From contig RCMX01000006.1 in assembly GCA_004348925.1 (NCBI GenBank), positions 260,363-315,482 on the forward strand: a stretch of DNA of 55,120 bases. The letters are read 5' to 3'. Below, in pieces: positions 1 through 55,120 of this stretch (position 1 is the stretch's first letter; each line of letters starts with the position of its first letter). Source of the DNA: Actinomycetota bacterium (lineage in GTDB: Bacteria; Actinomycetota; Coriobacteriia; Anaerosomatales; Anaerosomataceae). Under the pieces are notes generated by a model. That model searched no databases and was not told where the DNA came from. It worked only from the letters and a program-made list of their open reading frames with translations. The position numbers were made by a program, and so were the translations under genes.

Positions 1-1053
1 GGCGGTGAAGAGCGCGGCCTTGAGGTCGCTCGCGATCGGACCCTCGTAGCCGTACGACAGCGCCTTGTCGAAGACGACGGCGAGCTTCTTGCCCGCGAGA
101 CGCGCGCGCACCTCGGCAGCCGGGAACGGGCGATACGAGCGGATGCCGAGCACGCCCACGCGCACGCCCTCGGCGCGCAGGGCCTCGACCGCAAGCGTGA
201 GCTGCGTCGTGAGGCTGCCGGCCGCGACGACAGCGACGTCGGCGTCGGTGAGCTGGTACTCCCAGGTAAGGCCGCCCCACGAGCGACCGACGGCGGCCGC
301 GTACTCGACGTCGACCTCGGAGATGACCTCGAGCGCGTCGAGCAGCGCGCCGTGGTGCAGCGCACGAAACTCCATGTAGCCGGGGCGCACGACGCCGTTC
401 GCATCCGCGCGCGGGTCGGCGATCGTGACCGGCCCGATGTTGCGGGAGTCGGCCGCATCGACGATCTGCAGCGGCGCGGTTCTCGGCGGAAGGAAGGCGT
501 CGATCTGCTCGGCCGAGGGAATATCGACCGGCATGACTGTGTGCGAGAGCAAGAAGCCGTCGTAGCAGACCATGACCGGCACGTTGAGGCGCTCGGCGAT
601 GCGGTACGCCTGGATGGTGGTGTCGAGTATCTCCTGGTTGTCCCGGCAGTAGAGCTGGATCCAGCCGGCATCGCGCTCCGACATGGAGTCCTGCTGGTCG
701 TTGAGCACGTTCCACGGCGCCGCCATCGCACGGTTGGCGATGCACATGACGATCGGGAGCCGCGCGCCGGCCGCCCACCAGACCTGCTCGTTCATGTACG
801 CGAGACCATTCGCCGACGTCGCGGTGAAGACGCGCGCGCCCACTGTCGACGCTGTTATGCAGACTGTGAGAGCAGAGTGCTCGGACTCGACCGTGACGAA
901 CTCGGCAGGAAGCTCGCCGCTCTCAACCCATGCCGAGAGCTGCTCGACCACCGGCGACTGCGGGGTGATCGGGTACGCCGCGACGACTTGCACGCGCGCG
1001 AGCTTGGCAGCAGTTGCGGCGGCCTCGTTGCCAGTGATGACCTTCGTTGTCAC
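1..1053 (-). CDS. porA: 2-oxoacid (pyruvate):ferredoxin oxidoreductase alpha subunit, 3' end missing
   Basis: The frame is open from a GTG at 1053 to the left edge (351 codons), so the C-terminus lies outside the window. The N-terminus has the pyrimidine-binding signature of these enzymes (AAYPITPQSPVVE) followed by VESEHSAL and a TSANGLAYMNEQ-type segment, typical of the alpha subunit of four-subunit enzymes that oxidatively decarboxylate pyruvate or a related 2-oxoacid to acyl-CoA while reducing ferredoxin. Its GTG overlaps the porD stop (GTGA), so the two are translationally coupled. The order gamma-delta-alpha predicts a TPP-binding beta subunit just beyond the left edge. Pyruvate versus another 2-oxoacid cannot be decided from sequence alone. 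Confidence 0.9.
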   Translation of the reverse strand, partial: MTTKVITGNEAAATAAKLARVQVVAAYPITPQSPVVEQLSAWVESGELPAEFVTVESEHSALTVCITASTVGARVFTATSANGLAYMNEQVWWAAGARLPIVMCIANRAMAAPWNVLNDQQDSMSERDAGWIQLYCRDNQEILDTTIQAYRIAERLNVPVMVCYDGFLLSHTVMPVDIPSAEQIDAFLPPRTAPLQIVDAADSRNIGPVTIADPRADANGVVRPGYMEFRALHHGALLDALEVISEVDVEYAAAVGRSWGGLTWEYQLTDADVAVVAAGSLTTQLTLAVEALRAEGVRVGVLGIRSYRPFPAAEVRARLAGKKLAVVFDKALSYGYEGPIASDLKAALFTA

Positions 1054-1361
1054 AGCGCACCGCCTTCGTCCGTCGTGCATACGCCGTGCTCGGCCTCGGC
1101 ACGCATACCGATGGCGTGATGCGGGCAGACCTCGGCGCAGATGCCGCAGCCCTTGCAGTACGTGAGGTCGATGACCGGCAGCATCCCCTGCGAGATGCAG
1201 GCGTCCGGGCAGTGCGCCCAGCAGATCTGGCAGGTGATCTTGCCCTGCTTCACCGCAACGCAGGTGCCCGCGACGATGACGGGGTAGTCGTTGCGCCAGT
1301 CGCCCGTAGCGCCAGCTTCGCCGATGCTGGGATTCGACTGTGCTATCTCGTGTACGCTCAT
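1050..1361 (-). CDS. porD: 2-oxoacid:ferredoxin oxidoreductase delta subunit (2[4Fe-4S] ferredoxin)
   Basis: A small ferredoxin-type subunit with two CxxCxxCxxxCP-like clusters: one around CQICWAHCPDAC, the other around CKGCGICAEVCPHHA. It passes electrons from the catalytic subunits to soluble ferredoxin. I chose the ATG at 1361 because AGGAG lies four bases upstream. Longer starts at 1373 (ATGA overlap with porG) and 1385 stay in frame and cannot be excluded. It sits between porG and porA with overlapping ends, as expected for one polycistronic complex. Confidence 0.9.
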   Translation of the reverse strand: MSVHEIAQSNPSIGEAGATGDWRNDYPVIVAGTCVAVKQGKITCQICWAHCPDACISQGMLPVIDLTYCKGCGICAEVCPHHAIGMRAEAEHGVCTTDEGGAL

Positions 1362-1369
1362 CTCGCTCC

Positions 1370-1924
1370 TCATGCTTTCGTGCACTCGAAGGCCAGACGC
1401 GCGGCTTCGATGTTCTTGGCCGCGGGTCCCGGCGGGAATGCCCCGGCAATCGCTGCCTCGACGCTCTCAAGCGTCACGAACCCGGTCGCCGCTGCGATAC
1501 TGCCGAGGATCGCGGTGTTCACCATCGGCGTGCCGCCCACGACGACCCCGGCCGCCATTGCCGAGCCGGTCACATCTGCGGTGACGACGCGCACGTCGGC
1601 AGGAAGGCCGAGTTCGGCGCGGGGCTTCACGGTGTTCACGATGATGACGCCGCCCGACTGAAGACCGGCCTCGGGCCTTGCGACGGTAATGAGCGAGTCG
1701 TCGAGCACGACGACAACGTCGGGAGTCGTCACCTGCGAGAGGATTCGGATGGGCTCCTCGGCCATACGGGTCGACGCTGTGATGGGCGCGCCGCGGCGCT
1801 CGGCGCCGAACGACGGCGCGGCGGTCACGCCGCTCCACCCGCTCCGGAACGCGGCTTCGGCGAGGATCTTCGATGACGTCACGGCACCCTGGCCGCCCCG
1901 GCCGTGCCAGCGGATCTCGTGCAT
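1370..1924 (-). CDS. porG: 2-oxoacid:ferredoxin oxidoreductase gamma subunit
   Basis: About 184 residues. The N-terminus MHEIRWHGRGGQGAVTSS carries the HGRGGQG motif that marks the gamma domain of pyruvate/2-oxoacid:ferredoxin oxidoreductases, a Rossmann-like domain contacting the CoA and TPP-bearing subunits. The start at 1924 is set by AGGAGG five bases upstream; an in-frame extension to 1957 lacks this support. It is the first gene of the minus-strand gamma-delta-alpha operon. Confidence 0.92.
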   Translation of the reverse strand: MHEIRWHGRGGQGAVTSSKILAEAAFRSGWSGVTAAPSFGAERRGAPITASTRMAEEPIRILSQVTTPDVVVVLDDSLITVARPEAGLQSGGVIIVNTVKPRAELGLPADVRVVTADVTGSAMAAGVVVGGTPMVNTAILGSIAAATGFVTLESVEAAIAGAFPPGPAAKNIEAARLAFECTKA

Positions 1925-2066
1925 ACGAACCTCCTGTGGTTCGGGCATGCACGACATGGTACCGCACGGCGGCGAACGACGCGCAAACTCACGTATTGTG
2001 AAGCGAGATTAGCGTCTGTACACTGACGCCACGAGGCGCTTCACCCCCGGCAGAAAGGAAGCGCAG

Positions 2067-3359
2067 GTGCGGAGGCACACCCCTATCACCGCTGCGATGA
2101 TGGCCATGGCAGCGATGCTCATCTTCAGGGCAACCCCCGCGCTCGCCTACAACGAGAACTTCCACATCTCGGGCGGCGGCTGCGGTGGCGACTGCCACAC
2201 CACTGTCACCATCAACGAGGCGAATTGCGCCTCATGCCATACATTCGCTCCGGACAACACGAACTTCTCGGGCAGCGGCGGGGACGAAGACACGAACACC
2301 GACTTCCCCCTGCTGGGCGAGTTCTCACAGCGAGGACCGCACGGCGTCTACAAGACCACCACCAGCCGGTGCCCCATGTGCCACACCCTCCACGACGCAA
2401 CAGGCGCGAGCCTGCTTCCCGGCGCAACCATCATGGCCACCTGCTTCACCTGCCATGACGGCACGCAGGGCTACGGCGTGTACGGCGCGATCCGGGCACG
2501 CACCGGATCACCGGCGGCTGGCGGACACAGCGTCGACACTACGAGCGTTGTGCCGGGCGGCGACGCGGCGAGCGGCGGATCGGCGACCTCCACCGCCTTC
2601 CGGGGACCGAACGGCACGATGACCTGCTCGGACTGTCACAGCCCGCACGACTCGAAGACGGTCGCGGCCTTCACGGGCGAACGCGTCAGGATCCGCGCGC
2701 ACGAGGGCCCGGTGTACTCGAGCAAGCTGCTGAAGCAGCAGCCGAGCGGGGCCACCACGGCCACTGCGGTCTACGGCTCCGACTGGTGCCTCGGCTGCCA
2801 CGACGGACGCGGTACGGGCGGCACCGTGCACAACCATCCGGTGGATTCGAAAGCAAGCACCTCGACGCCCTACTACTACAACTACCTCGCGGTGTATCGG
2901 ACCGCGGGCTTCCCCACCGATGGGCAGTACGAGAGCGGCGCACCGGTGCCGTTGACCAACGCGTTCGTGCGGATCGGCGCCGTCGGCAACGTGCTCGTCA
3001 CCGGGAACGGTGGTCACCCCATCACGACCTCCCCGGACTGGAATGAAGCGGACTTCCACAGCTCACCCTGGCTGATGACGTACCCGCGAAGCCCGCTCCA
3101 TGCCGGGCACGCACCCATCTGCCAGCAGTGCCACGAGGACAAGCGCAACTGCGGGACGCTCTCAGCCGACGGAAAGACAGCGAACATCATCAGGGACGCT
3201 CTGTGGGGCACGGACGCCGACGGACAGCAGCTGCATCCGACGTATCTGCCGAATCCGCGCTTCCAGAACTTCCCGCACGAGACCGAGGATCCACAGCTGC
3301 TGGTCGAGTCCGGTGACGACCTGTGTCTCAACTGCCATCCGATGACGCAGCTGCCGTAG
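2067..3359 (+). CDS. secreted multiheme c-type cytochrome (doubled CXXCH type)
   Basis: 430 residues from a GTG preceded by AAAGGAAG. A signal peptide with an ALA-type cleavage site near residue 27 sends it outside the membrane. Seven canonical haem sites are visible (CASCH, CPMCH, CFTCH, CSDCH, CLGCH, CQQCH, CLNCH). A CGGDCH near residue 38 has three rather than two intervening residues and may bind an eighth haem. Spacing is irregular with long loops, like the doubled CXXCH family rather than a compact cytochrome c3. No quinol-binding partner is adjacent, so its redox partner is unknown. It could be a soluble or wall-associated electron carrier linked to the cytochrome operon near 26-32 kb; that link is inference. 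Confidence 0.88.
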   Translation: MRRHTPITAAMMAMAAMLIFRATPALAYNENFHISGGGCGGDCHTTVTINEANCASCHTFAPDNTNFSGSGGDEDTNTDFPLLGEFSQRGPHGVYKTTTSRCPMCHTLHDATGASLLPGATIMATCFTCHDGTQGYGVYGAIRARTGSPAAGGHSVDTTSVVPGGDAASGGSATSTAFRGPNGTMTCSDCHSPHDSKTVAAFTGERVRIRAHEGPVYSSKLLKQQPSGATTATAVYGSDWCLGCHDGRGTGGTVHNHPVDSKASTSTPYYYNYLAVYRTAGFPTDGQYESGAPVPLTNAFVRIGAVGNVLVTGNGGHPITTSPDWNEADFHSSPWLMTYPRSPLHAGHAPICQQCHEDKRNCGTLSADGKTANIIRDALWGTDADGQQLHPTYLPNPRFQNFPHETEDPQLLVESGDDLCLNCHPMTQLP

Positions 3360-3365
3360 CGCCCG

Positions 3366-5045
3366 CTACTCCCCGTCCTCAGCCTCGCTCGCGAACACCT
3401 TCACGTCGGTGAGCCCGAGCGACTCGGCGGCTATCTCGCGCAGTTTGTACTTCTGAATCTTGCCGGATGCCGTCTGCGGGAACTCGTCGACGAAGAAGAC
3501 GTACCTGGGTGCCTTGTAGCGCGCCATCCGCGCGCGGCAGAACTCCTGAACGTCGCTCTCGGTGAGATCGGCGTCTGCGAACGTCTTGACGAACGCGCCC
3601 ACGACCTCGCCGTACTTTGCGTCCGGGACACCCACCACCTGCACGTCTTTGACGCCGGGCATCGTATAGAGGAACTCCTCGATCTCACGCGGGTAGATGT
3701 TCTCGCCGCCGCGGATGATCATGTCCTTGATGCGGCCGGTGATGCGGTAGTAACCGTCTTCGTCCACGGTGCCGAGGTCCCCCGAGTGCAGGTAGCCGTC
3801 CCTGTCGATCGCGGCCGCTGTCGCCTCGGGCATCTTGTAGTAGCCCTTCATGACGTTGTAGCCGCGGCAGCAAAGCTCTCCCGGAACGCCGGGAGGGCAG
3901 TCCTCGCCAGTCTCAGGGTCGATCACGCGGACTTCGACCTGGTCATGTTTGCGGCCGACGGTCTCGCACTTTCGCTCGAGCGTGTCGTCCGTCGTCGTCT
4001 GCGTGAAGACCGGGGAGGTCTCGGTGAGGCCGTAGCAAATCGTCATCTCGCTTGCGTGCATGCGGTCGATGACCTGCTTCATCGTCTCGATCGGGCACGG
4101 CGAACCGGCCATGATGCCGGTGCGCAGCGACGTGAGGTCGAACATGTCGAACATGGGGTGGTCGAGCTCGGCGATGAACATCGTCGGCACGCCGTAGAGC
4201 GCTGTCGCGCGCTCCTTCTGCACCGCCGCGAGCACAAGCAGCGGATCGAACTGCTCGACGCCGATGATCGTCGCCCCGTGCGTGAGCACCGCCAGCACGC
4301 CGAGCACGATGCCGAAGCAGTGGAAGTACGGCACCGGCAGGCACACGCGGTCCTCGGGCGTGAAGTCCTGTCGCTCACCGATGTAGAAGCCGTTGTTGAG
4401 GATGTTGCGGCTTGTGAGCATGACGCCTTTAGGAAAGCCGGTCGTCCCCGACGTGTACTGCATGTTGATGGTGTCATCGGCGCTCTGGCCGGCGCGCGCC
4501 TCGTCGTACAGCTCATCGCCGACGTGTGCACCGAGGAGGAGCAGCTCCGGCATGGAGTAGAAGCCGCGGTGCTTCTCGGGACCCATGTAGATGAGCGACT
4601 TCAGCATCGGGAACTCGGGTGACGAGAGGTGACCGCGCTCCTGCGTGAGCGTCTCGGGGACGAGGCCGCGCACGATGTCGATGTAGTTCACGTCGCGGAA
4701 GGAGTCGATGATAACGAGCGCCTTCATATCGGACTGCTTGATGACGTAGGCGAGTTCGTGGCTCTTGTAGACCGGGTTCACGGTGACAAGCACGACGCCG
4801 ATCTTGGCCGTCGCGAACGCGAACGTGAGCCAGTCCGGCACGTTGCGCGCCCAGATGCCGAGATGATCGCCGTTGCGCAGACCGATCTCCAGCAGTCCTT
4901 TCGCCAGATTGGTCACGCGCTCATCGAACTCGCGGTAGCTCCAGCGCAGATCCCGGTCGGGATACACGATGAAGTCGCGGTCGCCCTGCTCGGCGACGAC
5001 GTTGTCGAAGTACTGACCGATCGTGAGGTCGGTGTGCAGCTCCAT
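3366..5045 (-). CDS. AMP-forming acyl-CoA synthetase (fatty-acid/acetate-CoA ligase family)
   Basis: 559 residues from ATG 5045 with a GGGGG ribosome binding site. ANL-superfamily motifs are complete: [11 protein letters not shown] (about residues 197-207), YGLTETSP (338-345), the hinge region [18 protein letters not shown] (421-438) and the catalytic lysine in [11 protein letters not shown] (Lys529). It activates a carboxylic acid through an acyl-adenylate and transfers it to CoA. Closest in style to medium/long-chain FadD-like ligases; the substrate is not readable. It starts 10 nt after the XRE-cupin gene, so the two form an operon in which the regulator probably senses or controls this activation step. 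Confidence 0.92.
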
Positions 5046-5055
5046 CGACGGCCCC

Positions 5056-5631
5056 CTACGCCGGCGCGTACACGACGGCGAGGATCCGGGCCGACGCCGC
5101 GGCAGCTGCCCGAACCTGATGCGGCACGATCGAGTCGTAGTAGATGGTATCGCCCGCATCGAGCAGAACGAGGTCCTTGCCGTACTCGATCTCGATGCGC
5201 CCTTCGAGGACGTAGATGAACTCCTCGCCCTCGTGCGATGACAGCTTGTGGTTGCCGGCATCGGCCGGGCTCACGGTGATCACGAACGGCTCCATGTGGC
5301 GCGACGTCTTGCCCGGCGCAAGCGAGAAGAAGTCGAGCACGCCTCCGTCCGAGGAGGTCTCAAGGCTCTTGAGGCGGGTCACTTGCTCGACGTCGCCCTT
5401 GCGTGTCACGACGGGTCCGACGTTCGTGTCGTCGTCCAGAAGCGTGCCAAGACGGACCCCAAGCGCCCGGGTGAGCTTGATGAGCGGTGCGAGTGACGGC
5501 GCGATAGCCCCGCTCTCCAGCTGCGTGACGGTGCTGGCATCGGTACCGCTTCGCTCGGCGAGCTGCTCGACGGACAGGCCCAGAGCCTCACGCAGCGTGG
5601 TCAGCTTGGCACCGACTCGATTCTCGGTCAT
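5056..5631 (-). CDS. XRE-family regulator with C-terminal cupin domain
   Basis: 191 residues from ATG 5631 (AGAGGGG upstream). Residues about 5-60 form a helix-turn-helix of the Cro/XRE type ([23 protein letters not shown]). Residues about 110-190 form a cupin beta-barrel ([21 protein letters not shown], then [17 protein letters not shown]) that could bind a small ligand. This architecture is common in regulators of acid or amine metabolism. It lies directly upstream of, and probably controls, the acyl-CoA synthetase gene. Confidence 0.9.
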
Positions 5632-5828
5632 GTGAACCCCTCTCGCGTCCCTGCCACCGCGCGACCGAAGCCGCGTGGAGGCAAGTATACACGGCGCGAA
5701 ATCCGCGCGGGAATGCCGCGGATAGCGAGGGTCATCAATCGCTCCGGACGGCCCCTCGGGCCTGGTCGCCCCGCTCATGCACGGCCTCAGGCGGCACGGC
5801 GGTCGCCGAAGGGCGCGCGTCTGACGGC

Positions 5829-5987
5829 CTACAGCGAGACGATGGCCGTGATCGCGATCGCAGCCGCAGCGATCCCCAGCACAAGGAGCGTCACCCGGAA
5901 AGCCGGCGTCCCATTGGCCACGCCCAGCCAGCGCCACTTCCACAGGGCTTCTCTTTGAAGCTCCGTCAGTCTCGGATTCGTGGGCAT
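5829..5987 (-). CDS. small single-pass membrane protein, 52 aa
   Basis: A 52-residue frame from ATG 5987, with GGAG six bases upstream, to TAG 5829. The N-terminal half is polar and aromatic (ELQREALWKWRWLGV); the C-terminal half is one hydrophobic helix (VTLLVLGIAAAAIAITAIVSL). It is the only gene-like element in the 500-bp gap between the XRE-cupin and CDGSH genes. I do not recognise a family. The ribosome binding site and clean amphipathic-plus-transmembrane layout favour a real product, but its short length keeps confidence moderate. Confidence 0.5.
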   Translation of the reverse strand: MPTNPRLTELQREALWKWRWLGVANGTPAFRVTLLVLGIAAAAIAITAIVSL

Positions 5988-6131
5988 CCACAGCTCCAGT
6001 TCTCGCTCGCATCTTCATGTGCAGTAATCGGTTGGCAGGTTCGGGGTATCAAGGAGCAGATGACAGACGGCACGGCCGGGTTTCATCCGCGCTAGAATAC
6101 GGCCAGAACGCGCCTTTCGGAGGGAATCCCT

Positions 6132-6824
6132 GTGAGTCACGACACGACCGGCATGAGTATCACGATCAGCCACGATGGCCCGTACATCGTCCGGGGCGCT
6201 GTTCCGCTCTTCAGGGGCGAGATCGTCGTCAACGACGCCGGCGAGTCGGTGGGCTGGCGCGAGCTTGAGCGGATTGCCACCGGCGAGACGTACGCGCTCT
6301 GCCGATGCGGCCAGTCATCGAACAAACCGCTGTGCGACGGCTCACACTTCTCGGCCGGATTCGACGGCACCGAAGTCGCCGAGCGCACTCCCTTCACCGA
6401 GCAGGCCGTCTGCACGACCGGCCCGGGGCTCAAGCTGCTCGACGCGCGCAAGCTCTGCGCTGAGGCACGCTTCTGCGACCGGGCGGGCGGCCTGTGGAAC
6501 CTCATCAACCGCTGTGATGAGCCCGATACCTTCGTGCTGGTGGAGGAGGAAGCGGCGCTCTGTCCCTCCGGACGCTACGTCACCTGCGAGGCCGACACGC
6601 TGACGCCGCACGAGCCGGATCTCGAGCCCTCAATCTGGCTGACCGAGGATCCGCAGCTTGGCGTGAGCGGTGCCATCTGGGTGCGTGGCGGCATCCCGGT
6701 CGTCTCGGCTGACGGCACGCCCTACGAAGTGCGCAACCGTGTCACGTTGTGTCGCTGCGGGACATCGAAGAACAAACCGTTCTGCGATGGCTCACATATC
6801 GCCGAAGGATTCCAGGGACGCTAG
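6132..6824 (+). CDS. CDGSH iron-sulfur protein with two CDGSH domains and a central Fer4_19-like segment
   Basis: 230 residues from a GTG with GGAGG eight bases upstream. Two CDGSH [2Fe-2S] motifs of the C-x-C-x2-(S/T)-x3-P-x-C-D-G-x2-H type are visible, CRCGQSSNKPLCDGSH near residue 57 and CRCGTSKNKPFCDGSH near residue 208. Between them lies a cysteine-bearing region (KLCAEARFCDRAG, then CPSGRYVTCE) like the divergent ferredoxin domain often joined to bacterial CDGSH proteins. No signal peptide, so cytoplasmic. The biochemical role of this family is not settled; redox sensing or cluster transfer is the usual proposal. Its TAG shares a CTAG with the stop of the convergent gene. Confidence 0.88.
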   Translation: MSHDTTGMSITISHDGPYIVRGAVPLFRGEIVVNDAGESVGWRELERIATGETYALCRCGQSSNKPLCDGSHFSAGFDGTEVAERTPFTEQAVCTTGPGLKLLDARKLCAEARFCDRAGGLWNLINRCDEPDTFVLVEEEAALCPSGRYVTCEADTLTPHEPDLEPSIWLTEDPQLGVSGAIWVRGGIPVVSADGTPYEVRNRVTLCRCGTSKNKPFCDGSHIAEGFQGR

Positions 6825-7558
6825 CGAGGCACGCGCTCCGCCGTCGCGGGTACCGTACCCACGAGGTGGAGTCCTTCGGGTGTCACCTCGGCGGTCGTGA
6901 TGTTCAGCCCCGTCACGCGGGCAAGCCGTGAGTTGATGAACCCGAGCGCGTAGCTCTCGCCCGCACCGAAGTACGTGGCCGGCACCGTCACCCCGAGGAC
7001 CTCGGCCTCCTGCAGCGATCCGCTGATCGTCGCGCCGCTCATCGCGGCACTCGCCTTCGCGTAGACCGGGTAGCTCGTGCCGGCGTAGTCGATGCTCGCT
7101 GACAGCTCCACGCTATCCCCGCCGGTGAAACGCACCTGTGCGTCGCTGACAGGCCAACCACCCTGGTGGCTGAAGGCGAACAGCGCGGAGACCTCCGCGG
7201 GCGTGAAGGTGGCGTCAATCGGCTTGCTGCCCGAGTAGACCACGTCGGTCGTGCCCCAGGTCTCACCCTCGGGTACTTCGTTGACCACCACGCCGGCTTT
7301 CGCCATGGCGCTCCAGTAGTCCGCCTCGGTGTACGTGACACCCAGATCCTTCGGCTTCGCCGCGTTCTTCACGAACAGCATGCCGCCCACGACGAGGAGC
7401 GCGACCAGTGCGAGCACGATGAGGATAGCGATGAGACAGCCGCGACCCTTGCGTTTGGTCGTGGCCGGCTGAGGCGCCGGTGTCGGCGCGACCTGGACGG
7501 GTGGCTGCTCGGCCACGGGCGGGTAGGTGGGTGCGCTGGTATCCAGCTGGTCGCTCAT
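6821..7558 (-). CDS. single-pass membrane protein with extracytoplasmic domain, unknown function
   Basis: 245 residues from ATG 7558 (GGGGAGG upstream; an in-frame start at 7579 is less supported). The first ~35 residues are proline/alanine-rich and cytoplasmic. A KRKGR stop-transfer stretch precedes one transmembrane helix (LIAILIVLALVALLVVGGMLFV). The remaining ~175 residues are a beta-rich extracytoplasmic domain with repeated Gly/Val strands. It resembles Gram-positive single-pass proteins of LmeA-like or adhesin-like type, but I cannot assign it. Its stop overlaps the CDGSH stop on the opposite strand by four bases. Confidence 0.75.
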   Translation of the reverse strand: MSDQLDTSAPTYPPVAEQPPVQVAPTPAPQPATTKRKGRGCLIAILIVLALVALLVVGGMLFVKNAAKPKDLGVTYTEADYWSAMAKAGVVVNEVPEGETWGTTDVVYSGSKPIDATFTPAEVSALFAFSHQGGWPVSDAQVRFTGGDSVELSASIDYAGTSYPVYAKASAAMSGATISGSLQEAEVLGVTVPATYFGAGESYALGFINSRLARVTGLNITTAEVTPEGLHLVGTVPATAERVPR

Positions 7559-7613
7559 GACGTCCTCCCCTGGGTGCACGACCGTTGACTCCCTGGCAGG
7601 ATTCTAGCATCCG

Positions 7614-7643
7614 AAAAGGGCCGGGCAACGTGCTCCCCGGCCC
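7614..7643 (-). terminator. Rho-independent terminator downstream of the SDR gene
   Basis: Perfect 8-bp GGGCCGGG / CCCGGCCC stem with a 10-base loop, followed on the minus strand by TTTT. It lies about 20 bases past the stop of the SDR gene. Confidence 0.75.
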
Positions 7644-7663
7644 CGCATCGTCGGATCGTCGCG

Positions 7664-8428
7664 CTACGCGCTCAGCCAGCCGGCATCGGCCGGTATGATG
7701 GCGCCGTTGATCTTCACGGCCTCGTCGCTTGCCAGGAAGAGTGCGAGGTTCGCGATCTCCTCAGGCTTGAGCTGTCCGGGAATCGCGGCGTAGTAGGTGT
7801 TGCATCGTGCCGAGCCGGCCGGGTCCATCTTGGACGGGTCGACGCTCTGCATGATGTTGGTCTCCACGGCGCCTGCAGCGATCGCGTTGCAGCGAATCCC
7901 TTCGAGCGCATAGCGAAACGCGGTCTGCTTCGTGAGGCCCACCAGGCCGTGCTTGGAGACCGTGTACGCAAGGCCCGCCGCCCCGCCGCCGACACCGGCG
8001 ACCGACGCGGTGTTGATGATCGCGCCCCCGCCAGCGCCGAGCATGACAGGCAGTACCTTGCGCGTGAGATACATCGGGCCGGTCAGATTGATGCCGAGAA
8101 CCCGCTCCCACATGTCGTTGGAGAGCTCGGCCGCACCCTGGTTCGTGTCCATGACGCCGGCGTTGTTGCACAGCACATCGACCTTGCCGTACGCCGAGAC
8201 CGCCGCGTCGATGATCGCCTCGGCTTGTGCCTGATCGGCCACGTTGCCCTGCACGCCTACCGCCGTGCCGCCCGCTGCCGTGATCATGGCCACCGTCTCA
8301 TCGAGGGACTCCTGGTGCCAATCGGCCGCGACGATCTTCGCGCCCTCGGCGGCGAACCTGACGGACATTGCGCGGCCCATGCCGGAGCCCGCGCCGGTGA
8401 TGACGGCTACCTTGTCTTCTAGTCGCAT
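7664..8428 (-). CDS. short-chain dehydrogenase/reductase (SDR)
   Basis: 254 residues from ATG 8428 with AGGAGG six bases upstream. Classical SDR features: the NAD(P)-binding TGAGSGMG (residues 11-18), NNAGV near residue 88, the active-site serine in INTASVAG, and Tyr/Lys in YTVSKHG. An acidic residue after the second strand (AADWHQ) favours NAD over NADP. It is monocistronic with its own terminator. Family members reduce or oxidise alcohols, ketones or 3-oxoacyl groups; substrate unknown. Confidence 0.9.
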   Translation of the reverse strand: MRLEDKVAVITGAGSGMGRAMSVRFAAEGAKIVAADWHQESLDETVAMITAAGGTAVGVQGNVADQAQAEAIIDAAVSAYGKVDVLCNNAGVMDTNQGAAELSNDMWERVLGINLTGPMYLTRKVLPVMLGAGGGAIINTASVAGVGGGAAGLAYTVSKHGLVGLTKQTAFRYALEGIRCNAIAAGAVETNIMQSVDPSKMDPAGSARCNTYYAAIPGQLKPEEIANLALFLASDEAVKINGAIIPADAGWLSA

Positions 8429-8565
8429 CGGAAACCTCCTGTACCCCGAGATGATGGACGTCCGTGCGAAGGCGAGTTGCAGCAGTGCGTTTGCGAGACG
8501 GCCGCGCGGACGAGTTCGTAACAATAGTTACCCACTCCACCCCGCGCGTGACAAGCCCCTGCAGG

Positions 8566-9024
8566 CTAGAAGCGGCCCGGGTCCGCGAGAAGCCACTCCA
8601 GTCGGTCGCTGAAGTGCTCCCGATCCTCCTCGGTGAACTTCGACGGGCCTCCGGTGCGCCCACCTGCGCGCCTGAGCTTCTGCTCGGCATGGCGGACCTC
8701 CATCTCGGCATCGATGGTCGCGAGGTGGAATATGCGACCGCGCGGACCGATGGCGCGAGCCCCCCTGCCGAGGACCATCGCCGCAAGGCCGGTGTCCTGT
8801 GTGACGACCACATCGCCCGGTTGCAGGTGCTCGATGATGACGAAGTCGGCGGCATCGCGACCGCCGGAGACCTGGATCGCCTCGACGCCGTTGCGCATCG
8901 TGTGACGCTCGAGGTTCTGCGTGCTGTTGGCTACGAGCACGACAGCGTACCCGTGCGCCCGGGCGATCGAGATCGCCTCGCGGGTCACGGGACAGGCATC
9001 GGCGTCGATGAATAGAGTGCTCAT
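8566..9024 (-). CDS. YaiI/YqxD family protein (DUF188)
   Basis: 152 residues. The N-terminus STLFIDADACPV and the later TQDTGLAAMVLGRGA are hallmarks of the YaiI/YqxD family, a PIN-like fold with clustered aspartates (DADACP, RDAADF, TQDTGL). The family is widespread and its function unknown; the acidic pocket suggests a metal-dependent nuclease-like site. The ATG at 9024 lacks a strong ribosome binding site, but the family N-terminus begins exactly here. Confidence 0.85.
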   Translation of the reverse strand: MSTLFIDADACPVTREAISIARAHGYAVVLVANSTQNLERHTMRNGVEAIQVSGGRDAADFVIIEHLQPGDVVVTQDTGLAAMVLGRGARAIGPRGRIFHLATIDAEMEVRHAEQKLRRAGGRTGGPSKFTEEDREHFSDRLEWLLADPGRF

Positions 9025-9038
9025 GGAGTCAGTGTACG

Positions 9039-9671
9039 TCAGACGCCGAGCTGGCCGAGAGCAAGCGAGCCCGCGATCCACCACATCACACAGCCGACGA
9101 GCACGTCGAGAACGCGCCACGCGACCGGACGGGCGAAGAGCGGCGCCAGCAGCCGCGCACCGTACGCGAGCGAGAAGAACCAGACGAACGACGCGCACAT
9201 CGCCCCGAGTGCGAAGAAGATGCGCGCATCGGCAGCGTACTGCGCAGATACGCTGCCGAGCAGCACGACGGTATCGAGGTAGACGTGCGGGTTGAGCAGG
9301 CTCACGGCAAGCGTCGCCGCGATGACGGCCGCCCGGGAGGTCTCGTCAGGCTGCGCGCCGGCTTGCTCGGCTGTGAGCGCGCGAGGTCGGATGGCCGAGT
9401 GAAACGACCGCGCACCGTACAGGCCGAGGAACGCGACGCCGCCCCACGCCGCGACGGCTGTCACCGTCGGGTGTGCGGCGACGAGTGCACCCACGCCGCC
9501 AGCGCCTGCGGAGATGAGCGCCGCGTCAACGAGCGCGCACGTGAGCGCGACCTCAAAGACGTAGCGTCGAAGCAGCCCCTGCCGCAGCACGAACGCGTTC
9601 TGCGCGCCGATGGCGATGATGAGGCCGGCGCCGAAACCGAAACCCGAAGCGGCAACCCCGAGCGCGCTCAC
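9039..9671 (-). CDS. LysE/ArgO-type amino-acid exporter
   Basis: 210 residues with six hydrophobic segments. The N-terminal IAIGAQNAFVLRQGL is the conserved GxQN loop of LysE/ArgO exporters, and a second motif SLLNPHVYLDTVVLLGS sits in helix four. It probably exports a basic amino acid such as arginine or lysine. The GTG start at 9671 has GGAGG nearby and overlaps the stop of the upstream cysteine-rich gene (GTGA). Confidence 0.9.
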   Translation of the reverse strand: MSALGVAASGFGFGAGLIIAIGAQNAFVLRQGLLRRYVFEVALTCALVDAALISAGAGGVGALVAAHPTVTAVAAWGGVAFLGLYGARSFHSAIRPRALTAEQAGAQPDETSRAAVIAATLAVSLLNPHVYLDTVVLLGSVSAQYAADARIFFALGAMCASFVWFFSLAYGARLLAPLFARPVAWRVLDVLVGCVMWWIAGSLALGQLGV

Positions 9672-10105
9672 AAGTCCTCCGTCGCCCAGAGCTCGCAGCG
9701 GTATTCACCGCAGATCGGCGCGCGATACTCGTGGGGCAGCAGGCAGCCGGTCTCGGGATGGCAGAACTGGCACTTGCGGGTGTCGACCCACTCGGGGAGC
9801 GTCGCACGGTACGCGGCACCTTCGGGCGTGGGCAGGTGGCTCAGGCGCGGGTCGTGCAGCGGCTCGACGCCAGCGGCGCCTGCGGCATACACAGTCTGTG
9901 TAAGCTCCGGCACCGACGTCGCCACCAACGCCCCGCTCGTCACGAACCGATCCAGCCACACCTCGATGTACTCGGGCAACCAGCCTTCACCGATGTACGC
10001 ACCGTTCTCGTCGTGGGCCAGATAGAGCGCACAGCAAAGACCCCCGCACTCGTGGCAGAGCGCGGGATTGCCGTGCGCGTCGGTCCGGTGGTCGTTGAGA
10101 GCCAA
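9668..10105 (-). CDS. YkgJ-like cysteine-cluster protein
   Basis: 145 residues. Cysteines cluster at both ends: CHECGGLCC (about residues 17-25), and near the C-terminus CQFCHPETGC and CGEYRC. This resembles YkgJ-type proteins proposed to chelate Zn or Fe. The only in-frame start before the first cluster is a TTG at 10105, three bases after the previous stop and without a clear Shine-Dalgarno, implying coupled translation. It lies between the tubby-like gene and the exporter in one minus-strand operon. Confidence 0.65.
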   Translation of the reverse strand: MALNDHRTDAHGNPALCHECGGLCCALYLAHDENGAYIGEGWLPEYIEVWLDRFVTSGALVATSVPELTQTVYAAGAAGVEPLHDPRLSHLPTPEGAAYRATLPEWVDTRKCQFCHPETGCLLPHEYRAPICGEYRCELWATEDL

Positions 10106-10108
10106 AGG

Positions 10109-10705
10109 CTAGTTCTGCCGTCCCTCGACTGCGGCGAGCAGGATCGCGGCCGAGATGGCCAGCCGGCGGTCGAAGCGCTTCTCGGCGTCTGTTGAGAGGT
10201 CGACGTCGAGCTTGTAGACGAACGGGTTGAACTGCTGATCCATGTTCGCGATCTTCTGACCCGTGGTGGCATCCGGGAAGAACACGTCGTACTTCTGCGG
10301 CACGAGGTTCGTGAGCAGGCGGCGGATGAGCGCGTAGCCCATCGAATCCTCAATGATGGTGCCCACCGGCGTGTCGCTCGCGTCGAGGATGGCCCACTCG
10401 TCGCGCAAGATCGACCTGCCGCCGCGGCGCTGAAGCGCACCGACCTTCTCGCCGGTCATCGCATCGGTCACGTCGTACGCCGCCGAGAAGTCGATGATCT
10501 GCCGCGCCTGGATGATGAGAAGCTCGCGCGTCTTGGCCTCATCGGCGAACACGCGGATGTCCTCTTTCAGCTTGAACGCCTTCTGCTCGGAGTAGGCCAC
10601 GACCGCGCCCTGCGGGTCGTACACGTGGAACGCGCCGCCGGCAAGCTTGAAGACTTTGCGGCGAACGAGGTAGCGCTCGGCGTTGAAGAGCTCGGATGTC
10701 GACAT
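10109..10705 (-). CDS. LURP-one-related / tubby C-terminal-like protein
   Basis: 198 residues from ATG 10705 with GGAGG six bases upstream. The beta-rich pattern (YLVRRKVFKLAGGAFHVYDP, LIIQARQIIDFSAAYDVTD, GTIIEDSMGYALIRRLL) matches bacterial LURP-one-related/tubby-like proteins, a 12-stranded barrel around a central helix that may bind phosphoinositide-like lipids. No signal peptide. It heads an operon with the YkgJ-like and LysE-type genes. No function can be assigned. Confidence 0.75.
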   Translation of the reverse strand: MSTSELFNAERYLVRRKVFKLAGGAFHVYDPQGAVVAYSEQKAFKLKEDIRVFADEAKTRELLIIQARQIIDFSAAYDVTDAMTGEKVGALQRRGGRSILRDEWAILDASDTPVGTIIEDSMGYALIRRLLTNLVPQKYDVFFPDATTGQKIANMDQQFNPFVYKLDVDLSTDAEKRFDRRLAISAAILLAAVEGRQN

Positions 10706-10874
10706 ATGGCGCCTCCGCTATCGGGTCTGCTGTTGGCTCGAGGGTAGCACAGCACTCGTGCCGCGAGCGCGCATGATCCGCACGGCAACAGCGCCGAGGA
10801 CGGACGCCAGGCCCGAAGCGTTCGGCAGGAACAGGAGGACGCGAGACTCCACCATCGGGGAGAGCGGCACGCTG

Positions 10875-11282
10875 TCAATCGACGAGAACGACACCGGGAA
10901 AGCGACCGTGCGCGCGTTTGTCCGCCGAGTACAGCGTTGCGCCGAGGAGAGACGCGAGCGCAGGTGCCAACGCATCATAGAAGCAGCAGCCGAGAGCCCG
11001 GCACTGCTCCAGCGCCTCCATGGCGACCCCGTCGTCCATGCCGATGACGGTGAGATCGGCGGCTTTGAGGAGACGCCACGTCTCCTCGCCGAGACTGGCG
11101 CCGCCGTGCCGAACCGCCACACCGACCATCTCGGTGATGAAGTGCGCCGGAACCGCAATGCGAACGCGATGGTCGCGATGATCCGCGAGCAACGCAAGCG
11201 CTCGATTCGCGCCGCCCTCGGACGGCTTCAGCCACTTCACGCCGACCGATGCGTCCAACACGATCAGGCGGGGGTCAGTCAC
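10875..11282 (-). CDS. vapC: PIN-domain toxin, VapC family
   Basis: 135 residues. PIN-fold acidic residues are visible in IVLDASVGVKW (first Asp), HFITEMVGV (Glu), CFYDALAPALA (Asp) and LYSADKR (Asp), giving the metal site of VapC ribonucleases that cleave tRNA or rRNA. The GTG start at 11282 overlaps the antitoxin stop by 8 nt, the usual antitoxin-first arrangement. A much longer in-frame extension upstream is the shadow of the antitoxin gene and was not used. Confidence 0.88.
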   Translation of the reverse strand: MTDPRLIVLDASVGVKWLKPSEGGANRALALLADHRDHRVRIAVPAHFITEMVGVAVRHGGASLGEETWRLLKAADLTVIGMDDGVAMEALEQCRALGCCFYDALAPALASLLGATLYSADKRAHGRFPGVVLVD

Positions 11283-11559
11283 CGAGCCCCTCCTCGGCGG
11301 CGCGCATCTCCTGTAGCACATCCGCGACGCTCCGCTCATCCGAGCCCCACTGCTCGGCGATGCGCTCGAACCCCACGATGACGCCGTCGATTCGCGCCCT
11401 GCGCTCCCGCTCGTATGTCTCAGATGTGCGCTTTCCGACGTACTCCGCGGTGACCTCACGAATGATCGCGCTCCGCGTGAGCCCCTCCCGCGCCGCGATC
11501 TCATCGATGCTCGTCACGAGTTCTTCCGGCAGCGATATCGAGAACTTCTCAACAGCCAT
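11275..11559 (-). CDS. vapB: ribbon-helix-helix antitoxin, VapB/CopG type
   Basis: 94 residues from ATG 11559 (GGGAGA upstream). The N-terminus KFSISLPEELVTSIDEIA is a ribbon-helix-helix DNA-binding strand plus helix; the C-terminal half is acidic and helical, suited to wrapping the PIN toxin. Upstream lies a perfect inverted repeat expected to be its operator, so the pair is very likely autoregulated. Confidence 0.88.
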   Translation of the reverse strand: MAVEKFSISLPEELVTSIDEIAAREGLTRSAIIREVTAEYVGKRTSETYERERRARIDGVIVGFERIAEQWGSDERSVADVLQEMRAAEEGLGD

Positions 11560-11574
11560 CGTATCTCCCGTGGT

Positions 11575-11602
11575 CGTACTATCGGGTCATACTGATAGTA
11601 CG
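11575..11602. promoter_or_regulatory. VapB operator candidate (9-bp perfect inverted repeat)
   Basis: Arms CGTACTATC and GATAGTACG surround a 10-base spacer, 16 bp upstream of the antitoxin ATG. Position and symmetry fit a ribbon-helix-helix tetramer binding over the promoter. Confidence 0.7.
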
Positions 11603-11721
11603 ACTCGAGCGTGAGCGGGACAAGGTGGCTGCCGACAGCGCACAACAGACCGCTTTGGCACGGCGATTCTGGCCTCAAGGGCCGCTTTGGCGACGGGCGA
11701 GTGTGACGCCGTCTCCACCGA

Positions 11722-11849
11722 CAGCGGGCCCTGAGGGCTTGACGCGCCCGAGGGTGCTCCCAATGCAACAAGCCGAGAAGCATCTTCGCTTCTCGGCTTG
11801 TAAGTCTCTTATGGCGGGAGTGACGGGGCTCGAACCCGCGACCTCTGGC
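11722..11849. repeat. left copy of a 128-bp direct repeat carrying the 3' part of tRNA-Asp and its terminator
   Basis: Almost identical to 14138-14265 (about five substitutions). It contains a 12-bp terminator hairpin (11770-11799) and the last 38 nt of tRNA-Asp in minus orientation (11812-11849), after which similarity stops abruptly within the anticodon arm. The fragment cannot make a tRNA. The two copies bracket one gene, the CAP/CWB2 surface protein, as attL/attR copies of an insertion in the tRNA would. Confidence 0.85.
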
Positions 11850-11869
11850 AGAATCCAGCTCCCGAAGAC

Positions 11870-11901
11870 GAGCGGGGCCGACACGAATGCCGGCCCCGCT
11901 C
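11870..11901 (-). terminator. hairpin terminator after the CWB2 gene
   Basis: Perfect 11-bp stem GAGCGGGGCCG / CGGCCCCGCTC with a 10-base loop, about 22 bases beyond the CWB2 stop. There is no T-tract, so termination efficiency is uncertain. Confidence 0.55.
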
Positions 11902-11923
11902 GCGCGTTCTTGGTCGCCTTCAG

Positions 11924-14035
11924 CTACTTCAACAGGTTCCTCACTAAGGTCTCGACCGGACCTGAGACCGCGGAGACGCTGCCGTAGAAGCGGACGCTCT
12001 TGATTGCGTCCTTGTGGGCAGTGATCCTGGCAGAGATCGTAGACGGCAGGCTGGTCGACTTCGTGAGGAGGAGACTCGTTCCGAGCTTGCCCTCCACGCA
12101 GCCGGCCCCGAGGCCGTCGGGGAACTTCTCGGCCGTCGCGATGCCGACTCCCGCCCACGTGAGCCCGAAGCCGTTCGACGCCGTCGCGAAGAACTCCGCG
12201 GCGGCTGCGCTCCTCGCGTAGGTGTCGGTGAGATTCGATGCACGTCTCGTCGTGAGGCCGGGCACCCCGCTCTTGAGCGACGTCTCGACCGCAACGGGGA
12301 TTCGCGCCGTCGTGCCGAGGACCACGAGGTCGGTCGTCCCGAGGGACTTGAGCGTGTTCTTGAGACCCGCATCGGCTGTCGTGCCGACGAGCAGGATCGG
12401 CGCCTTTGCCGTGAACGCGGCAGGCCCCGCGAGCAGACCATCGACGTAGTCGAGGCCGGGCACGAGAATCGCCTTGTTCCCGAACGAGGCGCCCTGAAGC
12501 GCTTTGACCTTCGCCGCGACGAGCTGCGCGGTGTGGTAGCGGTTCGTACCCGAGAAGCGCTCGACGGACTCGCCGGTGAGCGCGTTCTTGATCGAGGTCT
12601 CCATCTTGGCGGTGACCGCCGCCGCGCTGCCGAGGATGTAGACCTTGTAGCTCGCCTTGCCTTGAGTCACGCGCTTGATCTCGGCCTTCACGTCGGCACG
12701 CAAGACGTCGCCCGACACGAGGAGGATCGGCGCGTTCGCGACCCCGGCAAGCCCTGCGCCGGAGAGCGCGTCGGGATAGTTCATCCCGGTGGCGATGACG
12801 ACGGCGTCGCACTCGCCCGTGGCGAAAGCGGCCTTTGAAGCCAGGATCGCCGTGCCGAAACGGTCGGTGCCCGAGAAGCGGGTGCTTGGGAATGGCGGAG
12901 GAATATCACCGGGAATGGTCGGTGCCCCGAAAACCGTCGTCGCGCCGCTCAGCGCGCAGAAGCTTGTGCGATACGTTACCGCCACCGGGGTGCGAGTGCC
13001 CTCGGCATAGATGCCACCAGATAGGGTCACGTCGTACTGCTCGCCGGCCTTGTAGCTGCCGACAAGATCGGCCGCCTTCGGCCTGAAGATGAAGGCGTTG
13101 CGTGCAGACCCGTAACCGCCGAACTCCGCATTGAAGTACTCGCCTGCCGTGCTCGTATCTGCGGCATCGAACGTCCACGTCTTGCCGTCCGATACGCGGC
13201 GGAGCGTCGCTGTGTGCCCGGCCCGGGTCGTGTCCCAGTCGTACATCTTGGGGTTCAGAGTGATAGACCACGGAACAGACTGCGAAGCGAATTCCACCGG
13301 GAAGAGGCCCGCCGACGGCCACGCGATGTAGGCGTAATCGACTGCATCACTCGGCCGGGAATTGTCGAACGCGTAGTTGGTCAGCCGCGAGTTCGCGTAT
13401 CCAACGCCCGTGTAGAGCATGCCGGGGTTAAGGATCCAACGACGGTGACCGACGCGGTCCACGTTCGAGGTGCTGTCATCGGCGAGACAGCCCTTCACAA
13501 ACGACTCCAGGTCGGAGTACCCCGAGCCGATGTTGCTGCTGCTCGTGGACGCGTAGCCACGCTGGTAGAACTCCAGGCTCATGTCCGCCGGCCGAGCAGG
13601 GGTGTGGCTGAACTCTTTCGTCAGCAGAACCGCCCCGTACTGGGCGTCCAGATTCCGCGTTGCAGTCAGTGTCACGTCGGATGGCAGGCCTGCCAGATAT
13701 CGGCCGAAGTTGAGCATCTTGAGGCCGTCATTGCGAAAGGCGGCAGTGGTCTCACCGGGGGCATAGGGTGCGACAACGCGCGGCGCGACCACGTATGGCG
13801 TACCCGTGTAGGTCGGCTTGAGTTCATTCCACCGCGCGCGAATCTCGGCCTCGGTGCGCATCGAGGTGTCGACGACGGTGGTGGCTGCGCGTGCCGATGG
13901 AATCCAGCCCGAAGGCGCAAGCAAGCCGAGGGATGCCACAAGCAGCCCCGCTACTGACAGGGCGAGCACCCGGGCCAGAACTGGAGACTGCGAAGCCACA
14001 GCAGATCGCTGCTCCAGTCTTGGACGAAACGCCAC
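11924..14035 (-). CDS. secreted CAP-domain protein with three cell-wall-binding repeat 2 (CWB2) modules
   Basis: 703 residues from GTG 14035, chosen for GGAGG four bases upstream and because it puts the signal peptide at the N-terminus (hydrophobic VLALSVAGLLVASLGLLAP, cleavage near ARA); an ATG at 14110 is possible. Residues about 50-330 form a CAP/SCP-like domain with the conserved VGHRRWILNP motif. The C-terminal ~310 residues hold three CWB2 repeats, recognisable from FSGTDRFGTAILAS, FSGTNRYHTAQLVA and a degenerate third RRASNLTDTYARSAA, each with ATG-x-NYPDAL-like and APILLV strands. CWB2 triplets attach proteins non-covalently to wall polymers in Gram-positive bacteria. The gene is bracketed by the tRNA-Asp direct repeat, suggesting acquisition. 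Confidence 0.9.
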   Translation of the reverse strand: MAFRPRLEQRSAVASQSPVLARVLALSVAGLLVASLGLLAPSGWIPSARAATTVVDTSMRTEAEIRARWNELKPTYTGTPYVVAPRVVAPYAPGETTAAFRNDGLKMLNFGRYLAGLPSDVTLTATRNLDAQYGAVLLTKEFSHTPARPADMSLEFYQRGYASTSSSNIGSGYSDLESFVKGCLADDSTSNVDRVGHRRWILNPGMLYTGVGYANSRLTNYAFDNSRPSDAVDYAYIAWPSAGLFPVEFASQSVPWSITLNPKMYDWDTTRAGHTATLRRVSDGKTWTFDAADTSTAGEYFNAEFGGYGSARNAFIFRPKAADLVGSYKAGEQYDVTLSGGIYAEGTRTPVAVTYRTSFCALSGATTVFGAPTIPGDIPPPFPSTRFSGTDRFGTAILASKAAFATGECDAVVIATGMNYPDALSGAGLAGVANAPILLVSGDVLRADVKAEIKRVTQGKASYKVYILGSAAAVTAKMETSIKNALTGESVERFSGTNRYHTAQLVAAKVKALQGASFGNKAILVPGLDYVDGLLAGPAAFTAKAPILLVGTTADAGLKNTLKSLGTTDLVVLGTTARIPVAVETSLKSGVPGLTTRRASNLTDTYARSAAAAEFFATASNGFGLTWAGVGIATAEKFPDGLGAGCVEGKLGTSLLLTKSTSLPSTISARITAHKDAIKSVRFYGSVSAVSGPVETLVRNLLK

Positions 14036-14137
14036 TGAACCTCCATTGAAGCCAACGATGATTGATCTCGCATGCGGGCCAGAGTAGAGACACGCAGAGC
14101 TTGGTGTCATTCTATCCGCGCCTAAAGAGGTTATCGG

Positions 14138-14265
14138 CAGCGGGCTCTGAGGGCTTGACGCGCCCGAGCGTGCTCCCGATGCAACAAGCCGAGAAGCATC
14201 TTCGCTTCTCGGCCTGTAAGTCTCTTGTGGCGGGAGTGACGGGGCTCGAACCCGCGACCTCTGGC
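14138..14265. repeat. right copy of the 128-bp tRNA-Asp-associated direct repeat
   Basis: Pairs with 11722-11849. This copy runs into the intact tRNA-Asp at 14228-14304, so it is the functional end; the left copy is the duplicated end. Confidence 0.85.
14186..14215 (-). terminator. tRNA-Asp terminator hairpin
   Basis: A 12-bp stem (AAGCCGAGAAGC with GCTTCTCGGCCT, one mismatch) and 6-base loop, 13 nt beyond the tRNA 3' end and followed by TTGTTG. The perfect version is in the left repeat copy. Confidence 0.65.
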
Positions 14266-14304
14266 TTGACAGGCCAGCGCTCTAACCGACTGAGCTACAC
14301 CCCC
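14228..14304 (-). tRNA. tRNA-Asp(GTC)
   Basis: A full cloverleaf of 77 nt with encoded CCA: acceptor GGGGGTG/CACTCCC, D arm GCTC...GAGC, anticodon stem CTGGC/GCCAG around loop CTGTCAA (anticodon GTC), T arm GCGGG-TTCGAGC-CCCGT, discriminator G. Confidence 0.96.
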
Positions 14305-14384
14305 GCATGGGTGGCTGTCGAACAAGCAGACAGCAAACGAGATTGTAGCCAGCACCGGCTCACGTGTCTATAGCACACCTGACC

Positions 14385-14672
14385 CTAACTTCCGAGCGCC
14401 CGCATGATATCGGCGTACTCCTCGGCGGTTATCTCTCCGTTCGCGAGGCGCCGCCTAGCGATTGTCACGGCTTCGTCGTGGCCCACGGGACCCGTGATCC
14501 CGGGGCCGCCCGACGCAGTGTGACCGTGCCCCGATGAGGCCCGAACCGCCCAGATCACAAGCAACACGAGTCCGATCAGCACGAGCAGGCCGAAGCCCCA
14601 CATGAGCAATCCGCCCAGCCAACCGCCACCCGACATTCCGTAACCGTATCCGTATCCAGGTCCGCCCATCAT
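14385..14672 (-). CDS. SHOCT-domain small membrane protein
   Basis: 95 residues: a Gly/Tyr-rich N-terminus (GGPGYGYGYGMSGGGWLGG), one transmembrane helix (FGLLVLIGLVLLVIWAV) and a C-terminal SHOCT helix pair (EAVTIARRRLANGEITAEEYADIMRAL begins at about residue 66). Such short SHOCT proteins often accompany DUF305 genes, as here, with the DUF305 gene 36 bases upstream. SHOCT is thought to mediate oligomerisation. Confidence 0.82.
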   Translation of the reverse strand: MMGGPGYGYGYGMSGGGWLGGLLMWGFGLLVLIGLVLLVIWAVRASSGHGHTASGGPGITGPVGHDEAVTIARRRLANGEITAEEYADIMRALGS

Positions 14673-14708
14673 GGCTGACTCAACTCCCTCTGTATGGGTG
14701 CGCGCGTT

Positions 14709-15299
14709 CTAACGCCCGTACCACTCCTGATACCACTGCTGCATCCGGTCGATCTCTTCGCTCTGCGTCCGGATGATGCCGTCGGTGAGTCCCCGAATCT
14801 CCAGTCGACTCGTGGAATCGCCCGCCATCCGGGCCATCATGATTCCCATCTGGTGGTGCGGAATCATCTGCTCGATGAACGCCCGGTCGAACTGATCGGC
14901 ATCCCGTAATGCCGTGAGGTCGCCGAAGCGGCCGCCCATCATGCCGGAGGAGCCGGAGCCGTACGCGGGGACGCTCTCGCCAAACCACTCATCGTACCAG
15001 TCACGCATCTGCGCGTTCTCGGCCGACTGAGTCCTGATGACATCCTCGGCGAGCTGCTTGATTTCGGGGTGCTCGGCTCGCGTCAGCGCTAGCTCGGCCA
15101 TCGCGATGGCGTCGTCGTGATGCGGGATCATCTGCTCGATGAACATCGAGTCCACGCCGCGCGCTTCGCCTTGCGATGGTGCGCAGGGCGAACCTATGGG
15201 ACCGCCGCCGGACGGCTGGAACGACGCCGTCACGACCATTCCGAGGACGCCAACAAAGATGAATGCTAGAGCAACGATGAGGCCTGCTGTTATCTTCAT
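14709..15299 (-). CDS. DUF305 ferritin-like protein, exported
   Basis: 196 residues from ATG 15299 (AGAAGG eight bases upstream; a start at 15317 is possible). A membrane-anchoring signal helix covers residues 1-25. Two DUF305 repeats follow, each with FIEQMIPHH: FIEQMIPHHDDAIAMAELAL near 53 and FIEQMIPHHQMGIMMARM near 140. The His/Met-rich four-helix fold resembles ferritin-like metal proteins, and family members are often linked to copper or other metal handling, which is not proven. It probably shares a transcript with the SHOCT gene. Confidence 0.85.
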   Translation of the reverse strand: MKITAGLIVALAFIFVGVLGMVVTASFQPSGGGPIGSPCAPSQGEARGVDSMFIEQMIPHHDDAIAMAELALTRAEHPEIKQLAEDVIRTQSAENAQMRDWYDEWFGESVPAYGSGSSGMMGGRFGDLTALRDADQFDRAFIEQMIPHHQMGIMMARMAGDSTSRLEIRGLTDGIIRTQSEEIDRMQQWYQEWYGR

Positions 15300-15416
15300 G
15301 GTGATCGCCTTCTCCATAGGAATGTACCCAGGGCGTATCACCCGGAATTGATGGCGGCCTGCACGGCACCTCCCTTCCTCGGGTAGGAACGTTCTGACAG
15401 CACCGAAAGGAACACC

Positions 15417-16073
15417 ATGCCCGCACCCACTAGCGTCGCCGCCCGCGCTGAAGCGCTGCTGCTTGAGCTCGACCGGCTCATCCGCGAGCGCGACCGCGCC
15501 CACGCGATCGCAGCCGCACACGCCGCGGTAACCGGCGGCTCGCTAACCATCCCGCAGCTCTACGCGCTCGTACTCGTCCCGCTCATGCGGCTCACCGGCG
15601 CCCGCTGGCATGCAGGCGAGGAAGAGGTGTGGGAGGAGCACTTCACCACGGCTGTCGTCCGCACGATCGTCGAGTCGCTCTATGCCGAGGTCGCTGCACG
15701 CGCCGCGGAGCCGAGCGGCCGCACGATCGTTCTCGCCGCGCCCGCCGAGGAGTACCACGACCTCGGGCTGCGCATGCTCGCCGACCGCTTCCAGCTGGCG
15801 GGGTACACGGTGCATTTCCTGGGAGCGGCGCTGCCGCTTGATGAGGTCGTGAGCGCGGCCCGGGAACTCGCCGCAGATGTCGTCGTGCTCTCGGCATCCA
15901 CGCACTTCCACCGCCTGCGACTGCGCGAATACGCCGACTCACTCCGCGCCGCGCTCCCCGGCTGCGAGGTCTGGGTCGGCGGCCCGGCGTTCGCACATGG
16001 GCACTCCGACTGGAGCGATACCGAGGTGCCGGACATCGCGGAGCTCCTCGGCGACCTTGAAGCGGAGGAGTAG
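15417..16073 (+). CDS. stand-alone cobalamin-binding domain protein with CarH-like light-sensor motif
   Basis: 218 residues from ATG 15417 (AAAGGA upstream). Residues about 5-95 form the helical B12-binding cap with Trp64-x9-Glu74-His75, the exact W-x9-EH spacing of CarH-type adenosylcobalamin photoreceptors. Residues about 103-215 form the Rossmann-like B12 domain with Glu112-x-His114-x-x-Gly117, the lower-ligand motif. No MerR DNA-binding domain is attached, so it must act through a partner or is a carrier or sensor in trans. Its stop directly abuts the ATG of the ABC permease, suggesting a common transcript. It could instead be a corrinoid carrier, but the W-x9-EH motif favours sensing. 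Confidence 0.85.
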   Translation: MPAPTSVAARAEALLLELDRLIRERDRAHAIAAAHAAVTGGSLTIPQLYALVLVPLMRLTGARWHAGEEEVWEEHFTTAVVRTIVESLYAEVAARAAEPSGRTIVLAAPAEEYHDLGLRMLADRFQLAGYTVHFLGAALPLDEVVSAARELAADVVVLSASTHFHRLRLREYADSLRAALPGCEVWVGGPAFAHGHSDWSDTEVPDIAELLGDLEAEE

Positions 16074-17213
16074 ATGCTGCCGCTTCGGATCGCGCTCCGG
16101 TTCCTCAAGACGTCGCGCGTGCAATCCACGCTCATCATCGCCGGCATCGCCGTCGGCATCGCGGTGCAGATCTTCGTGGGGTCGCTCATCACGAGCCTGC
16201 AGGATTCGCTTGTGCAGCAGACGATCGGCTCCACATCGCAGGTGACGATCACCGCGCTCGACGAGGGAGAGCCGTTCGTCGTCGACGCGCGGGTTCGCAA
16301 CGTTGCGGAGAGCGACGCGCGGGTGAAGCCCGGTGCGATCGCGCCCACGCTGAGCGTGAACGGCCTCTACAGCAACGGCAACGAGAGCACGCCGCTCGCA
16401 CTCAAGGGCGGCGACCTCAAGTCGCTCGATGCGATCTCGAGCATCTCGAAGCGCATCACCGCTGGCGTCGCGCGTCTCGGTCGTGGAGACATCCTCATCG
16501 GCACGGACTTCGCCGAGAAGTTCACGCTCTCCCCCGGCGACAGCATCCGCATCACGTTCAGCGGCAACAAGACGCGCACCCTCACAATCGCCGGCATCTT
16601 CGACCTCGGCAGCGCCGCCGTGAACGCCCGGCAGGCGTTCGTGAACGCCGAGGTGCCCCGCTCGCTTCTCGGCTGGCGCACGGACGAGTATGCGGCGCTT
16701 GAAGCGCAGCTCCTGCAGCCGTTCGACTCGGCAGAGGTAGCGGCTACATGGCGGCAGCAGCTGCCGAACCTGCGCGTCGTGGAGTGGCAGGCGCAAAACG
16801 CCGACCTGCTCACCGCGCTCCAGAGCCAGGGGTCCTCCTCCTACATGATCCAGGCGTTCGTGCTCATCGCGGTCGCGCTCGGCATCGCGTCCACGCTTGC
16901 CATCTCGGCGGTGCAGAAGACGCGGCAGATCGGCATCCTCAAGGCGATGGGCATGGGCGACGCCGAGGCCGGCCGCATCTTCCTGTGGCAGGCGGCGCTC
17001 CTCGGCGTGGGGGGCACGCTTTCGGGCCTCGCGCTCGGCTTCTTCCTGCTGTGGGGATTCTCCTTCGCAGGAGCGTCCTTCACCATCACGCCGAAGCCGA
17101 CGTTCATCGCGTTCTCCGCGGCGGTGGGCATCATCGTCGCGCTGCTCTCCAGCATCATCCCGATCCGAAAGACGTCCGCACTCGACCCGATCGAGGTGAT
17201 CCAGGGTGGCTGA
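16074..17213 (+). CDS. ABC transporter permease, FtsX/MacB-LolC type
   Basis: 379 residues. One transmembrane helix near the N-terminus (TLIIAGIAVGIAVQIFVGSL, about 20-40), a large periplasmic-type domain, and three C-terminal helices from about 260 to 370 make the FtsX-like four-helix topology. Members of this type extract lipids or lipoproteins, export peptides, or transmit mechanical signals rather than take up solutes. It begins immediately after the B12-binding gene and overlaps the ATPase gene by 8 nt. Confidence 0.9.
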   Translation: MLPLRIALRFLKTSRVQSTLIIAGIAVGIAVQIFVGSLITSLQDSLVQQTIGSTSQVTITALDEGEPFVVDARVRNVAESDARVKPGAIAPTLSVNGLYSNGNESTPLALKGGDLKSLDAISSISKRITAGVARLGRGDILIGTDFAEKFTLSPGDSIRITFSGNKTRTLTIAGIFDLGSAAVNARQAFVNAEVPRSLLGWRTDEYAALEAQLLQPFDSAEVAATWRQQLPNLRVVEWQAQNADLLTALQSQGSSSYMIQAFVLIAVALGIASTLAISAVQKTRQIGILKAMGMGDAEAGRIFLWQAALLGVGGTLSGLALGFFLLWGFSFAGASFTITPKPTFIAFSAAVGIIVALLSSIIPIRKTSALDPIEVIQGG

Positions 17214-17919
17214 GCTCCTGCTTCGCGCCGAGAACCTCGAAAAAGTGTACGGCTCCGGCGACACCGCCACGCACGCGCTCAAGGGCGTGAGCTTCGAGCT
17301 TGCCGAGGGCGAGTTCGCGAGCATCGTCGGGCAGTCCGGCTCGGGTAAGTCGACGCTCCTCAACATGCTCGGACTGCTCGACACGCCCACGAGCGGCATG
17401 ATCGCGTACCGCGGACAGGACGTGAGCGCGCTCGCCAAGCCCGCGCAGGCCAGACTCCGCAACTCGCTGGTGGGTTTCGTCTTCCAGTTCCACCACCTGC
17501 TGCCGGAGTTCTCGGTGCTCGAGAACGTGCTCATGCCGGCGCTTATCGGCGGCAAGCCGCAGGTCGAAGCGAAGCAGCTCGCCGAGGAGACCCTCGCGCT
17601 CCTCGGCCTTGAGGGGCTCGAGGACAAAGGCGCCAACCAGCTCTCCGGCGGTCAGAAGCAGCGTGTCGCGATCGCGCGTGCGCTCATGAACCGGCCGGCG
17701 CTGCTCCTGGCAGACGAGCCGACCGGCAACCTCGACACCACCAACACGGAGCAGGTCTACAAGCTCTTCCGCCAGGTGAGCGCCGAGACAGGCACCGCGT
17801 TCCTTATCGTCACACACGACCGGAACGTCGCGCAGCAGACGGACCGCATCCTCGAGGTGCTCGACGGCGAGCTCGTCCAGGACGTCCGGAACGACTATGC
17901 GGGGGCGCCCGCTCGCTAG
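17206..17919 (+). CDS. ABC transporter ATP-binding protein, LolD/MacB type
   Basis: 237 residues from GTG 17206, overlapping the permease stop. Walker A GQSGSGKST (42-50), Q-loop FQFHHL, signature LSGGQKQR (146-153) and Walker B LLLADEPTGNLD (166-177) are intact, and the family-specific Asn-Leu-Asp after Walker B fits the LolD/FtsE/MacB branch. It pairs with the FtsX-like permease to make a homodimeric exporter or mechanotransmitter. Confidence 0.93.
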   Translation: MAELLLRAENLEKVYGSGDTATHALKGVSFELAEGEFASIVGQSGSGKSTLLNMLGLLDTPTSGMIAYRGQDVSALAKPAQARLRNSLVGFVFQFHHLLPEFSVLENVLMPALIGGKPQVEAKQLAEETLALLGLEGLEDKGANQLSGGQKQRVAIARALMNRPALLLADEPTGNLDTTNTEQVYKLFRQVSAETGTAFLIVTHDRNVAQQTDRILEVLDGELVQDVRNDYAGAPAR

Positions 17920-18425
17920 GTCAGACGGCTTGCGATACCGATCGCCCAGGCGTGGACCTCATCGAGGTCGACCCAGTCGCCTGCGGGCAGCTTCGCCATG
18001 TGCAGCATGAAGCGCATCGGGGCGGGGAGCTTGTCGGCGTCGATGCGACCGGCAAAGCGGCCTCGCGGCAGGCCCGCGCCAAGATGCTCGGAGCCGCACA
18101 GAGCGGAGTCCATCACGCGATCGAGCGCCTCGCGGGCCTCGGGCGTGTCATCTCTGACCGAGGCCCCCACGACGAAGACGGCTGTCGGCATGTTCTCCAA
18201 CGTCGCCAGGTGCTCGTGCACCCAGTCGCAGAGCGGCGGCTCGAGCTTCCCGCCGAAGACCGGCGCTCCGAGCACGACCGCGGAGTACTTCGAGAGATCC
18301 GGAGCTGCGGCAACGGCCTCGACGTCGGCAGGGAGCCCGACGCCGCGCAACGACCGGCCGATCTCCTCGGCGATGTCACGTGTGGCGCCGAACTTGGTAT
18401 CGAACACGACGAGCACCCGGCTCAC
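17916..18425 (-). CDS. flavodoxin-domain protein (HemG-like)
   Basis: 169 residues from GTG 18425. The N-terminus SRVLVVFDTKFGATRDIAEEIG has the Thr-x-Phe-Gly-Ala-Thr FMN phosphate loop of flavodoxin-fold proteins, followed by VVLGAPVFGGK. The size and pattern are like HemG-type flavodoxins, proposed to act as protoporphyrinogen oxidase or as low-potential electron carriers. An in-frame ATG at 18446 with GGGGA upstream is an alternative start. Its stop and that of the ABC ATPase share one CTAG. Confidence 0.82.
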   Translation of the reverse strand: MSRVLVVFDTKFGATRDIAEEIGRSLRGVGLPADVEAVAAAPDLSKYSAVVLGAPVFGGKLEPPLCDWVHEHLATLENMPTAVFVVGASVRDDTPEAREALDRVMDSALCGSEHLGAGLPRGRFAGRIDADKLPAPMRFMLHMAKLPAGDWVDLDEVHAWAIGIASRLT

Positions 18426-18573
18426 GGCGGCCCCCCGGCCCCTCATAAGTCCCCACCAGTGAGTTCGTGAAGAACGATCGATCTCCTGCGAACGCCGTGA
18501 CGAGCGGGCGTGCATCGCGTGGTCGTGAGTGTTAAGTTAATGCTCGGGAACACACCCGCGAGAGGAGCCCACC

Positions 18574-19185
18574 ATGGTGCGCCCATCCAATCCCGAGCTG
18601 GCCGAGAAGATCCTCCTCGCCACAGCGGCCATCATCGAAGAACACGGCCCCGACGGCGTCACCATGCGTGGCGTCGCACGGCGAATCGAGTACAGCGCCA
18701 CCACCATCTACCTCTACTTCGAGAACAAAGACGACCTCCTCGACCAGACCGTCGTCCGCGCGTTCGGCTGGTTCGCCGAGGCGATGACCGAAGCCGCGGG
18801 AAGCGGCGTCGGCGCTGAGCGCATCCGCAATCGGGCACGCGGCTATGTCCGTTGGGCGCTCGAGCACAAGGGGATGTATCAGCTCATGTTCCAGCATGAC
18901 TCGATCCGTCCGCTGGATTCCGAGACGGGCTCGGTCCAGCCCCGCACGCTCCCTGATAGCGAGAAGCTCATCGAGGATGCAATCGTGTCCGGTGAGCTGC
19001 CGGCGACGCTCGACCCGGCGCTCATGGCGCGCATCAACTGGGCGGGCCTGCACGGCGTCGTGTCGCTTGCGCTCTCGGGTCGCCTCTTCGGAGCACCCGC
19101 CGACGTCGGAATGGAGCACATCGAGACGCAGGCGATGAAGCTCGCCGAGCAATTCGTGGACTCCTGGGTCGGTTCGCGCGACTAG
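18574..19185 (+). CDS. TetR/AcrR-family transcriptional regulator
   Basis: 203 residues from ATG 18574 (GAGGAG upstream). The N-terminal helix-turn-helix is clear (ILLATAAIIEEHGPDGVTMRGVARRIEYSATTIYLYFENKDDLL begins at about residue 13; recognition helix near SATTIYLYF). The remainder is a ligand-binding helical bundle of the TetR_C type with GMYQLMFQ near the middle. Its target is not evident. It faces the flavodoxin gene divergently across about 150 bp, which makes that gene a candidate. Confidence 0.9.
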   Translation: MVRPSNPELAEKILLATAAIIEEHGPDGVTMRGVARRIEYSATTIYLYFENKDDLLDQTVVRAFGWFAEAMTEAAGSGVGAERIRNRARGYVRWALEHKGMYQLMFQHDSIRPLDSETGSVQPRTLPDSEKLIEDAIVSGELPATLDPALMARINWAGLHGVVSLALSGRLFGAPADVGMEHIETQAMKLAEQFVDSWVGSRD

Positions 19186-20144
19186 ACGCCCAGGTCGAGC
19201 TGCCCGTCCGGTGCAGAGACTTCCTCATCGCCGTACGGCCGAGCCACATCACCGAGGATCTCGGCCATCTCGCGGGCGTTTCTCGGCGCGTAGTCGTACT
19301 TGCAGTTGTTGAACATCACCCAGGTGGTGTCGCTCTCGGCTGCCAGCTCCCGCACCCGCGGCGACCACTCGGCCAGCTCCTCAGCGGTGTAGAGGTAGTC
19401 GAAGCGATCGGCCGCGCTCAGATTGCGCCCGAAATACGTCTCGCGGTTGCGGCCGTGCAGGCGCACGTACGACCACTCCGAGGTTGCAGCCGTCACCGGG
19501 GGCATCGTCGAGCGGTCGGGGAACTGCGGCGCATCCACGCTCACGTACGACAAGCCCCTGTCCGAGAGGAACCGCATCGTCTCGACCTCGCGCGGGCCGG
19601 TCACCCACGACGGGTGCCGGAACTCCACGAGCGTGCGCGTGTCGCCGAGCTTCTCGGCCGCATACTCGATGTAGCCGAGATGCTCGTGCATGCGCGCGTG
19701 ATCGGTCGCGGTCACGTACGGCGGGAACTGCATGAGCACGCCGCCGAGCTTACCCGCATCGCGCAGCGGCTCGATGAACTCGTTGAAGCAGTCGAACGAC
19801 GCCTCGACGAGTTCTGCCGAGGGGTGCTTCACACGTCCGTGCTCGTCGATATCCGTGACGAGCTCGCGCAGCTCGGGTGGCAGCCGCCGCTCATCGACGG
19901 CGTGCCGCGTCATGAGGCCGAACGCCTTCACGTGGAAGACGAATCCGTCAGGCGTGCGCTTCGCCCAGTTCTCCGCGACGACCGGCCGCGGGATCGCGTA
20001 GAACGGCGAGTCGGCTTCAACGGTGTCGTAGCGCTCGGCGTAGTAGCGCAGGCGTGCCTCGGCAGATGAGACGGCGCGCGGATACCACGCCTCGATCATC
20101 GTCTTGTCGGTCCACGAGCAGGTGCCGACGCGGATGCGGCTCAT
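19182..20144 (-). CDS. DUF72 family protein (YecE-like TIM barrel)
   Basis: 320 residues from ATG 20144. The N-terminus RVGTCSWTDKTMIEAWYP and the internal EFRHPSWV and VSVDAPQFPD segments match DUF72, a TIM-barrel family of unknown enzymatic role found widely in bacteria and archaea. The C-terminal VMFNNCKYDYAPRNA closes the barrel. Its stop is shared with the TetR stop at CTAG. Confidence 0.88.
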   Translation of the reverse strand: MSRIRVGTCSWTDKTMIEAWYPRAVSSAEARLRYYAERYDTVEADSPFYAIPRPVVAENWAKRTPDGFVFHVKAFGLMTRHAVDERRLPPELRELVTDIDEHGRVKHPSAELVEASFDCFNEFIEPLRDAGKLGGVLMQFPPYVTATDHARMHEHLGYIEYAAEKLGDTRTLVEFRHPSWVTGPREVETMRFLSDRGLSYVSVDAPQFPDRSTMPPVTAATSEWSYVRLHGRNRETYFGRNLSAADRFDYLYTAEELAEWSPRVRELAAESDTTWVMFNNCKYDYAPRNAREMAEILGDVARPYGDEEVSAPDGQLDLGV

Positions 20145-20159
20145 CGGCAGTCTCCGGCG

Positions 20160-20723
20160 CTACTCCTCGTCGTATCCGCCTCGGAAGAGCGCGAACAGAC
20201 CCACGACCAGGCCGAACACAGCGCCGAACGCCGCGCCCAGGAAGATGGCTTCGCGCGTGCCGAACATGACCTCGACACCCTCGGCGATCTCGACGTTGCT
20301 GCCGGCGACCACGCCAACCCACCCGTCCTTGATGGCGACCTCTCGCGCCACGATGACTCCCGCGCCGCCGCTGTCGATGCTGACGGAGCCGCCCGAGATG
20401 ATCGTCTCGGCGCCACCCTGGGTGATCGAGACGTTGCCACCCGCAAGGACGACGCCCGAGCCGCTGCGCTCAAGCGAGACATCGCCCTGAGCGCCGATCA
20501 CGCCGGCGCCCGCCATCGAGAGCGAGACGTCGCCGCTCGCCAGCACGGCGCCGGCAGCCGAGCCGGTGATCGACGCGTCGACCACGGTGGCCGTGCCGAT
20601 CACGCAGGTGCTGAGCGCCAGATCCTCCGCTTCGATCTTGGAGATGACGAGGTCCTCGCCTACAAGATCCTCGAACCGGTCGTCGTCAGCCTCGGAGGCC
20701 GGCGTGATGATGTCGTCGCTCAT
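20160..20723 (-). CDS. beta-solenoid repeat protein with C-terminal membrane helix, unknown function
   Basis: 187 residues from ATG 20723 (GGGAGG six bases upstream). An acidic N-terminus (~25 residues) is followed by 16-residue repeats beginning GDVSL, GDVSL, GNVSI, GSVSI, then shorter EVAI and NVEI copies (about residues 67-155). The regular Gly-Asp/Asn-Val-Ser pattern predicts a stacked beta-helix, like bactofilin-style rods. The C-terminus is a hydrophobic helix (AIFLGAAFGAVFGLVVGLF) ending in acidic residues. It may polymerise at the membrane. No family recognised. Confidence 0.75.
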   Translation of the reverse strand: MSDDIITPASEADDDRFEDLVGEDLVISKIEAEDLALSTCVIGTATVVDASITGSAAGAVLASGDVSLSMAGAGVIGAQGDVSLERSGSGVVLAGGNVSITQGGAETIISGGSVSIDSGGAGVIVAREVAIKDGWVGVVAGSNVEIAEGVEVMFGTREAIFLGAAFGAVFGLVVGLFALFRGGYDEE

Positions 20724-20796
20724 GGTTCCTCCCTCGGTGGTGTTCCTCAAGAGTAGACGATACCCGATTCCGGGGTGAAGGACAGCGGGTCGGCGC

Positions 20797-21666
20797 TCAC
20801 CACTCCAGGAGTTCGCTGAAGTCAGCGGCGTACTCCTCGACCGTCAACGGCCGCGGCGTTGCGTGATACGGCCAATCCCAGCGCACCTCGTGCACATTCG
20901 GGAACTGCGCGTGCACGAACTCCGCCGTCACACTGAAGTCGAGCATCGGGTCGTTCACCGACATCCCGAACATGCACGGCGCATCAAAGGGACCCGCGAT
21001 GTCCTTGTCCTGCGCAGAGAGGATGTGCTCGACTTGCGAGAGCAACACATCAAGCGTAGAGGCCGAGAAGCTTGAGAGCCGCGCGCTCAGGTCCGCTGCG
21101 GTCTCGAACTTGCCGACCGAACGCATGTACCAGTCGATGAGCGACACGGTGTGCGGGTTCTTGAGGAGCGACAGCATCCCTCTTCGGGCCAGCTCGGGAC
21201 GCAACGCCACGATCGTGCTTCTGAGCAACGCCAGCTTGGCTGGCGAATGACGGAGGGCGCTGCTCGTCACGAACGGCGCGAACAGCACGACGCGATCCAC
21301 CCGGGCGGCGTGCTGCTTGAGCGCCTTGAGCGTGAGCAGTCCGCCGAACGAGAAGCCCAACAGGGTGAACCGCTCGGCGCCGATCGCGTCCGCGAGGTGG
21401 CCGATGGTGTCGGCGACCTTCTCGGCGGAGTAGCCGCCCGCAAACGGCGCGCTACCGCCATGACCCGGAAGCTCGAAGAAATGCGCGGTGTACTTGGTGC
21501 CGATGAACTGAATGAGCGTCGACCAGTCCTCGATGAGCGATATGGTGGCCGGCACCATGATGACCGGAGGACCGTCTCCCGCAACGCCGACGCGGAGCGA
21601 CGTCAGAGGCAAGTCGAACTGCCTGACGTCGATCGGGGGAACGTTCATCACAGACGCGTCGGACAC
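20797..21666 (-). CDS. alpha/beta-fold hydrolase
   Basis: 289 residues from GTG 21666 with CGGAG upstream (ATG 21648 is possible). It has the nucleophile elbow GFSFGG (GxSxG, serine near residue 105), the strand PPVIMVPAT and the ELPGHGGS oxyanion segment typical of the family. A catalytic Asp is likely in NDPMLDFS. The conserved C-terminal His is expected near WPYHATPRP. Substrate unknown; no signal peptide. Confidence 0.87.
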   Translation of the reverse strand: MSDASVMNVPPIDVRQFDLPLTSLRVGVAGDGPPVIMVPATISLIEDWSTLIQFIGTKYTAHFFELPGHGGSAPFAGGYSAEKVADTIGHLADAIGAERFTLLGFSFGGLLTLKALKQHAARVDRVVLFAPFVTSSALRHSPAKLALLRSTIVALRPELARRGMLSLLKNPHTVSLIDWYMRSVGKFETAADLSARLSSFSASTLDVLLSQVEHILSAQDKDIAGPFDAPCMFGMSVNDPMLDFSVTAEFVHAQFPNVHEVRWDWPYHATPRPLTVEEYAADFSELLEW

Positions 21667-21744
21667 CTGCGCTCCGGGAGAGGGTGGGGCAATGCCCGCC
21701 GATTATGCTGCCGGGCGACCCTTCACGCAAGCGAACCGGGCGAT

Positions 21745-22059
21745 TTACCTCCCCGAGAGATAGATCGCTATCGCCGACTGCTCCTCGGCGGTGATCTGAG
21801 CGTCGTGCGACGTGACCATCCGGTTGATGGTCGTCTGCCATCCCGCAAGGTCCTTGCTGGCCGCATCGATTCGCGCGCGGGTGTGGCACGTGGTGCACTT
21901 CGTGTCGACGAGGGAGGCCCCGTCAAGAACGCCACCGCTTCCGGGAACCGCTCCCGCGTCGCCAGGAGTGGCCGGCGAGTCCGGGCTGCCGCACGCAGGG
22001 AGCACCGCTGCGACAAGGAGCAGGGCTATCACGGTTGCAGCGCGGTGGGTTCTCGGCAT
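21745..22059 (-). CDS. monoheme cytochrome c lipoprotein
   Basis: 104 residues from ATG 22059 with GGAGG upstream. A lipoprotein signal (ATVIALLLVAAVLPACGS, Cys about 23) is followed by a Gly/Pro linker and a small cytochrome c domain with one CTTCH near residue 56 and a distal methionine candidate in INRMVTS. It is probably a membrane-tethered electron carrier on the outer face. It is transcribed divergently from the next gene. Confidence 0.8.
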   Translation of the reverse strand: MPRTHRAATVIALLLVAAVLPACGSPDSPATPGDAGAVPGSGGVLDGASLVDTKCTTCHTRARIDAASKDLAGWQTTINRMVTSHDAQITAEEQSAIAIYLSGR

Positions 22060-22157
22060 TCTCGGGCCTCCGACTTCGGTTGCTACGTTGCTGCATGTAT
22101 ACCCTCGCGCGCCCGCATGTGTACGATGCACACAGGCATCCGATCACAGGAGTTCTC

Positions 22158-22901
22158 ATGAAGGACAAGCGGTGGCGCCTCGTTCTCGGCGCATCTCTCA
22201 TGGCAGCGTCGACCGTGCTGTACTTCGTGCATTTCCTCATCTTCCGAAACACCTACCATATCTTCCTGTACCTGATCGGCGACATCGCATTCCTGCCGGT
22301 GCAGGTCCTGCTGGTGACGATGATCCTGAACGAGCTGCTGGAGCGTCGTTCACGCCAGGAACGGCTCCATAAGCTCAACATGGTCATCGGGGCGTTCTTC
22401 GCCGAGACGGGCACGGAGCTCCTCGGTCTGCTGGCTGCGTTCGACTCGGTCGCGGACACGGTTCGCGATGAGATGGTCCCTGCGCCGACGTGGACGGACC
22501 GCCAGTTCCTGGACGCGCGCGCAGCGATCGGGGAATACGACTTCAACGTCGATACCGGGCGTGGCGATCTCGCTGCGCTTCGCGACTACCTCGTCACGCA
22601 ACGACCATTCCTGCTGCGCCTGCTTGAGAATCAGAACCTGCTCGAGCACCAGTCGTTCACCGACACGCTCTGGGCGGTCTTCCATCTCGCCGATGAGCTC
22701 GCCTACCGGGGCGACTTCGCGTCGCTCCCCGCCTCGGACCTGGCGCACCTCTCGGGCGACATCAAGCGAGCGTATGCGGCACTCGCGGTGCAGTGGCTCG
22801 CGCACCTGCAGCACCTCAAGAACAACTACCCGTACCTGTTCTCGCTCGCCGTGCGCACCAACCCGTTCGACCCGACCGCTCGCATCGAAGTCGTCGCGTG
22901 A
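22158..22901 (+). CDS. two-helix membrane protein with cytoplasmic helical domain, unknown function
   Basis: 247 residues from ATG 22158, set by CAGGAG upstream. Two transmembrane helices lie near the N-terminus (LVLGASLMAASTVLYFVHFL and IFLYLIGDIAFLPVQVLLV), followed by about 175 helical, soluble residues rich in Leu and Arg. No catalytic motif is recognisable. Longer in-frame starts overlap the divergent cytochrome gene and are unlikely. Confidence 0.75.
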   Translation: MKDKRWRLVLGASLMAASTVLYFVHFLIFRNTYHIFLYLIGDIAFLPVQVLLVTMILNELLERRSRQERLHKLNMVIGAFFAETGTELLGLLAAFDSVADTVRDEMVPAPTWTDRQFLDARAAIGEYDFNVDTGRGDLAALRDYLVTQRPFLLRLLENQNLLEHQSFTDTLWAVFHLADELAYRGDFASLPASDLAHLSGDIKRAYAALAVQWLAHLQHLKNNYPYLFSLAVRTNPFDPTARIEVVA

Positions 22902-22985
22902 GCCGCGCGCGCATCGACGTAACGCTCGGGCTGTCCACCTCGCTCGAGTACAGGTCACGCCGGTGTGCCTCGAGCAGATCCGGGG

Positions 22986-23414
22986 CTAGCGACCGTCGTC
23001 GTACGTGAATCTCGAGCCGACCACGACGCCGTGCTCGGCCGCCCAGCCCTTCGGCAGCTCCACGACGAAGCGTGAGGGGCCGGGGCTCTCGATCTTCCTC
23101 GGATCGCCAGGCTCGAGCGAGGCTATCCCGCTCACCGTGCCGTCCAGGCCGATGAAGACGATATCGATGGCGAATCCGACGTTCTTCATTCCGAAGGTGC
23201 GGACCCGGGCGTCGGGGTAGACGAAGACCATCCCCTCCCCGCTCGCGAGGCCGTCGAAGCCCTGCAGCCCGTCGGCTCGCTCGCGCATGGTGTCCGCCAG
23301 GTACGGCGCGACGCTCTCGCCGGCGAGCGAGACGCGAGGCGCTGTGGCCACGGCGCAACCAGACAGCATCGCCGCCGATGCAAGAAGCGAGAAGATGCGC
23401 AGCGTCGCCCTCAT
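22986..23414 (-). CDS. DUF192 lipoprotein
   Basis: 142 residues from ATG 23414. The lipobox is LLASAAMLSGC (Cys about 20). The following domain matches DUF192 (RERADGLQGFDGLASGEGMVFVY, TFGMKNVGFAIDIVFIG, VVELPKGWAAEHGV), a small extracytoplasmic fold of unknown role that is common in anaerobes and halophiles. Confidence 0.88.
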   Translation of the reverse strand: MRATLRIFSLLASAAMLSGCAVATAPRVSLAGESVAPYLADTMRERADGLQGFDGLASGEGMVFVYPDARVRTFGMKNVGFAIDIVFIGLDGTVSGIASLEPGDPRKIESPGPSRFVVELPKGWAAEHGVVVGSRFTYDDGR

Positions 23415-23514
23415 GCCGGTGAGTGCTCCCCGTGCCGTGAATCAATGACCCTCGCAATACTCCGCCCGAACGGTATGATTGTCGAGCGTCGCACCGACCA
23501 GGGAGGTTCGCAGC

Positions 23515-24441
23515 ATGTCATCCGGAGAATCCAAGACCGCAGTCATCGCAGCCGTCATCGGCAATCTTGCCGTGGCCACGATCAAGTTCATCGCTGCCAC
23601 CATCACCGGCTCCTCGGCGATGATCGCCGAGGGCATCCACTCGCTCGTGGACACCGGGAATGGCGCGCTGCTCCTACTGGGTTTGAAGCAGTCCAAGAAG
23701 CCCGCTGACGACGAGCACCCATTCGGCTACGGGAAGGCGATCTACTTCTGGAGCCTCATCGTCGCGATGAGCATCTTCGGCATCGGTGGCGGCATGTCGA
23801 TGTACGAGGGCATCATCCACATCCAGCACCCGAGTCCGCTGGAGAACCCGCTGTGGAACTACGTCGTCCTCGCGATCGCATTCGTGATCGAGGGCGCCTC
23901 GTTCTTCGTGGCGATACGCGAGTTCAACAAGGCGCGCGGCAGGCAGCCGGTGTGGGCGTTCATTCGCGCATCGAAGGACCCGAGCCTGTACACCGTCGTG
24001 TTCGAGGACAGCGCCGCCATGCTCGGCCTCATCGTCGCGTTCCTCGGCGTGTTGCTCGGCCATCTGTTCGAGAACCCCTACTTCGATGGCGGCGCCTCCG
24101 TCCTCATCGGCCTCATCCTGATGGGCGTCGCGTGGCTGCTCGCGGTCGAGACGCAGGGCTTGCTGCTGGGCGAAGGCGCGGACGCTGCGACCGTGAAGCG
24201 CATTCGCGAGATCGTGGACGCAGACGAGTCCGTGGACCGCGCCGGCGACGTGCTCACGATGTACATGGGTAGCCACGACATGATCGTGAACGTCGGCGTC
24301 CAGTTCAAGCCAGCCATCCACGCGGAGACCGTGCACCGCTCGGTGCATCGCATCGAGGAAGCCATCACCGCCGAGTTCCCGCAGGTGCGCAACATCTACG
24401 TCGAAGTCGAGTCACTGCCGAGGGTGCCGACCGAAGCCTAA
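23515..24441 (+). CDS. cation diffusion facilitator (CDF) transporter
   Basis: 308 residues from ATG 23515 with GGGAGG nine bases upstream. Six transmembrane helices, the metal site HSLVDTGN in helix two and EDSAAMLGL in helix five, then a short cytoplasmic C-terminal domain. It exports divalent cations such as Zn or Fe in exchange for protons. Unlike CzcD-type members at 45 kb, helix two has HSLVD rather than DALHNLTD, so its metal preference may differ. It overlaps the convergent next gene at the stop codons (CTAA). Confidence 0.92.
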   Translation: MSSGESKTAVIAAVIGNLAVATIKFIAATITGSSAMIAEGIHSLVDTGNGALLLLGLKQSKKPADDEHPFGYGKAIYFWSLIVAMSIFGIGGGMSMYEGIIHIQHPSPLENPLWNYVVLAIAFVIEGASFFVAIREFNKARGRQPVWAFIRASKDPSLYTVVFEDSAAMLGLIVAFLGVLLGHLFENPYFDGGASVLIGLILMGVAWLLAVETQGLLLGEGADAATVKRIREIVDADESVDRAGDVLTMYMGSHDMIVNVGVQFKPAIHAETVHRSVHRIEEAITAEFPQVRNIYVEVESLPRVPTEA

Positions 24442-24827
24442 CAGGGAAGCGAATCCTCACCGCGCTCGGCTGCGTAGGTCGCGTCGCGTGCTGCGTGGAG
24501 GATGTCGACGACAGCATCGAGCGTCTGGGCATGGTTCACCCGGTGACGCCGAAGGCGGTCGGCGTGCGCCGCGATCACGCGGGTGTGCTGCAGGTCGATC
24601 TTGCTGAAATGCAGGCTGTCCCACTCCTCGCGCGTCCTGGCGGCCCAGACTTCGCCGGCGATCCACCGCAGGTTCGCGATGTCGTCCTGGGAGAGCTGCA
24701 TCCAGTCCGCCCTCAAGCCGTTGCGCCAGCGCGAGATGCACCGCTCGACCGCGCGCTGCTTGCTCACTTCGAAGACCCGCATGCCAAGCGATTCGTCCGA
24801 CGATGTACGAGATGCGCTCTCGATCAT
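24438..24827 (-). CDS. hypothetical protein, 129 aa
   Basis: From ATG 24827 with GGAGG six bases upstream. A soluble, highly charged, helical protein with Trp-rich segments (ISRWRNGLRADWMQ, LRWIAGEVWAARTREEWDS). No family recognised and no cofactor motif visible. Its stop overlaps the CDF stop on the other strand. Confidence 0.6.
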   Translation of the reverse strand: MIESASRTSSDESLGMRVFEVSKQRAVERCISRWRNGLRADWMQLSQDDIANLRWIAGEVWAARTREEWDSLHFSKIDLQHTRVIAAHADRLRRHRVNHAQTLDAVVDILHAARDATYAAERGEDSLPC

Positions 24828-24949
24828 GTGCCACCTCCGTGAGACTCAGGGTGCCCAGGGGATTCGTCGGGATGGGCCGACCTCCTCTAAGCCTGAGGAA
24901 GCCTGAGTTCTGCTGAGGTTGCCTTCGCGCTCCGACCGGGTGGGGACGC

Positions 24950-25654
24950 CTACACGCTGCGCACTATGCGAGCGACCATCGCATCAGCAGCATGGCGCAC
25001 CAGCACGACTTCGGGATCCAGATCGAGCGCATCCTGAAGGTGCACGAGCAGACGTGCCCCGTCTTTGAATGACGCTCTCCGGAGCTCTCGTGCCAGGGGT
25101 TCCCACACGCTATGGCGCTGGCGGTTCCAGGCGTAGACGGCCACCGCCGCAAGAACCACCAGCGGCAGGATGCCCCACCAACCCTCGTGCGAGAACTCGG
25201 CGATCGCCCTGACGACCAGAGCGGCAGCGCCAAGCAACCAGATCACGGGACTCGGCTCGTTGAGGGTGACGAACATGAGTTTCGGGATCTCGATGACGTC
25301 ACCGGGCGGGTGGAAGCTGAGCTCTTCGCGGCGAAGTTGGATGTAGACGGCCAGCGTCCCCCTCCGGCGACGCATGTCCCACATCGTGCCGAGCAGGAAG
25401 GTGGCCAGCGCGATACCGACGGCGGCACGCGGGATGACGGTGGCCCACTCCATCGACACGACCGCGCCGACTCCGGCGCACAGCGCCGCCACGAAGTACA
25501 GAACCGGCATGCCGAGGAGTGCCTCCATCAGGCGAGCCTCGGCAACGTCGTCGACGCGGCTCGAAAGCAGGTAGCCCCAGCCGATCCGATCCCGGATGGA
25601 GGCGATGAGCACGAGGGCGGTGAACCCGAGAAGCCCGAGCACTATAGGCAGCAC
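24950..25654 (-). CDS. multi-pass membrane protein, unknown function
   Basis: 234 residues from GTG 25654, set by GGAGG six bases upstream; a longer in-frame reading would run through tRNA-Val and was rejected. About five hydrophobic segments are visible, two N-terminal (VLPIVLGLLGFTALVLIAS, GMPVLYFVAALCAGVGAVV), then AAVGIALATFLLGTM and a late pair around residues 165-200, with a soluble C-terminus. It begins 23 nt after the tRNA and may be transcribed from the same promoter. Confidence 0.72.
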   Translation of the reverse strand: MLPIVLGLLGFTALVLIASIRDRIGWGYLLSSRVDDVAEARLMEALLGMPVLYFVAALCAGVGAVVSMEWATVIPRAAVGIALATFLLGTMWDMRRRRGTLAVYIQLRREELSFHPPGDVIEIPKLMFVTLNEPSPVIWLLGAAALVVRAIAEFSHEGWWGILPLVVLAAVAVYAWNRQRHSVWEPLARELRRASFKDGARLLVHLQDALDLDPEVVLVRHAADAMVARIVRSV

Positions 25655-25677
25655 GTCGCACCTCCGTCGGGTCGCGC

Positions 25678-25752
25678 TGGTGGGCGATGAGGGATTCGAA
25701 CCCCCGACTTCCTCCGTGTAAAGGAGGCACTCTCCCGCTGAGTTAATCGCCC
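25678..25752 (-). tRNA. tRNA-Val(TAC)
   Basis: 75 nt with encoded CCA: acceptor GGGCGAT/ATCGCCC, D arm ACTC...GAGT, anticodon stem CCTCC/GGAGG around TTTACAC (anticodon TAC), T arm GGGGG-TTCGAAT-CCCTC, discriminator A. Confidence 0.96.
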
Positions 25753-25820
25753 ATCTCGCGTCGCGTAGTGCCACATGATACCGTACCGGGCCTGTTCGCC
25801 GAAGCGGAGATCAGGCCGCA

Positions 25821-26786
25821 CTACCTGTCGGCGCGGACGTGGCACTGCACGCAAGAGAGCGGTCCGTGGCATTCGATGCAATGTGCAGCTCCGCCCTTGT
25901 CCACCTGTTGCCCGTGCTGATCCAGCCATGCCCCCTGCTTGGGGTCGTACTCGGCGTGGTGGCACATCGTGCACATATCCGGCTTGCCGCCATGGCAGCG
26001 AGAGCAGACCGTGGGGTCGGTCCTGGCGACCGCTGCATGCCCTGTCGTCTCTTTGGTCCAGCCAGCGGGATGCGGCATCTGAACGCCGTGGCAGTCATCA
26101 CACAGGCGCTGCTCGTGACACATGCCGCAGAGCTTCACATCCGCAAGCGCGATGTCCCCGTGACGCCCGTCCTTCCACTGAGCGCCCGAATGCGAAGCGG
26201 GCACCAGCTCGTACCCTGACGGATGGCACACAGCGCACGTTGCAGACGCATCAGGCTTCTCGGCAGTTCCATGGCAGGTGAAGCACTGCGCCATCAGCGT
26301 GAGTGCGTTCCCGCGTGTCTGTTCCGGGTGCGCGGTCCGTACGTGGCATGACACGCAGGAGCCGTTGCGCTTCGCGTGCTCCGCGTGATCGATGAGGATG
26401 CGGTAGCCCGATGTCGCGGTCCGATTCGGGCTGTGACACTGCAGGCACACCACGTCGGCCACCGGCGCCACATCTGCCGAGCGGGTCTCCACCTGAGTCG
26501 GATAGTCGCCCGAGATGTGCGCACCGATGTCGCGGGCGAAGAGCTTGCCCCTGTCGACCAGCCGTGCAGGCAGCGCATACCAGGCATGCGGCGCTTCGTG
26601 GCACTTCACGCACGCGACCGTCACATGAGCTGAACGCTCCCATGAGCCCGCGCGCGAGGTCATCTCGTGACATGAGGCGCATACGCGAGGTGACGCGGTG
26701 CTCAGATCCAGCACGACGGCAGCCAACACAACGCCGAGGATCACCGCGGCAAGGACAAGGGCGCGCTTGCGACCGAAGGCACCCAT
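25821..26786 (-). CDS. membrane-anchored dodecaheme cytochrome c (NapC/NrfH-like N-terminus)
   Basis: 321 residues. An N-terminal helix (LVLAAVILGVVLAAVVLDL) anchors it with the haem domain outside. Twelve CXXCH sites are visible, starting with CASCHEM near residue 36 and ending CVQCHVR at the C-terminus; the N-terminal CASCHEM...CVKCHEAPH arrangement resembles NapC/NrfH quinol-oxidising cytochromes. Last gene of the operon; its ATG follows the preceding TAG directly. It is the least similar to its three neighbours, so it may be the outward electron acceptor or a fused terminal module. Confidence 0.9.
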   Translation of the reverse strand: MGAFGRKRALVLAAVILGVVLAAVVLDLSTASPRVCASCHEMTSRAGSWERSAHVTVACVKCHEAPHAWYALPARLVDRGKLFARDIGAHISGDYPTQVETRSADVAPVADVVCLQCHSPNRTATSGYRILIDHAEHAKRNGSCVSCHVRTAHPEQTRGNALTLMAQCFTCHGTAEKPDASATCAVCHPSGYELVPASHSGAQWKDGRHGDIALADVKLCGMCHEQRLCDDCHGVQMPHPAGWTKETTGHAAVARTDPTVCSRCHGGKPDMCTMCHHAEYDPKQGAWLDQHGQQVDKGGAAHCIECHGPLSCVQCHVRADR

Positions 26787-27635
26787 CTACTTCACGACCT
26801 TGAGCGCCGGGTCGAAGTTGAGCGAGGGGACTTCACCGTGACAACGCACGCAGAAGGGCGCCTCGTGGCACGCCTCGCAGCTGCGGTGTTTCGCGACCGC
26901 CGCCCCGTGTCCGGCACGCCAATCCGAGACGTGCGACGGCGGGCGCTGCGCATGACAATCCGCGCACCAGTCGGCCTTCCACTTGTGGCACGTCGCACAT
27001 TCCGGGTCATCCCGGTGGTCGCCATGCAGGACGAGCCAATCGGCCTTGCTGTGCGTCTCGGGCGCCGCCTTCGCTGTGTGACATGCCGTGCACGCGTTCT
27101 TGGCCTTGTCGCCGTCATGGCATGTCAGGCAACCAACCATGGGAGGCGTGTGCTTCCCTTCGGGACTGAGCTCGTGCACCAGGAAGTCATGGCACTCGAT
27201 GCATTTCATCTTGAGCACCGTAACATGTGCACGGTGCGGGATCTGCAAGTCGCCCGCAGGCGAGACCGACCTCAGGTCGCTGTGGCAGACCAGGCACGAC
27301 TCGTTCGTGGGTGCCTTGAACACGTCGGGCGCCTTCGAGCGCGAAACCAGCGACACGTACGACGTCCCGATCATCCGCACGCGATATGCGGCTCGCGCCG
27401 CGAGGGTCGGCGGTACGTGGCACGTCTCGCATCCCGCCTCGGCGTGGGTGGACTTCGCCCAGGGACCGTACTTCTCGGCCAGCACCGGATACTTCGAGAA
27501 GAACCCGGGACGACTGGCAAGGTAGCCGGGAAGGACGAGCAGGATGAGGATCGCAAGCACGACCAGCCCCAGCCGCAGCAGTGCCTGTCGTCGGCGCGGA
27601 TGAAGAAACGGTCCCCTGTCAGCTCTTAGTGGCAT
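26787..27635 (-). CDS. membrane-anchored nonaheme cytochrome c
   Basis: 282 residues from ATG 27635, overlapping the end of the upstream cytochrome gene by 10 nt. N-terminal helix (LRLGLVVLAILILLVLPGYLA), then RPGFFSKYPVLAEKYGPW and nine CXXCH sites from CETCHVPP to CVRCHGE. His-rich inter-haem segments (IPHRAHV, HGDHRDD) could give distal ligands. It shares layout and linker motifs with the two preceding genes, suggesting tandem duplication. Confidence 0.9.
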   Translation of the reverse strand: MPLRADRGPFLHPRRRQALLRLGLVVLAILILLVLPGYLASRPGFFSKYPVLAEKYGPWAKSTHAEAGCETCHVPPTLAARAAYRVRMIGTSYVSLVSRSKAPDVFKAPTNESCLVCHSDLRSVSPAGDLQIPHRAHVTVLKMKCIECHDFLVHELSPEGKHTPPMVGCLTCHDGDKAKNACTACHTAKAAPETHSKADWLVLHGDHRDDPECATCHKWKADWCADCHAQRPPSHVSDWRAGHGAAVAKHRSCEACHEAPFCVRCHGEVPSLNFDPALKVVK

Positions 27636-28396
27636 GTCTTGCAGAACTCCTCGCCGCCATGGCACACCAGGCATCCGTCGCCGCGCTCTGTGGCAGGCAC
27701 CGCATGGCCCTTCTTCCAGTTGCCCACATGCGACGCCGGTCGCTTCTCGTGACACTCTGCGCAGTAGCCGGGCGTCCAATCATGGCATTGCGCGCAATCC
27801 TGTGATGCAGCCGCAACGCCGTGCACCCGCAGCCAGTCTGCTTTCTTGTGCGTTGCCGGAGTCTGCTTGCGCGTGTGGCACTTGATGCACTCGGCAGTCG
27901 CCTTGTCGCCATCGTGACACGTCAGGCAGGTCTGCATCATCGGTCGGTTGAAGCCGTCCTTATTGAGCGAATGGACAAGATCCTTGTGACACGCCGTGCA
28001 TTCCATCTTGAGGACTTCGACGTGTGCCTTATGCGGGATGAGCAGGTCACCGCTCGGGGCCACGGCGCGATACGTCGTGTGACACTTCTGGCAGGCAGCC
28101 CTGGACGGCGGCTGGAGCAGGTTTGTCGTATCCGGGCCGGAAGCCAGCTGCGAGTAGAACGCCGGGATCGCGCGCGCCGAGAACGACACGAAGCCCCCGA
28201 AGCCCGGCTCCACGTGGCATTCACCGCACGCTATGCGCGAATGCGTTGACGTCGTCCAGTGGTCCATCCTCGGCCCGAGTGACGGGTAGCGACGATAGTA
28301 GTCCGGCTGCAGCACGGAGAACACAGGCAGTCCGACCGCCACGATCGCCACGATCGCGAGGCCGAGAGCCGCCCACCTGAGCAGGCGATGACGCAC
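27626..28396 (-). CDS. membrane-anchored nonaheme cytochrome c
   Basis: 256 residues from GTG 28396, with AGGAG nine bases upstream. N-terminal helix (AALGLAIVAIVAVGLPVFSVL), then QPDYYRRYPSLGPRMDHW and nine CXXCH sites. The last, CKTCH, is the extreme C-terminus, so the protein ends on a haem site. It is paralogous to the genes on both sides (shared CTACHKD/CLTCHDGDKA-type blocks) and overlaps the next start. Confidence 0.9.
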   Translation of the reverse strand: MRHRLLRWAALGLAIVAIVAVGLPVFSVLQPDYYRRYPSLGPRMDHWTTSTHSRIACGECHVEPGFGGFVSFSARAIPAFYSQLASGPDTTNLLQPPSRAACQKCHTTYRAVAPSGDLLIPHKAHVEVLKMECTACHKDLVHSLNKDGFNRPMMQTCLTCHDGDKATAECIKCHTRKQTPATHKKADWLRVHGVAAASQDCAQCHDWTPGYCAECHEKRPASHVGNWKKGHAVPATERGDGCLVCHGGEEFCKTCH

Positions 28397-29407
28397 CTAC
28401 TTCATCTCCTTGAACTGGTCGTGACAGTCGGTGCAGGATGCCGCCTTGTGACACTCGAGGCACCGCGGATCATCCACGCGCTTCGTGAAGTTCTTGTGCC
28501 TGCCGATCCACGTGTCCGTCGAACCGTGGAACTCGGGACGCTCCCGATGGCACTCCTGGCACTCGCCCTCCGACTGGTGGCACAGCAGGCATCGCGCCCG
28601 CGACTTGAGTGCCTCGGCACCGTGATACGTCTTGGTCCAATCCGCCTTCACGTGCAGCGCTTCGATCGACTTCATGCCGATCTCGATGGTGAGTCCGGTG
28701 AACTTGGGCACGGTACCGGTCGTGTGGCACTGCTGGCACTGCGCGACGGTATGACACGACTCGAGACAGCCGTTCTGACCCACTCGCTGGACGACTGCCA
28801 CGTGCGCGGTCTTCCATTGATCGGCGCTCTCGTGCAACACGTGGTGACAATCGAAGCACTGCTCGGTCGCCTTGGTGCCAATATGACAGCCGTACGCCAC
28901 GCACACGCCGGAGAACGGCATCTCCTTGTGCTTGTCGAGGTACGTCTCGAAGTGCGCCGTCCACTTGTGGCAGCCAACACAGGAGCGCGTCTCGGTGGAT
29001 ACACGTTGGTGCGCGGGGTGCGGAATCCGCGCTGTCCGGGTCGCGTCCGAGCTCCAGTCGTCGCGATGACAGTTGAGGCACGCCTCGTTCCTCGGTGGTG
29101 AGAACGTGAAGTACTGCGGCGTGGAGCCGGTCTTCACGAAGCTCGTGTAGTAGTCGCCGATAAGCGCAACGCCGTTCTTGAGCGCATCGGTCTCATGGCA
29201 CGCGCGACAGCCGATGCCCTCATGCGCCGAGTTTCCCAGGTTCACGTAGCGGCGGTTGAGCAGGTGGTATCGCGAGAAGAACTCCGGCGTCGAGGTCTGC
29301 ACGAGCGGCACGATCACCGCAACGGCGCTCACGAGCACCACAAGGACGCCGGCGATCATGGCGATGCGCGATAGTCGCGACCGTGACCACGCCTCGCGTG
29401 CGCTCAC
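28397..29407 (-). CDS. membrane-anchored multiheme cytochrome c (11 haem sites, two non-canonical)
   Basis: 336 residues from GTG 29407, 8 nt after the NrfD stop. N-terminal helix (AMIAGVLVVLVSAVAVIVPLV), then STPEFFSRYHLLNRRYVNL. Nine CXXCH sites plus CVAYGCH (four intervening residues) and CLESCH (three) can be read, giving up to 11 haems. As the first cytochrome after NrfD it is a natural immediate electron partner, which is inference from order. Confidence 0.9.
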   Translation of the reverse strand: MSAREAWSRSRLSRIAMIAGVLVVLVSAVAVIVPLVQTSTPEFFSRYHLLNRRYVNLGNSAHEGIGCRACHETDALKNGVALIGDYYTSFVKTGSTPQYFTFSPPRNEACLNCHRDDWSSDATRTARIPHPAHQRVSTETRSCVGCHKWTAHFETYLDKHKEMPFSGVCVAYGCHIGTKATEQCFDCHHVLHESADQWKTAHVAVVQRVGQNGCLESCHTVAQCQQCHTTGTVPKFTGLTIEIGMKSIEALHVKADWTKTYHGAEALKSRARCLLCHQSEGECQECHRERPEFHGSTDTWIGRHKNFTKRVDDPRCLECHKAASCTDCHDQFKEMK

Positions 29408-29414
29408 CGAGGGC

Positions 29415-30668
29415 TCACCCTGCCTCGACGACGGGTTCCACGCCAGCGCCGAGCGCAGCGGGCTCCTCGTCGTGCTCGTCTTCGGGCACCTGCAGCGGGA
29501 GTACCTTGGCGCTGAGCGTCATGATCATGAGGCCGACTGCGAGCAGGCCGAGCGCGATGAGCACCTCGACGAGGCTTGGGAAGTAGGGTGACGAGTACTG
29601 CCCGAGCGTGTTGGTGGAGAAGCCCATCGCCATGAGCGAGTAGCGCTTGAAGAAGACCGCGACCACGTACATGATCGAGGCTGTGATCTGAACAGTCGGC
29701 AGATGCCGCGTCTTGCGGCCCGCAAGCAGCGCGAATGCACCGAAGCCCAACACCAGCACCGGGATGAACGCCCAGGCGTACTCGCCGGTGAAGAAATGTG
29801 AGAACCGGATAGCGTGCCCGGGCTTGGACGAAGTCGGCCAGAACACCGTGAGGATCTCCACCACCAGCAGGAAGAGGTCGATGATCATCACCGTCGCGAG
29901 CAACGTCGACAGACTGCGGAACATGCTCGAGGCGAACTTGAACACTCCGAGGCTCTGCATGATGTACGCGCATATCAGCAGGAGAGCGACACCGGAAGCG
30001 GTTGCCGAGGTGAGGAAGATAGGCACCATGACCGCCGAGTTCCACAGCTCACGCGACTTGTTGAGGGAGAGCACGAACGCCGTCGTCGTGTGCAGGTAGA
30101 TCGCGAACGGGAGCGCGATGAGCGTCATCCGATGCGCGAGCTTCTTGCCGCCGAATCCGGTGATGAGGACCCAGAGGTCAACGAAGCAGATGATCATGTA
30201 GATGTTCGCCGCGCTGCCGGTGTACACGAACGGCGAGGTGCCGTTGGGGGTGAGCAGCATGTACACCGCGCGCCACGGACGCTCCATGTCGGTGATGATG
30301 CCGAGAAGCGCAAGCATCACGAGCACCCCTGCCTGCAGCACCGCGAGGCGCGACAGCGGCTTGAACTGCTCGGCGCCGAAGAGGTGGACGCTCGCGTAGA
30401 CGATGAGGCCACCAGCCGAGAGGCCGACGTAGTACATGTAGTTGGTGAACCACAGGCCCCACGGATAGTTGTCGCGCATCGCCATCACAGAGCCGCCGTT
30501 GGCGAGCGCCGTGCCCCACGCGACGATGCCGAGGGTGATGATGATGCCGAGCAGCGCTACGAACAGCCAGTACCGTTTGCCGGCCGACTTGAGCGCGCCG
30601 ATATTGAAGTCGACGCCGATAATCCGATAAACGCCCGGTGCGGTGGTGGTGATCAGCTTCTTAGCCAT
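29415..30668 (-). CDS. NrfD/PsrC-family integral membrane quinol oxidoreductase subunit
   Basis: 417 residues with about nine to ten transmembrane helices, beginning RYWLFVALLGIIITLG. The PWGLWFTNYMYYVGLSAGG segment and ITDMERPWRAVYML are typical of NrfD-like proteins, which exchange electrons and sometimes protons with menaquinol and contain no haem of their own. It follows the ferredoxin subunit by 6 nt, the canonical NrfC-NrfD pairing, and connects it to the cytochromes. The acidic C-terminus (PEDEHDEEP) is unusual for the family. Confidence 0.93.
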   Translation of the reverse strand: MAKKLITTTAPGVYRIIGVDFNIGALKSAGKRYWLFVALLGIIITLGIVAWGTALANGGSVMAMRDNYPWGLWFTNYMYYVGLSAGGLIVYASVHLFGAEQFKPLSRLAVLQAGVLVMLALLGIITDMERPWRAVYMLLTPNGTSPFVYTGSAANIYMIICFVDLWVLITGFGGKKLAHRMTLIALPFAIYLHTTTAFVLSLNKSRELWNSAVMVPIFLTSATASGVALLLICAYIMQSLGVFKFASSMFRSLSTLLATVMIIDLFLLVVEILTVFWPTSSKPGHAIRFSHFFTGEYAWAFIPVLVLGFGAFALLAGRKTRHLPTVQITASIMYVVAVFFKRYSLMAMGFSTNTLGQYSSPYFPSLVEVLIALGLLAVGLMIMTLSAKVLPLQVPEDEHDEEPAALGAGVEPVVEAG

Positions 30669-30674
30669 GTCGCA

Positions 30675-31574
30675 TCACCCCACATACCAGATCATAGGTT
30701 CGTTCCCGGTCTCTTCTTTGAGGCGCCACACCCGGCGGGTCTTAAGCAGGATGGAGACTTCGCTCTCGGGATCGTTGAGATCGCCGAACTTGCGCGCTCC
30801 CACAGGACACGCCTCGACACACGCGGTGGTCTGACCGTTTCGTGTGCGCTGAATGCAGAAGGTGCACTTCTCGACGACGCCGGCCTTCTCCTCGACCGGC
30901 ACACGCGGGTTTCGCTCGGCGGCGGGTACTTCGGGCTCCACCCAGTTGAAGTGGCGTGCGTCGTAGGGGCAGGTGACCAGGCAGTTGCGGCACGCGATGC
31001 ACTTGTCGTAATCGATGACGACGATGCCGTCAGGCTCTTTCCAGGTCGCGATCACCGGACAGCCGTAGACGCATGTGGGCTTCGCGCACTGCATGCACTG
31101 CACCGGGAGGTACCACTTGTCCGGATCGCCTCCCTCGGCGTAGTCGAGCTTGGCGTGGTCGAGGTCGACCTTGCCGGGCTCCATCTCAAGCACCTGGATG
31201 TACGTGAAGCCGGCGTTGCGGCCGATGTTGTTCTCCTTCACGCACGCGTACACGCAGCGCCTGCAGCCGATGCAGGCCTTCACGTCGATGACCATCGCCC
31301 ACTTCTGGTCGCCCGCGGGATCGGCGTACTTCACGGGCTTGCCGGGGTAGTTGACGGCGTTGTCTTCCTCGATGATGGGCGCGAGCGGATCCCCCTCGGC
31401 AGTCGGCTCAGAGGCGGTCGCAGAACCCGCGGTAGCCGAGAGGAATGCGGGCACCGAACCCGCCGCAAGGATGCCTGCGGTAGCGCCAAGCCCCTCGATG
31501 AAGCTCCGGCGCGAGAGCGTAAGACCCTCGGGCGCTGTAGCGTCGGCGGGGATGGAATCGTTCTTCCTGGTCAT
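30675..31574 (-). CDS. Tat-exported ferredoxin subunit with four [4Fe-4S] clusters (NrfC/PsrB/DsrO type)
   Basis: 299 residues. Tat signal SRRSFIEGLGATAGIL (about residues 21-36) directs the folded protein across the membrane. Four cysteine sets follow: CIGCRRCVYAC, CMQCAKPTCVYGCP, CIACRNCLVTCP, and CTFCIQR with CVEACP, the HybA/NrfC arrangement. It passes electrons between the NrfD quinol subunit and the cytochromes on the outer face. Its ATG overlaps the stop of the upstream cytochrome (ATGA). Confidence 0.93.
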   Translation of the reverse strand: MTRKNDSIPADATAPEGLTLSRRSFIEGLGATAGILAAGSVPAFLSATAGSATASEPTAEGDPLAPIIEEDNAVNYPGKPVKYADPAGDQKWAMVIDVKACIGCRRCVYACVKENNIGRNAGFTYIQVLEMEPGKVDLDHAKLDYAEGGDPDKWYLPVQCMQCAKPTCVYGCPVIATWKEPDGIVVIDYDKCIACRNCLVTCPYDARHFNWVEPEVPAAERNPRVPVEEKAGVVEKCTFCIQRTRNGQTTACVEACPVGARKFGDLNDPESEVSILLKTRRVWRLKEETGNEPMIWYVG

Positions 31575-32272
31575 CGCTTGGACCTTCCCATGATCAGCAG
31601 GCCGAGGGTGCCTGCGCCAATGACAGCGCCGATCGAAGCCACGACGACAAGCGAAAGTGGCGTGTTCACGGGAGGATAGACCGGCGGACCTGCGAGCGGC
31701 TTGAACAGCTCGTGCTCGCCCACCGCCTGCACCTCAAACCCGCTGCCGAGGAACGGCGGTAGCGCCGCGACGTAGATCCACGATGGCGTGTGCGGGTCGT
31801 GACAACCGGCGGCAGTGCACTTCGGAAGGTTCTTGCCATGAACGCCCACCTGCCACTCGCGGTACTTCTCGAAGTGGCAGCGCTGGCAAACCCGGGAGAC
31901 GTCGCCGGTGATGTCGATGAGCGAGCCGTCGGGCGCGATGAGCATGCCGGGGTTGCGCGAGGGGTCGTCATGACACATGAGGCACGCCTTCTCGTCCTTG
32001 CCAAGCGTGTCGTGGACCTCAAGGGTGATCGTGTGCTTCTTGAAGCCGTTCGGGAGCGGCGGCACCGGATTGCCACCGGCGTCGACGGTCACCGGATGGC
32101 ACTTGGTGCAAGGATAGAACGCCAGCTCACCCGTGGATGACCGCCCCGCGAAAGCGCTCGGGGCGAAGAAGATGCCAGCGAGCATGAACACCGCCAGCGC
32201 TGCCAGGAAGATGGGACCCCCGGCGTACAACCGCATTCGTTTCCGGGAACCTGCCCTGCTGGATCCATGCAT
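31571..32272 (-). CDS. membrane-bound tetraheme cytochrome c, first gene of the operon
   Basis: About 233 residues from ATG 32272; starts at 32236 or 32341 are possible and none has a strong ribosome binding site. A signal helix (IFLAALAVFMLAGIFF) with cleavage near AFA is followed by three CXXCH sites (CTKCH, CLMCH, CQRCH) and a CTAAGCH with four intervening residues. A C-terminal transmembrane helix (LVVVASIGAVIGAGTLGLLIM) tethers it. It overlaps the ferredoxin gene and resembles the small cytochrome c7-like subunits that accompany NrfCD modules. Confidence 0.85.
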   Translation of the reverse strand: MHGSSRAGSRKRMRLYAGGPIFLAALAVFMLAGIFFAPSAFAGRSSTGELAFYPCTKCHPVTVDAGGNPVPPLPNGFKKHTITLEVHDTLGKDEKACLMCHDDPSRNPGMLIAPDGSLIDITGDVSRVCQRCHFEKYREWQVGVHGKNLPKCTAAGCHDPHTPSWIYVAALPPFLGSGFEVQAVGEHELFKPLAGPPVYPPVNTPLSLVVVASIGAVIGAGTLGLLIMGRSKR

Positions 32273-32386
32273 TGCGTCTATGGCTCTCACACCACCTTGT
32301 TCGCACCCCGTTGGCTGCACATCCTCCGAACGACCTGACACTAGCAGCGGCCCTGACCTCGACCATTCGCGAGGTATTCCCGTCTT

Positions 32387-32408
32387 GTTAAGGTTGTGTT
32401 AGCGGGCT
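32387..32408 (+). promoter_or_regulatory. PhoB/PhoP-like direct-repeat box (11-bp period)
   Basis: GTTAAGGTTGT and GTTAGCGGGCT lie back to back, so GTTA recurs every 11 bp, the spacing used by OmpR/PhoB-family regulators. It sits between the divergent cytochrome operon and the response regulator gene, where the regulator could control both. Confidence 0.5.
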
Positions 32409-32468
32409 TCTACCCGATGTCGGGTATGCTCATCTTGAAATGGGTCGCGCTCTCAAGGAGGAGCGGTC

Positions 32469-33143
<675 letters not shown>

Positions 33144-33146
33144 GAG

Positions 33147-34910
33147 ATGCCGGCCCGCCGCCGGGGCTCGATCCGCCTCTGGCAGACCGAACTCTTCATC
33201 GCCGTCATCGTGGTGGCGATCCTCATCCTCTCGGGATCGCTCTCTGCGGGCGTAAAAGCCACACTCACGCAAACGACCGAGACGAGCGAGCTGCGCAACG
33301 CGTACGCGCTTGCCGAGCGGCTCAAGCCCGAGTTCCCGCTCGGCGTTGACGGCACGCGTGCGCTGCGCGACGTGGTGGCCGAGTACCGCACCATCTACGG
33401 CGGCGGCATCTGGGTGTACGACAAAGACGGCGGCCTCATGCAGTCGGCGCACGACGCAGCGCCGCTCGACGCGGTGCTGGAGTCGGCGCGACTCAAGGGC
33501 CTTGCCGAGGATGCCTCGTACGTGACGAGCGACCTGCGTCGCAATGGCTGGATCGTCGCGTCCCAGCCGCTCCACGGCCGGGACGGAAGCCTGCAGGGCG
33601 TCGTCATCACCGCCAGCTCGGCCGATCCGTCGGTGACGATCCTGCAGGGCGTCCGCGACCGGCTCTGGGTCACCTTCTGGATCTCGCTCGCGGTGGCAGG
33701 TCTGCTCGGCTTCGGCTTCTCGGAACTTATCGGTCGACGCATCCAGGCGATGTCGGACGCGGCAGCGGGCATCGCCGCCGGCGACTTCGAGCAGCGCCTC
33801 CCGACGAACCTCGTGCCCTCCGAGATCCAGGACCTGGCCGAGTCGTACAACTCCATGGCCGCCACGCTCGGCGAGGCGTTCTCGGCCATCGAGGAGAGCC
33901 GCCGCGAGATCGCCGCCGTCGTCGAGTCGATGGCGGAAGGTGTTGTGGCGATCGACTCGGCAGGGCTGCTGCGCGTCATCAACCCCGAAGCCGCCCGCCT
34001 GCTCTCGGTGGGGCCCGCCGAGGCGACAGGCACGCCGGTTGCCGACACGATCGCCGACGATGAGGTGCTGGGCGTCGTCCGGGAGGGTCTTGGCGGCGCC
34101 AGCGCGACCCGCACGGTGACGCTCGAGGGCCGAGCGGTCCGGCTGCACTGCACGCCGCTGCTCGACGCCGAAGGCGCGGTCGACGGCGCGGTGCTGCTGC
34201 TCGCGGACGTGACCGAGCGGCAGCGCCTCGAAGACGCGCAGCGCCGGTTCGTCGCCGACGCGAGCCACGAGATGCGCACGCCGATCGCCGCGCTCAAGGG
34301 CATGCTGGAGCTCCTGGTGGATGGCGCCAAAGACCGCCCGGAAGTCCGCGACGAGTTCCTGCAGACGATGCAGGGCGAGGTGGACCGGCTCGGCCGGCTT
34401 GTGGCCGATCTGCTCACGCTCGCGCGACTCGAGGCCGGCAGCCTGCAGCTCTCGCCCGCGCCCGAGTATGTGGAGGACCTGTTCGCCGACGTCACCGGCG
34501 TCATGCGAACTCTGGCCGAGCAGGCCGGAGTATCGCTCGATGTCGGGCTTCCCGACGGTGAACTCAAGGTGATGGCCGATCGTGACCGCGTCGTCCAGGT
34601 ACTCCTGAGCTTCACCGACAACGCGCTCAAGCACTCGCCGGAGGGGACGAGAATCCACCTTGACGCGCAGGTCGACGGCGAGCGAGTTCAACTCTCCGTC
34701 ACCGACGAAGGCCCCGGCATAGAACTCGACCAGATCGACCGCGTCTTCGAGCGCTTCTACCGCGCCGATACCTCGCGCGCGGGCGGCACGGGAACGGGAC
34801 TGGGCCTCGCGATCGCCAAGGAGATCGTCGAAGCGCACGGCGCGACGATCGATGTCCGCTCGGCAGTGGGGGGCGGGACCACGTTCTCGTTCACCCTCGA
34901 ACGCGCGTAG
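33147..34910 (+). CDS. membrane sensor histidine kinase with HAMP and PAS domains (PhoR-like)
   Basis: 587 residues. Two transmembrane helices (about 12-35 and 172-192) bracket an extracytoplasmic sensor domain of ~135 residues. HAMP (SDAAAGIAAGDFEQRL), PAS (about 250-360), HisKA with the phospho-accepting His in DASHEMRTPIAALKG (about 374) and HATPase with N, G1 and G2 boxes (FTDNALKHS, DEGPGIE, GTGLGLAIAKE) follow. The PAS plus HAMP layout is like PhoR/WalK. The ligand is unknown. Confidence 0.94.
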   Translation: MPARRRGSIRLWQTELFIAVIVVAILILSGSLSAGVKATLTQTTETSELRNAYALAERLKPEFPLGVDGTRALRDVVAEYRTIYGGGIWVYDKDGGLMQSAHDAAPLDAVLESARLKGLAEDASYVTSDLRRNGWIVASQPLHGRDGSLQGVVITASSADPSVTILQGVRDRLWVTFWISLAVAGLLGFGFSELIGRRIQAMSDAAAGIAAGDFEQRLPTNLVPSEIQDLAESYNSMAATLGEAFSAIEESRREIAAVVESMAEGVVAIDSAGLLRVINPEAARLLSVGPAEATGTPVADTIADDEVLGVVREGLGGASATRTVTLEGRAVRLHCTPLLDAEGAVDGAVLLLADVTERQRLEDAQRRFVADASHEMRTPIAALKGMLELLVDGAKDRPEVRDEFLQTMQGEVDRLGRLVADLLTLARLEAGSLQLSPAPEYVEDLFADVTGVMRTLAEQAGVSLDVGLPDGELKVMADRDRVVQVLLSFTDNALKHSPEGTRIHLDAQVDGERVQLSVTDEGPGIELDQIDRVFERFYRADTSRAGGTGTGLGLAIAKEIVEAHGATIDVRSAVGGGTTFSFTLERA

Positions 34911-34943
34911 CGCACAGACAAGACGCGTCCCGGCGGGACTCAC

Positions 34944-34976
34944 GAAACCCTAACAAGACTCGAACCCTCCATGAAC
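34944..34976 (-). promoter_or_regulatory. three tandem 11-bp boxes (PhoP/PhoB-like)
   Basis: On the minus strand the sequence reads GTTCATGGAGG, GTTCGAGTCTT, GTTAGGGTTTC without gaps, three 11-mers each opening GTT(A/C). It lies 85 bp upstream of the membrane-protein gene at 35061 and downstream of the kinase, so it is a good candidate site for the adjacent response regulator. Confidence 0.55.
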
Positions 34977-35060
34977 CTCACCCTGCCCCGCACGGGAGAA
35001 ACTCCTCGGTAGAAGCTGCGGAAGGTCGTTCCGCTTCAGGTATCCAGGAGGTCGATCGCA

Positions 35061-35648
35061 ATGGGGCTCGCAGTAGCGACATTCATCATCGTCTTTGAGA
35101 TCGTTGCCGTAGTGGCGTTCCTTGTCGGCGTGCCGTTGGCCTTCGGGGTCATGGCGTACGACATCATGCAGTCACGCAAGAACGCGGTTCCGAAGGCGGC
35201 CGAGAGGGCCGTCGTCAAAGACAACATCATGCGGATCACGGTCGAGCGAGGCGTAGCCCGGGCGTTCGTGCTCCTCGGCGGCATCTTCTGGTCGATCGCG
35301 ACGTTCGCCGGCATGTACTCGTTCGGAACCTCCGGCACCGGCGAAGCCGTCATGGGCGCCGTCGTGCCGCTCGCAGCCGTCCTCGTGACGCTGGTGCTCG
35401 GCTGGTACTACGAGCGCTTCACGGCCGCGCTGCTGCTGCTGGCCTCGCTCGCGGTGGTCGCATGGGGCATCATCTATCAGTTCGAGGCCGGCGTCTGGGG
35501 CATCATGACCTTCGCGCTCATCGGCCCGATGCTCACCGCCTCGGCACTGTTCTGGCTGGCACGCCGCGAGCAGGAAGCGTACGAGCGTGCCTACTCGATC
35601 AAGCCGGAGCTGGCGTTCGCATTCGCCGCGCGGAGCTCGCTCGGGTAG
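35061..35648 (+). CDS. multi-pass membrane protein, unknown function
   Basis: 195 residues from ATG 35061 (AGGAGG upstream). Five to six hydrophobic helices, including FIIVFEIVAVVAFLVGVPLAF, VLLGGIFWSIATFAGMYSF, VVPLAAVLVTLVLGWYY and LASLAVVAWGIIYQF. No motif recognised. It sits alone behind the tandem 11-bp boxes and ends at a bidirectional terminator, so it may be a regulon member of the neighbouring two-component system. Confidence 0.78.
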   Translation: MGLAVATFIIVFEIVAVVAFLVGVPLAFGVMAYDIMQSRKNAVPKAAERAVVKDNIMRITVERGVARAFVLLGGIFWSIATFAGMYSFGTSGTGEAVMGAVVPLAAVLVTLVLGWYYERFTAALLLLASLAVVAWGIIYQFEAGVWGIMTFALIGPMLTASALFWLARREQEAYERAYSIKPELAFAFAARSSLG

Positions 35649-35675
35649 CACGACCGCGTCTCTCCCCTCACACAC

Positions 35676-35704
35676 GAAGACCCGCTCGGGATGAGCGGGT
35701 CTTC
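35676..35704. terminator. bidirectional intrinsic terminator
   Basis: A perfect 12-bp stem, GAAGACCCGCTC / GAGCGGGTCTTC, with a 5-base loop between two convergent genes. Confidence 0.8.
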
Positions 35705-35721
35705 TGCTTGCCGAGCGGTGT

Positions 35722-36165
35722 TCAGCTGCCGGAGGACTCCCGGCGCTCGAGAATCGCCTTGAGCCGCTCGAGGCTGCGCGTCATCTCGCGTTCGACCATC
35801 TTCTCGGCGATGCCACCCGCGAGCGAGGCGATGCCTTCAAGCTGGACCGAGCCGCTCACGCTCACCCGCGTGCCCGCGCCGTCGGCGCGAACGGCGTAGC
35901 TGCCGTGGCCGCGTACGGGCGAGGAGGTTCGGAAGCCGATGCGGTCGTCGGGCGTGAACTCGGTGACCTCGAGCTCGGACTCGCCGGAACGGCCCTGATA
36001 CGACGACGCGATTCGGACGCGCGACCCGATGCCGATCGGTCCCCCGCCCACCACGGTCGCCGAGATCACGCCGGTCTGCCAGCGCGGCTGGTTCGTGAGG
36101 TCTGCTACGAAAGCGAAGACCTCGTGCACCGGCCGGTCGATGAAGACTGAAGCGCGAGACTGCAT
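35722..36165 (-). CDS. SRPBCC-family protein (polyketide cyclase/START-like fold)
   Basis: 147 residues. The N-terminus SVFIDRPVHEVFAFVADLTNQPRWQ is the classic SRPBCC helix-grip opening, with VRIASSYQGRSGESELEVTEF and a C-terminal amphipathic helix. It may bind a hydrophobic ligand. It starts directly after the stop of the FAD oxidoreductase, so it is cotranscribed with it. Confidence 0.88.
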   Translation of the reverse strand: MQSRASVFIDRPVHEVFAFVADLTNQPRWQTGVISATVVGGGPIGIGSRVRIASSYQGRSGESELEVTEFTPDDRIGFRTSSPVRGHGSYAVRADGAGTRVSVSGSVQLEGIASLAGGIAEKMVEREMTRSLERLKAILERRESSGS

Positions 36166-37794
36166 CTACGCCTCCCGGTAGTGTTCGAGGACCGCCTCGG
36201 CGGAGAGGATGCCGTCGACGGCGGCCGACATGATGCCGCCAGCGTACCCCGCGCCCTCGCCACAGGGGTAGACGCCGCGGAGGTTGGACTGCAGCGAGTC
36301 GTCGCGCTGCACGCGCACCGGCGAGGACGAGCGCGCCTCCACGCCCGTGAGGAGCGCATCCGGCTTGGTGAAGCCGCGCATCTTGCGGTCGAAGATGGGC
36401 GCGGCCTCGCGCAGCGCGGCCACCGCGAACTCCGGCAGGCACCCCGCAAGGTCGGTATACGTGACGCCGAGCTGGTACGTGGGCTGCACGGCACCCGCCT
36501 CCGAGGAAGCCACGCCTTGCATGAAGTCGCCGAGGAGCTGCGCCGGCGCGCGGAAGTCACCGCCACCGAGCTCGAAGGCCGCACGCTCCCAGCGCCGCTG
36601 GAACTCGACGCCAGCGAGCGGATCGCTGCTAGAGAAATCGCCGGGGCCGACGTTCACGAGGAACGCGGAGTTCGCGTTTGCGCCCTCGCGCGCGAAGCGG
36701 CTCATGCCGTTGGTGACCACGCCGCCCGGCTCGGACGCGGCGGCCACGACCTCGCCGCCCGGACACATACAGAAGGTGTACACCGAGCGGCCCGAGCGCA
36801 GGTGGTGCGAGAGCTTGTACTCGGCGGCGCCAAGCGCGGGGTGCCCTGCGGCCTGACCGTACTGAGCGCGGTTGACCACGCGCTGGATGTGTTCGATGCG
36901 CACGCCGATCGAGAACGCCTTCTGCGCGAGGGTCGCGCCACGATCGCGCAGCATCTCGAACGTGTCGCGCGCGCTGTGTCCGGTCGCGAGCACGAGCGTC
37001 TCAGCTGCGACCTCTTCTCGGCCACAGGCGCTTTCTGTGACGACGGCCCTCAGGGCGCCATCTTCGCCGATGACGAGGTCGGTGAGGCGCGTCTTGAAGC
37101 GGACCTCGCCGCCGAGCGACTCGATCTCCTCGCGCAGACGGCGAACCGCGCTCGTGAGGTGGTCGGTCCCGATGTGCGGCCTCGCCTGCCAGAGGATCTC
37201 CTCGGGCGCGCCGGCGCTCACGAACGCCTCCAGCACGCCTCGGATGCGCGGGTTCTTGGTGTTGGTGGTGAGCTTGCCGTCCGAGAACGTCCCCGCGCCC
37301 CCCTCGCCGAACTGGATGTTGGAGTCCGGATCGAGCACGCCCTCGCGCACGAACGCGCTCCACGCGCGAATGCGCTCGTCCACGGCCGCGCCGCGCTCGA
37401 GCACGATCGGGCGGGCGCCGGCGCGCGCGAGCGTGAGCGCCGAGAAGAGCCCGGCCGGGCCGGTGCCGACGACGACGGGTCGCACCGCGGGCGCCGAGGC
37501 GAGCCGCGCGATCGCGGGCGCGTGCAGGGGCTCGGCCACGAAGACGTCGGCGTCGCCGAGACGCGCCACAACGGCCGCCTCGCTCTCGCCAGCTGCGTCG
37601 AGCGTCACGCCGAGCGACGCCACGAAGTGCACGTTCTCCTTGCGGCGCGCGTCGACGGAGCGCTTGAGGAGCTTGAGCGACGCGATGCGCTCCTCGGCCA
37701 GACCGAGACGCCTGGCGGCAGCGGCGCGCATCTGCGCGTCACCGGTGGGCAGCCCTGCCGAGAGCGGCAGCGTGAGATTGCGGACCTCGATCAC
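36166..37794 (-). CDS. NAD(P)/FAD-dependent oxidoreductase (uncharacterised FAD dehydrogenase family)
   Basis: 542 residues from GTG 37794 (GGAGA upstream; GTGA overlap with the HI0933 gene stop). A ~90-residue N-terminal domain (MIEVRNLTLPLSAGLP) precedes the FAD-binding PVVVGTGPAGLFSALTLARAGARP near residue 104. Later motifs are SDGKLTTNTKNP and the C-terminal GVYPCGEGAGYAGGIMSAAVDG. Matches the widespread family of FAD-dependent dehydrogenases of unknown substrate. A far longer upstream in-frame reading overlaps the neighbour and was rejected. Confidence 0.88.
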   Translation of the reverse strand: MIEVRNLTLPLSAGLPTGDAQMRAAAARRLGLAEERIASLKLLKRSVDARRKENVHFVASLGVTLDAAGESEAAVVARLGDADVFVAEPLHAPAIARLASAPAVRPVVVGTGPAGLFSALTLARAGARPIVLERGAAVDERIRAWSAFVREGVLDPDSNIQFGEGGAGTFSDGKLTTNTKNPRIRGVLEAFVSAGAPEEILWQARPHIGTDHLTSAVRRLREEIESLGGEVRFKTRLTDLVIGEDGALRAVVTESACGREEVAAETLVLATGHSARDTFEMLRDRGATLAQKAFSIGVRIEHIQRVVNRAQYGQAAGHPALGAAEYKLSHHLRSGRSVYTFCMCPGGEVVAAASEPGGVVTNGMSRFAREGANANSAFLVNVGPGDFSSSDPLAGVEFQRRWERAAFELGGGDFRAPAQLLGDFMQGVASSEAGAVQPTYQLGVTYTDLAGCLPEFAVAALREAAPIFDRKMRGFTKPDALLTGVEARSSSPVRVQRDDSLQSNLRGVYPCGEGAGYAGGIMSAAVDGILSAEAVLEHYREA

Positions 37795-38984
37795 GAGCGG
37801 TCTCCGCGCGTGGCGAAGTGCACGGCGCTCTGCCCGGCGACGATGCCGGACGCCCATGCCCAGTGCAGGTTGAAGCCGCCGCAGCGGCCGTCGACGTCGA
37901 GCACCTCGCCCGCCGCGAAGACGCCGGGCGCGATGCGCGAGGCGAGCGTGCGCGGATCGAACTCGGCCACGGGCGCGCCGCCGCGGGTGACCTGCGCCTG
38001 GCTGGCGTCGCCCCGGCCGGTGACCGCGAGGCGGAAGTCCTTGAGGAGCGAGGCGAGCGTCACCGCGCGGAGCTCCGCGACCGGCGTCTTCGGGTCGATG
38101 CCGGCGGCTCGCAGCACGGCGATGGCGACTCGGCTCTGCAACATGCCGTCGAAGAATGTATCGGCGCTGCGCCACGAAAGCTCCGCACACCGCTTGGCAA
38201 TGAGCGCTGCGAAGGCGTCCGACGCGATGTCCGGGAAGAAGTCGATGGAGAGCGTGCGGCCGCGCTCGAGTGCGCGCGAGAGGTCGAAGATCATGATGCC
38301 GCTCACGCCGTAATCGCGGAAGAGCAGCTCGCCGCGCTCGGTGGCCACCGGCTCGCCAGCGTCGTCGAGCAGCGACGCCGCGCAGCGCACGCGCACGCCC
38401 GAGAGGCCGCGGATGGGCGCGAGCTCGGTCGTCAGCGGGCCGAGGACCGGCACCGGCGCCACGCTGCCATGCCCCAGCGCCGAGAGGAGCGAGCCCTCCC
38501 CGCCGCCGGTCGTGACGACCACCGCGTCAGCCGAGATAGTCTCGCCGTCCCGTGACGCGACCTGGAAACCGCCATCCGCCTCCAAGATGCCCATGACCTC
38601 GAAGCCGCACCGCTCGGCCACGCCGAGGTGCGCGCACTCAAGCCGCAAGACGTCGAGGACGGAGTTCGCGGCGTTGCTGACCGGGTACACGCGGCCCTCG
38701 TCGTCGGCGTACGTGAGCAGCCCGAGCTCGCCGAAGAAGTCGCGAATCGCGTCGGCGTTGTACTCGGCAAGCACCGGCTCCACGAACGCCGGCTGGTTGT
38801 ACGCCGCAGGCGCGACCGCCGTGTTCGTGAGGTTGCACCGACCGTTGCCAGTCACGAGGATCTTCTTGCCGACCCGCGGCGCCGCCTCAAGCACCGTGAC
38901 GCTCGCGCCGAGACGTGCCGCGGCGATCGCGGCCGAAAGCCCCGCCGCCCCGCCGCCGATGATGGCTATGCTCGGCTGATGCAT
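37791..38984 (-). CDS. HI0933/BaiN-like flavoprotein (NAD(P)/FAD-dependent oxidoreductase)
   Basis: 397 residues from ATG 38984 with AAGGGA upstream. FAD-binding Rossmann motif IAIIGGGAAGLSAAIAA (about 5-21), then KKILVTGNGRCNLTN, the family hallmark, and a C-terminal GVFAAGEVLDVDGRCGGFNLHWAWASG. Relatives reduce various enones or bile-acid intermediates; the substrate here is unknown. It is the first gene of the three-gene flavoprotein/SRPBCC operon. Confidence 0.9.
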   Translation of the reverse strand: MHQPSIAIIGGGAAGLSAAIAAARLGASVTVLEAAPRVGKKILVTGNGRCNLTNTAVAPAAYNQPAFVEPVLAEYNADAIRDFFGELGLLTYADDEGRVYPVSNAANSVLDVLRLECAHLGVAERCGFEVMGILEADGGFQVASRDGETISADAVVVTTGGGEGSLLSALGHGSVAPVPVLGPLTTELAPIRGLSGVRVRCAASLLDDAGEPVATERGELLFRDYGVSGIMIFDLSRALERGRTLSIDFFPDIASDAFAALIAKRCAELSWRSADTFFDGMLQSRVAIAVLRAAGIDPKTPVAELRAVTLASLLKDFRLAVTGRGDASQAQVTRGGAPVAEFDPRTLASRIAPGVFAAGEVLDVDGRCGGFNLHWAWASGIVAGQSAVHFATRGDRS

Positions 38985-39031
38985 GCTGTCCCTTGTGATC
39001 GCCCGATGTGGTGTCTCGGACGATTGTAGTT

Positions 39032-39394
39032 TCATTCCGCGTGCGTGGCGAAGCAACGCGAAAGTCCTAGGCCCGCGCGGCGCGAGTCTTCACCCACAGT
39101 CTCGCCAAGCCCGAGCGGTCCCGGCGGAAACTCGACGAAGTAGTCGGTGTCCGGGTGACTGAATGCTCGGGTACCCGGCTCCGACTCGAAGCCGAGAGGG
39201 GCCAGCGCACATGCGATCGTCGAGTTGCGCTCGCTCGTCACGAAGTCGAGATCGTGGCTCTCGTACTCATTCTTCGTATAGATGGAGACAGCCGCCCCGC
39301 CCGATAGCGTACTCACGATGCCAGCTCGTTCGAGCACCTCGGAGACGAGCGTCGCCAACTCAAGCAAGGTCGCGGTGTGATCGATACCGCTCAC
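39032..39394 (-). pseudogene. C-terminally truncated nucleotidyltransferase-like toxin gene (DUF6036-like)
   Basis: 120 residues from GTG 39394. The first ~95 match the intact 183-residue paralogue at 42729-43280 (LSGGAAVSIYTKNEYESHDLDFVTS against LSGGGAVSIYTDNEY...DLDFITS, then HPDTDYFVEFP). After GLGET the similarity ends and the paralogue's last ~85 residues, including its helical domain, are absent. The N-terminal GG...DLD site is preserved, so a short product is possible, but the gene looks like a deletion remnant. It follows its wHTH partner by 3 bp exactly as in the intact pair. Confidence 0.7.
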
Positions 39395-39397
39395 GTG

Positions 39398-39736
39398 CTA
39401 CAACCGCTTCCCGGTTCGACGAGGGCGCTGTCGCTGGCGGTAGTACTGCGCGACGGTCTCCTCGGGCAGCAACTCAAGCTCGGCGGCCAGGAAAGCGCGC
39501 AAGTTGCGTACCGTGGGGTTCCGCGTATTGAACTCGAATAGTCGGGTCTTGCCCGCCAAGTGGCTCATGAGGATGCCGCTCGTCTCAAGGCGACGAAGCT
39601 GTCGCTGTATTGGGCTGACGGAGACTTCGTAGGTGTCGGCGATTCTCAGCGCATGGCCAGCGCCGTACGCCTCCAAGAACAGCAGCACCTGAACTGCCGA
39701 TCGACTGCCGAAGATGCCCTCGAGTGTCGGTGTCAT
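39398..39736 (-). CDS. winged-helix regulator, putative antitoxin (paralogue A)
   Basis: 112 residues from ATG 39736 (GAGGAG upstream). Winged helix of ArsR/MarR-like type in the centre (ADTYEVSVSPIQRQLRRLETSGIL), wing RLFEFNTRNP, and a basic tail YYRQRQRPRRTGKRL. It is same-length and about two-thirds identical to the protein at 43284, with the tail identical but the recognition-helix region different. Its own inverted-repeat operator lies just upstream. It is the probable repressor/antitoxin of the pair with the truncated nucleotidyltransferase. Confidence 0.8.
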   Translation of the reverse strand: MTPTLEGIFGSRSAVQVLLFLEAYGAGHALRIADTYEVSVSPIQRQLRRLETSGILMSHLAGKTRLFEFNTRNPTVRNLRAFLAAELELLPEETVAQYYRQRQRPRRTGKRL

Positions 39737-39747
39737 TTCAGCTCCTC

Positions 39748-39789
39748 ATTACCTCGATATAGGTCAATATGACCTCATACAGAGGTAAT
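39748..39789. promoter_or_regulatory. nested inverted-repeat operator of wHTH paralogue A
   Basis: Outer arms ATTACCTC / GAGGTAAT (8 bp, perfect) enclose an inner palindrome AGGTCA-ATA-TGACCT. It lies 12 bp upstream of the ATG, so it should cover the promoter. Confidence 0.7.
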
Positions 39790-39819
39790 ATCAACCTGCA
39801 CTGGAGATGCGCTCCACGT

Positions 39820-42003
39820 TCAGATCCGCTTCGGGTCAGCTGCAGCGACGTACTCCCCGTACCACGCCATGGCGGCGAGTGCGCGCACGGCGGCGACCGG
39901 CGAATACAGCATGACCGGATCGTATCGGCCGCCGCCGGGGAACGTCGCGGCATCGAGCGGACGCAGAGGCACGTTGATGATCGGCTTGCCGGTGCTCGCC
40001 ATGAGCTCGGTCACGCGCTCCAGGAAGGCGATCTCAGCCACATTGAAGCTGCCACGGCCAGGTCCGCCCGGTACGCCGGCGAGCGTCGGGTCGTCCGAGA
40101 TCCAGCCCGTCGACGGGCTGCGCAGGATGCCGAGCGCCACGACGGCGTCGACCTCATCGCTCTCGGCGAGCATGGTGAGCGCGCTGCTCGCAAGATCGGG
40201 ACCGACGGCAGCCACGAGGTCGACCGGGTTGCTTCTGCACCAGTAGCCGGGAAGGATCTCGTCGAGCGCAGCCAGTACGCGCGGCTCAAGCGGCGCCAGT
40301 TCGAGCTGATTGCGGGCGAGTTCATCCGCCGCGAGCACGCCCCAGCCACCGCCGAGCGTCATGACCGCCACACGGCGGCCAGCCGGCCGGGGAAGCGCGC
40401 TGAGGCAGAGCGCCAGGTCCAGGCTCTCGTCAGGGCCCGTGCGCACAAGGCAACCCGCCTGACGCGCCGCAGCCATGAAAACGTCGGCCGAGCCGGCCAT
40501 CGCGCCCGTATGCGACGCGGCTGCCCGGCGTCCGAACTCGGTGAGACCGCCTCGCAGCACCACAACCGGCTTCTTAGGTGTGATGCGCCGCATCACGTCG
40601 AGAAAGCGTCGGCCATCGCCGGTCGCTTCGAGATAGACGAGGGCAGCAGCCGTCTGGTCGTCGTCGCCGAGCGCGTCGAGCACATCGAGCGCACCCGTGC
40701 TCGCCTGGTTTCCCACCGACACGTATGTGTCGATGCCCACGCCGCGTCGCTCGGCGCGGGTGACGAGCTGCACGCCGATGTTGCCGGACTGCGAGATGAT
40801 GCTGAGACCGCCGGGTTGCGGCCGCAGCTCCAGGAAGCCGACGGCGTGCAGCCGGCTGTGCGTGGCGAGCATCCCCATGCAGTTGGGGCCGATGAGCGTG
40901 ACGCCTGCGGCCCGGGCGGTTTCGACGAGCTCGGCCTCGGCGGCGGCGCCCGCCTCGCCTGCCTCGGCGAAACCGGCAGCCACCACGAGAGCGACAGGGA
41001 TGCCGCGCTTCCCGCACTGCGCGACAACGCCGCTCACATGCGCGGCGCCGAGCGCCACCAGCGCCAGGTCTGGCGCTTCGGGCAATTCCGCGATGCTCGC
41101 GTAGGCGGGCAGGCCCTGCACGGTGCCACCACGACCGTTCACGGGGTAGATGGGACCGGCGTACCCGCCGTCGATGATGTTCTTGAGGAGGGAGCCGCCC
41201 CATTTGATCGCATCATCCGAGGCGCCGATGACCGCGACGGCGCGCGGCGCGAAAAGCGGCGGCAGATTGTGCGTGCCGAGCGGCGCGGACGCATGCTCGC
41301 CTCCCTCGGCGTCGGGGTCGAGGATCACGAGCGCGTCTGCGGCAACCGGCGTCGAGCCTGCCACGATGAGCGGGTTCACGTCGATCTCCATCACGGCCGG
41401 ATGCTCCTCGGCAATACGCGCGAGCGCGCGGATGGCGCTGATGAGCGCGGCGCGGTCGACCGCCGGCATGCCGCGGAACTCGTCGAGGAGCACGCTGGCG
41501 CGGATGCCGGAGAGCATGCCCTCGATGTCCTGATCCTCGAGCGGTGTGACGCCGAGCGCGATGTCCTTGTGCGCCTCGGCGAAGATGCCACCGATGCCGA
41601 AGACGATGACGGGGCCGAAGAGCGGGTCGCGCTTCATGCCGATCATGAACTCGCGGGAGCCTTTGACCATGCGCTCGACGAGCAGCTGGACGTCGGGCCC
41701 TTCGGCGAGCGCAAGCAGCGAGCGAGCGGCGGTGCGGACTGCGTCGTCGCCGCTGAGGTTCAGTGCGACGAGCCCGCGCTCCGTCTTGTGGGTTATGGAG
41801 GAGCCGACCGCCTTCACGACCACCGGGCCGTCGAGGCGGCTGGCAATCGCGACGGCCTCGTCCTCGGTGTGCGCAAGTCCACCATCCGGGACGGCGATGC
41901 CGTACTCGGCGAGCAGCGCCTTCGCCTGTCCCTCGTCGAGCGTGCTGAGCCCTTGGGCAACTGCCGCGTCTATCACGCCACAACTACGCTGGTGCACCAT
42001 CAT
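39820..42003 (-). CDS. ADP-forming acyl-CoA synthetase (acetate-CoA ligase family), fused subunits
   Basis: 727 residues from ATG 42003 with CGGAG five bases upstream. An ATP-grasp (beta-type) domain comes first (LLAEYGIAVPDGGLAHTEDEA, VVVKAVGSSITHKTERGLV, EIDVNPLIV, to about 240). CoA-binding and ligase (alpha-type) domains follow (AVIGASDDAIKWGGSLLKN, IGPNCMGML, SQSGNIGVQLV, and the phospho-His in SHTGAMAGS). It interconverts acyl-CoA plus ADP and Pi with acid plus ATP, a typical energy-conserving step after 2-oxoacid:ferredoxin oxidoreductases in anaerobes. The beta-alpha order is the less common fusion. Confidence 0.92.
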   Translation of the reverse strand: MMVHQRSCGVIDAAVAQGLSTLDEGQAKALLAEYGIAVPDGGLAHTEDEAVAIASRLDGPVVVKAVGSSITHKTERGLVALNLSGDDAVRTAARSLLALAEGPDVQLLVERMVKGSREFMIGMKRDPLFGPVIVFGIGGIFAEAHKDIALGVTPLEDQDIEGMLSGIRASVLLDEFRGMPAVDRAALISAIRALARIAEEHPAVMEIDVNPLIVAGSTPVAADALVILDPDAEGGEHASAPLGTHNLPPLFAPRAVAVIGASDDAIKWGGSLLKNIIDGGYAGPIYPVNGRGGTVQGLPAYASIAELPEAPDLALVALGAAHVSGVVAQCGKRGIPVALVVAAGFAEAGEAGAAAEAELVETARAAGVTLIGPNCMGMLATHSRLHAVGFLELRPQPGGLSIISQSGNIGVQLVTRAERRGVGIDTYVSVGNQASTGALDVLDALGDDDQTAAALVYLEATGDGRRFLDVMRRITPKKPVVVLRGGLTEFGRRAAASHTGAMAGSADVFMAAARQAGCLVRTGPDESLDLALCLSALPRPAGRRVAVMTLGGGWGVLAADELARNQLELAPLEPRVLAALDEILPGYWCRSNPVDLVAAVGPDLASSALTMLAESDEVDAVVALGILRSPSTGWISDDPTLAGVPGGPGRGSFNVAEIAFLERVTELMASTGKPIINVPLRPLDAATFPGGGRYDPVMLYSPVAAVRALAAMAWYGEYVAAADPKRI

Positions 42004-42121
42004 GTGTACTCCGTATGCCGGGGTGCCGAGACGACACTCCGCCATCGGAGAGTCGCATCACTCAGTATATGGGCTTGCGGGGCCGGCTGCTCCCTACTTC
42101 CCGCGCCTTTGCGGGAGAACC

Positions 42122-42553
42122 CTACCAGTCAGGTTCGCAGTCTTCGGTGCCGTGCATCTCGCAGAACTCAAAGGGACAGGGTGACCCCTCAATCCGCCCT
42201 TCACACACGAACCCGCGAAGCGCCGACTCAAGTCCGGATTCCAGGGTGGGCCGCTCGACTGCCTGATAGCCGTGGCGCTTACCGCCGGTGAAGACACCGA
42301 TGCGCCAGCTCGGCCACAGCATGACCCTCACGGGCACGAAGCCCCAGAGCTTACGGGGATCAGAGCCGAATCCGACCCAACTGATGTCGATGCCCCACGG
42401 CATCACGATGTTGACCCACCTGACCGGATCACCCCTGTACAGATCCCAGTGGAACGCGACACGGTTCCCATCGCTTCCTTCAAGGAAGTCGTGCAACTCA
42501 AAGTGGGTCACTCCCTGCTCGATGCACCTGTCGATCACATCTTCCAGCGCCAT
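42122..42553 (-). CDS. hypothetical protein, 143 aa
   Basis: From ATG 42553 with AAGGGTG upstream. A soluble protein rich in Trp, Phe and Gly (RWVNIVMPWGIDISWVGFG, FVPVRVMLWPSWRIGVF) with a Cys-bearing C-terminus (FVCEGRIEGSPCPFEFCEMHGTEDC), which could hold a metal. No family recognised. It is the last ordinary gene before the accessory region. Confidence 0.55.
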   Translation of the reverse strand: MALEDVIDRCIEQGVTHFELHDFLEGSDGNRVAFHWDLYRGDPVRWVNIVMPWGIDISWVGFGSDPRKLWGFVPVRVMLWPSWRIGVFTGGKRHGYQAVERPTLESGLESALRGFVCEGRIEGSPCPFEFCEMHGTEDCEPDW

Positions 42554-42728
42554 ACCGCATCACCCTTTCGGGCTGTGCGGCGTCACACCACATCTGGGCG
42601 CGATCGCCGCCTACGCGACGCGTAGGCAGAAGCGACGTGAGAGTACTGCCATGTCGGAGGTAAGTGTCATGATGAATGTCATGACTGGAGGATAGCCGAC
42701 GCGTCTGACACACGCCATGCTGCGCGAC

Positions 42729-43280
42729 TCAGGCCAGACCGGCTCTCTTGCGAACGGTTTCCATGACACCCACGTCTGCGCCCTCCTGGATGATCCAGCG
42801 GTTCAGTTCGCCCCAGTCGAGCGGATGGCGGCGCGCAATCATGACCACCTGATCTAATGCCTGTCTGTCCCCCCATGCGAAATAGTGTGTGAGGCGATCC
42901 ATCGCGCTTTGAGTCGGTGTGACGATCTTGATCGGACCATAGCGAGTCCCCACCGTGGTCGCGTCCTGCTGTGAGACCACAAGCGTGCTCCCGAAGGACA
43001 GCGGCCCAGATGGGAACTCCACGTAGTAGTCCGTGTCTGGATGTTCGAGCTCCCTCTTGCCGGGCTGATAGCAGAATCCGAGCGGCTCCAACGCCTTCGC
43101 AATCACATCGTTGCGCTGCGAAGTGATGAAGTCCAAATCGCAGCTCTGGTATTCATTATCGGTGTAGATGGAGACTGCACCGCCTCCAGAGAGCGTTGCA
43201 GCGATCCCGGCCCCCTCAAGCGCGCCGCTCACTAGAGCAGCAAGCTCCTCGAGAGAGGTGTCTGGACCAATGACACTCAT
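42729..43280 (-). CDS. nucleotidyltransferase-like toxin (DUF6036-like), intact paralogue B
   Basis: 183 residues from ATG 43280, 3 bp after the wHTH stop. LSGGGAVSIYTDNEY...SCDLDFITS resembles the minimal nucleotidyltransferase core (GG, then D-x-D), followed by VVSQQDATTVGTRYGPIKIVTPTQSAMDRL and a helical C-terminal domain typical of DUF6036/AbiEii-like proteins. It is likely a toxin modifying a tRNA or another nucleotide target, with the upstream winged-helix protein as partner. Family assignment rests on motifs, and the enzymatic target is inference. Confidence 0.75.
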   Translation of the reverse strand: MSVIGPDTSLEELAALVSGALEGAGIAATLSGGGAVSIYTDNEYQSCDLDFITSQRNDVIAKALEPLGFCYQPGKRELEHPDTDYYVEFPSGPLSFGSTLVVSQQDATTVGTRYGPIKIVTPTQSAMDRLTHYFAWGDRQALDQVVMIARRHPLDWGELNRWIIQEGADVGVMETVRKRAGLA

Positions 43281-43283
43281 CGT

Positions 43284-43622
43284 CTAGAGCCTCTTCCCCG
43301 TACGCCGCGGACGTTGTCTCTGTCGGTAGTAGGCCTTCACATCTTCCTCAGGAAGGAGCTCCAGCTCTGCCTCCAGAAAAGTACGGAGATTGCGCACAGT
43401 GGGGTTGCGCATGTTGAACTCAAACAACCGGGTGTTGCCGACCGGCCTACTGACGAGCACATCGCTGGCCTCAAGCCGCTTCAGCTGGTTGTATACGCCG
43501 GTAAGCGGCACATCGTACGTGCCAGCGATACCACGCGCATAGCCGGAGCCGTACGCCTGCAAGAACAGGAGCACCTGGGCGGCGGAACGACTCCCAAACA
43601 CCGATTCCAATACTGGGTTCAT
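43284..43622 (-). CDS. winged-helix regulator, putative antitoxin (paralogue B)
   Basis: 112 residues from ATG 43622 with AGGGAG upstream; longer in-frame reading to 43748 runs into the operator and was rejected. Same architecture as the protein at 39398, with FGSRSAAQVLLFLQAYGSG, winged helix YDVPLTGVYNQLKRLEASDVL and the identical tail YYRQRQRPRRTGKRL. Upstream are four TTGTAC half-sites. The shared tail versus different recognition helices suggests the tail binds the toxin. Confidence 0.8.
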   Translation of the reverse strand: MNPVLESVFGSRSAAQVLLFLQAYGSGYARGIAGTYDVPLTGVYNQLKRLEASDVLVSRPVGNTRLFEFNMRNPTVRNLRTFLEAELELLPEEDVKAYYRQRQRPRRTGKRL

Positions 43623-43666
43623 CTGCTCCCTGCCGTCCTGTCGCTTGATCGTCCCTACGAGTAGCT

Positions 43667-43706
43667 TTGTACCACATTGTTGTACGTTTGTACATGTTCG
43701 TTGTAC
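43667..43706. promoter_or_regulatory. TTGTAC operator array of wHTH paralogue B
   Basis: TTGTAC occurs at 43667, 43680, 43688 and 43701, giving start-to-start spacings of 13, 8 and 13 bp. The array lies 45 bp upstream of the ATG and bears no similarity to the AGGTCA operator of paralogue A. Confidence 0.65.
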
Positions 43707-43820
43707 GGTTTGAGCAAGCGGAATTCCCGCTCGGCTGACCGGTGTCAACTGCCACTGCGGCAGGCACGTGCATAAACGCAGGTAGACCCCCCTGTTTACA
43801 CAGAGAGGTCTACGTAGAAT

Positions 43821-43994
43821 GTGGTGCCCCCAAGGGAATTCGAATCCTGATTGTGCTTGTGACTATTGGTGACTATTGGGACTCGTTGGTACGGCGGAGC
43901 TGCGGTGAGTCCCAATAGGTCCCAACGAGTACCAATAGTCACCAGGTATTTGGGCGACAAATCGGGCGACAAATCCGGGGCGCGATCCCGGCCG
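43821..43994. repeat. dispersed repeat R1 with tRNA-3'-end-like core
   Basis: Begins with the minus-strand sequence TTCCCTTGGGGGCACCA, preceded there by GGATTCGAA, which matches a tRNA T-loop, acceptor strand and CCA. Then come imperfect inverted repeats built from GGTGACTATTGG and ACTCGTTGG, and a tandem TTTGGGCGACAAATCGGGC block. R2 and R3 share the first ~45 bp exactly. Together with a 7-bp GTAGACC/GGTCTAC hairpin at 43782-43813 and no gene, it fills most of 43.62-44.17 kb. Confidence 0.75.
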
Positions 43995-44169
43995 AGCAGC
44001 CTCCGTCAAACCCGGGGCGTTTCAGACACCATGCGCGCGTCGGTGTGGAAGCGCGGGTTAGACCGAACTCACATCGCGTAGAGATCGAGCCTCTTCACCG
44101 AGATGCCCCCAGCGGGGGTCTCGTCGATGAGGAACACAAGGCGATCGAGCTGTGAGCATGTAACCATGA

Positions 44170-44376
44170 GCCAGGAACCAACGAGCCGGCACTTCCAGCT
44201 TACAGCACCAGGAACAGGCACTAGCAGACCTGCTGAAGGGAGTGCGCCGTCTCGTTTGCACAACGTCAGTACTGTCCAACTACCTGCAGCACAACCTGAG
44301 GCACATCCGATATGGGACCACGCAGCGCGACAAGGGGACACTCCAAATCGAGGATCTCGCGTCAATCCCTCCGTGA
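44170..44376 (+). pseudogene. possible remnant of a protein C-terminus
   Basis: A 68-codon open stretch between two stops, without a convincing start, reads like protein: LADLLKGVRRLVC, LSNYLQHNLRHIRYGTTQ, RDKGTLQIEDLASIPP. Amphipathic helices and a clean stop suggest the tail of a lost gene. No family recognised. Confidence 0.35.
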
Positions 44377-44486
44377 ACCACAGTACATCCTGGCCAGGAC
44401 TGGACAGCCCAGCTCAGTCTCGACCTAGCCGTTCCCGAACCCTTGAGTGCTGCTGCACTCGATGGGCCCATCGTCATGAGGGACGC

Positions 44487-45095
44487 TCAACAGGCGCCAC
44501 CGGCGCGTTCTGAACGAACCTCGCGAAGGATGCTGATGCCGCCGCGAACGACGATGATGGCAATTACACCGCCAATGACAAGGTCGGGGATGCGCGTGCC
44601 GAGCACGAGGACCAATGCCCCGGAGACGATGACCCCGATGTTGGCTATCACGTCGTTCGCCGAGAAGATCCATGAGGCTCTCATGTGCACTCCGCCGTGA
44701 CGGTGCTTGGCTATCAGGGTGAGGCAGGTGACGTTCGCCGCGAGCGCCAGTGCGCCCACTATCATCATCAAGACGCTCTGAGGCTCACTGCCCCCCACGA
44801 GCCGACGTGCCACGTCGAGCAGCACGCCGAGGCCAAGAGCGATCTGAACGATTCCGCTGGCAGTTGCCGCGTTTGACTGGATGCGCGAGGATCGCCCGAC
44901 CGCATAGAGAGCGACTGCATACACGGATGCATCGGCAAGCATGTCAAGCGAGTCCGCCAGCAGGCCAGCGGCGTCTGCGAGCCATCCCGTCAATGCTTCC
45001 ACGATGAACATAAGGGCGTTCAGAGCCAGCAGAACGACGAGCGTTCTTCGCTCAAGTTCGGCCGCTTCCTGGAACTCATTGTCTGCGTCGCACAT
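44487..45095 (-). CDS. CDF-like cation transporter lacking a cytoplasmic domain
   Basis: 202 residues. Six transmembrane helices with ADSLDMLADASVY in helix two and SANDVIANIGV in helix five: the metal site is Asp-x3-Asp/Asn-Asp rather than His-x3-Asp. The protein ends right after helix six, so the usual C-terminal metal-sensing domain is missing; similar short members sit beside full-length partners. It follows the full-length CDF gene by 6 nt, in an operon facing an ArsR regulator. Confidence 0.85.
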   Translation of the reverse strand: MCDADNEFQEAAELERRTLVVLLALNALMFIVEALTGWLADAAGLLADSLDMLADASVYAVALYAVGRSSRIQSNAATASGIVQIALGLGVLLDVARRLVGGSEPQSVLMMIVGALALAANVTCLTLIAKHRHGGVHMRASWIFSANDVIANIGVIVSGALVLVLGTRIPDLVIGGVIAIIVVRGGISILREVRSERAGGAC

Positions 45096-45101
45096 GGGCT
45101 C

Positions 45102-46001
45102 TCATTCCTTGTCGCAACTCATGCCGGTGCAGACCCCGGTCGTCTCGGTTTCCATCGTCGCGTGCTCCACTTCGAACCTATCGTGCAGCATCGACTTGAG
45201 TTGTTTCACCGTCTCCAGCCGCTCCGGCTCACCCAGTTCGCATGGGAGGACCACGTGTGCGGACAGCACGATGTTGCTAGACGTCATCGCCCAGACGTGC
45301 AAGTCATGAACGTCCTCGACGAGTGGGTGCTCTCTGATCGCAGACTCCACCAGCGCCAGCTCGACTCCGTCAGGCACGCCCTGCATAAGGATGTTCGCCG
45401 CTGTGCGCAGTAGTCCGACAGACTCCCTTATCATCCACGCAGCGAGGAGCAGAGACACTATCGGGTCAACCACGAACCACCCGAACCAGTGGATCAGAGC
45501 TCCAGCAATGAGCACCCCGAATGACGCGACCGAGTCTGACACCAGATGAAGCACCGCGCTTCTGATGTTCAAGTTCGACCCGTGTCCCCTGAGCAGCCAT
45601 GCGGCTGCGGCATTGGCGATCATGCCGAACGCCGCGAATGCCATCACCAGTCCCCCCGCAACCGGCTCCGGACTCGATAGTCGCCTGAGGGCCTCCACCG
45701 CTACGAACGCAGAAACCGCGATGAGACTTGTAGCATTCAGTACCGCTGCGAGTACTTCGGCACGCTGAAACGCGAAGGTGTACCGGGGGCTCGCCGGTCG
45801 CCTGGATACACGTAACGCACCGTAGCTCATACACAAAGCAGCAACATCCGTCAGGTTGTGCAGAGCATCGGCGATCAGGGCGATACTCCCGGCGAGCATG
45901 CCGCCGATGAGTTGCGCCGTGAGGATCACGATGTTGATCGCGATGCTGGCGAGGAGCTTCGGGCCGAGTTGCCCGTCCGGTATGTGGTGCGACTGGGCCA
46001 T
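45102..46001 (-). CDS. CzcD-type cation diffusion facilitator
   Basis: 299 residues from ATG 46001 (GGAGAAG upstream; longer in-frame starts are weaker). Six transmembrane helices with DALHNLTD (helix two) and HLVSDSVASFG (helix five), the His-x3-Asp pair of Zn/Cd exporters. The C-terminal domain (VHDLHVWAMTSSNIVLSAHV) ends in a Cys-containing tail (GVCTGMSCDKE), a possible extra metal site. Divergent from the ArsR gene, which probably controls it. Confidence 0.92.
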   Translation of the reverse strand: MAQSHHIPDGQLGPKLLASIAINIVILTAQLIGGMLAGSIALIADALHNLTDVAALCMSYGALRVSRRPASPRYTFAFQRAEVLAAVLNATSLIAVSAFVAVEALRRLSSPEPVAGGLVMAFAAFGMIANAAAAWLLRGHGSNLNIRSAVLHLVSDSVASFGVLIAGALIHWFGWFVVDPIVSLLLAAWMIRESVGLLRTAANILMQGVPDGVELALVESAIREHPLVEDVHDLHVWAMTSSNIVLSAHVVLPCELGEPERLETVKQLKSMLHDRFEVEHATMETETTGVCTGMSCDKE

Positions 46002-46064
46002 CTTCTCCAACTTTCGAGTGCACGGCATGCGATGAGGTTGACGACACCCTACGTCGAAGACTAA

Positions 46065-46087
46065 CTTGATACAAACAAACATTCAAG
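46065..46087. promoter_or_regulatory. candidate ArsR/CadC-type operator
   Basis: CTTGA and TCAAG arms lie 13 bp apart in an A-rich stretch between the divergent CDF and ArsR genes, like the interrupted TCAA/TTGA sites of CadC-type regulators. Confidence 0.4.
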
Positions 46088-46142
46088 CGGATGTGGGAAT
46101 GATACTCCTAATACAACGCCAGAATTGATGTGGAGGGTTGCC

Positions 46143-46502
46143 ATGGGCTCAAAGCGAAGCGTCCCTAGCTGCGATGTCGAGTGTGTGCACACTGATGTTG
46201 TACACCGCCTAGCACCGCTGCTGGATGGCCTCGACGGCGTTGGTGAGACCATGTCGATCTTCGCGGATGACACACGCTTCAAGATTCTGGTCGCGCTGAG
46301 TCGATCGGAACTATGTGTATGCGACGTCGGCGCGCTCCTACAGGCAAGCAGCTCCAGCGTTTCATACCACTTGCGCAACCTGTTCCGCGTAGGGGCGGTG
46401 AAGTATCGACGTGAAGGCAAGCTCGTCTACTACCGACTCACGGACGATGCGATCGCGACGCTCATCGGGGCGGTTCTCCGTTACACGGGTCGTCCGCAAT
46501 GA
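46143..46502 (+). CDS. ArsR-family metal sensor (CadC/CmtR-like)
   Basis: 119 residues from ATG 46143, with GGAGGG seven bases upstream; earlier starts at 46125 or 46128 lack this. N-terminal Cys pair (SCDVECVHTD) and ELCVCDVGALL in the recognition-helix region together form the Cd/Pb/Zn site of CadC-type sensors. The winged helix ends YRREGKLVYYRL. It overlaps the methyltransferase start (ATGA) and is divergent from the CDF operon. Confidence 0.92.
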   Translation: MGSKRSVPSCDVECVHTDVVHRLAPLLDGLDGVGETMSIFADDTRFKILVALSRSELCVCDVGALLQASSSSVSYHLRNLFRVGAVKYRREGKLVYYRLTDDAIATLIGAVLRYTGRPQ

Positions 46503-47128
46503 GCGTTCGCCTCGACATGCCGGCTGCTCTGTACGTCGGACTTCTCTATGGCGGCTATGTTGCCCTATGGTCCCTGAAGCGACGGTGCCAACGGCGCACG
46601 ACTGGGATCGATCCCGATGTCTTCGCGCGGCGTCCTTCCGGCGGGCTCCAGGGCTACGTGTCCGGTCTGTCACGCGCCCTACAGTGCTACGTGGTCCTGC
46701 TCCTTATTGCACACGGACTGGCCCCCACGGCTGGGTGGGGGCTTCGGCAACTGCCTCTGATGAATCGTCCTGGAGTCGATGAGATCGGGTTTCTCCTCGG
46801 CGCGGCAGGTCTCACGCTCTGTTGGTTGGCCCAGCGAACCATGGCGTCCTCATGGCGGGTCGGGATCGACGAGACCAACCCGACGGAGTTCATCACGTCA
46901 GGTCCGTTCGAGCTCATCCGCAACCCAACCTACTTGGGGTTGTTCGCTCTCGCGCTCGGGTTCTGGCTGATATGGCCGACATGGGCGGTACTGATGTTTG
47001 GGACGCTCTTCGTGGTCATGCTCGAAGTGCAGGTGCGGAGTGAGGAAGAGCAAATGCTCCGGCAGCATGGCAAAGCCTACGAGATGTACTTCGCCCGGAC
47101 CAAACGGTACTTTCCCGGCGTGTACTGA
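46499..47128 (+). CDS. isoprenylcysteine carboxyl methyltransferase-family membrane protein
   Basis: 209 residues with about five transmembrane helices. The C-terminal SGPFELIRNPTYLGLFALALGFWL and a later EEEQMLRQHGKAYEMYFARTKRYFP are the SAM-binding signature of ICMT/PEMT-like methyltransferases. Such genes often follow metal-responsive regulators in actinobacteria; the substrate is unknown. Confidence 0.87.
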   Translation: MSVRLDMPAALYVGLLYGGYVALWSLKRRCQRRTTGIDPDVFARRPSGGLQGYVSGLSRALQCYVVLLLIAHGLAPTAGWGLRQLPLMNRPGVDEIGFLLGAAGLTLCWLAQRTMASSWRVGIDETNPTEFITSGPFELIRNPTYLGLFALALGFWLIWPTWAVLMFGTLFVVMLEVQVRSEEEQMLRQHGKAYEMYFARTKRYFPGVY

Positions 47129-47146
47129 CCCGGAATGGTTGCTGGC

Positions 47147-48241
47147 CTACGGTCGGCAGGCGCCGACATAGTCGCTGTGCAGAGGTGAGATCTTCACTAC
47201 ATCTCCAGTCCGAGGCGAATGGATCATCATGCCGCCACCTACGTAGATGCCAACGTGATGGATAGGGTTGCCGAAGAAGACGAGATCGCCAGGCTGAAGG
47301 TCGCTCCTGTTCACGCGTTCGCCGGCGCGGATCTGGTCGCGGCTCACGCGGGGCAGCTTGACGCCGACCTGTCGGTACACGAACATCGTGAACCCGCTGC
47401 AGTCGAATGTGTTCGGGCCTTCCGCACCCCACACGTACCGTGCTCCAAGATATCGCTTGGCGATTGAAACGACCTCTGAACGTGCGGCCTGCGTTGGCGG
47501 CGGGAATGTGCCGCCGCCCGGTTCGGCCCGAGGTGCCGCCCGAGCTGCTCGGGCTGCTCGGGCTGCCTCTGCGGCGAGTCTCTCTTCTTCGGCCCTGTCA
47601 AGTGCGGCGACCTCCGCTTCGAGTCCGGAAAGCATGCGCTTGCGCTCAGCTAACTTGCCCTCAATTGACACCTTGCGAGACGCGAGTTCGCGTGAGACCG
47701 CGGCAGCCTCTTCGGCGCGTCGCTCCAGTTCCGTTTGTGCCTTGGCCTGTTCGGACTTGGCCTCCTTCAGGTCCGCGAGCATCCGCGCGTCATCCTCATT
47801 CAGCTGTTTCAGGAAGTCCCATGTCTGCGCAAACGCTTCGAAGTCGGAGGCTCCAAGCAGAACGTCCAGGAAGCCCAGAGGGCCAGTACGGTACATGTTC
47901 GCCGCACGAGAGCTAAGCCGCGCCTGCATTGTCGCGGTGTGCTTCGTTGTCAGCTCCAGTCGTTCGGTCGCTGCCTTTTCCTGCTCGGCCACCTCCCGGT
48001 GGTACTCCCTTGCAGCGTTGTAGTCCTCCGACAAGAGCTCGGTCTGTTTGTCGAGGGCGTCGACCTGGGTCTTGATCTCTCTCGCACGGGTCAGCAGCTC
48101 GTCTCTAGGAGCTGCGCCCGCTACAGATGGTGACGAGAGCACTGCGGGTAGGGACAGCACCACAACGGCGATGAGGGTCACTGCTAGGGAGTTGAGCACA
48201 CGGAAGTTTCTCCGACTGATGCGAAAGTCCGGCCCCGGCAC
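47147..48241 (-). CDS. secreted NlpC/P60 peptidoglycan hydrolase with coiled coil
   Basis: 364 residues from GTG 48241, whose G is the last base of the upstream TAG; a GTG at 48199 is an alternative. Signal helix (LAVTLIAVVVLSLPAVL), coiled coil (about 45-215, EVAEQEKAATERLELTTKHTA), Ala/Arg-rich linker, then NlpC/P60 with catalytic Cys in FDCSGFTMFVYRQVG, His in HHVGIYVGGG and HSPRTGDVV. It resembles RipA/CwlO-type D,L-endopeptidases that cut stem peptides during growth. Confidence 0.9.
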   Translation of the reverse strand: MPGPDFRISRRNFRVLNSLAVTLIAVVVLSLPAVLSSPSVAGAAPRDELLTRAREIKTQVDALDKQTELLSEDYNAAREYHREVAEQEKAATERLELTTKHTATMQARLSSRAANMYRTGPLGFLDVLLGASDFEAFAQTWDFLKQLNEDDARMLADLKEAKSEQAKAQTELERRAEEAAAVSRELASRKVSIEGKLAERKRMLSGLEAEVAALDRAEEERLAAEAARAARAARAAPRAEPGGGTFPPPTQAARSEVVSIAKRYLGARYVWGAEGPNTFDCSGFTMFVYRQVGVKLPRVSRDQIRAGERVNRSDLQPGDLVFFGNPIHHVGIYVGGGMMIHSPRTGDVVKISPLHSDYVGACRP

Positions 48242-49752
48242 TACTGGACCACCAGGGTTCCGTGCTGCATGTCCATGCCGCATGCGAAGGCGTAGTTGCC
48301 CGGTGCGAGTGCCGGCAGTTTGATCGTCACGGGCCCGTTCTCAAGGCTCTGGTTGATCTGGAGATCGGGGAACACCACCTCCGCGATGCAACCCGTACCC
48401 TGGCCGAAAGTGATCTCAATCGGCGCACCGGACTTGGCAGTCAACTGCGTCGGTGAGAAGGATCCGGACGACGTGTCGACGGTGAGCGCCTGAGCGCCTG
48501 AGGTCCCGCTCGGGGCGGCACTTTGTGCCGAAGGGGCGGGCGCCCCATCGGCTACGAGGCCCGTCGGGAGCAGTCCCTGTCGCACGAGGTCATCATTCGA
48601 AGAGGATTCGCAGTACCCTACCTGGAGGGTCGAGGTCTTGATATTCAGCGTCGCGCTGTTCATGCCGTCGAGCGTTCTGAGCGCATCGAAGAGCGTCTCT
48701 GCGGCGGCAAGCGGATCGGCACCCGCCAGATTCACAGGGATGCTCACTTTCGAGCATGGCTGACCCTGGGAGAATGTCTGCGTCACGGTGTCCCCAGCGA
48801 TCGTCGGCCTGCTCGTCTGGGTTGCGACGATGATAGCTGCCCCGATGAGTACGCCGATGACCCCTACGGTCAGGGCGTTGCGCTTACCACTGCCGGACTT
48901 CACCGGAGTTTGTACCGGAGGCGCCTTTACGGGGACCACAGCTTTCGAGTGTGCGGACTTCGTTCGAGTCCGTGCCGGGACCGGGACAACGTCAACGTCA
49001 ACGGTGGGAGTATTTCCGGGCAACTGCCCGCGAATCGCAATGGTGAGGATAGTCGCGATCATCGCGATGCCCACGAGCATGACCACGAGAATAATCGTGC
49101 CGGAGGAGGACTTGGCCGTCGTCTGCGTGCCACCGATGCCTGTAGCAGCGGGGGCAGAGTAGCTGAACGTGAGGTCGAGTGCGTCTCCGGCCTTCACGTT
49201 GCTGATCGTCTTGGTGTAGTAGCTGTAGCCCTCTTCGCCCGGCGAGAGAGTCGCACCGGGAATCGGCTGGACGACTTGTGCTCCCTGGGGCAGCCGAACA
49301 ATCATGCGAACTTCCGAGATGGCCTGGCTTGGCGACCACTTCAGGAATGCAGTGTAGTTCACGCCGTCGAATCCGAGACTGTCGGTCGTGGGTATTTCGA
49401 TTTGAGCGGTGCGGGACTCGGTAAGCGTGAAGCGATAGATGTCGAGCTCGTTTACCGTCGACTTGGTGTACATAAGCGTGGGATCTGCAGACGGATCGCC
49501 CCCGAGAATCTGGCCGATCCACTGAATCGCGGAGCCAGCGGGAACGGCGAGTTCAGCTTCGGCAGGAAGCGCCACACTCGCCGGGAGGTCGCCGGAAATG
49601 AGCATCATGCTGCCGGTCTGCTCTGCGTGCAGTGTGACGTCCACTTTCTGCCAGTCGGCGGTTGCGGCGAGTGCGGCCGTTGCGGGGGCCGCGATAAGGA
49701 CCGTGAGTAGACACACGGCGATAGGAAGCATCAAACGAAGCTTGCGGTGCAT
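48241..49752 (-). CDS. membrane protein with HMA-like and cupredoxin-like C-terminal domains
   Basis: 503 residues from ATG 49752 (CAGGAG upstream). Signal helix; beta-rich domain to ~210; transmembrane helix (IILVVMLVGIAMIATILTI); Pro/Lys-rich linker; second helix (LTVGVIGVLIGAAIIVA); an HMA-like ferredoxin fold (VSIPVNLAGADPLAAAETLFDALRTLDGM) lacking CxxC; and a cupredoxin domain ending AFACGMDMQHGTLVV, whose Cys-x2-Asp-Met-x-His resembles a copper site. Likely copper or metal handling at the cell surface. Translationally coupled to the NlpC/P60 gene. Confidence 0.82.
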   Translation of the reverse strand: MHRKLRLMLPIAVCLLTVLIAAPATAALAATADWQKVDVTLHAEQTGSMMLISGDLPASVALPAEAELAVPAGSAIQWIGQILGGDPSADPTLMYTKSTVNELDIYRFTLTESRTAQIEIPTTDSLGFDGVNYTAFLKWSPSQAISEVRMIVRLPQGAQVVQPIPGATLSPGEEGYSYYTKTISNVKAGDALDLTFSYSAPAATGIGGTQTTAKSSSGTIILVVMLVGIAMIATILTIAIRGQLPGNTPTVDVDVVPVPARTRTKSAHSKAVVPVKAPPVQTPVKSGSGKRNALTVGVIGVLIGAAIIVATQTSRPTIAGDTVTQTFSQGQPCSKVSIPVNLAGADPLAAAETLFDALRTLDGMNSATLNIKTSTLQVGYCESSSNDDLVRQGLLPTGLVADGAPAPSAQSAAPSGTSGAQALTVDTSSGSFSPTQLTAKSGAPIEITFGQGTGCIAEVVFPDLQINQSLENGPVTIKLPALAPGNYAFACGMDMQHGTLVVQ

Positions 49753-49805
49753 GGGGTTCTCCTGTCCTCAGGACTCAACGACGACGAATTGCGGGTCGTC
49801 GGAGT

Positions 49806-50120
49806 CTAGATTCTAAGAGCGGAGACCTTCAGGAGTGTTGGTACCAAGAACACGGATGTGCGCTGCAAAGCCCAACCTCCGGGTTGTCCTGCGAAGAGAA
49901 GGAGCGCCCAAGCGAAGGCCGAGCGAAGCACGATCCTCAGCTTGCGAGCGTGCCGCTGGATGGGACGAGAGCGATTTGCCCCGGTGCAACACACGTGAGC
50001 ACAAGCGAGGCCCAGCCCGTCGGCACACACCGAGAGCGAGACGATGCTAGTGACTACCAGCAGCGCGATAAGGGCGTATTTGAATAGGCTGTCCATGTTG
50101 AGCTGCTGAAGAGCAAACAC
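49806..50120 (-). CDS. small exported or membrane Cys-rich protein, 104 aa
   Basis: From GTG 50120 with GGAGG four bases upstream (ATG 50096 is a weaker alternative). Signal-like helix YALIALLVVTSIVSLSV, then CADGLGLACAHVCCTGANRS with four cysteines in ten residues, a basic stretch, and a second hydrophobic segment. No family recognised; the long in-frame reading upstream is unlikely. Confidence 0.4.
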   Translation of the reverse strand: MFALQQLNMDSLFKYALIALLVVTSIVSLSVCADGLGLACAHVCCTGANRSRPIQRHARKLRIVLRSAFAWALLLFAGQPGGWALQRTSVFLVPTLLKVSALRI

Positions 50121-50373
50121 CGTGCCTCCGGAGGGGGCGACCGTCGCCGAGCCTGTACGCTTGCCTGAACTGTTGGAGCGTACGCGAAGGTGGGGGACCC
50201 CACAAGCGAGGATTGTGTGAAGAGACCGCCTCAGGAGTCTCCGCTGCCCTTGCTCCAGAACGCACTGCTGGCACCTATATGGCACCCGCGAGCGGGATAA
50301 CCCCGCATAATCTGAGCACAACTGAGAGCATGTTCGTGGTGCCTGAGAGCACCTGAAGTGACCTGCGAACACG

Positions 50374-50577
50374 TCATTCTTGCTGGTTAGGAAACAGGCA
50401 GACACAGTTGTCGCTTGAGAAGGCCACGCCATCAAGCGCCGCGTCTACGACCTGGATCCGGCCTGTGTCGTCGACCGCATCGTCGAGGGTCACCGTTTCG
50501 CCTTGCGCGCGGAAACGACCTGCCTCGGCCTGAGTCAGGCGCCGTGCCAGCTCTATGGCGTACGCTTCGGCGTTCAT
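50374..50577 (-). CDS. small hypothetical protein, 67 aa
   Basis: From ATG 50577 with AGGAG five bases upstream. Soluble and acidic (MNAEAYAIELARRLTQAEAG, LDDAVDDTGRIQVVDAAL, ending CVCLFPNQQE). It lies immediately beyond repeat R2 and resembles the short orphan genes found in such segments. No family recognised. Upstream, between 50120 and 50374, I see no gene. Confidence 0.55.
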   Translation of the reverse strand: MNAEAYAIELARRLTQAEAGRFRAQGETVTLDDAVDDTGRIQVVDAALDGVAFSSDNCVCLFPNQQE

Positions 50578-50647
50578 TTTCACTCCTAGAACATTCTCAT
50601 TACGCAATGAAAATAGCTCGGGCGACAAATCAGCGACCATACCGCCG

Positions 50648-50810
50648 CTGACCTGCGGTTTTGTGGTGCCCCCAAGGGAATTCGAATCCTGATTGTGCTT
50701 GTGACTATTGGGACTCGTTTGGTACAGCGGAGCTGCGGTGAGTCCCAATAGTCACCAACGAGTACCAACAGTCACCATGTATTTGGGCACCAAATCGGGC
50801 ACCAAATCCG
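50648..50810. repeat. dispersed repeat R2 with tRNA-3'-end-like core
   Basis: Same unit as R1/R3: CTGACCTGCGG lead (shared with R3), tRNA-like core from 50664, inverted-repeat region, and tandem TTTGGGCACCAAATCGGGC block. It differs from R1 by GACAAA to ACCAAA in both tandem halves. It separates the small gene at 50374 from the AbiE locus. Confidence 0.75.
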
Positions 50811-50853
50811 AGGGGTATCGAACCGACCGCGACATACTCGGTCCTCCGAACCG

Positions 50854-51768
50854 TCAGCTCTCCTGCACCCATCCGGAAATCGGCGTCCACGTCTTGCCGA
50901 AGACGGCGCCGCTGGCCGCCGCGACGGAAGCGGGCATCACGAATGCGGCGACAGCGTCGGCGACCTCTTGGAGATCCTCCGGCAGTTCCATCACTGGCCC
51001 CGGGAACCCCTTCCGATACGTGTCCCACATCCGCGAGGTCTCCGGCTGCCCGGTGTATTCGCGCGTAAGCTCCGCGGGCGTCTCGGCGGGCAGCTCCGTG
51101 CCGCGGCGCTGAAACGTCGCGCTCATGGCGTCGGCGAGATCTTGACCATCGAACTCCAGGGTGCGCAAGAGCATCCAGATGTCGTGATAATCCTTCATCC
51201 GGCTGTTGGCCAGACCAATCTCGATCATCGCCTGGAACTTCTCGGCGATGGCGGTGGCGGGTTGGTAGGCGAGGATCCTCGGAGACTCGTCCTGCAGTAG
51301 AACGGGGTAGTCGACCCAACCAGGATCCGGCACGACGGCGTCATCGATCCCGACGTCGAGCCGCAGGACGAACCGCGCCCCGCCCAAGTCCCCTGCAACC
51401 TTCACGCGGACGCCGGGATACCGATCCTCGACGGTGATGGGCTCGGCGTGAATCTCGGATTCGAACGCGAGGCCATCGTCGAGCTGGATCGAGAGGCACT
51501 CGGCGACGATGCCACGGATCGCCTCCAGGGTGTTGTCGACGCGCCCGAGGAAGTCGATGTCGCGGGTCGGCCGCGCGACTGCGGCATCCCACACGCGCAG
51601 CATGACGGCGCCTTTTACCACGAGACGATCCGACCACTGCGTCTGCGACAGTCGGAAGAGGAACCTCTCCATCGCGTAGTAGAGAACCGCCTGCTGGAAG
51701 TCCAAGCCCAACTCCGTGGCCCGAGCCTTCAGTCGGCGGCGTATCTCGATCGAGGACTGGGTGCTCAC
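50854..51768 (-). CDS. AbiEii/AbiGii-family nucleotidyltransferase toxin
   Basis: 304 residues from GTG 51768, overlapping the antitoxin stop (GTGA). LVVKGAVMLRVWDAAVARPTRDIDFLG begins at about residue 49 and contains the GG/S-like strand and D-x-D site of nucleotidyltransferases of type IV toxin-antitoxin systems; later ATAIAEKFQAMIEIGLANSRMKDYHDIW is the AbiEii signature. It is expected to add nucleotides to a substrate such as tRNA, causing growth arrest or phage abortive infection. Confidence 0.9.
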   Translation of the reverse strand: MSTQSSIEIRRRLKARATELGLDFQQAVLYYAMERFLFRLSQTQWSDRLVVKGAVMLRVWDAAVARPTRDIDFLGRVDNTLEAIRGIVAECLSIQLDDGLAFESEIHAEPITVEDRYPGVRVKVAGDLGGARFVLRLDVGIDDAVVPDPGWVDYPVLLQDESPRILAYQPATAIAEKFQAMIEIGLANSRMKDYHDIWMLLRTLEFDGQDLADAMSATFQRRGTELPAETPAELTREYTGQPETSRMWDTYRKGFPGPVMELPEDLQEVADAVAAFVMPASVAAASGAVFGKTWTPISGWVQES

Positions 51769-52379
51769 ATCAGTGCCTGGAGGTAGGGGCGCATGACATG
51801 CTCCACCCGGTCGACCTTCGCGTAGCGCATCACCTGCGCGGGCGTCGCGCGGCGAGAACGGATCGTCTCCTGCAGCGCCTCGATGGCCACGTCCTGTCCG
51901 ATGCGATTGCGGTACTTGAAGCAGTCGGCGACGGTCTTGGCCAGATCGAACACCCGGATGGGCGTCCCGTCCATGTCGTGCTCTTCGACGCCAGCCGCCA
52001 TGGCCCCGGCGCTCATCGAGAACCGCTCGATGCGCGGGTAGGCGATCCTCGGCGCCTTGACTCCCCGTGGCAGCGCGATCTGCACCGCGGCCGGGATCTG
52101 CGTGCCGATCCCGTGGAACTCGAGTGCGCTCACCAGACACAAGACCGCGCGAGGGACGCGCCTCAGGACCGCGGCTACGCTGGGATATGCGGGCAGCGGC
52201 GATGCGGCGAGATGGTAGACCCCCCGGGAGAGCGCCTCGACGAGACCGGCATCACGCATCCAGTACAGCGTGCGCTCCTCGATGCCTGAGGCAAGCGCCT
52301 CGGAAGTGCCGAGCACTCCGCCAGCACGTTCGAATGCGGCTGTCGCGCGTGCGAGTTCCATGTCCGAAGGTATCCTCAT
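51765..52379 (-). CDS. AbiEi-family antitoxin/regulator
   Basis: 204 residues from ATG 52379 (52361 is possible; neither has a strong Shine-Dalgarno). N-terminal winged helix (AGGVLGTSEALASGIEERTLYWMRDAGLVEALSRGVYHL begins near residue 20) and a C-terminal AbiEi domain with DLAKTVADCFKYRNRIGQDVAIEAL. It represses its own operon and counters the AbiEii toxin encoded next. An upstream inverted repeat is its likely operator. Confidence 0.88.
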   Translation of the reverse strand: MRIPSDMELARATAAFERAGGVLGTSEALASGIEERTLYWMRDAGLVEALSRGVYHLAASPLPAYPSVAAVLRRVPRAVLCLVSALEFHGIGTQIPAAVQIALPRGVKAPRIAYPRIERFSMSAGAMAAGVEEHDMDGTPIRVFDLAKTVADCFKYRNRIGQDVAIEALQETIRSRRATPAQVMRYAKVDRVEHVMRPYLQALM

Positions 52380-52394
52380 GGCATATAAGTTACC

Positions 52395-52412
52395 ACAGTT
52401 ATCGGCAACTGT
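52395..52412. promoter_or_regulatory. AbiEi operator candidate
   Basis: ACAGTT-ATCGGC-AACTGT, a 6-bp perfect inverted repeat 16 bp upstream of the AbiEi ATG. A TATAT box lies between the repeat and the start codon, so transcription may begin almost at the ATG. Confidence 0.55.
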
Positions 52413-52434
52413 AGTCGTTATTATGCCAACGCGC

Positions 52435-52618
52435 TTTGGGCACCAAATCGGGCACCAAGACGATGCCGAAGACCGATCCTCGGCAACAGGGATGTTTGGG
52501 CACCAAGAACGGAGCGGACTGGAGCGAAATGGCCTTTGAGCTGCGGCTTTGCCCACCGGAGAGCCCTCAGAAGGCCTCGAATTGTAGCCCCATTTCGGGC
52601 GCGCAACAGGGAATTGCC
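52435..52618. repeat. dispersed repeat Rp1, tandem GGGCACCAAA block plus GC-rich tail
   Basis: Starts with the TTTGGGCACCAAATCGGGC block seen in R1-R3, repeats TTTGGGCACCAA at 52495, and ends in a region (GAGCTGCGGCTTTG...GCAACAGGGAATT) alignable with 53886-54048. It fills the gap between the AbiEi start and the upstream gene; no open reading frame was supported. Confidence 0.6.
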
Positions 52619-52659
52619 GATGGCGGCAAGCCCGCGGAGGATCACCGGATCAAGTCGGT

Positions 52660-53760
52660 TCACGATCGATCCTCTCGCTCCACGAGAGCGCGTAGCCGAC
52701 GCTCGTAAAGGTGCTCGGACTGCTCCCGGCCACGGACGGGATAGTCATACAGGTCCAGATAGAGCTGAAGGTCGGAGACCACCTTCCACCCGCCTTTCGA
52801 CAGCTGCCGGTCGTAGAACGCGGACTCGCGGTAGTAGGGCACGGTCAGGTTGACGTTCCCGCCGCGCTCGACCCGTCGCGCGCCCAGACTGGCAAGCGCT
52901 GGCGCCACGTCGTCGAGATCCCTCACGTAGACGTCGGCGACGTCGAAGGCGGAGAAGCGGTCCACGAGCGACGCACCGGCGTGACCTGTGAAGGCGTGGT
53001 CCGTGCCGGCGGCGTCAAACGCCTCACCGATACGGGGCGACAGTTCGTCGGCGCTCGGCGCGAGGATGAAGTAGCTGTGTGTCGCCGGTCGCCTGCGGCC
53101 TCGATACGCCGAGGTCCAGTCACGCAACAGCTCTGCTGCATGGCGAAGCACGATGCCCTCGTCGCGCCTGGACACGTAGCCGCGCCCTTCAAGCTCCCCG
53201 ATCACCTTCGACACGTAGCCCGGCGTGAGGCGGATACGCTCGTCTTTCGAGCTGACGGCGCTCGCTATCTCACGTACACCCATCGGCGCGCGCGCGACTA
53301 AGAGGGTGCGCAAGACGAGCGACGCCTTGTCCGAGAAGAGGTCTCTGTGCCCCCGCTTCTCCTTTGCCGGATTCGCGAAGCCACGGCGGTCGATGTGGAT
53401 CCCGGGCGCCTGGAGCCATGCATTGCCCGCATAGTCGATGAAGGCGGTGTTCGCATAGCGCAGCAACTGCTGACTGGCCGGGCTGAGGTACAGGGAGGCG
53501 ATGACGGGAATCGAGGAGTCGTCCTGCGACGAGGCAACACGCGCGAGTTCGACCGCGTCGATCAACTGCGCCCGGCTGGCGCCGCGGTGCAGCTCGATGC
53601 CGAGAGCCACGTCCCCGCTGGCAAGGTGAACGACAACGTGAGCCGCCGGCGCATGGCCTCGCGATTGGCTCGGACTCACCTCGACTGCGGCATCCGGGAA
53701 GATGTCCCGAAGGGCGTGCTCCAAGTCGCGATATTCGTCGTCTGCGCTGGCTGCGACCAT
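52660..53760 (-). CDS. large AbiEi-like antitoxin/regulator without a visible partner
   Basis: 366 residues from ATG 53760 with GGAGG four bases upstream. The first ~150 residues resemble a restriction-endonuclease-like N-terminal domain (LYLSPASQQLLRYANTAFIDYAGNAWL). A winged helix follows near 165-210 (GVREIASAVSSKDERIRLTPGYVSKVIGEL) and a C-terminal AbiEi-like domain (FSAFDVADVYVRDLDDV, LYLDLYDYPVRGREQ). Such proteins normally precede an AbiEii toxin, but only Rp1 and the smaller AbiEi gene lie downstream, so it is an orphan or acts with the neighbouring toxin. Confidence 0.8.
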   Translation of the reverse strand: MVAASADDEYRDLEHALRDIFPDAAVEVSPSQSRGHAPAAHVVVHLASGDVALGIELHRGASRAQLIDAVELARVASSQDDSSIPVIASLYLSPASQQLLRYANTAFIDYAGNAWLQAPGIHIDRRGFANPAKEKRGHRDLFSDKASLVLRTLLVARAPMGVREIASAVSSKDERIRLTPGYVSKVIGELEGRGYVSRRDEGIVLRHAAELLRDWTSAYRGRRRPATHSYFILAPSADELSPRIGEAFDAAGTDHAFTGHAGASLVDRFSAFDVADVYVRDLDDVAPALASLGARRVERGGNVNLTVPYYRESAFYDRQLSKGGWKVVSDLQLYLDLYDYPVRGREQSEHLYERRLRALVEREDRS

Positions 53761-53815
53761 GTTTCCTCCAACGTATCTGTTTCCCAATCAGGAAACACAA
53801 TACTCTTTGGAAACA
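53760..53815. promoter_or_regulatory. four symmetric TGTTTCC/GGAAACA half-sites
   Basis: TGTTTCC at 53760 and 53778, GGAAACA at 53791 and 53809, so spacings are 18, 13 and 18 bp around a central palindrome. The first half-site covers the ribosome binding site and start codon of the gene, pointing to tight autoregulation. Confidence 0.6.
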
Positions 53816-53885
53816 TCCGAGGCAAACGCTACTTTCTATGCACTGCGGCACAGCTACGTCACGCCTTCGGATCGATTTGTGACAG

Positions 53886-54048
53886 TTTGGGCGACAAATC
53901 GGGCGACAACCGTGTTCTTGAGCAACAGGGATCGCTGAGCGGCACTTGAGTGCAGCGACACCCACTCTGAGCTGGGGTTTTGTCATCGGCGAGGCCTCAA
54001 GAGGCCGTGATTTGTCGCCCGATTCTATGCAAAGGACAGGGAATCTCA
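53886..54048. repeat. dispersed repeat Rp2
   Basis: TTTGGGCGACAAATCGGGC at the left, an inverted ATTTGTCGCCCGATT near 54010, and a CAAAGGACAGGGAATCT end similar to Rp1. It immediately precedes R3. The 500 bp between the AbiEi-like gene and the Fic gene hold only operators and repeats. Confidence 0.6.
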
Positions 54049-54068
54049 GGCCTCTGACCTGCGGTTTT

Positions 54069-54242
54069 ATGGTGCCCCCAAGGGAATTCGAATCCTGATT
54101 GTGCTTGTGACTATTGGTGACTGTTGGTACTCGATGGTACAGCAGAGCTGCGGTGAGTCCCAATAGCTACCAACGAGTACCAATAGTCACCATGTATTTG
54201 GGCACCAAATCGGGCACCAAGTCCGGGGCGCGATCCCAGCCG
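54069..54242. repeat. dispersed repeat R3 with tRNA-3'-end-like core
   Basis: Third copy of the R unit, nearest to R2 in the tandem block (GGGCACCAAA) and to R1 in its right end (GGGGCGCGATCCC). It lies just downstream of the Fic gene's stop. Confidence 0.75.
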
Positions 54243-54258
54243 GACTCGCTCATTCACT

Positions 54259-55120
54259 TCAGCCTCGCGAGTACTTGGATGCCCTGTAAGCCTCAAGGGC
54301 GGCGCGACTGGAGCGATACCGCCCGTCGGTGCCGATGATCGCCTCGAGCCGACCGCGTCCGGCCGCCTGCTTGAGTGCGGCCAGGCTGAACTCTTCGTCG
54401 GCAAGCGCCTCGAGCGGGACGTACTTCGCGGGGCCGGCGATGTTGGGGATGAGCCGATGGAGGTTGTCTATGACCGAGCGGGCGAGGAGCTCCGCGAGCG
54501 GGCCGAGATCATCGTGGTCGGCGCGATCGAGTGCTTTGATGTAGCGCCGTCGCTGCTCCTTGAAAACCACGATCGGCGGCCAGCCGAGGCGGGTCAGGAT
54601 GAGGTTGAGCAATAGCCGCCCGGTGCGCCCGTTGCCGTCGATGAACGGGTGCAGCCGCTCGAAGTCGACATGGATGCGCGCGAGAGCCTCCGGAACCTCG
54701 ATAACGCCGAGGCTGCCGTCAGCAAGCGCGCCGCCGAACTGATTCACCCGCTCCACCCAGGAGGAGACCCCCACCGGGACGAGCGGGTGCGTCGGCGGCG
54801 TCATCCCCCCCGGGAACGGGCGGATATCGTGCTGCCGGAAGCTGCCCGGCGCCTCGTCAGGGTAGGCGCTCGGGTGCGGCGCGACTTCCCACACCTTCGT
54901 CATCGCAAGCGTATGGATGCTGCGCACTTCGGTGACTGTGAGGAGGCCATCGTGCTCTCGTTCGTCCGGGTCGACACCTTGTTCGTAGACCCACCGAGCA
55001 GCTTCCGCGTAACCAAGGACCTCCATGTAGTCCTTGAGCTCCTTTGACCCGACTGCTCGACCCTGCTCCAGGAGCTGCTCGACCTCGCGCAGCACGAGCG
55101 TGTTTCCCTCGATCGCCGTG
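54259..55120 (-). CDS. Fic-domain AMPylase, 5' end missing
   Basis: The frame runs off the right edge; at least 287 residues are present. The catalytic motif HPFIDGNGRTGR and the upstream LRQHDIRPFPG flap segment show a canonical Fic domain that transfers AMP (or another nucleotide) to protein hydroxyls. Beyond a possible GTG at 55095 the frame continues with TAIEGNTLVLREVEQ, the (S/T)xxxE(G/N) inhibitory helix of class II Fic proteins, so the true start is outside. A C-terminal winged-helix-like extension follows from ~220. Confidence 0.9.
   Translation of the reverse strand, partial: TAIEGNTLVLREVEQLLEQGRAVGSKELKDYMEVLGYAEAARWVYEQGVDPDEREHDGLLTVTEVRSIHTLAMTKVWEVAPHPSAYPDEAPGSFRQHDIRPFPGGMTPPTHPLVPVGVSSWVERVNQFGGALADGSLGVIEVPEALARIHVDFERLHPFIDGNGRTGRLLLNLILTRLGWPPIVVFKEQRRRYIKALDRADHDDLGPLAELLARSVIDNLHRLIPNIAGPAKYVPLEALADEEFSLAALKQAAGRGRLEAIIGTDGRYRSSRAALEAYRASKYSRG

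Follow-up and report, generated by a model that had tools for sequence, protein, structure and literature searches.

Seven open reading frames, all on the minus strand in the ORF listing of the window (the whole 55,120-nucleotide stretch of DNA analysed here, 65% G+C), span positions 25821 to 32341 and encode a tetrahaem cytochrome, an iron-sulfur subunit, an NrfD-type membrane protein, and four large multihaem cytochromes (g1 to g7). Their packing, judged from the sequence, is operon-like (g1/g2 overlap, 4 nt; g2-g3 gap, 6 nt; g3-g4 gap, 7 nt; g4-g5 gap, 0 nt; g5/g6 overlap, 10 nt; g6-g7 gap, 0 nt). A promoter scan returned no site, and the number of terminator matches was near that of a shuffled control. 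The genes and their neighbours are as follows.

25678..25752, minus strand: tRNA-Val (TAC), 68 nt behind g7
25821..26786, minus strand: g7, 12-haem cytochrome, membrane-anchored (321 aa; 12 CXXCH; CASCHEM and distal Asp present)
26787..27635, minus strand: g6, 9-haem cytochrome, membrane-anchored (282 aa; 9 CXXCH; without the NrfH haem-1 site)
27626..28396, minus strand: g5, 9-haem cytochrome, membrane-anchored (256 aa; 9 CXXCH; without the NrfH haem-1 site)
28397..29407, minus strand: g4, 11-haem cytochrome, membrane-anchored, NrfH/NapC-derived (336 aa; 9 CXXCH, CX3CH, and CX4CH; without the NrfH haem-1 site)
29415..30668, minus strand: g3, integral membrane quinone subunit of NrfD/PsrC type (417 aa; nearest curated model, DsrP)
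30675..31574, minus strand: g2, Tat-exported 4x[4Fe-4S] subunit, DsrO/NrfC/PsrB-like (299 aa; DsrO, 181 bits)
31571..32341, minus strand: g1, tetrahaem cytochrome, Sec-exported, with a C-terminal membrane anchor (256 aa; 3 CXXCH and CX4CH; start codon uncertain)
32469..33143, plus strand: response regulator, divergent from the operon (neighbour conserved across loci)
33147..34910, plus strand: HAMP-PAS histidine kinase (neighbour conserved across loci)
35061..35648, plus strand: DUF7670-like small membrane protein (neighbour conserved on the kinase side of the cluster)

From g1 to g7 the proteins carry 4, 0, 0, 11, 9, 9, and 12 haem sites, a total of 45 (42 CXXCH, one CX3CH, and two CX4CH). 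This motif count agrees with a preliminary description of this DNA, which gave about 45 sites (4, 11, 9, 9, and 12) in seven minus-strand genes that mostly overlap or abut; the latter also held, with overlaps or gaps of 0 to 7 nt, or 10 nt for g5/g6. The listed start for g6 (27779) did not, as it gives an over-extended ORF that would bring a spurious tenth haem site; we replaced it with the ATG at 27635, which overlaps the g5 stop and is shared with close orthologs. The large cytochromes behind NrfD are anchored, as had been claimed, with one N-terminal hydrophobic segment each in g4 to g7; that description had not noticed that they are NrfH/NapC paralogues and that three of them lack the menaquinol haem (see below); g1 has two such segments, N- and C-terminal.

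The haem sites are not chance occurrences, because all those of g1, g4, and g7 are kept in 15 to 18 orthologs (43 to 95% identity) and because gene order and haem counts are repeated in other genomes. Of 18 aligned g4 rows, 17 retain the CX3CH and one (L060) has CXXCH in its place; the penultimate site is CX3CH in g4 of L055 and in g7 of L006 and L055. That orthologs exchange CX3CH and CXXCH in this way favours true haem attachment at these positions. Among orthologs, neither the CX4CH of g1 nor that of g4 varies. A scan of the seven proteins for longer CXnCH motifs (n up to 6) returned only the one CX3CH and two CX4CH, and none of the seven has CXXCK.

The host (genome, 2.25 Mb; window at 260363 to 315482 of contig C1) is probably, by kinship and literature, a deep-branching Gram-positive actinobacterium of the OPB41/Anaerosomatales-type Coriobacteriia, in keeping with the Gram-positive cell first supposed. 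Its nearest named relatives are uncultured Coriobacteriia/Actinobacteria, such as HGW-Actinobacteria-1 (g4, 95% identical). Beyond the window, a family search whose count is a lower bound turned up at least 16 further ORFs for multihaem cytochromes, which reach 2308 aa or 24 sites; an LPXTG motif was seen in none of them. The genome also has a ResB gene, for haem attachment, and one gene of the MqnA/D family (the sole menaquinone-pathway family checked), and g3 is its single NrfD. Two cultured Anaerosomatales are Gram-positive and have 17 to 18 multihaem cytochromes; in the accessible part of their description, an NrfD cluster is not described, and the word NrfD does not appear anywhere in the paper (PMC9686372).

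A search for this gene order, proposed in the preliminary description as a check, found the full set in ten colinear relatives of its order, in four loci with g7 inverted, and in G577. The ten colinear loci (L001, L003, L004, L005, L006, L007, L009, L010, L054, and L055) are complete, with haem counts of 4-0-0-11-9-9-12 and the divergent response regulator and kinase. L057, L058, L059, and L060 also have all seven genes, with unchanged haem counts, and their g7 homologue points away from the other six (architecture B); incomplete sets (L002, L008, L056, L062, and L063) were left outside the full-copy count. With a g4 profile, 30 of the 298 class genomes gave strong orthologs (E below 1e-80), and these 30 belong to one order, that of the host; among 396 genomes of the phylum there was one more, G577 of another class, where the whole set has identical order and haem counts. 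One genome (G029) has two g4 copies, and the operon is missing from many members of the Anaerosomatales order.

A tRNA gene lies 65 to 84 nt behind g7 in the window and six related loci (Val-TAC in one genus; Leu-TAG in L003, L004, and L007), and tRNA-Ser genes flank the cluster in L056 and L060. Relatives that lack the module keep the left flank and the tRNA-Val, with a different 12-haem cytochrome in place. Together, the tRNAs behind g7 and these module-less relatives with the same flank suggest a tRNA-associated insertion of the module. Exact tRNA-end copies, as at attachment sites, were not found elsewhere in the window.

The first three genes encode the core. The preliminary description of g2 as a Tat-exported 4x[4Fe-4S] subunit beside an NrfD is borne out by 16 Cys in four ferredoxin-type motifs, a twin-arginine motif (SRRSF), and a Pfam NrfD score for g3 of 114.3 bits (cut-off, 25.8) over about ten hydrophobic segments. 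Among curated models, g2 was best matched by DsrO (181 bits; cut-off, 200) and g3 by DsrP (143 bits; cut-off, 350), followed by QrcC, ArrB, HmcC, and QrcD, and NrfC also matched; among PDB entries, g2 matched alternative complex III (ACIII) and PsrB, and g3 the NrfD-type subunits of ACIII. On the ACIII alignment, the g3 residue opposite ActC His139, which belongs to the quinone site, is Asp127, and ActC Arg395 has Arg342 as its counterpart (for these roles, see PMC8076601 and PMC13059093). Neither g3 residue varies among 17 orthologs. The protein has the acid or His at the quinone site and the TMH8 Arg of NrfD/PsrC proteins, and the quinone link first proposed for this core stands. For g1 no informative relatives were found, and its assignment as DsrJ or as a catalytic reductase was rejected, with no useful match in curated models or homologue search.

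The four large cytochromes are, by sequence comparison, paralogues built on the NrfH/NapC family. Identity is 43% over their length for g5 and g6 and 25 to 28% for the remaining pairs, and in a tree g4, g5, g6, and g7 each form one group, G577 included (SH-aLRT, 99 to 100). The N-terminal parts of g7 (E, 3e-8) and g4 match NrfH of structure 2J7A, and all four share with NrfH the N-terminal anchor and the haem-2 region. AlphaFold models were of low confidence (mean pLDDT, 51 for g4 and 47 for g7) and Foldseek gave no useful match; we therefore limit claims about fold to the sequence.

The paralogues differ at haem 1. In NrfH the menaquinol-interacting haem is bound via CXXCHXM, with an Asp in the distal position (PMC8840924). 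This signature is retained in g7 (CASCHEM, with Met49 and Asp89), where the Cys-Cys-His and the Asp occur in 14 of 14 correctly framed rows and the Met in 13 of 14; the fifteenth row, G577, is mis-framed there and reads CGLCHEM in the right frame. With its N-terminal anchor, g7 thus has the features of NrfH/NapC proteins, while scoring 53 of the 134 bits set for the NrfH equivalog (TIGR03153). Both haem-1 Cys are absent from g4 (17 rows), g5 (13 rows), and g6 (17 rows), mostly with F/Y-x-x-Y instead, although haem 2 and its flanking residues still align. Haem 1 is kept in homologues from other classes that do not adjoin NrfCD, and the tree requires at least two changes for the haem-1 pattern (deep branches weak).

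Pairs of g5/g6 homologues with 10 haems occur in other classes of the phylum, next to a 7-haem cytochrome and a small membrane protein; the latter is similar to cytochrome b561 in L085 and, with a score under the Pfam cut-off, in L087. From these pairs beside another membrane protein, relay cytochromes seem to be joined to varying membrane modules.

Several known systems resemble parts of this set. The Geobacter inner-membrane complex Cbc4 (CbcSTU) joins a 4Fe-4S protein and a 4-haem cytochrome to a membrane subunit (PMC10989804), the three subunit types that g1, g2, and g3 encode together, a likeness of composition alone; Cbc6 (CbcMNOPQR), likewise of the inner membrane, adds 10- and 5-haem cytochromes (PMC10989804, PMC11434368). 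Unlike Geobacter Cbc, the set described here has four further paralogous, anchored cytochromes of 9 to 12 haems and a Gram-positive actinobacterial host. Methanoperedenaceae menaquinone:cytochrome c oxidoreductases (groups 4 and 5) likewise combine NrfD-like, 4Fe-4S, and multihaem subunits but are archaeal, and a four-paralogue, NrfH-derived array without haem 1 is not reported in the accessible part of that paper (PMC7327174). The order cytochrome, DsrO-like, DsrP-like is that of DsrJOP in DsrMKJOP, with three haem sites in DsrJ against four in g1; membership in DsrMKJOP was rejected on the DsrO (181/200 bits) and DsrP (143/350) scores and because DsrM and DsrK are not among the seven genes. 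QrcABCD and alternative complex III also have an outward-facing iron-sulfur subunit, an NrfD-type subunit, and a multihaem cytochrome; membership was rejected because the molybdopterin-like QrcB/ActB subunit is absent from the seven genes, and in this comparison the cluster lacks a second NrfD. NrfABCD nitrite reductase was likewise rejected, as the NrfA-type CXXCK catalytic haem is missing, and NrfH, NapC, and CymA have 4 haems against 9 to 12 in g4 to g7. The preliminary description had not recognised this arrangement: no description of it was found in open-access papers, so that part stands, but its kind is known from CbcSTU, DsrJOP, and the Methanoperedenaceae NrfD systems (PMC7327174). 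As far as the open-access literature searched shows, the set is known in kind and new in composition.

We propose that the operon probably encodes an NrfCD-type menaquinol:cytochrome c oxidoreductase together with an unvarying array of anchored relay cytochromes, which would pass electrons to outside acceptors. The established scheme for NrfCD modules has NrfD oxidise menaquinol and the iron-sulfur subunit conduct the electrons to a cytochrome. Here, menaquinol would be bound by g3 near the outer membrane face, and g2 would receive electrons from it and pass them to the anchored tetrahaem g1, the likely first cytochrome acceptor. Electrons would then enter g4 to g7 (41 haems), which would relay and store them at the outer side of the single membrane. 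From there, further cytochromes of the surface may take them over and reduce extracellular acceptors, for instance Fe(III). Since g4, g5, and g6 lack the NrfH-type menaquinol haem, they would be relays fed by other subunits; g7 would be a relay and may be a second quinol entry. We infer a single complex, this order of transfer, its direction (from quinol to the outside), and this final acceptor. The single NrfD, the MqnA/D-family gene, and the at least 16 other multihaem ORFs fit an outward respiratory chain, and a system of the same type, Shewanella SirCD, can take the place of CymA for ferric citrate, DMSO, or fumarate (PMC11434368). Against a menaquinol reading, respiratory quinones were not detected in the cultured Anaerosomatales, which are not necessarily operon carriers (PMC9686372). 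Also against the proposal, the conserved cluster lacks a gene for a terminal reductase, and many members of the order do without the operon. The extracellular or wall-located partner first suggested is putative; none of the at least 16 other cytochromes is linked to the operon.

The same genes could be read otherwise. The reverse direction, a Qrc-like cytochrome c:menaquinone reductase that feeds the quinone pool with electrons from minerals, partner cells, cathodes, or an exported hydrogenase or formate dehydrogenase, appears unlikely. QrcABCD, with related C and D subunits, does run that way (PMC13059093), and a biocathode Coriobacteriaceae strain, not necessarily a carrier of the operon, has been proposed to take up electrons via multihaem cytochromes (PMC7943316); the cultured Anaerosomatales, however, use H2 or formate as electron donors and sulfur compounds or Fe(III) as acceptors (PMC9686372), and direction is not set by sequence alone. 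That one multihaem cytochrome is a terminal reductase for nitrite, sulfite, or tetrathionate, fed by the others, is very improbable: NrfCD-type modules do serve NrfA and MccA (PMC8076601), but all reductase models scored below cut-off, and the motif scans described above gave no CXXCK and only the CX3CH and CX4CH exceptions.

How far the seven products act together is a separate matter. They may instead be several co-regulated systems, with NrfCD and g1 as one quinol dehydrogenase, g7 as an independent NrfH/CymA-like one, and g4 to g6 as separate carriers, an arrangement that we regard as possible but somewhat unlikely. The NrfH quinol-haem features retained in g7 favour it, as does architecture B, where g7 is alone and divergent, but wherever a locus extends far enough, g4 to g6 come directly after NrfD, and g7 adjoins the set even where inverted. 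At the other extreme, one 45-haem complex in which NrfD and the NrfH-type haem of g7 are two separate quinol entries, linked into one outward conduit by three relays that have each lost their own quinol haem, is conceivable and rather improbable.

In few organisms is it understood how Gram-positive cells carry electrons from the quinone pool across the wall. With its 45 haem sites unchanged from family to family, the fixed seven-gene set is a defined target for purification, for tests of menaquinol oxidation, and for genome scoring, and loss of the menaquinol haem in three of the four paralogues may serve as a rule, readable from sequence, for telling relay cytochromes and quinol dehydrogenases apart. 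If the two-entry complex were true, quinol oxidation at two sites could feed one outward conduit in a single-membrane cell.

The operon ends with g7, the 12-haem cytochrome gene, and 65-84 nt beyond it stands a tRNA gene, either Val-TAC or Leu-TAG, both in the window (25678-25752) and at L001, L002, L003, L004, L007, and L009 (L numbers denote loci from other genomes or elsewhere in the source genome). At L007, a second tRNA gene, tRNA-Lys, stands ~75 nt off the opposite end of the cluster, and two tRNA-Ser genes border the L060 cluster, one on each side. A short, g7-like open frame with four haem sites, possibly a g7 remnant, adjoins tRNA-Ser in the incomplete set of L056 (7605-7877). In relatives that lack the operon, the corresponding tRNA-Val locus encodes a 12-haem cytochrome distinct from g7 (L102, 4298-5461; L104, 11326-12510), which ends ~12 nt ahead of the tRNA in L104.

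Some operon copies include an additional 6-haem NrfH-like cytochrome, in which haem 1, the menaquinol-haem site, is retained, located after g6 and before the next gene (L062, 3146-3757; L084, 6875-7522). Another multihaem cytochrome, of the paired CXXCH type, was found ~22 kb away from the operon (window 2067-3359); a protein 36% identical to it is encoded immediately behind the operon at L006. The source genome also encodes two very large multihaem proteins, of 1,420 amino acids with 15 CXXCH motifs (L066, 6114-10373) and 2,308 amino acids with 14 (L070, 6558-13481), which are candidate surface partners.

In other classes, pairs of cytochromes like the membrane-anchored g5 and g6, either two of 10 haems each or one of 8 with one of 12, adjoin a 7-haem cytochrome and a membrane protein of the b561 type (L087, 6788-10281; L085, 8572-12174); in these arrays the g5/g6 relay family seems to be joined to a different membrane module.
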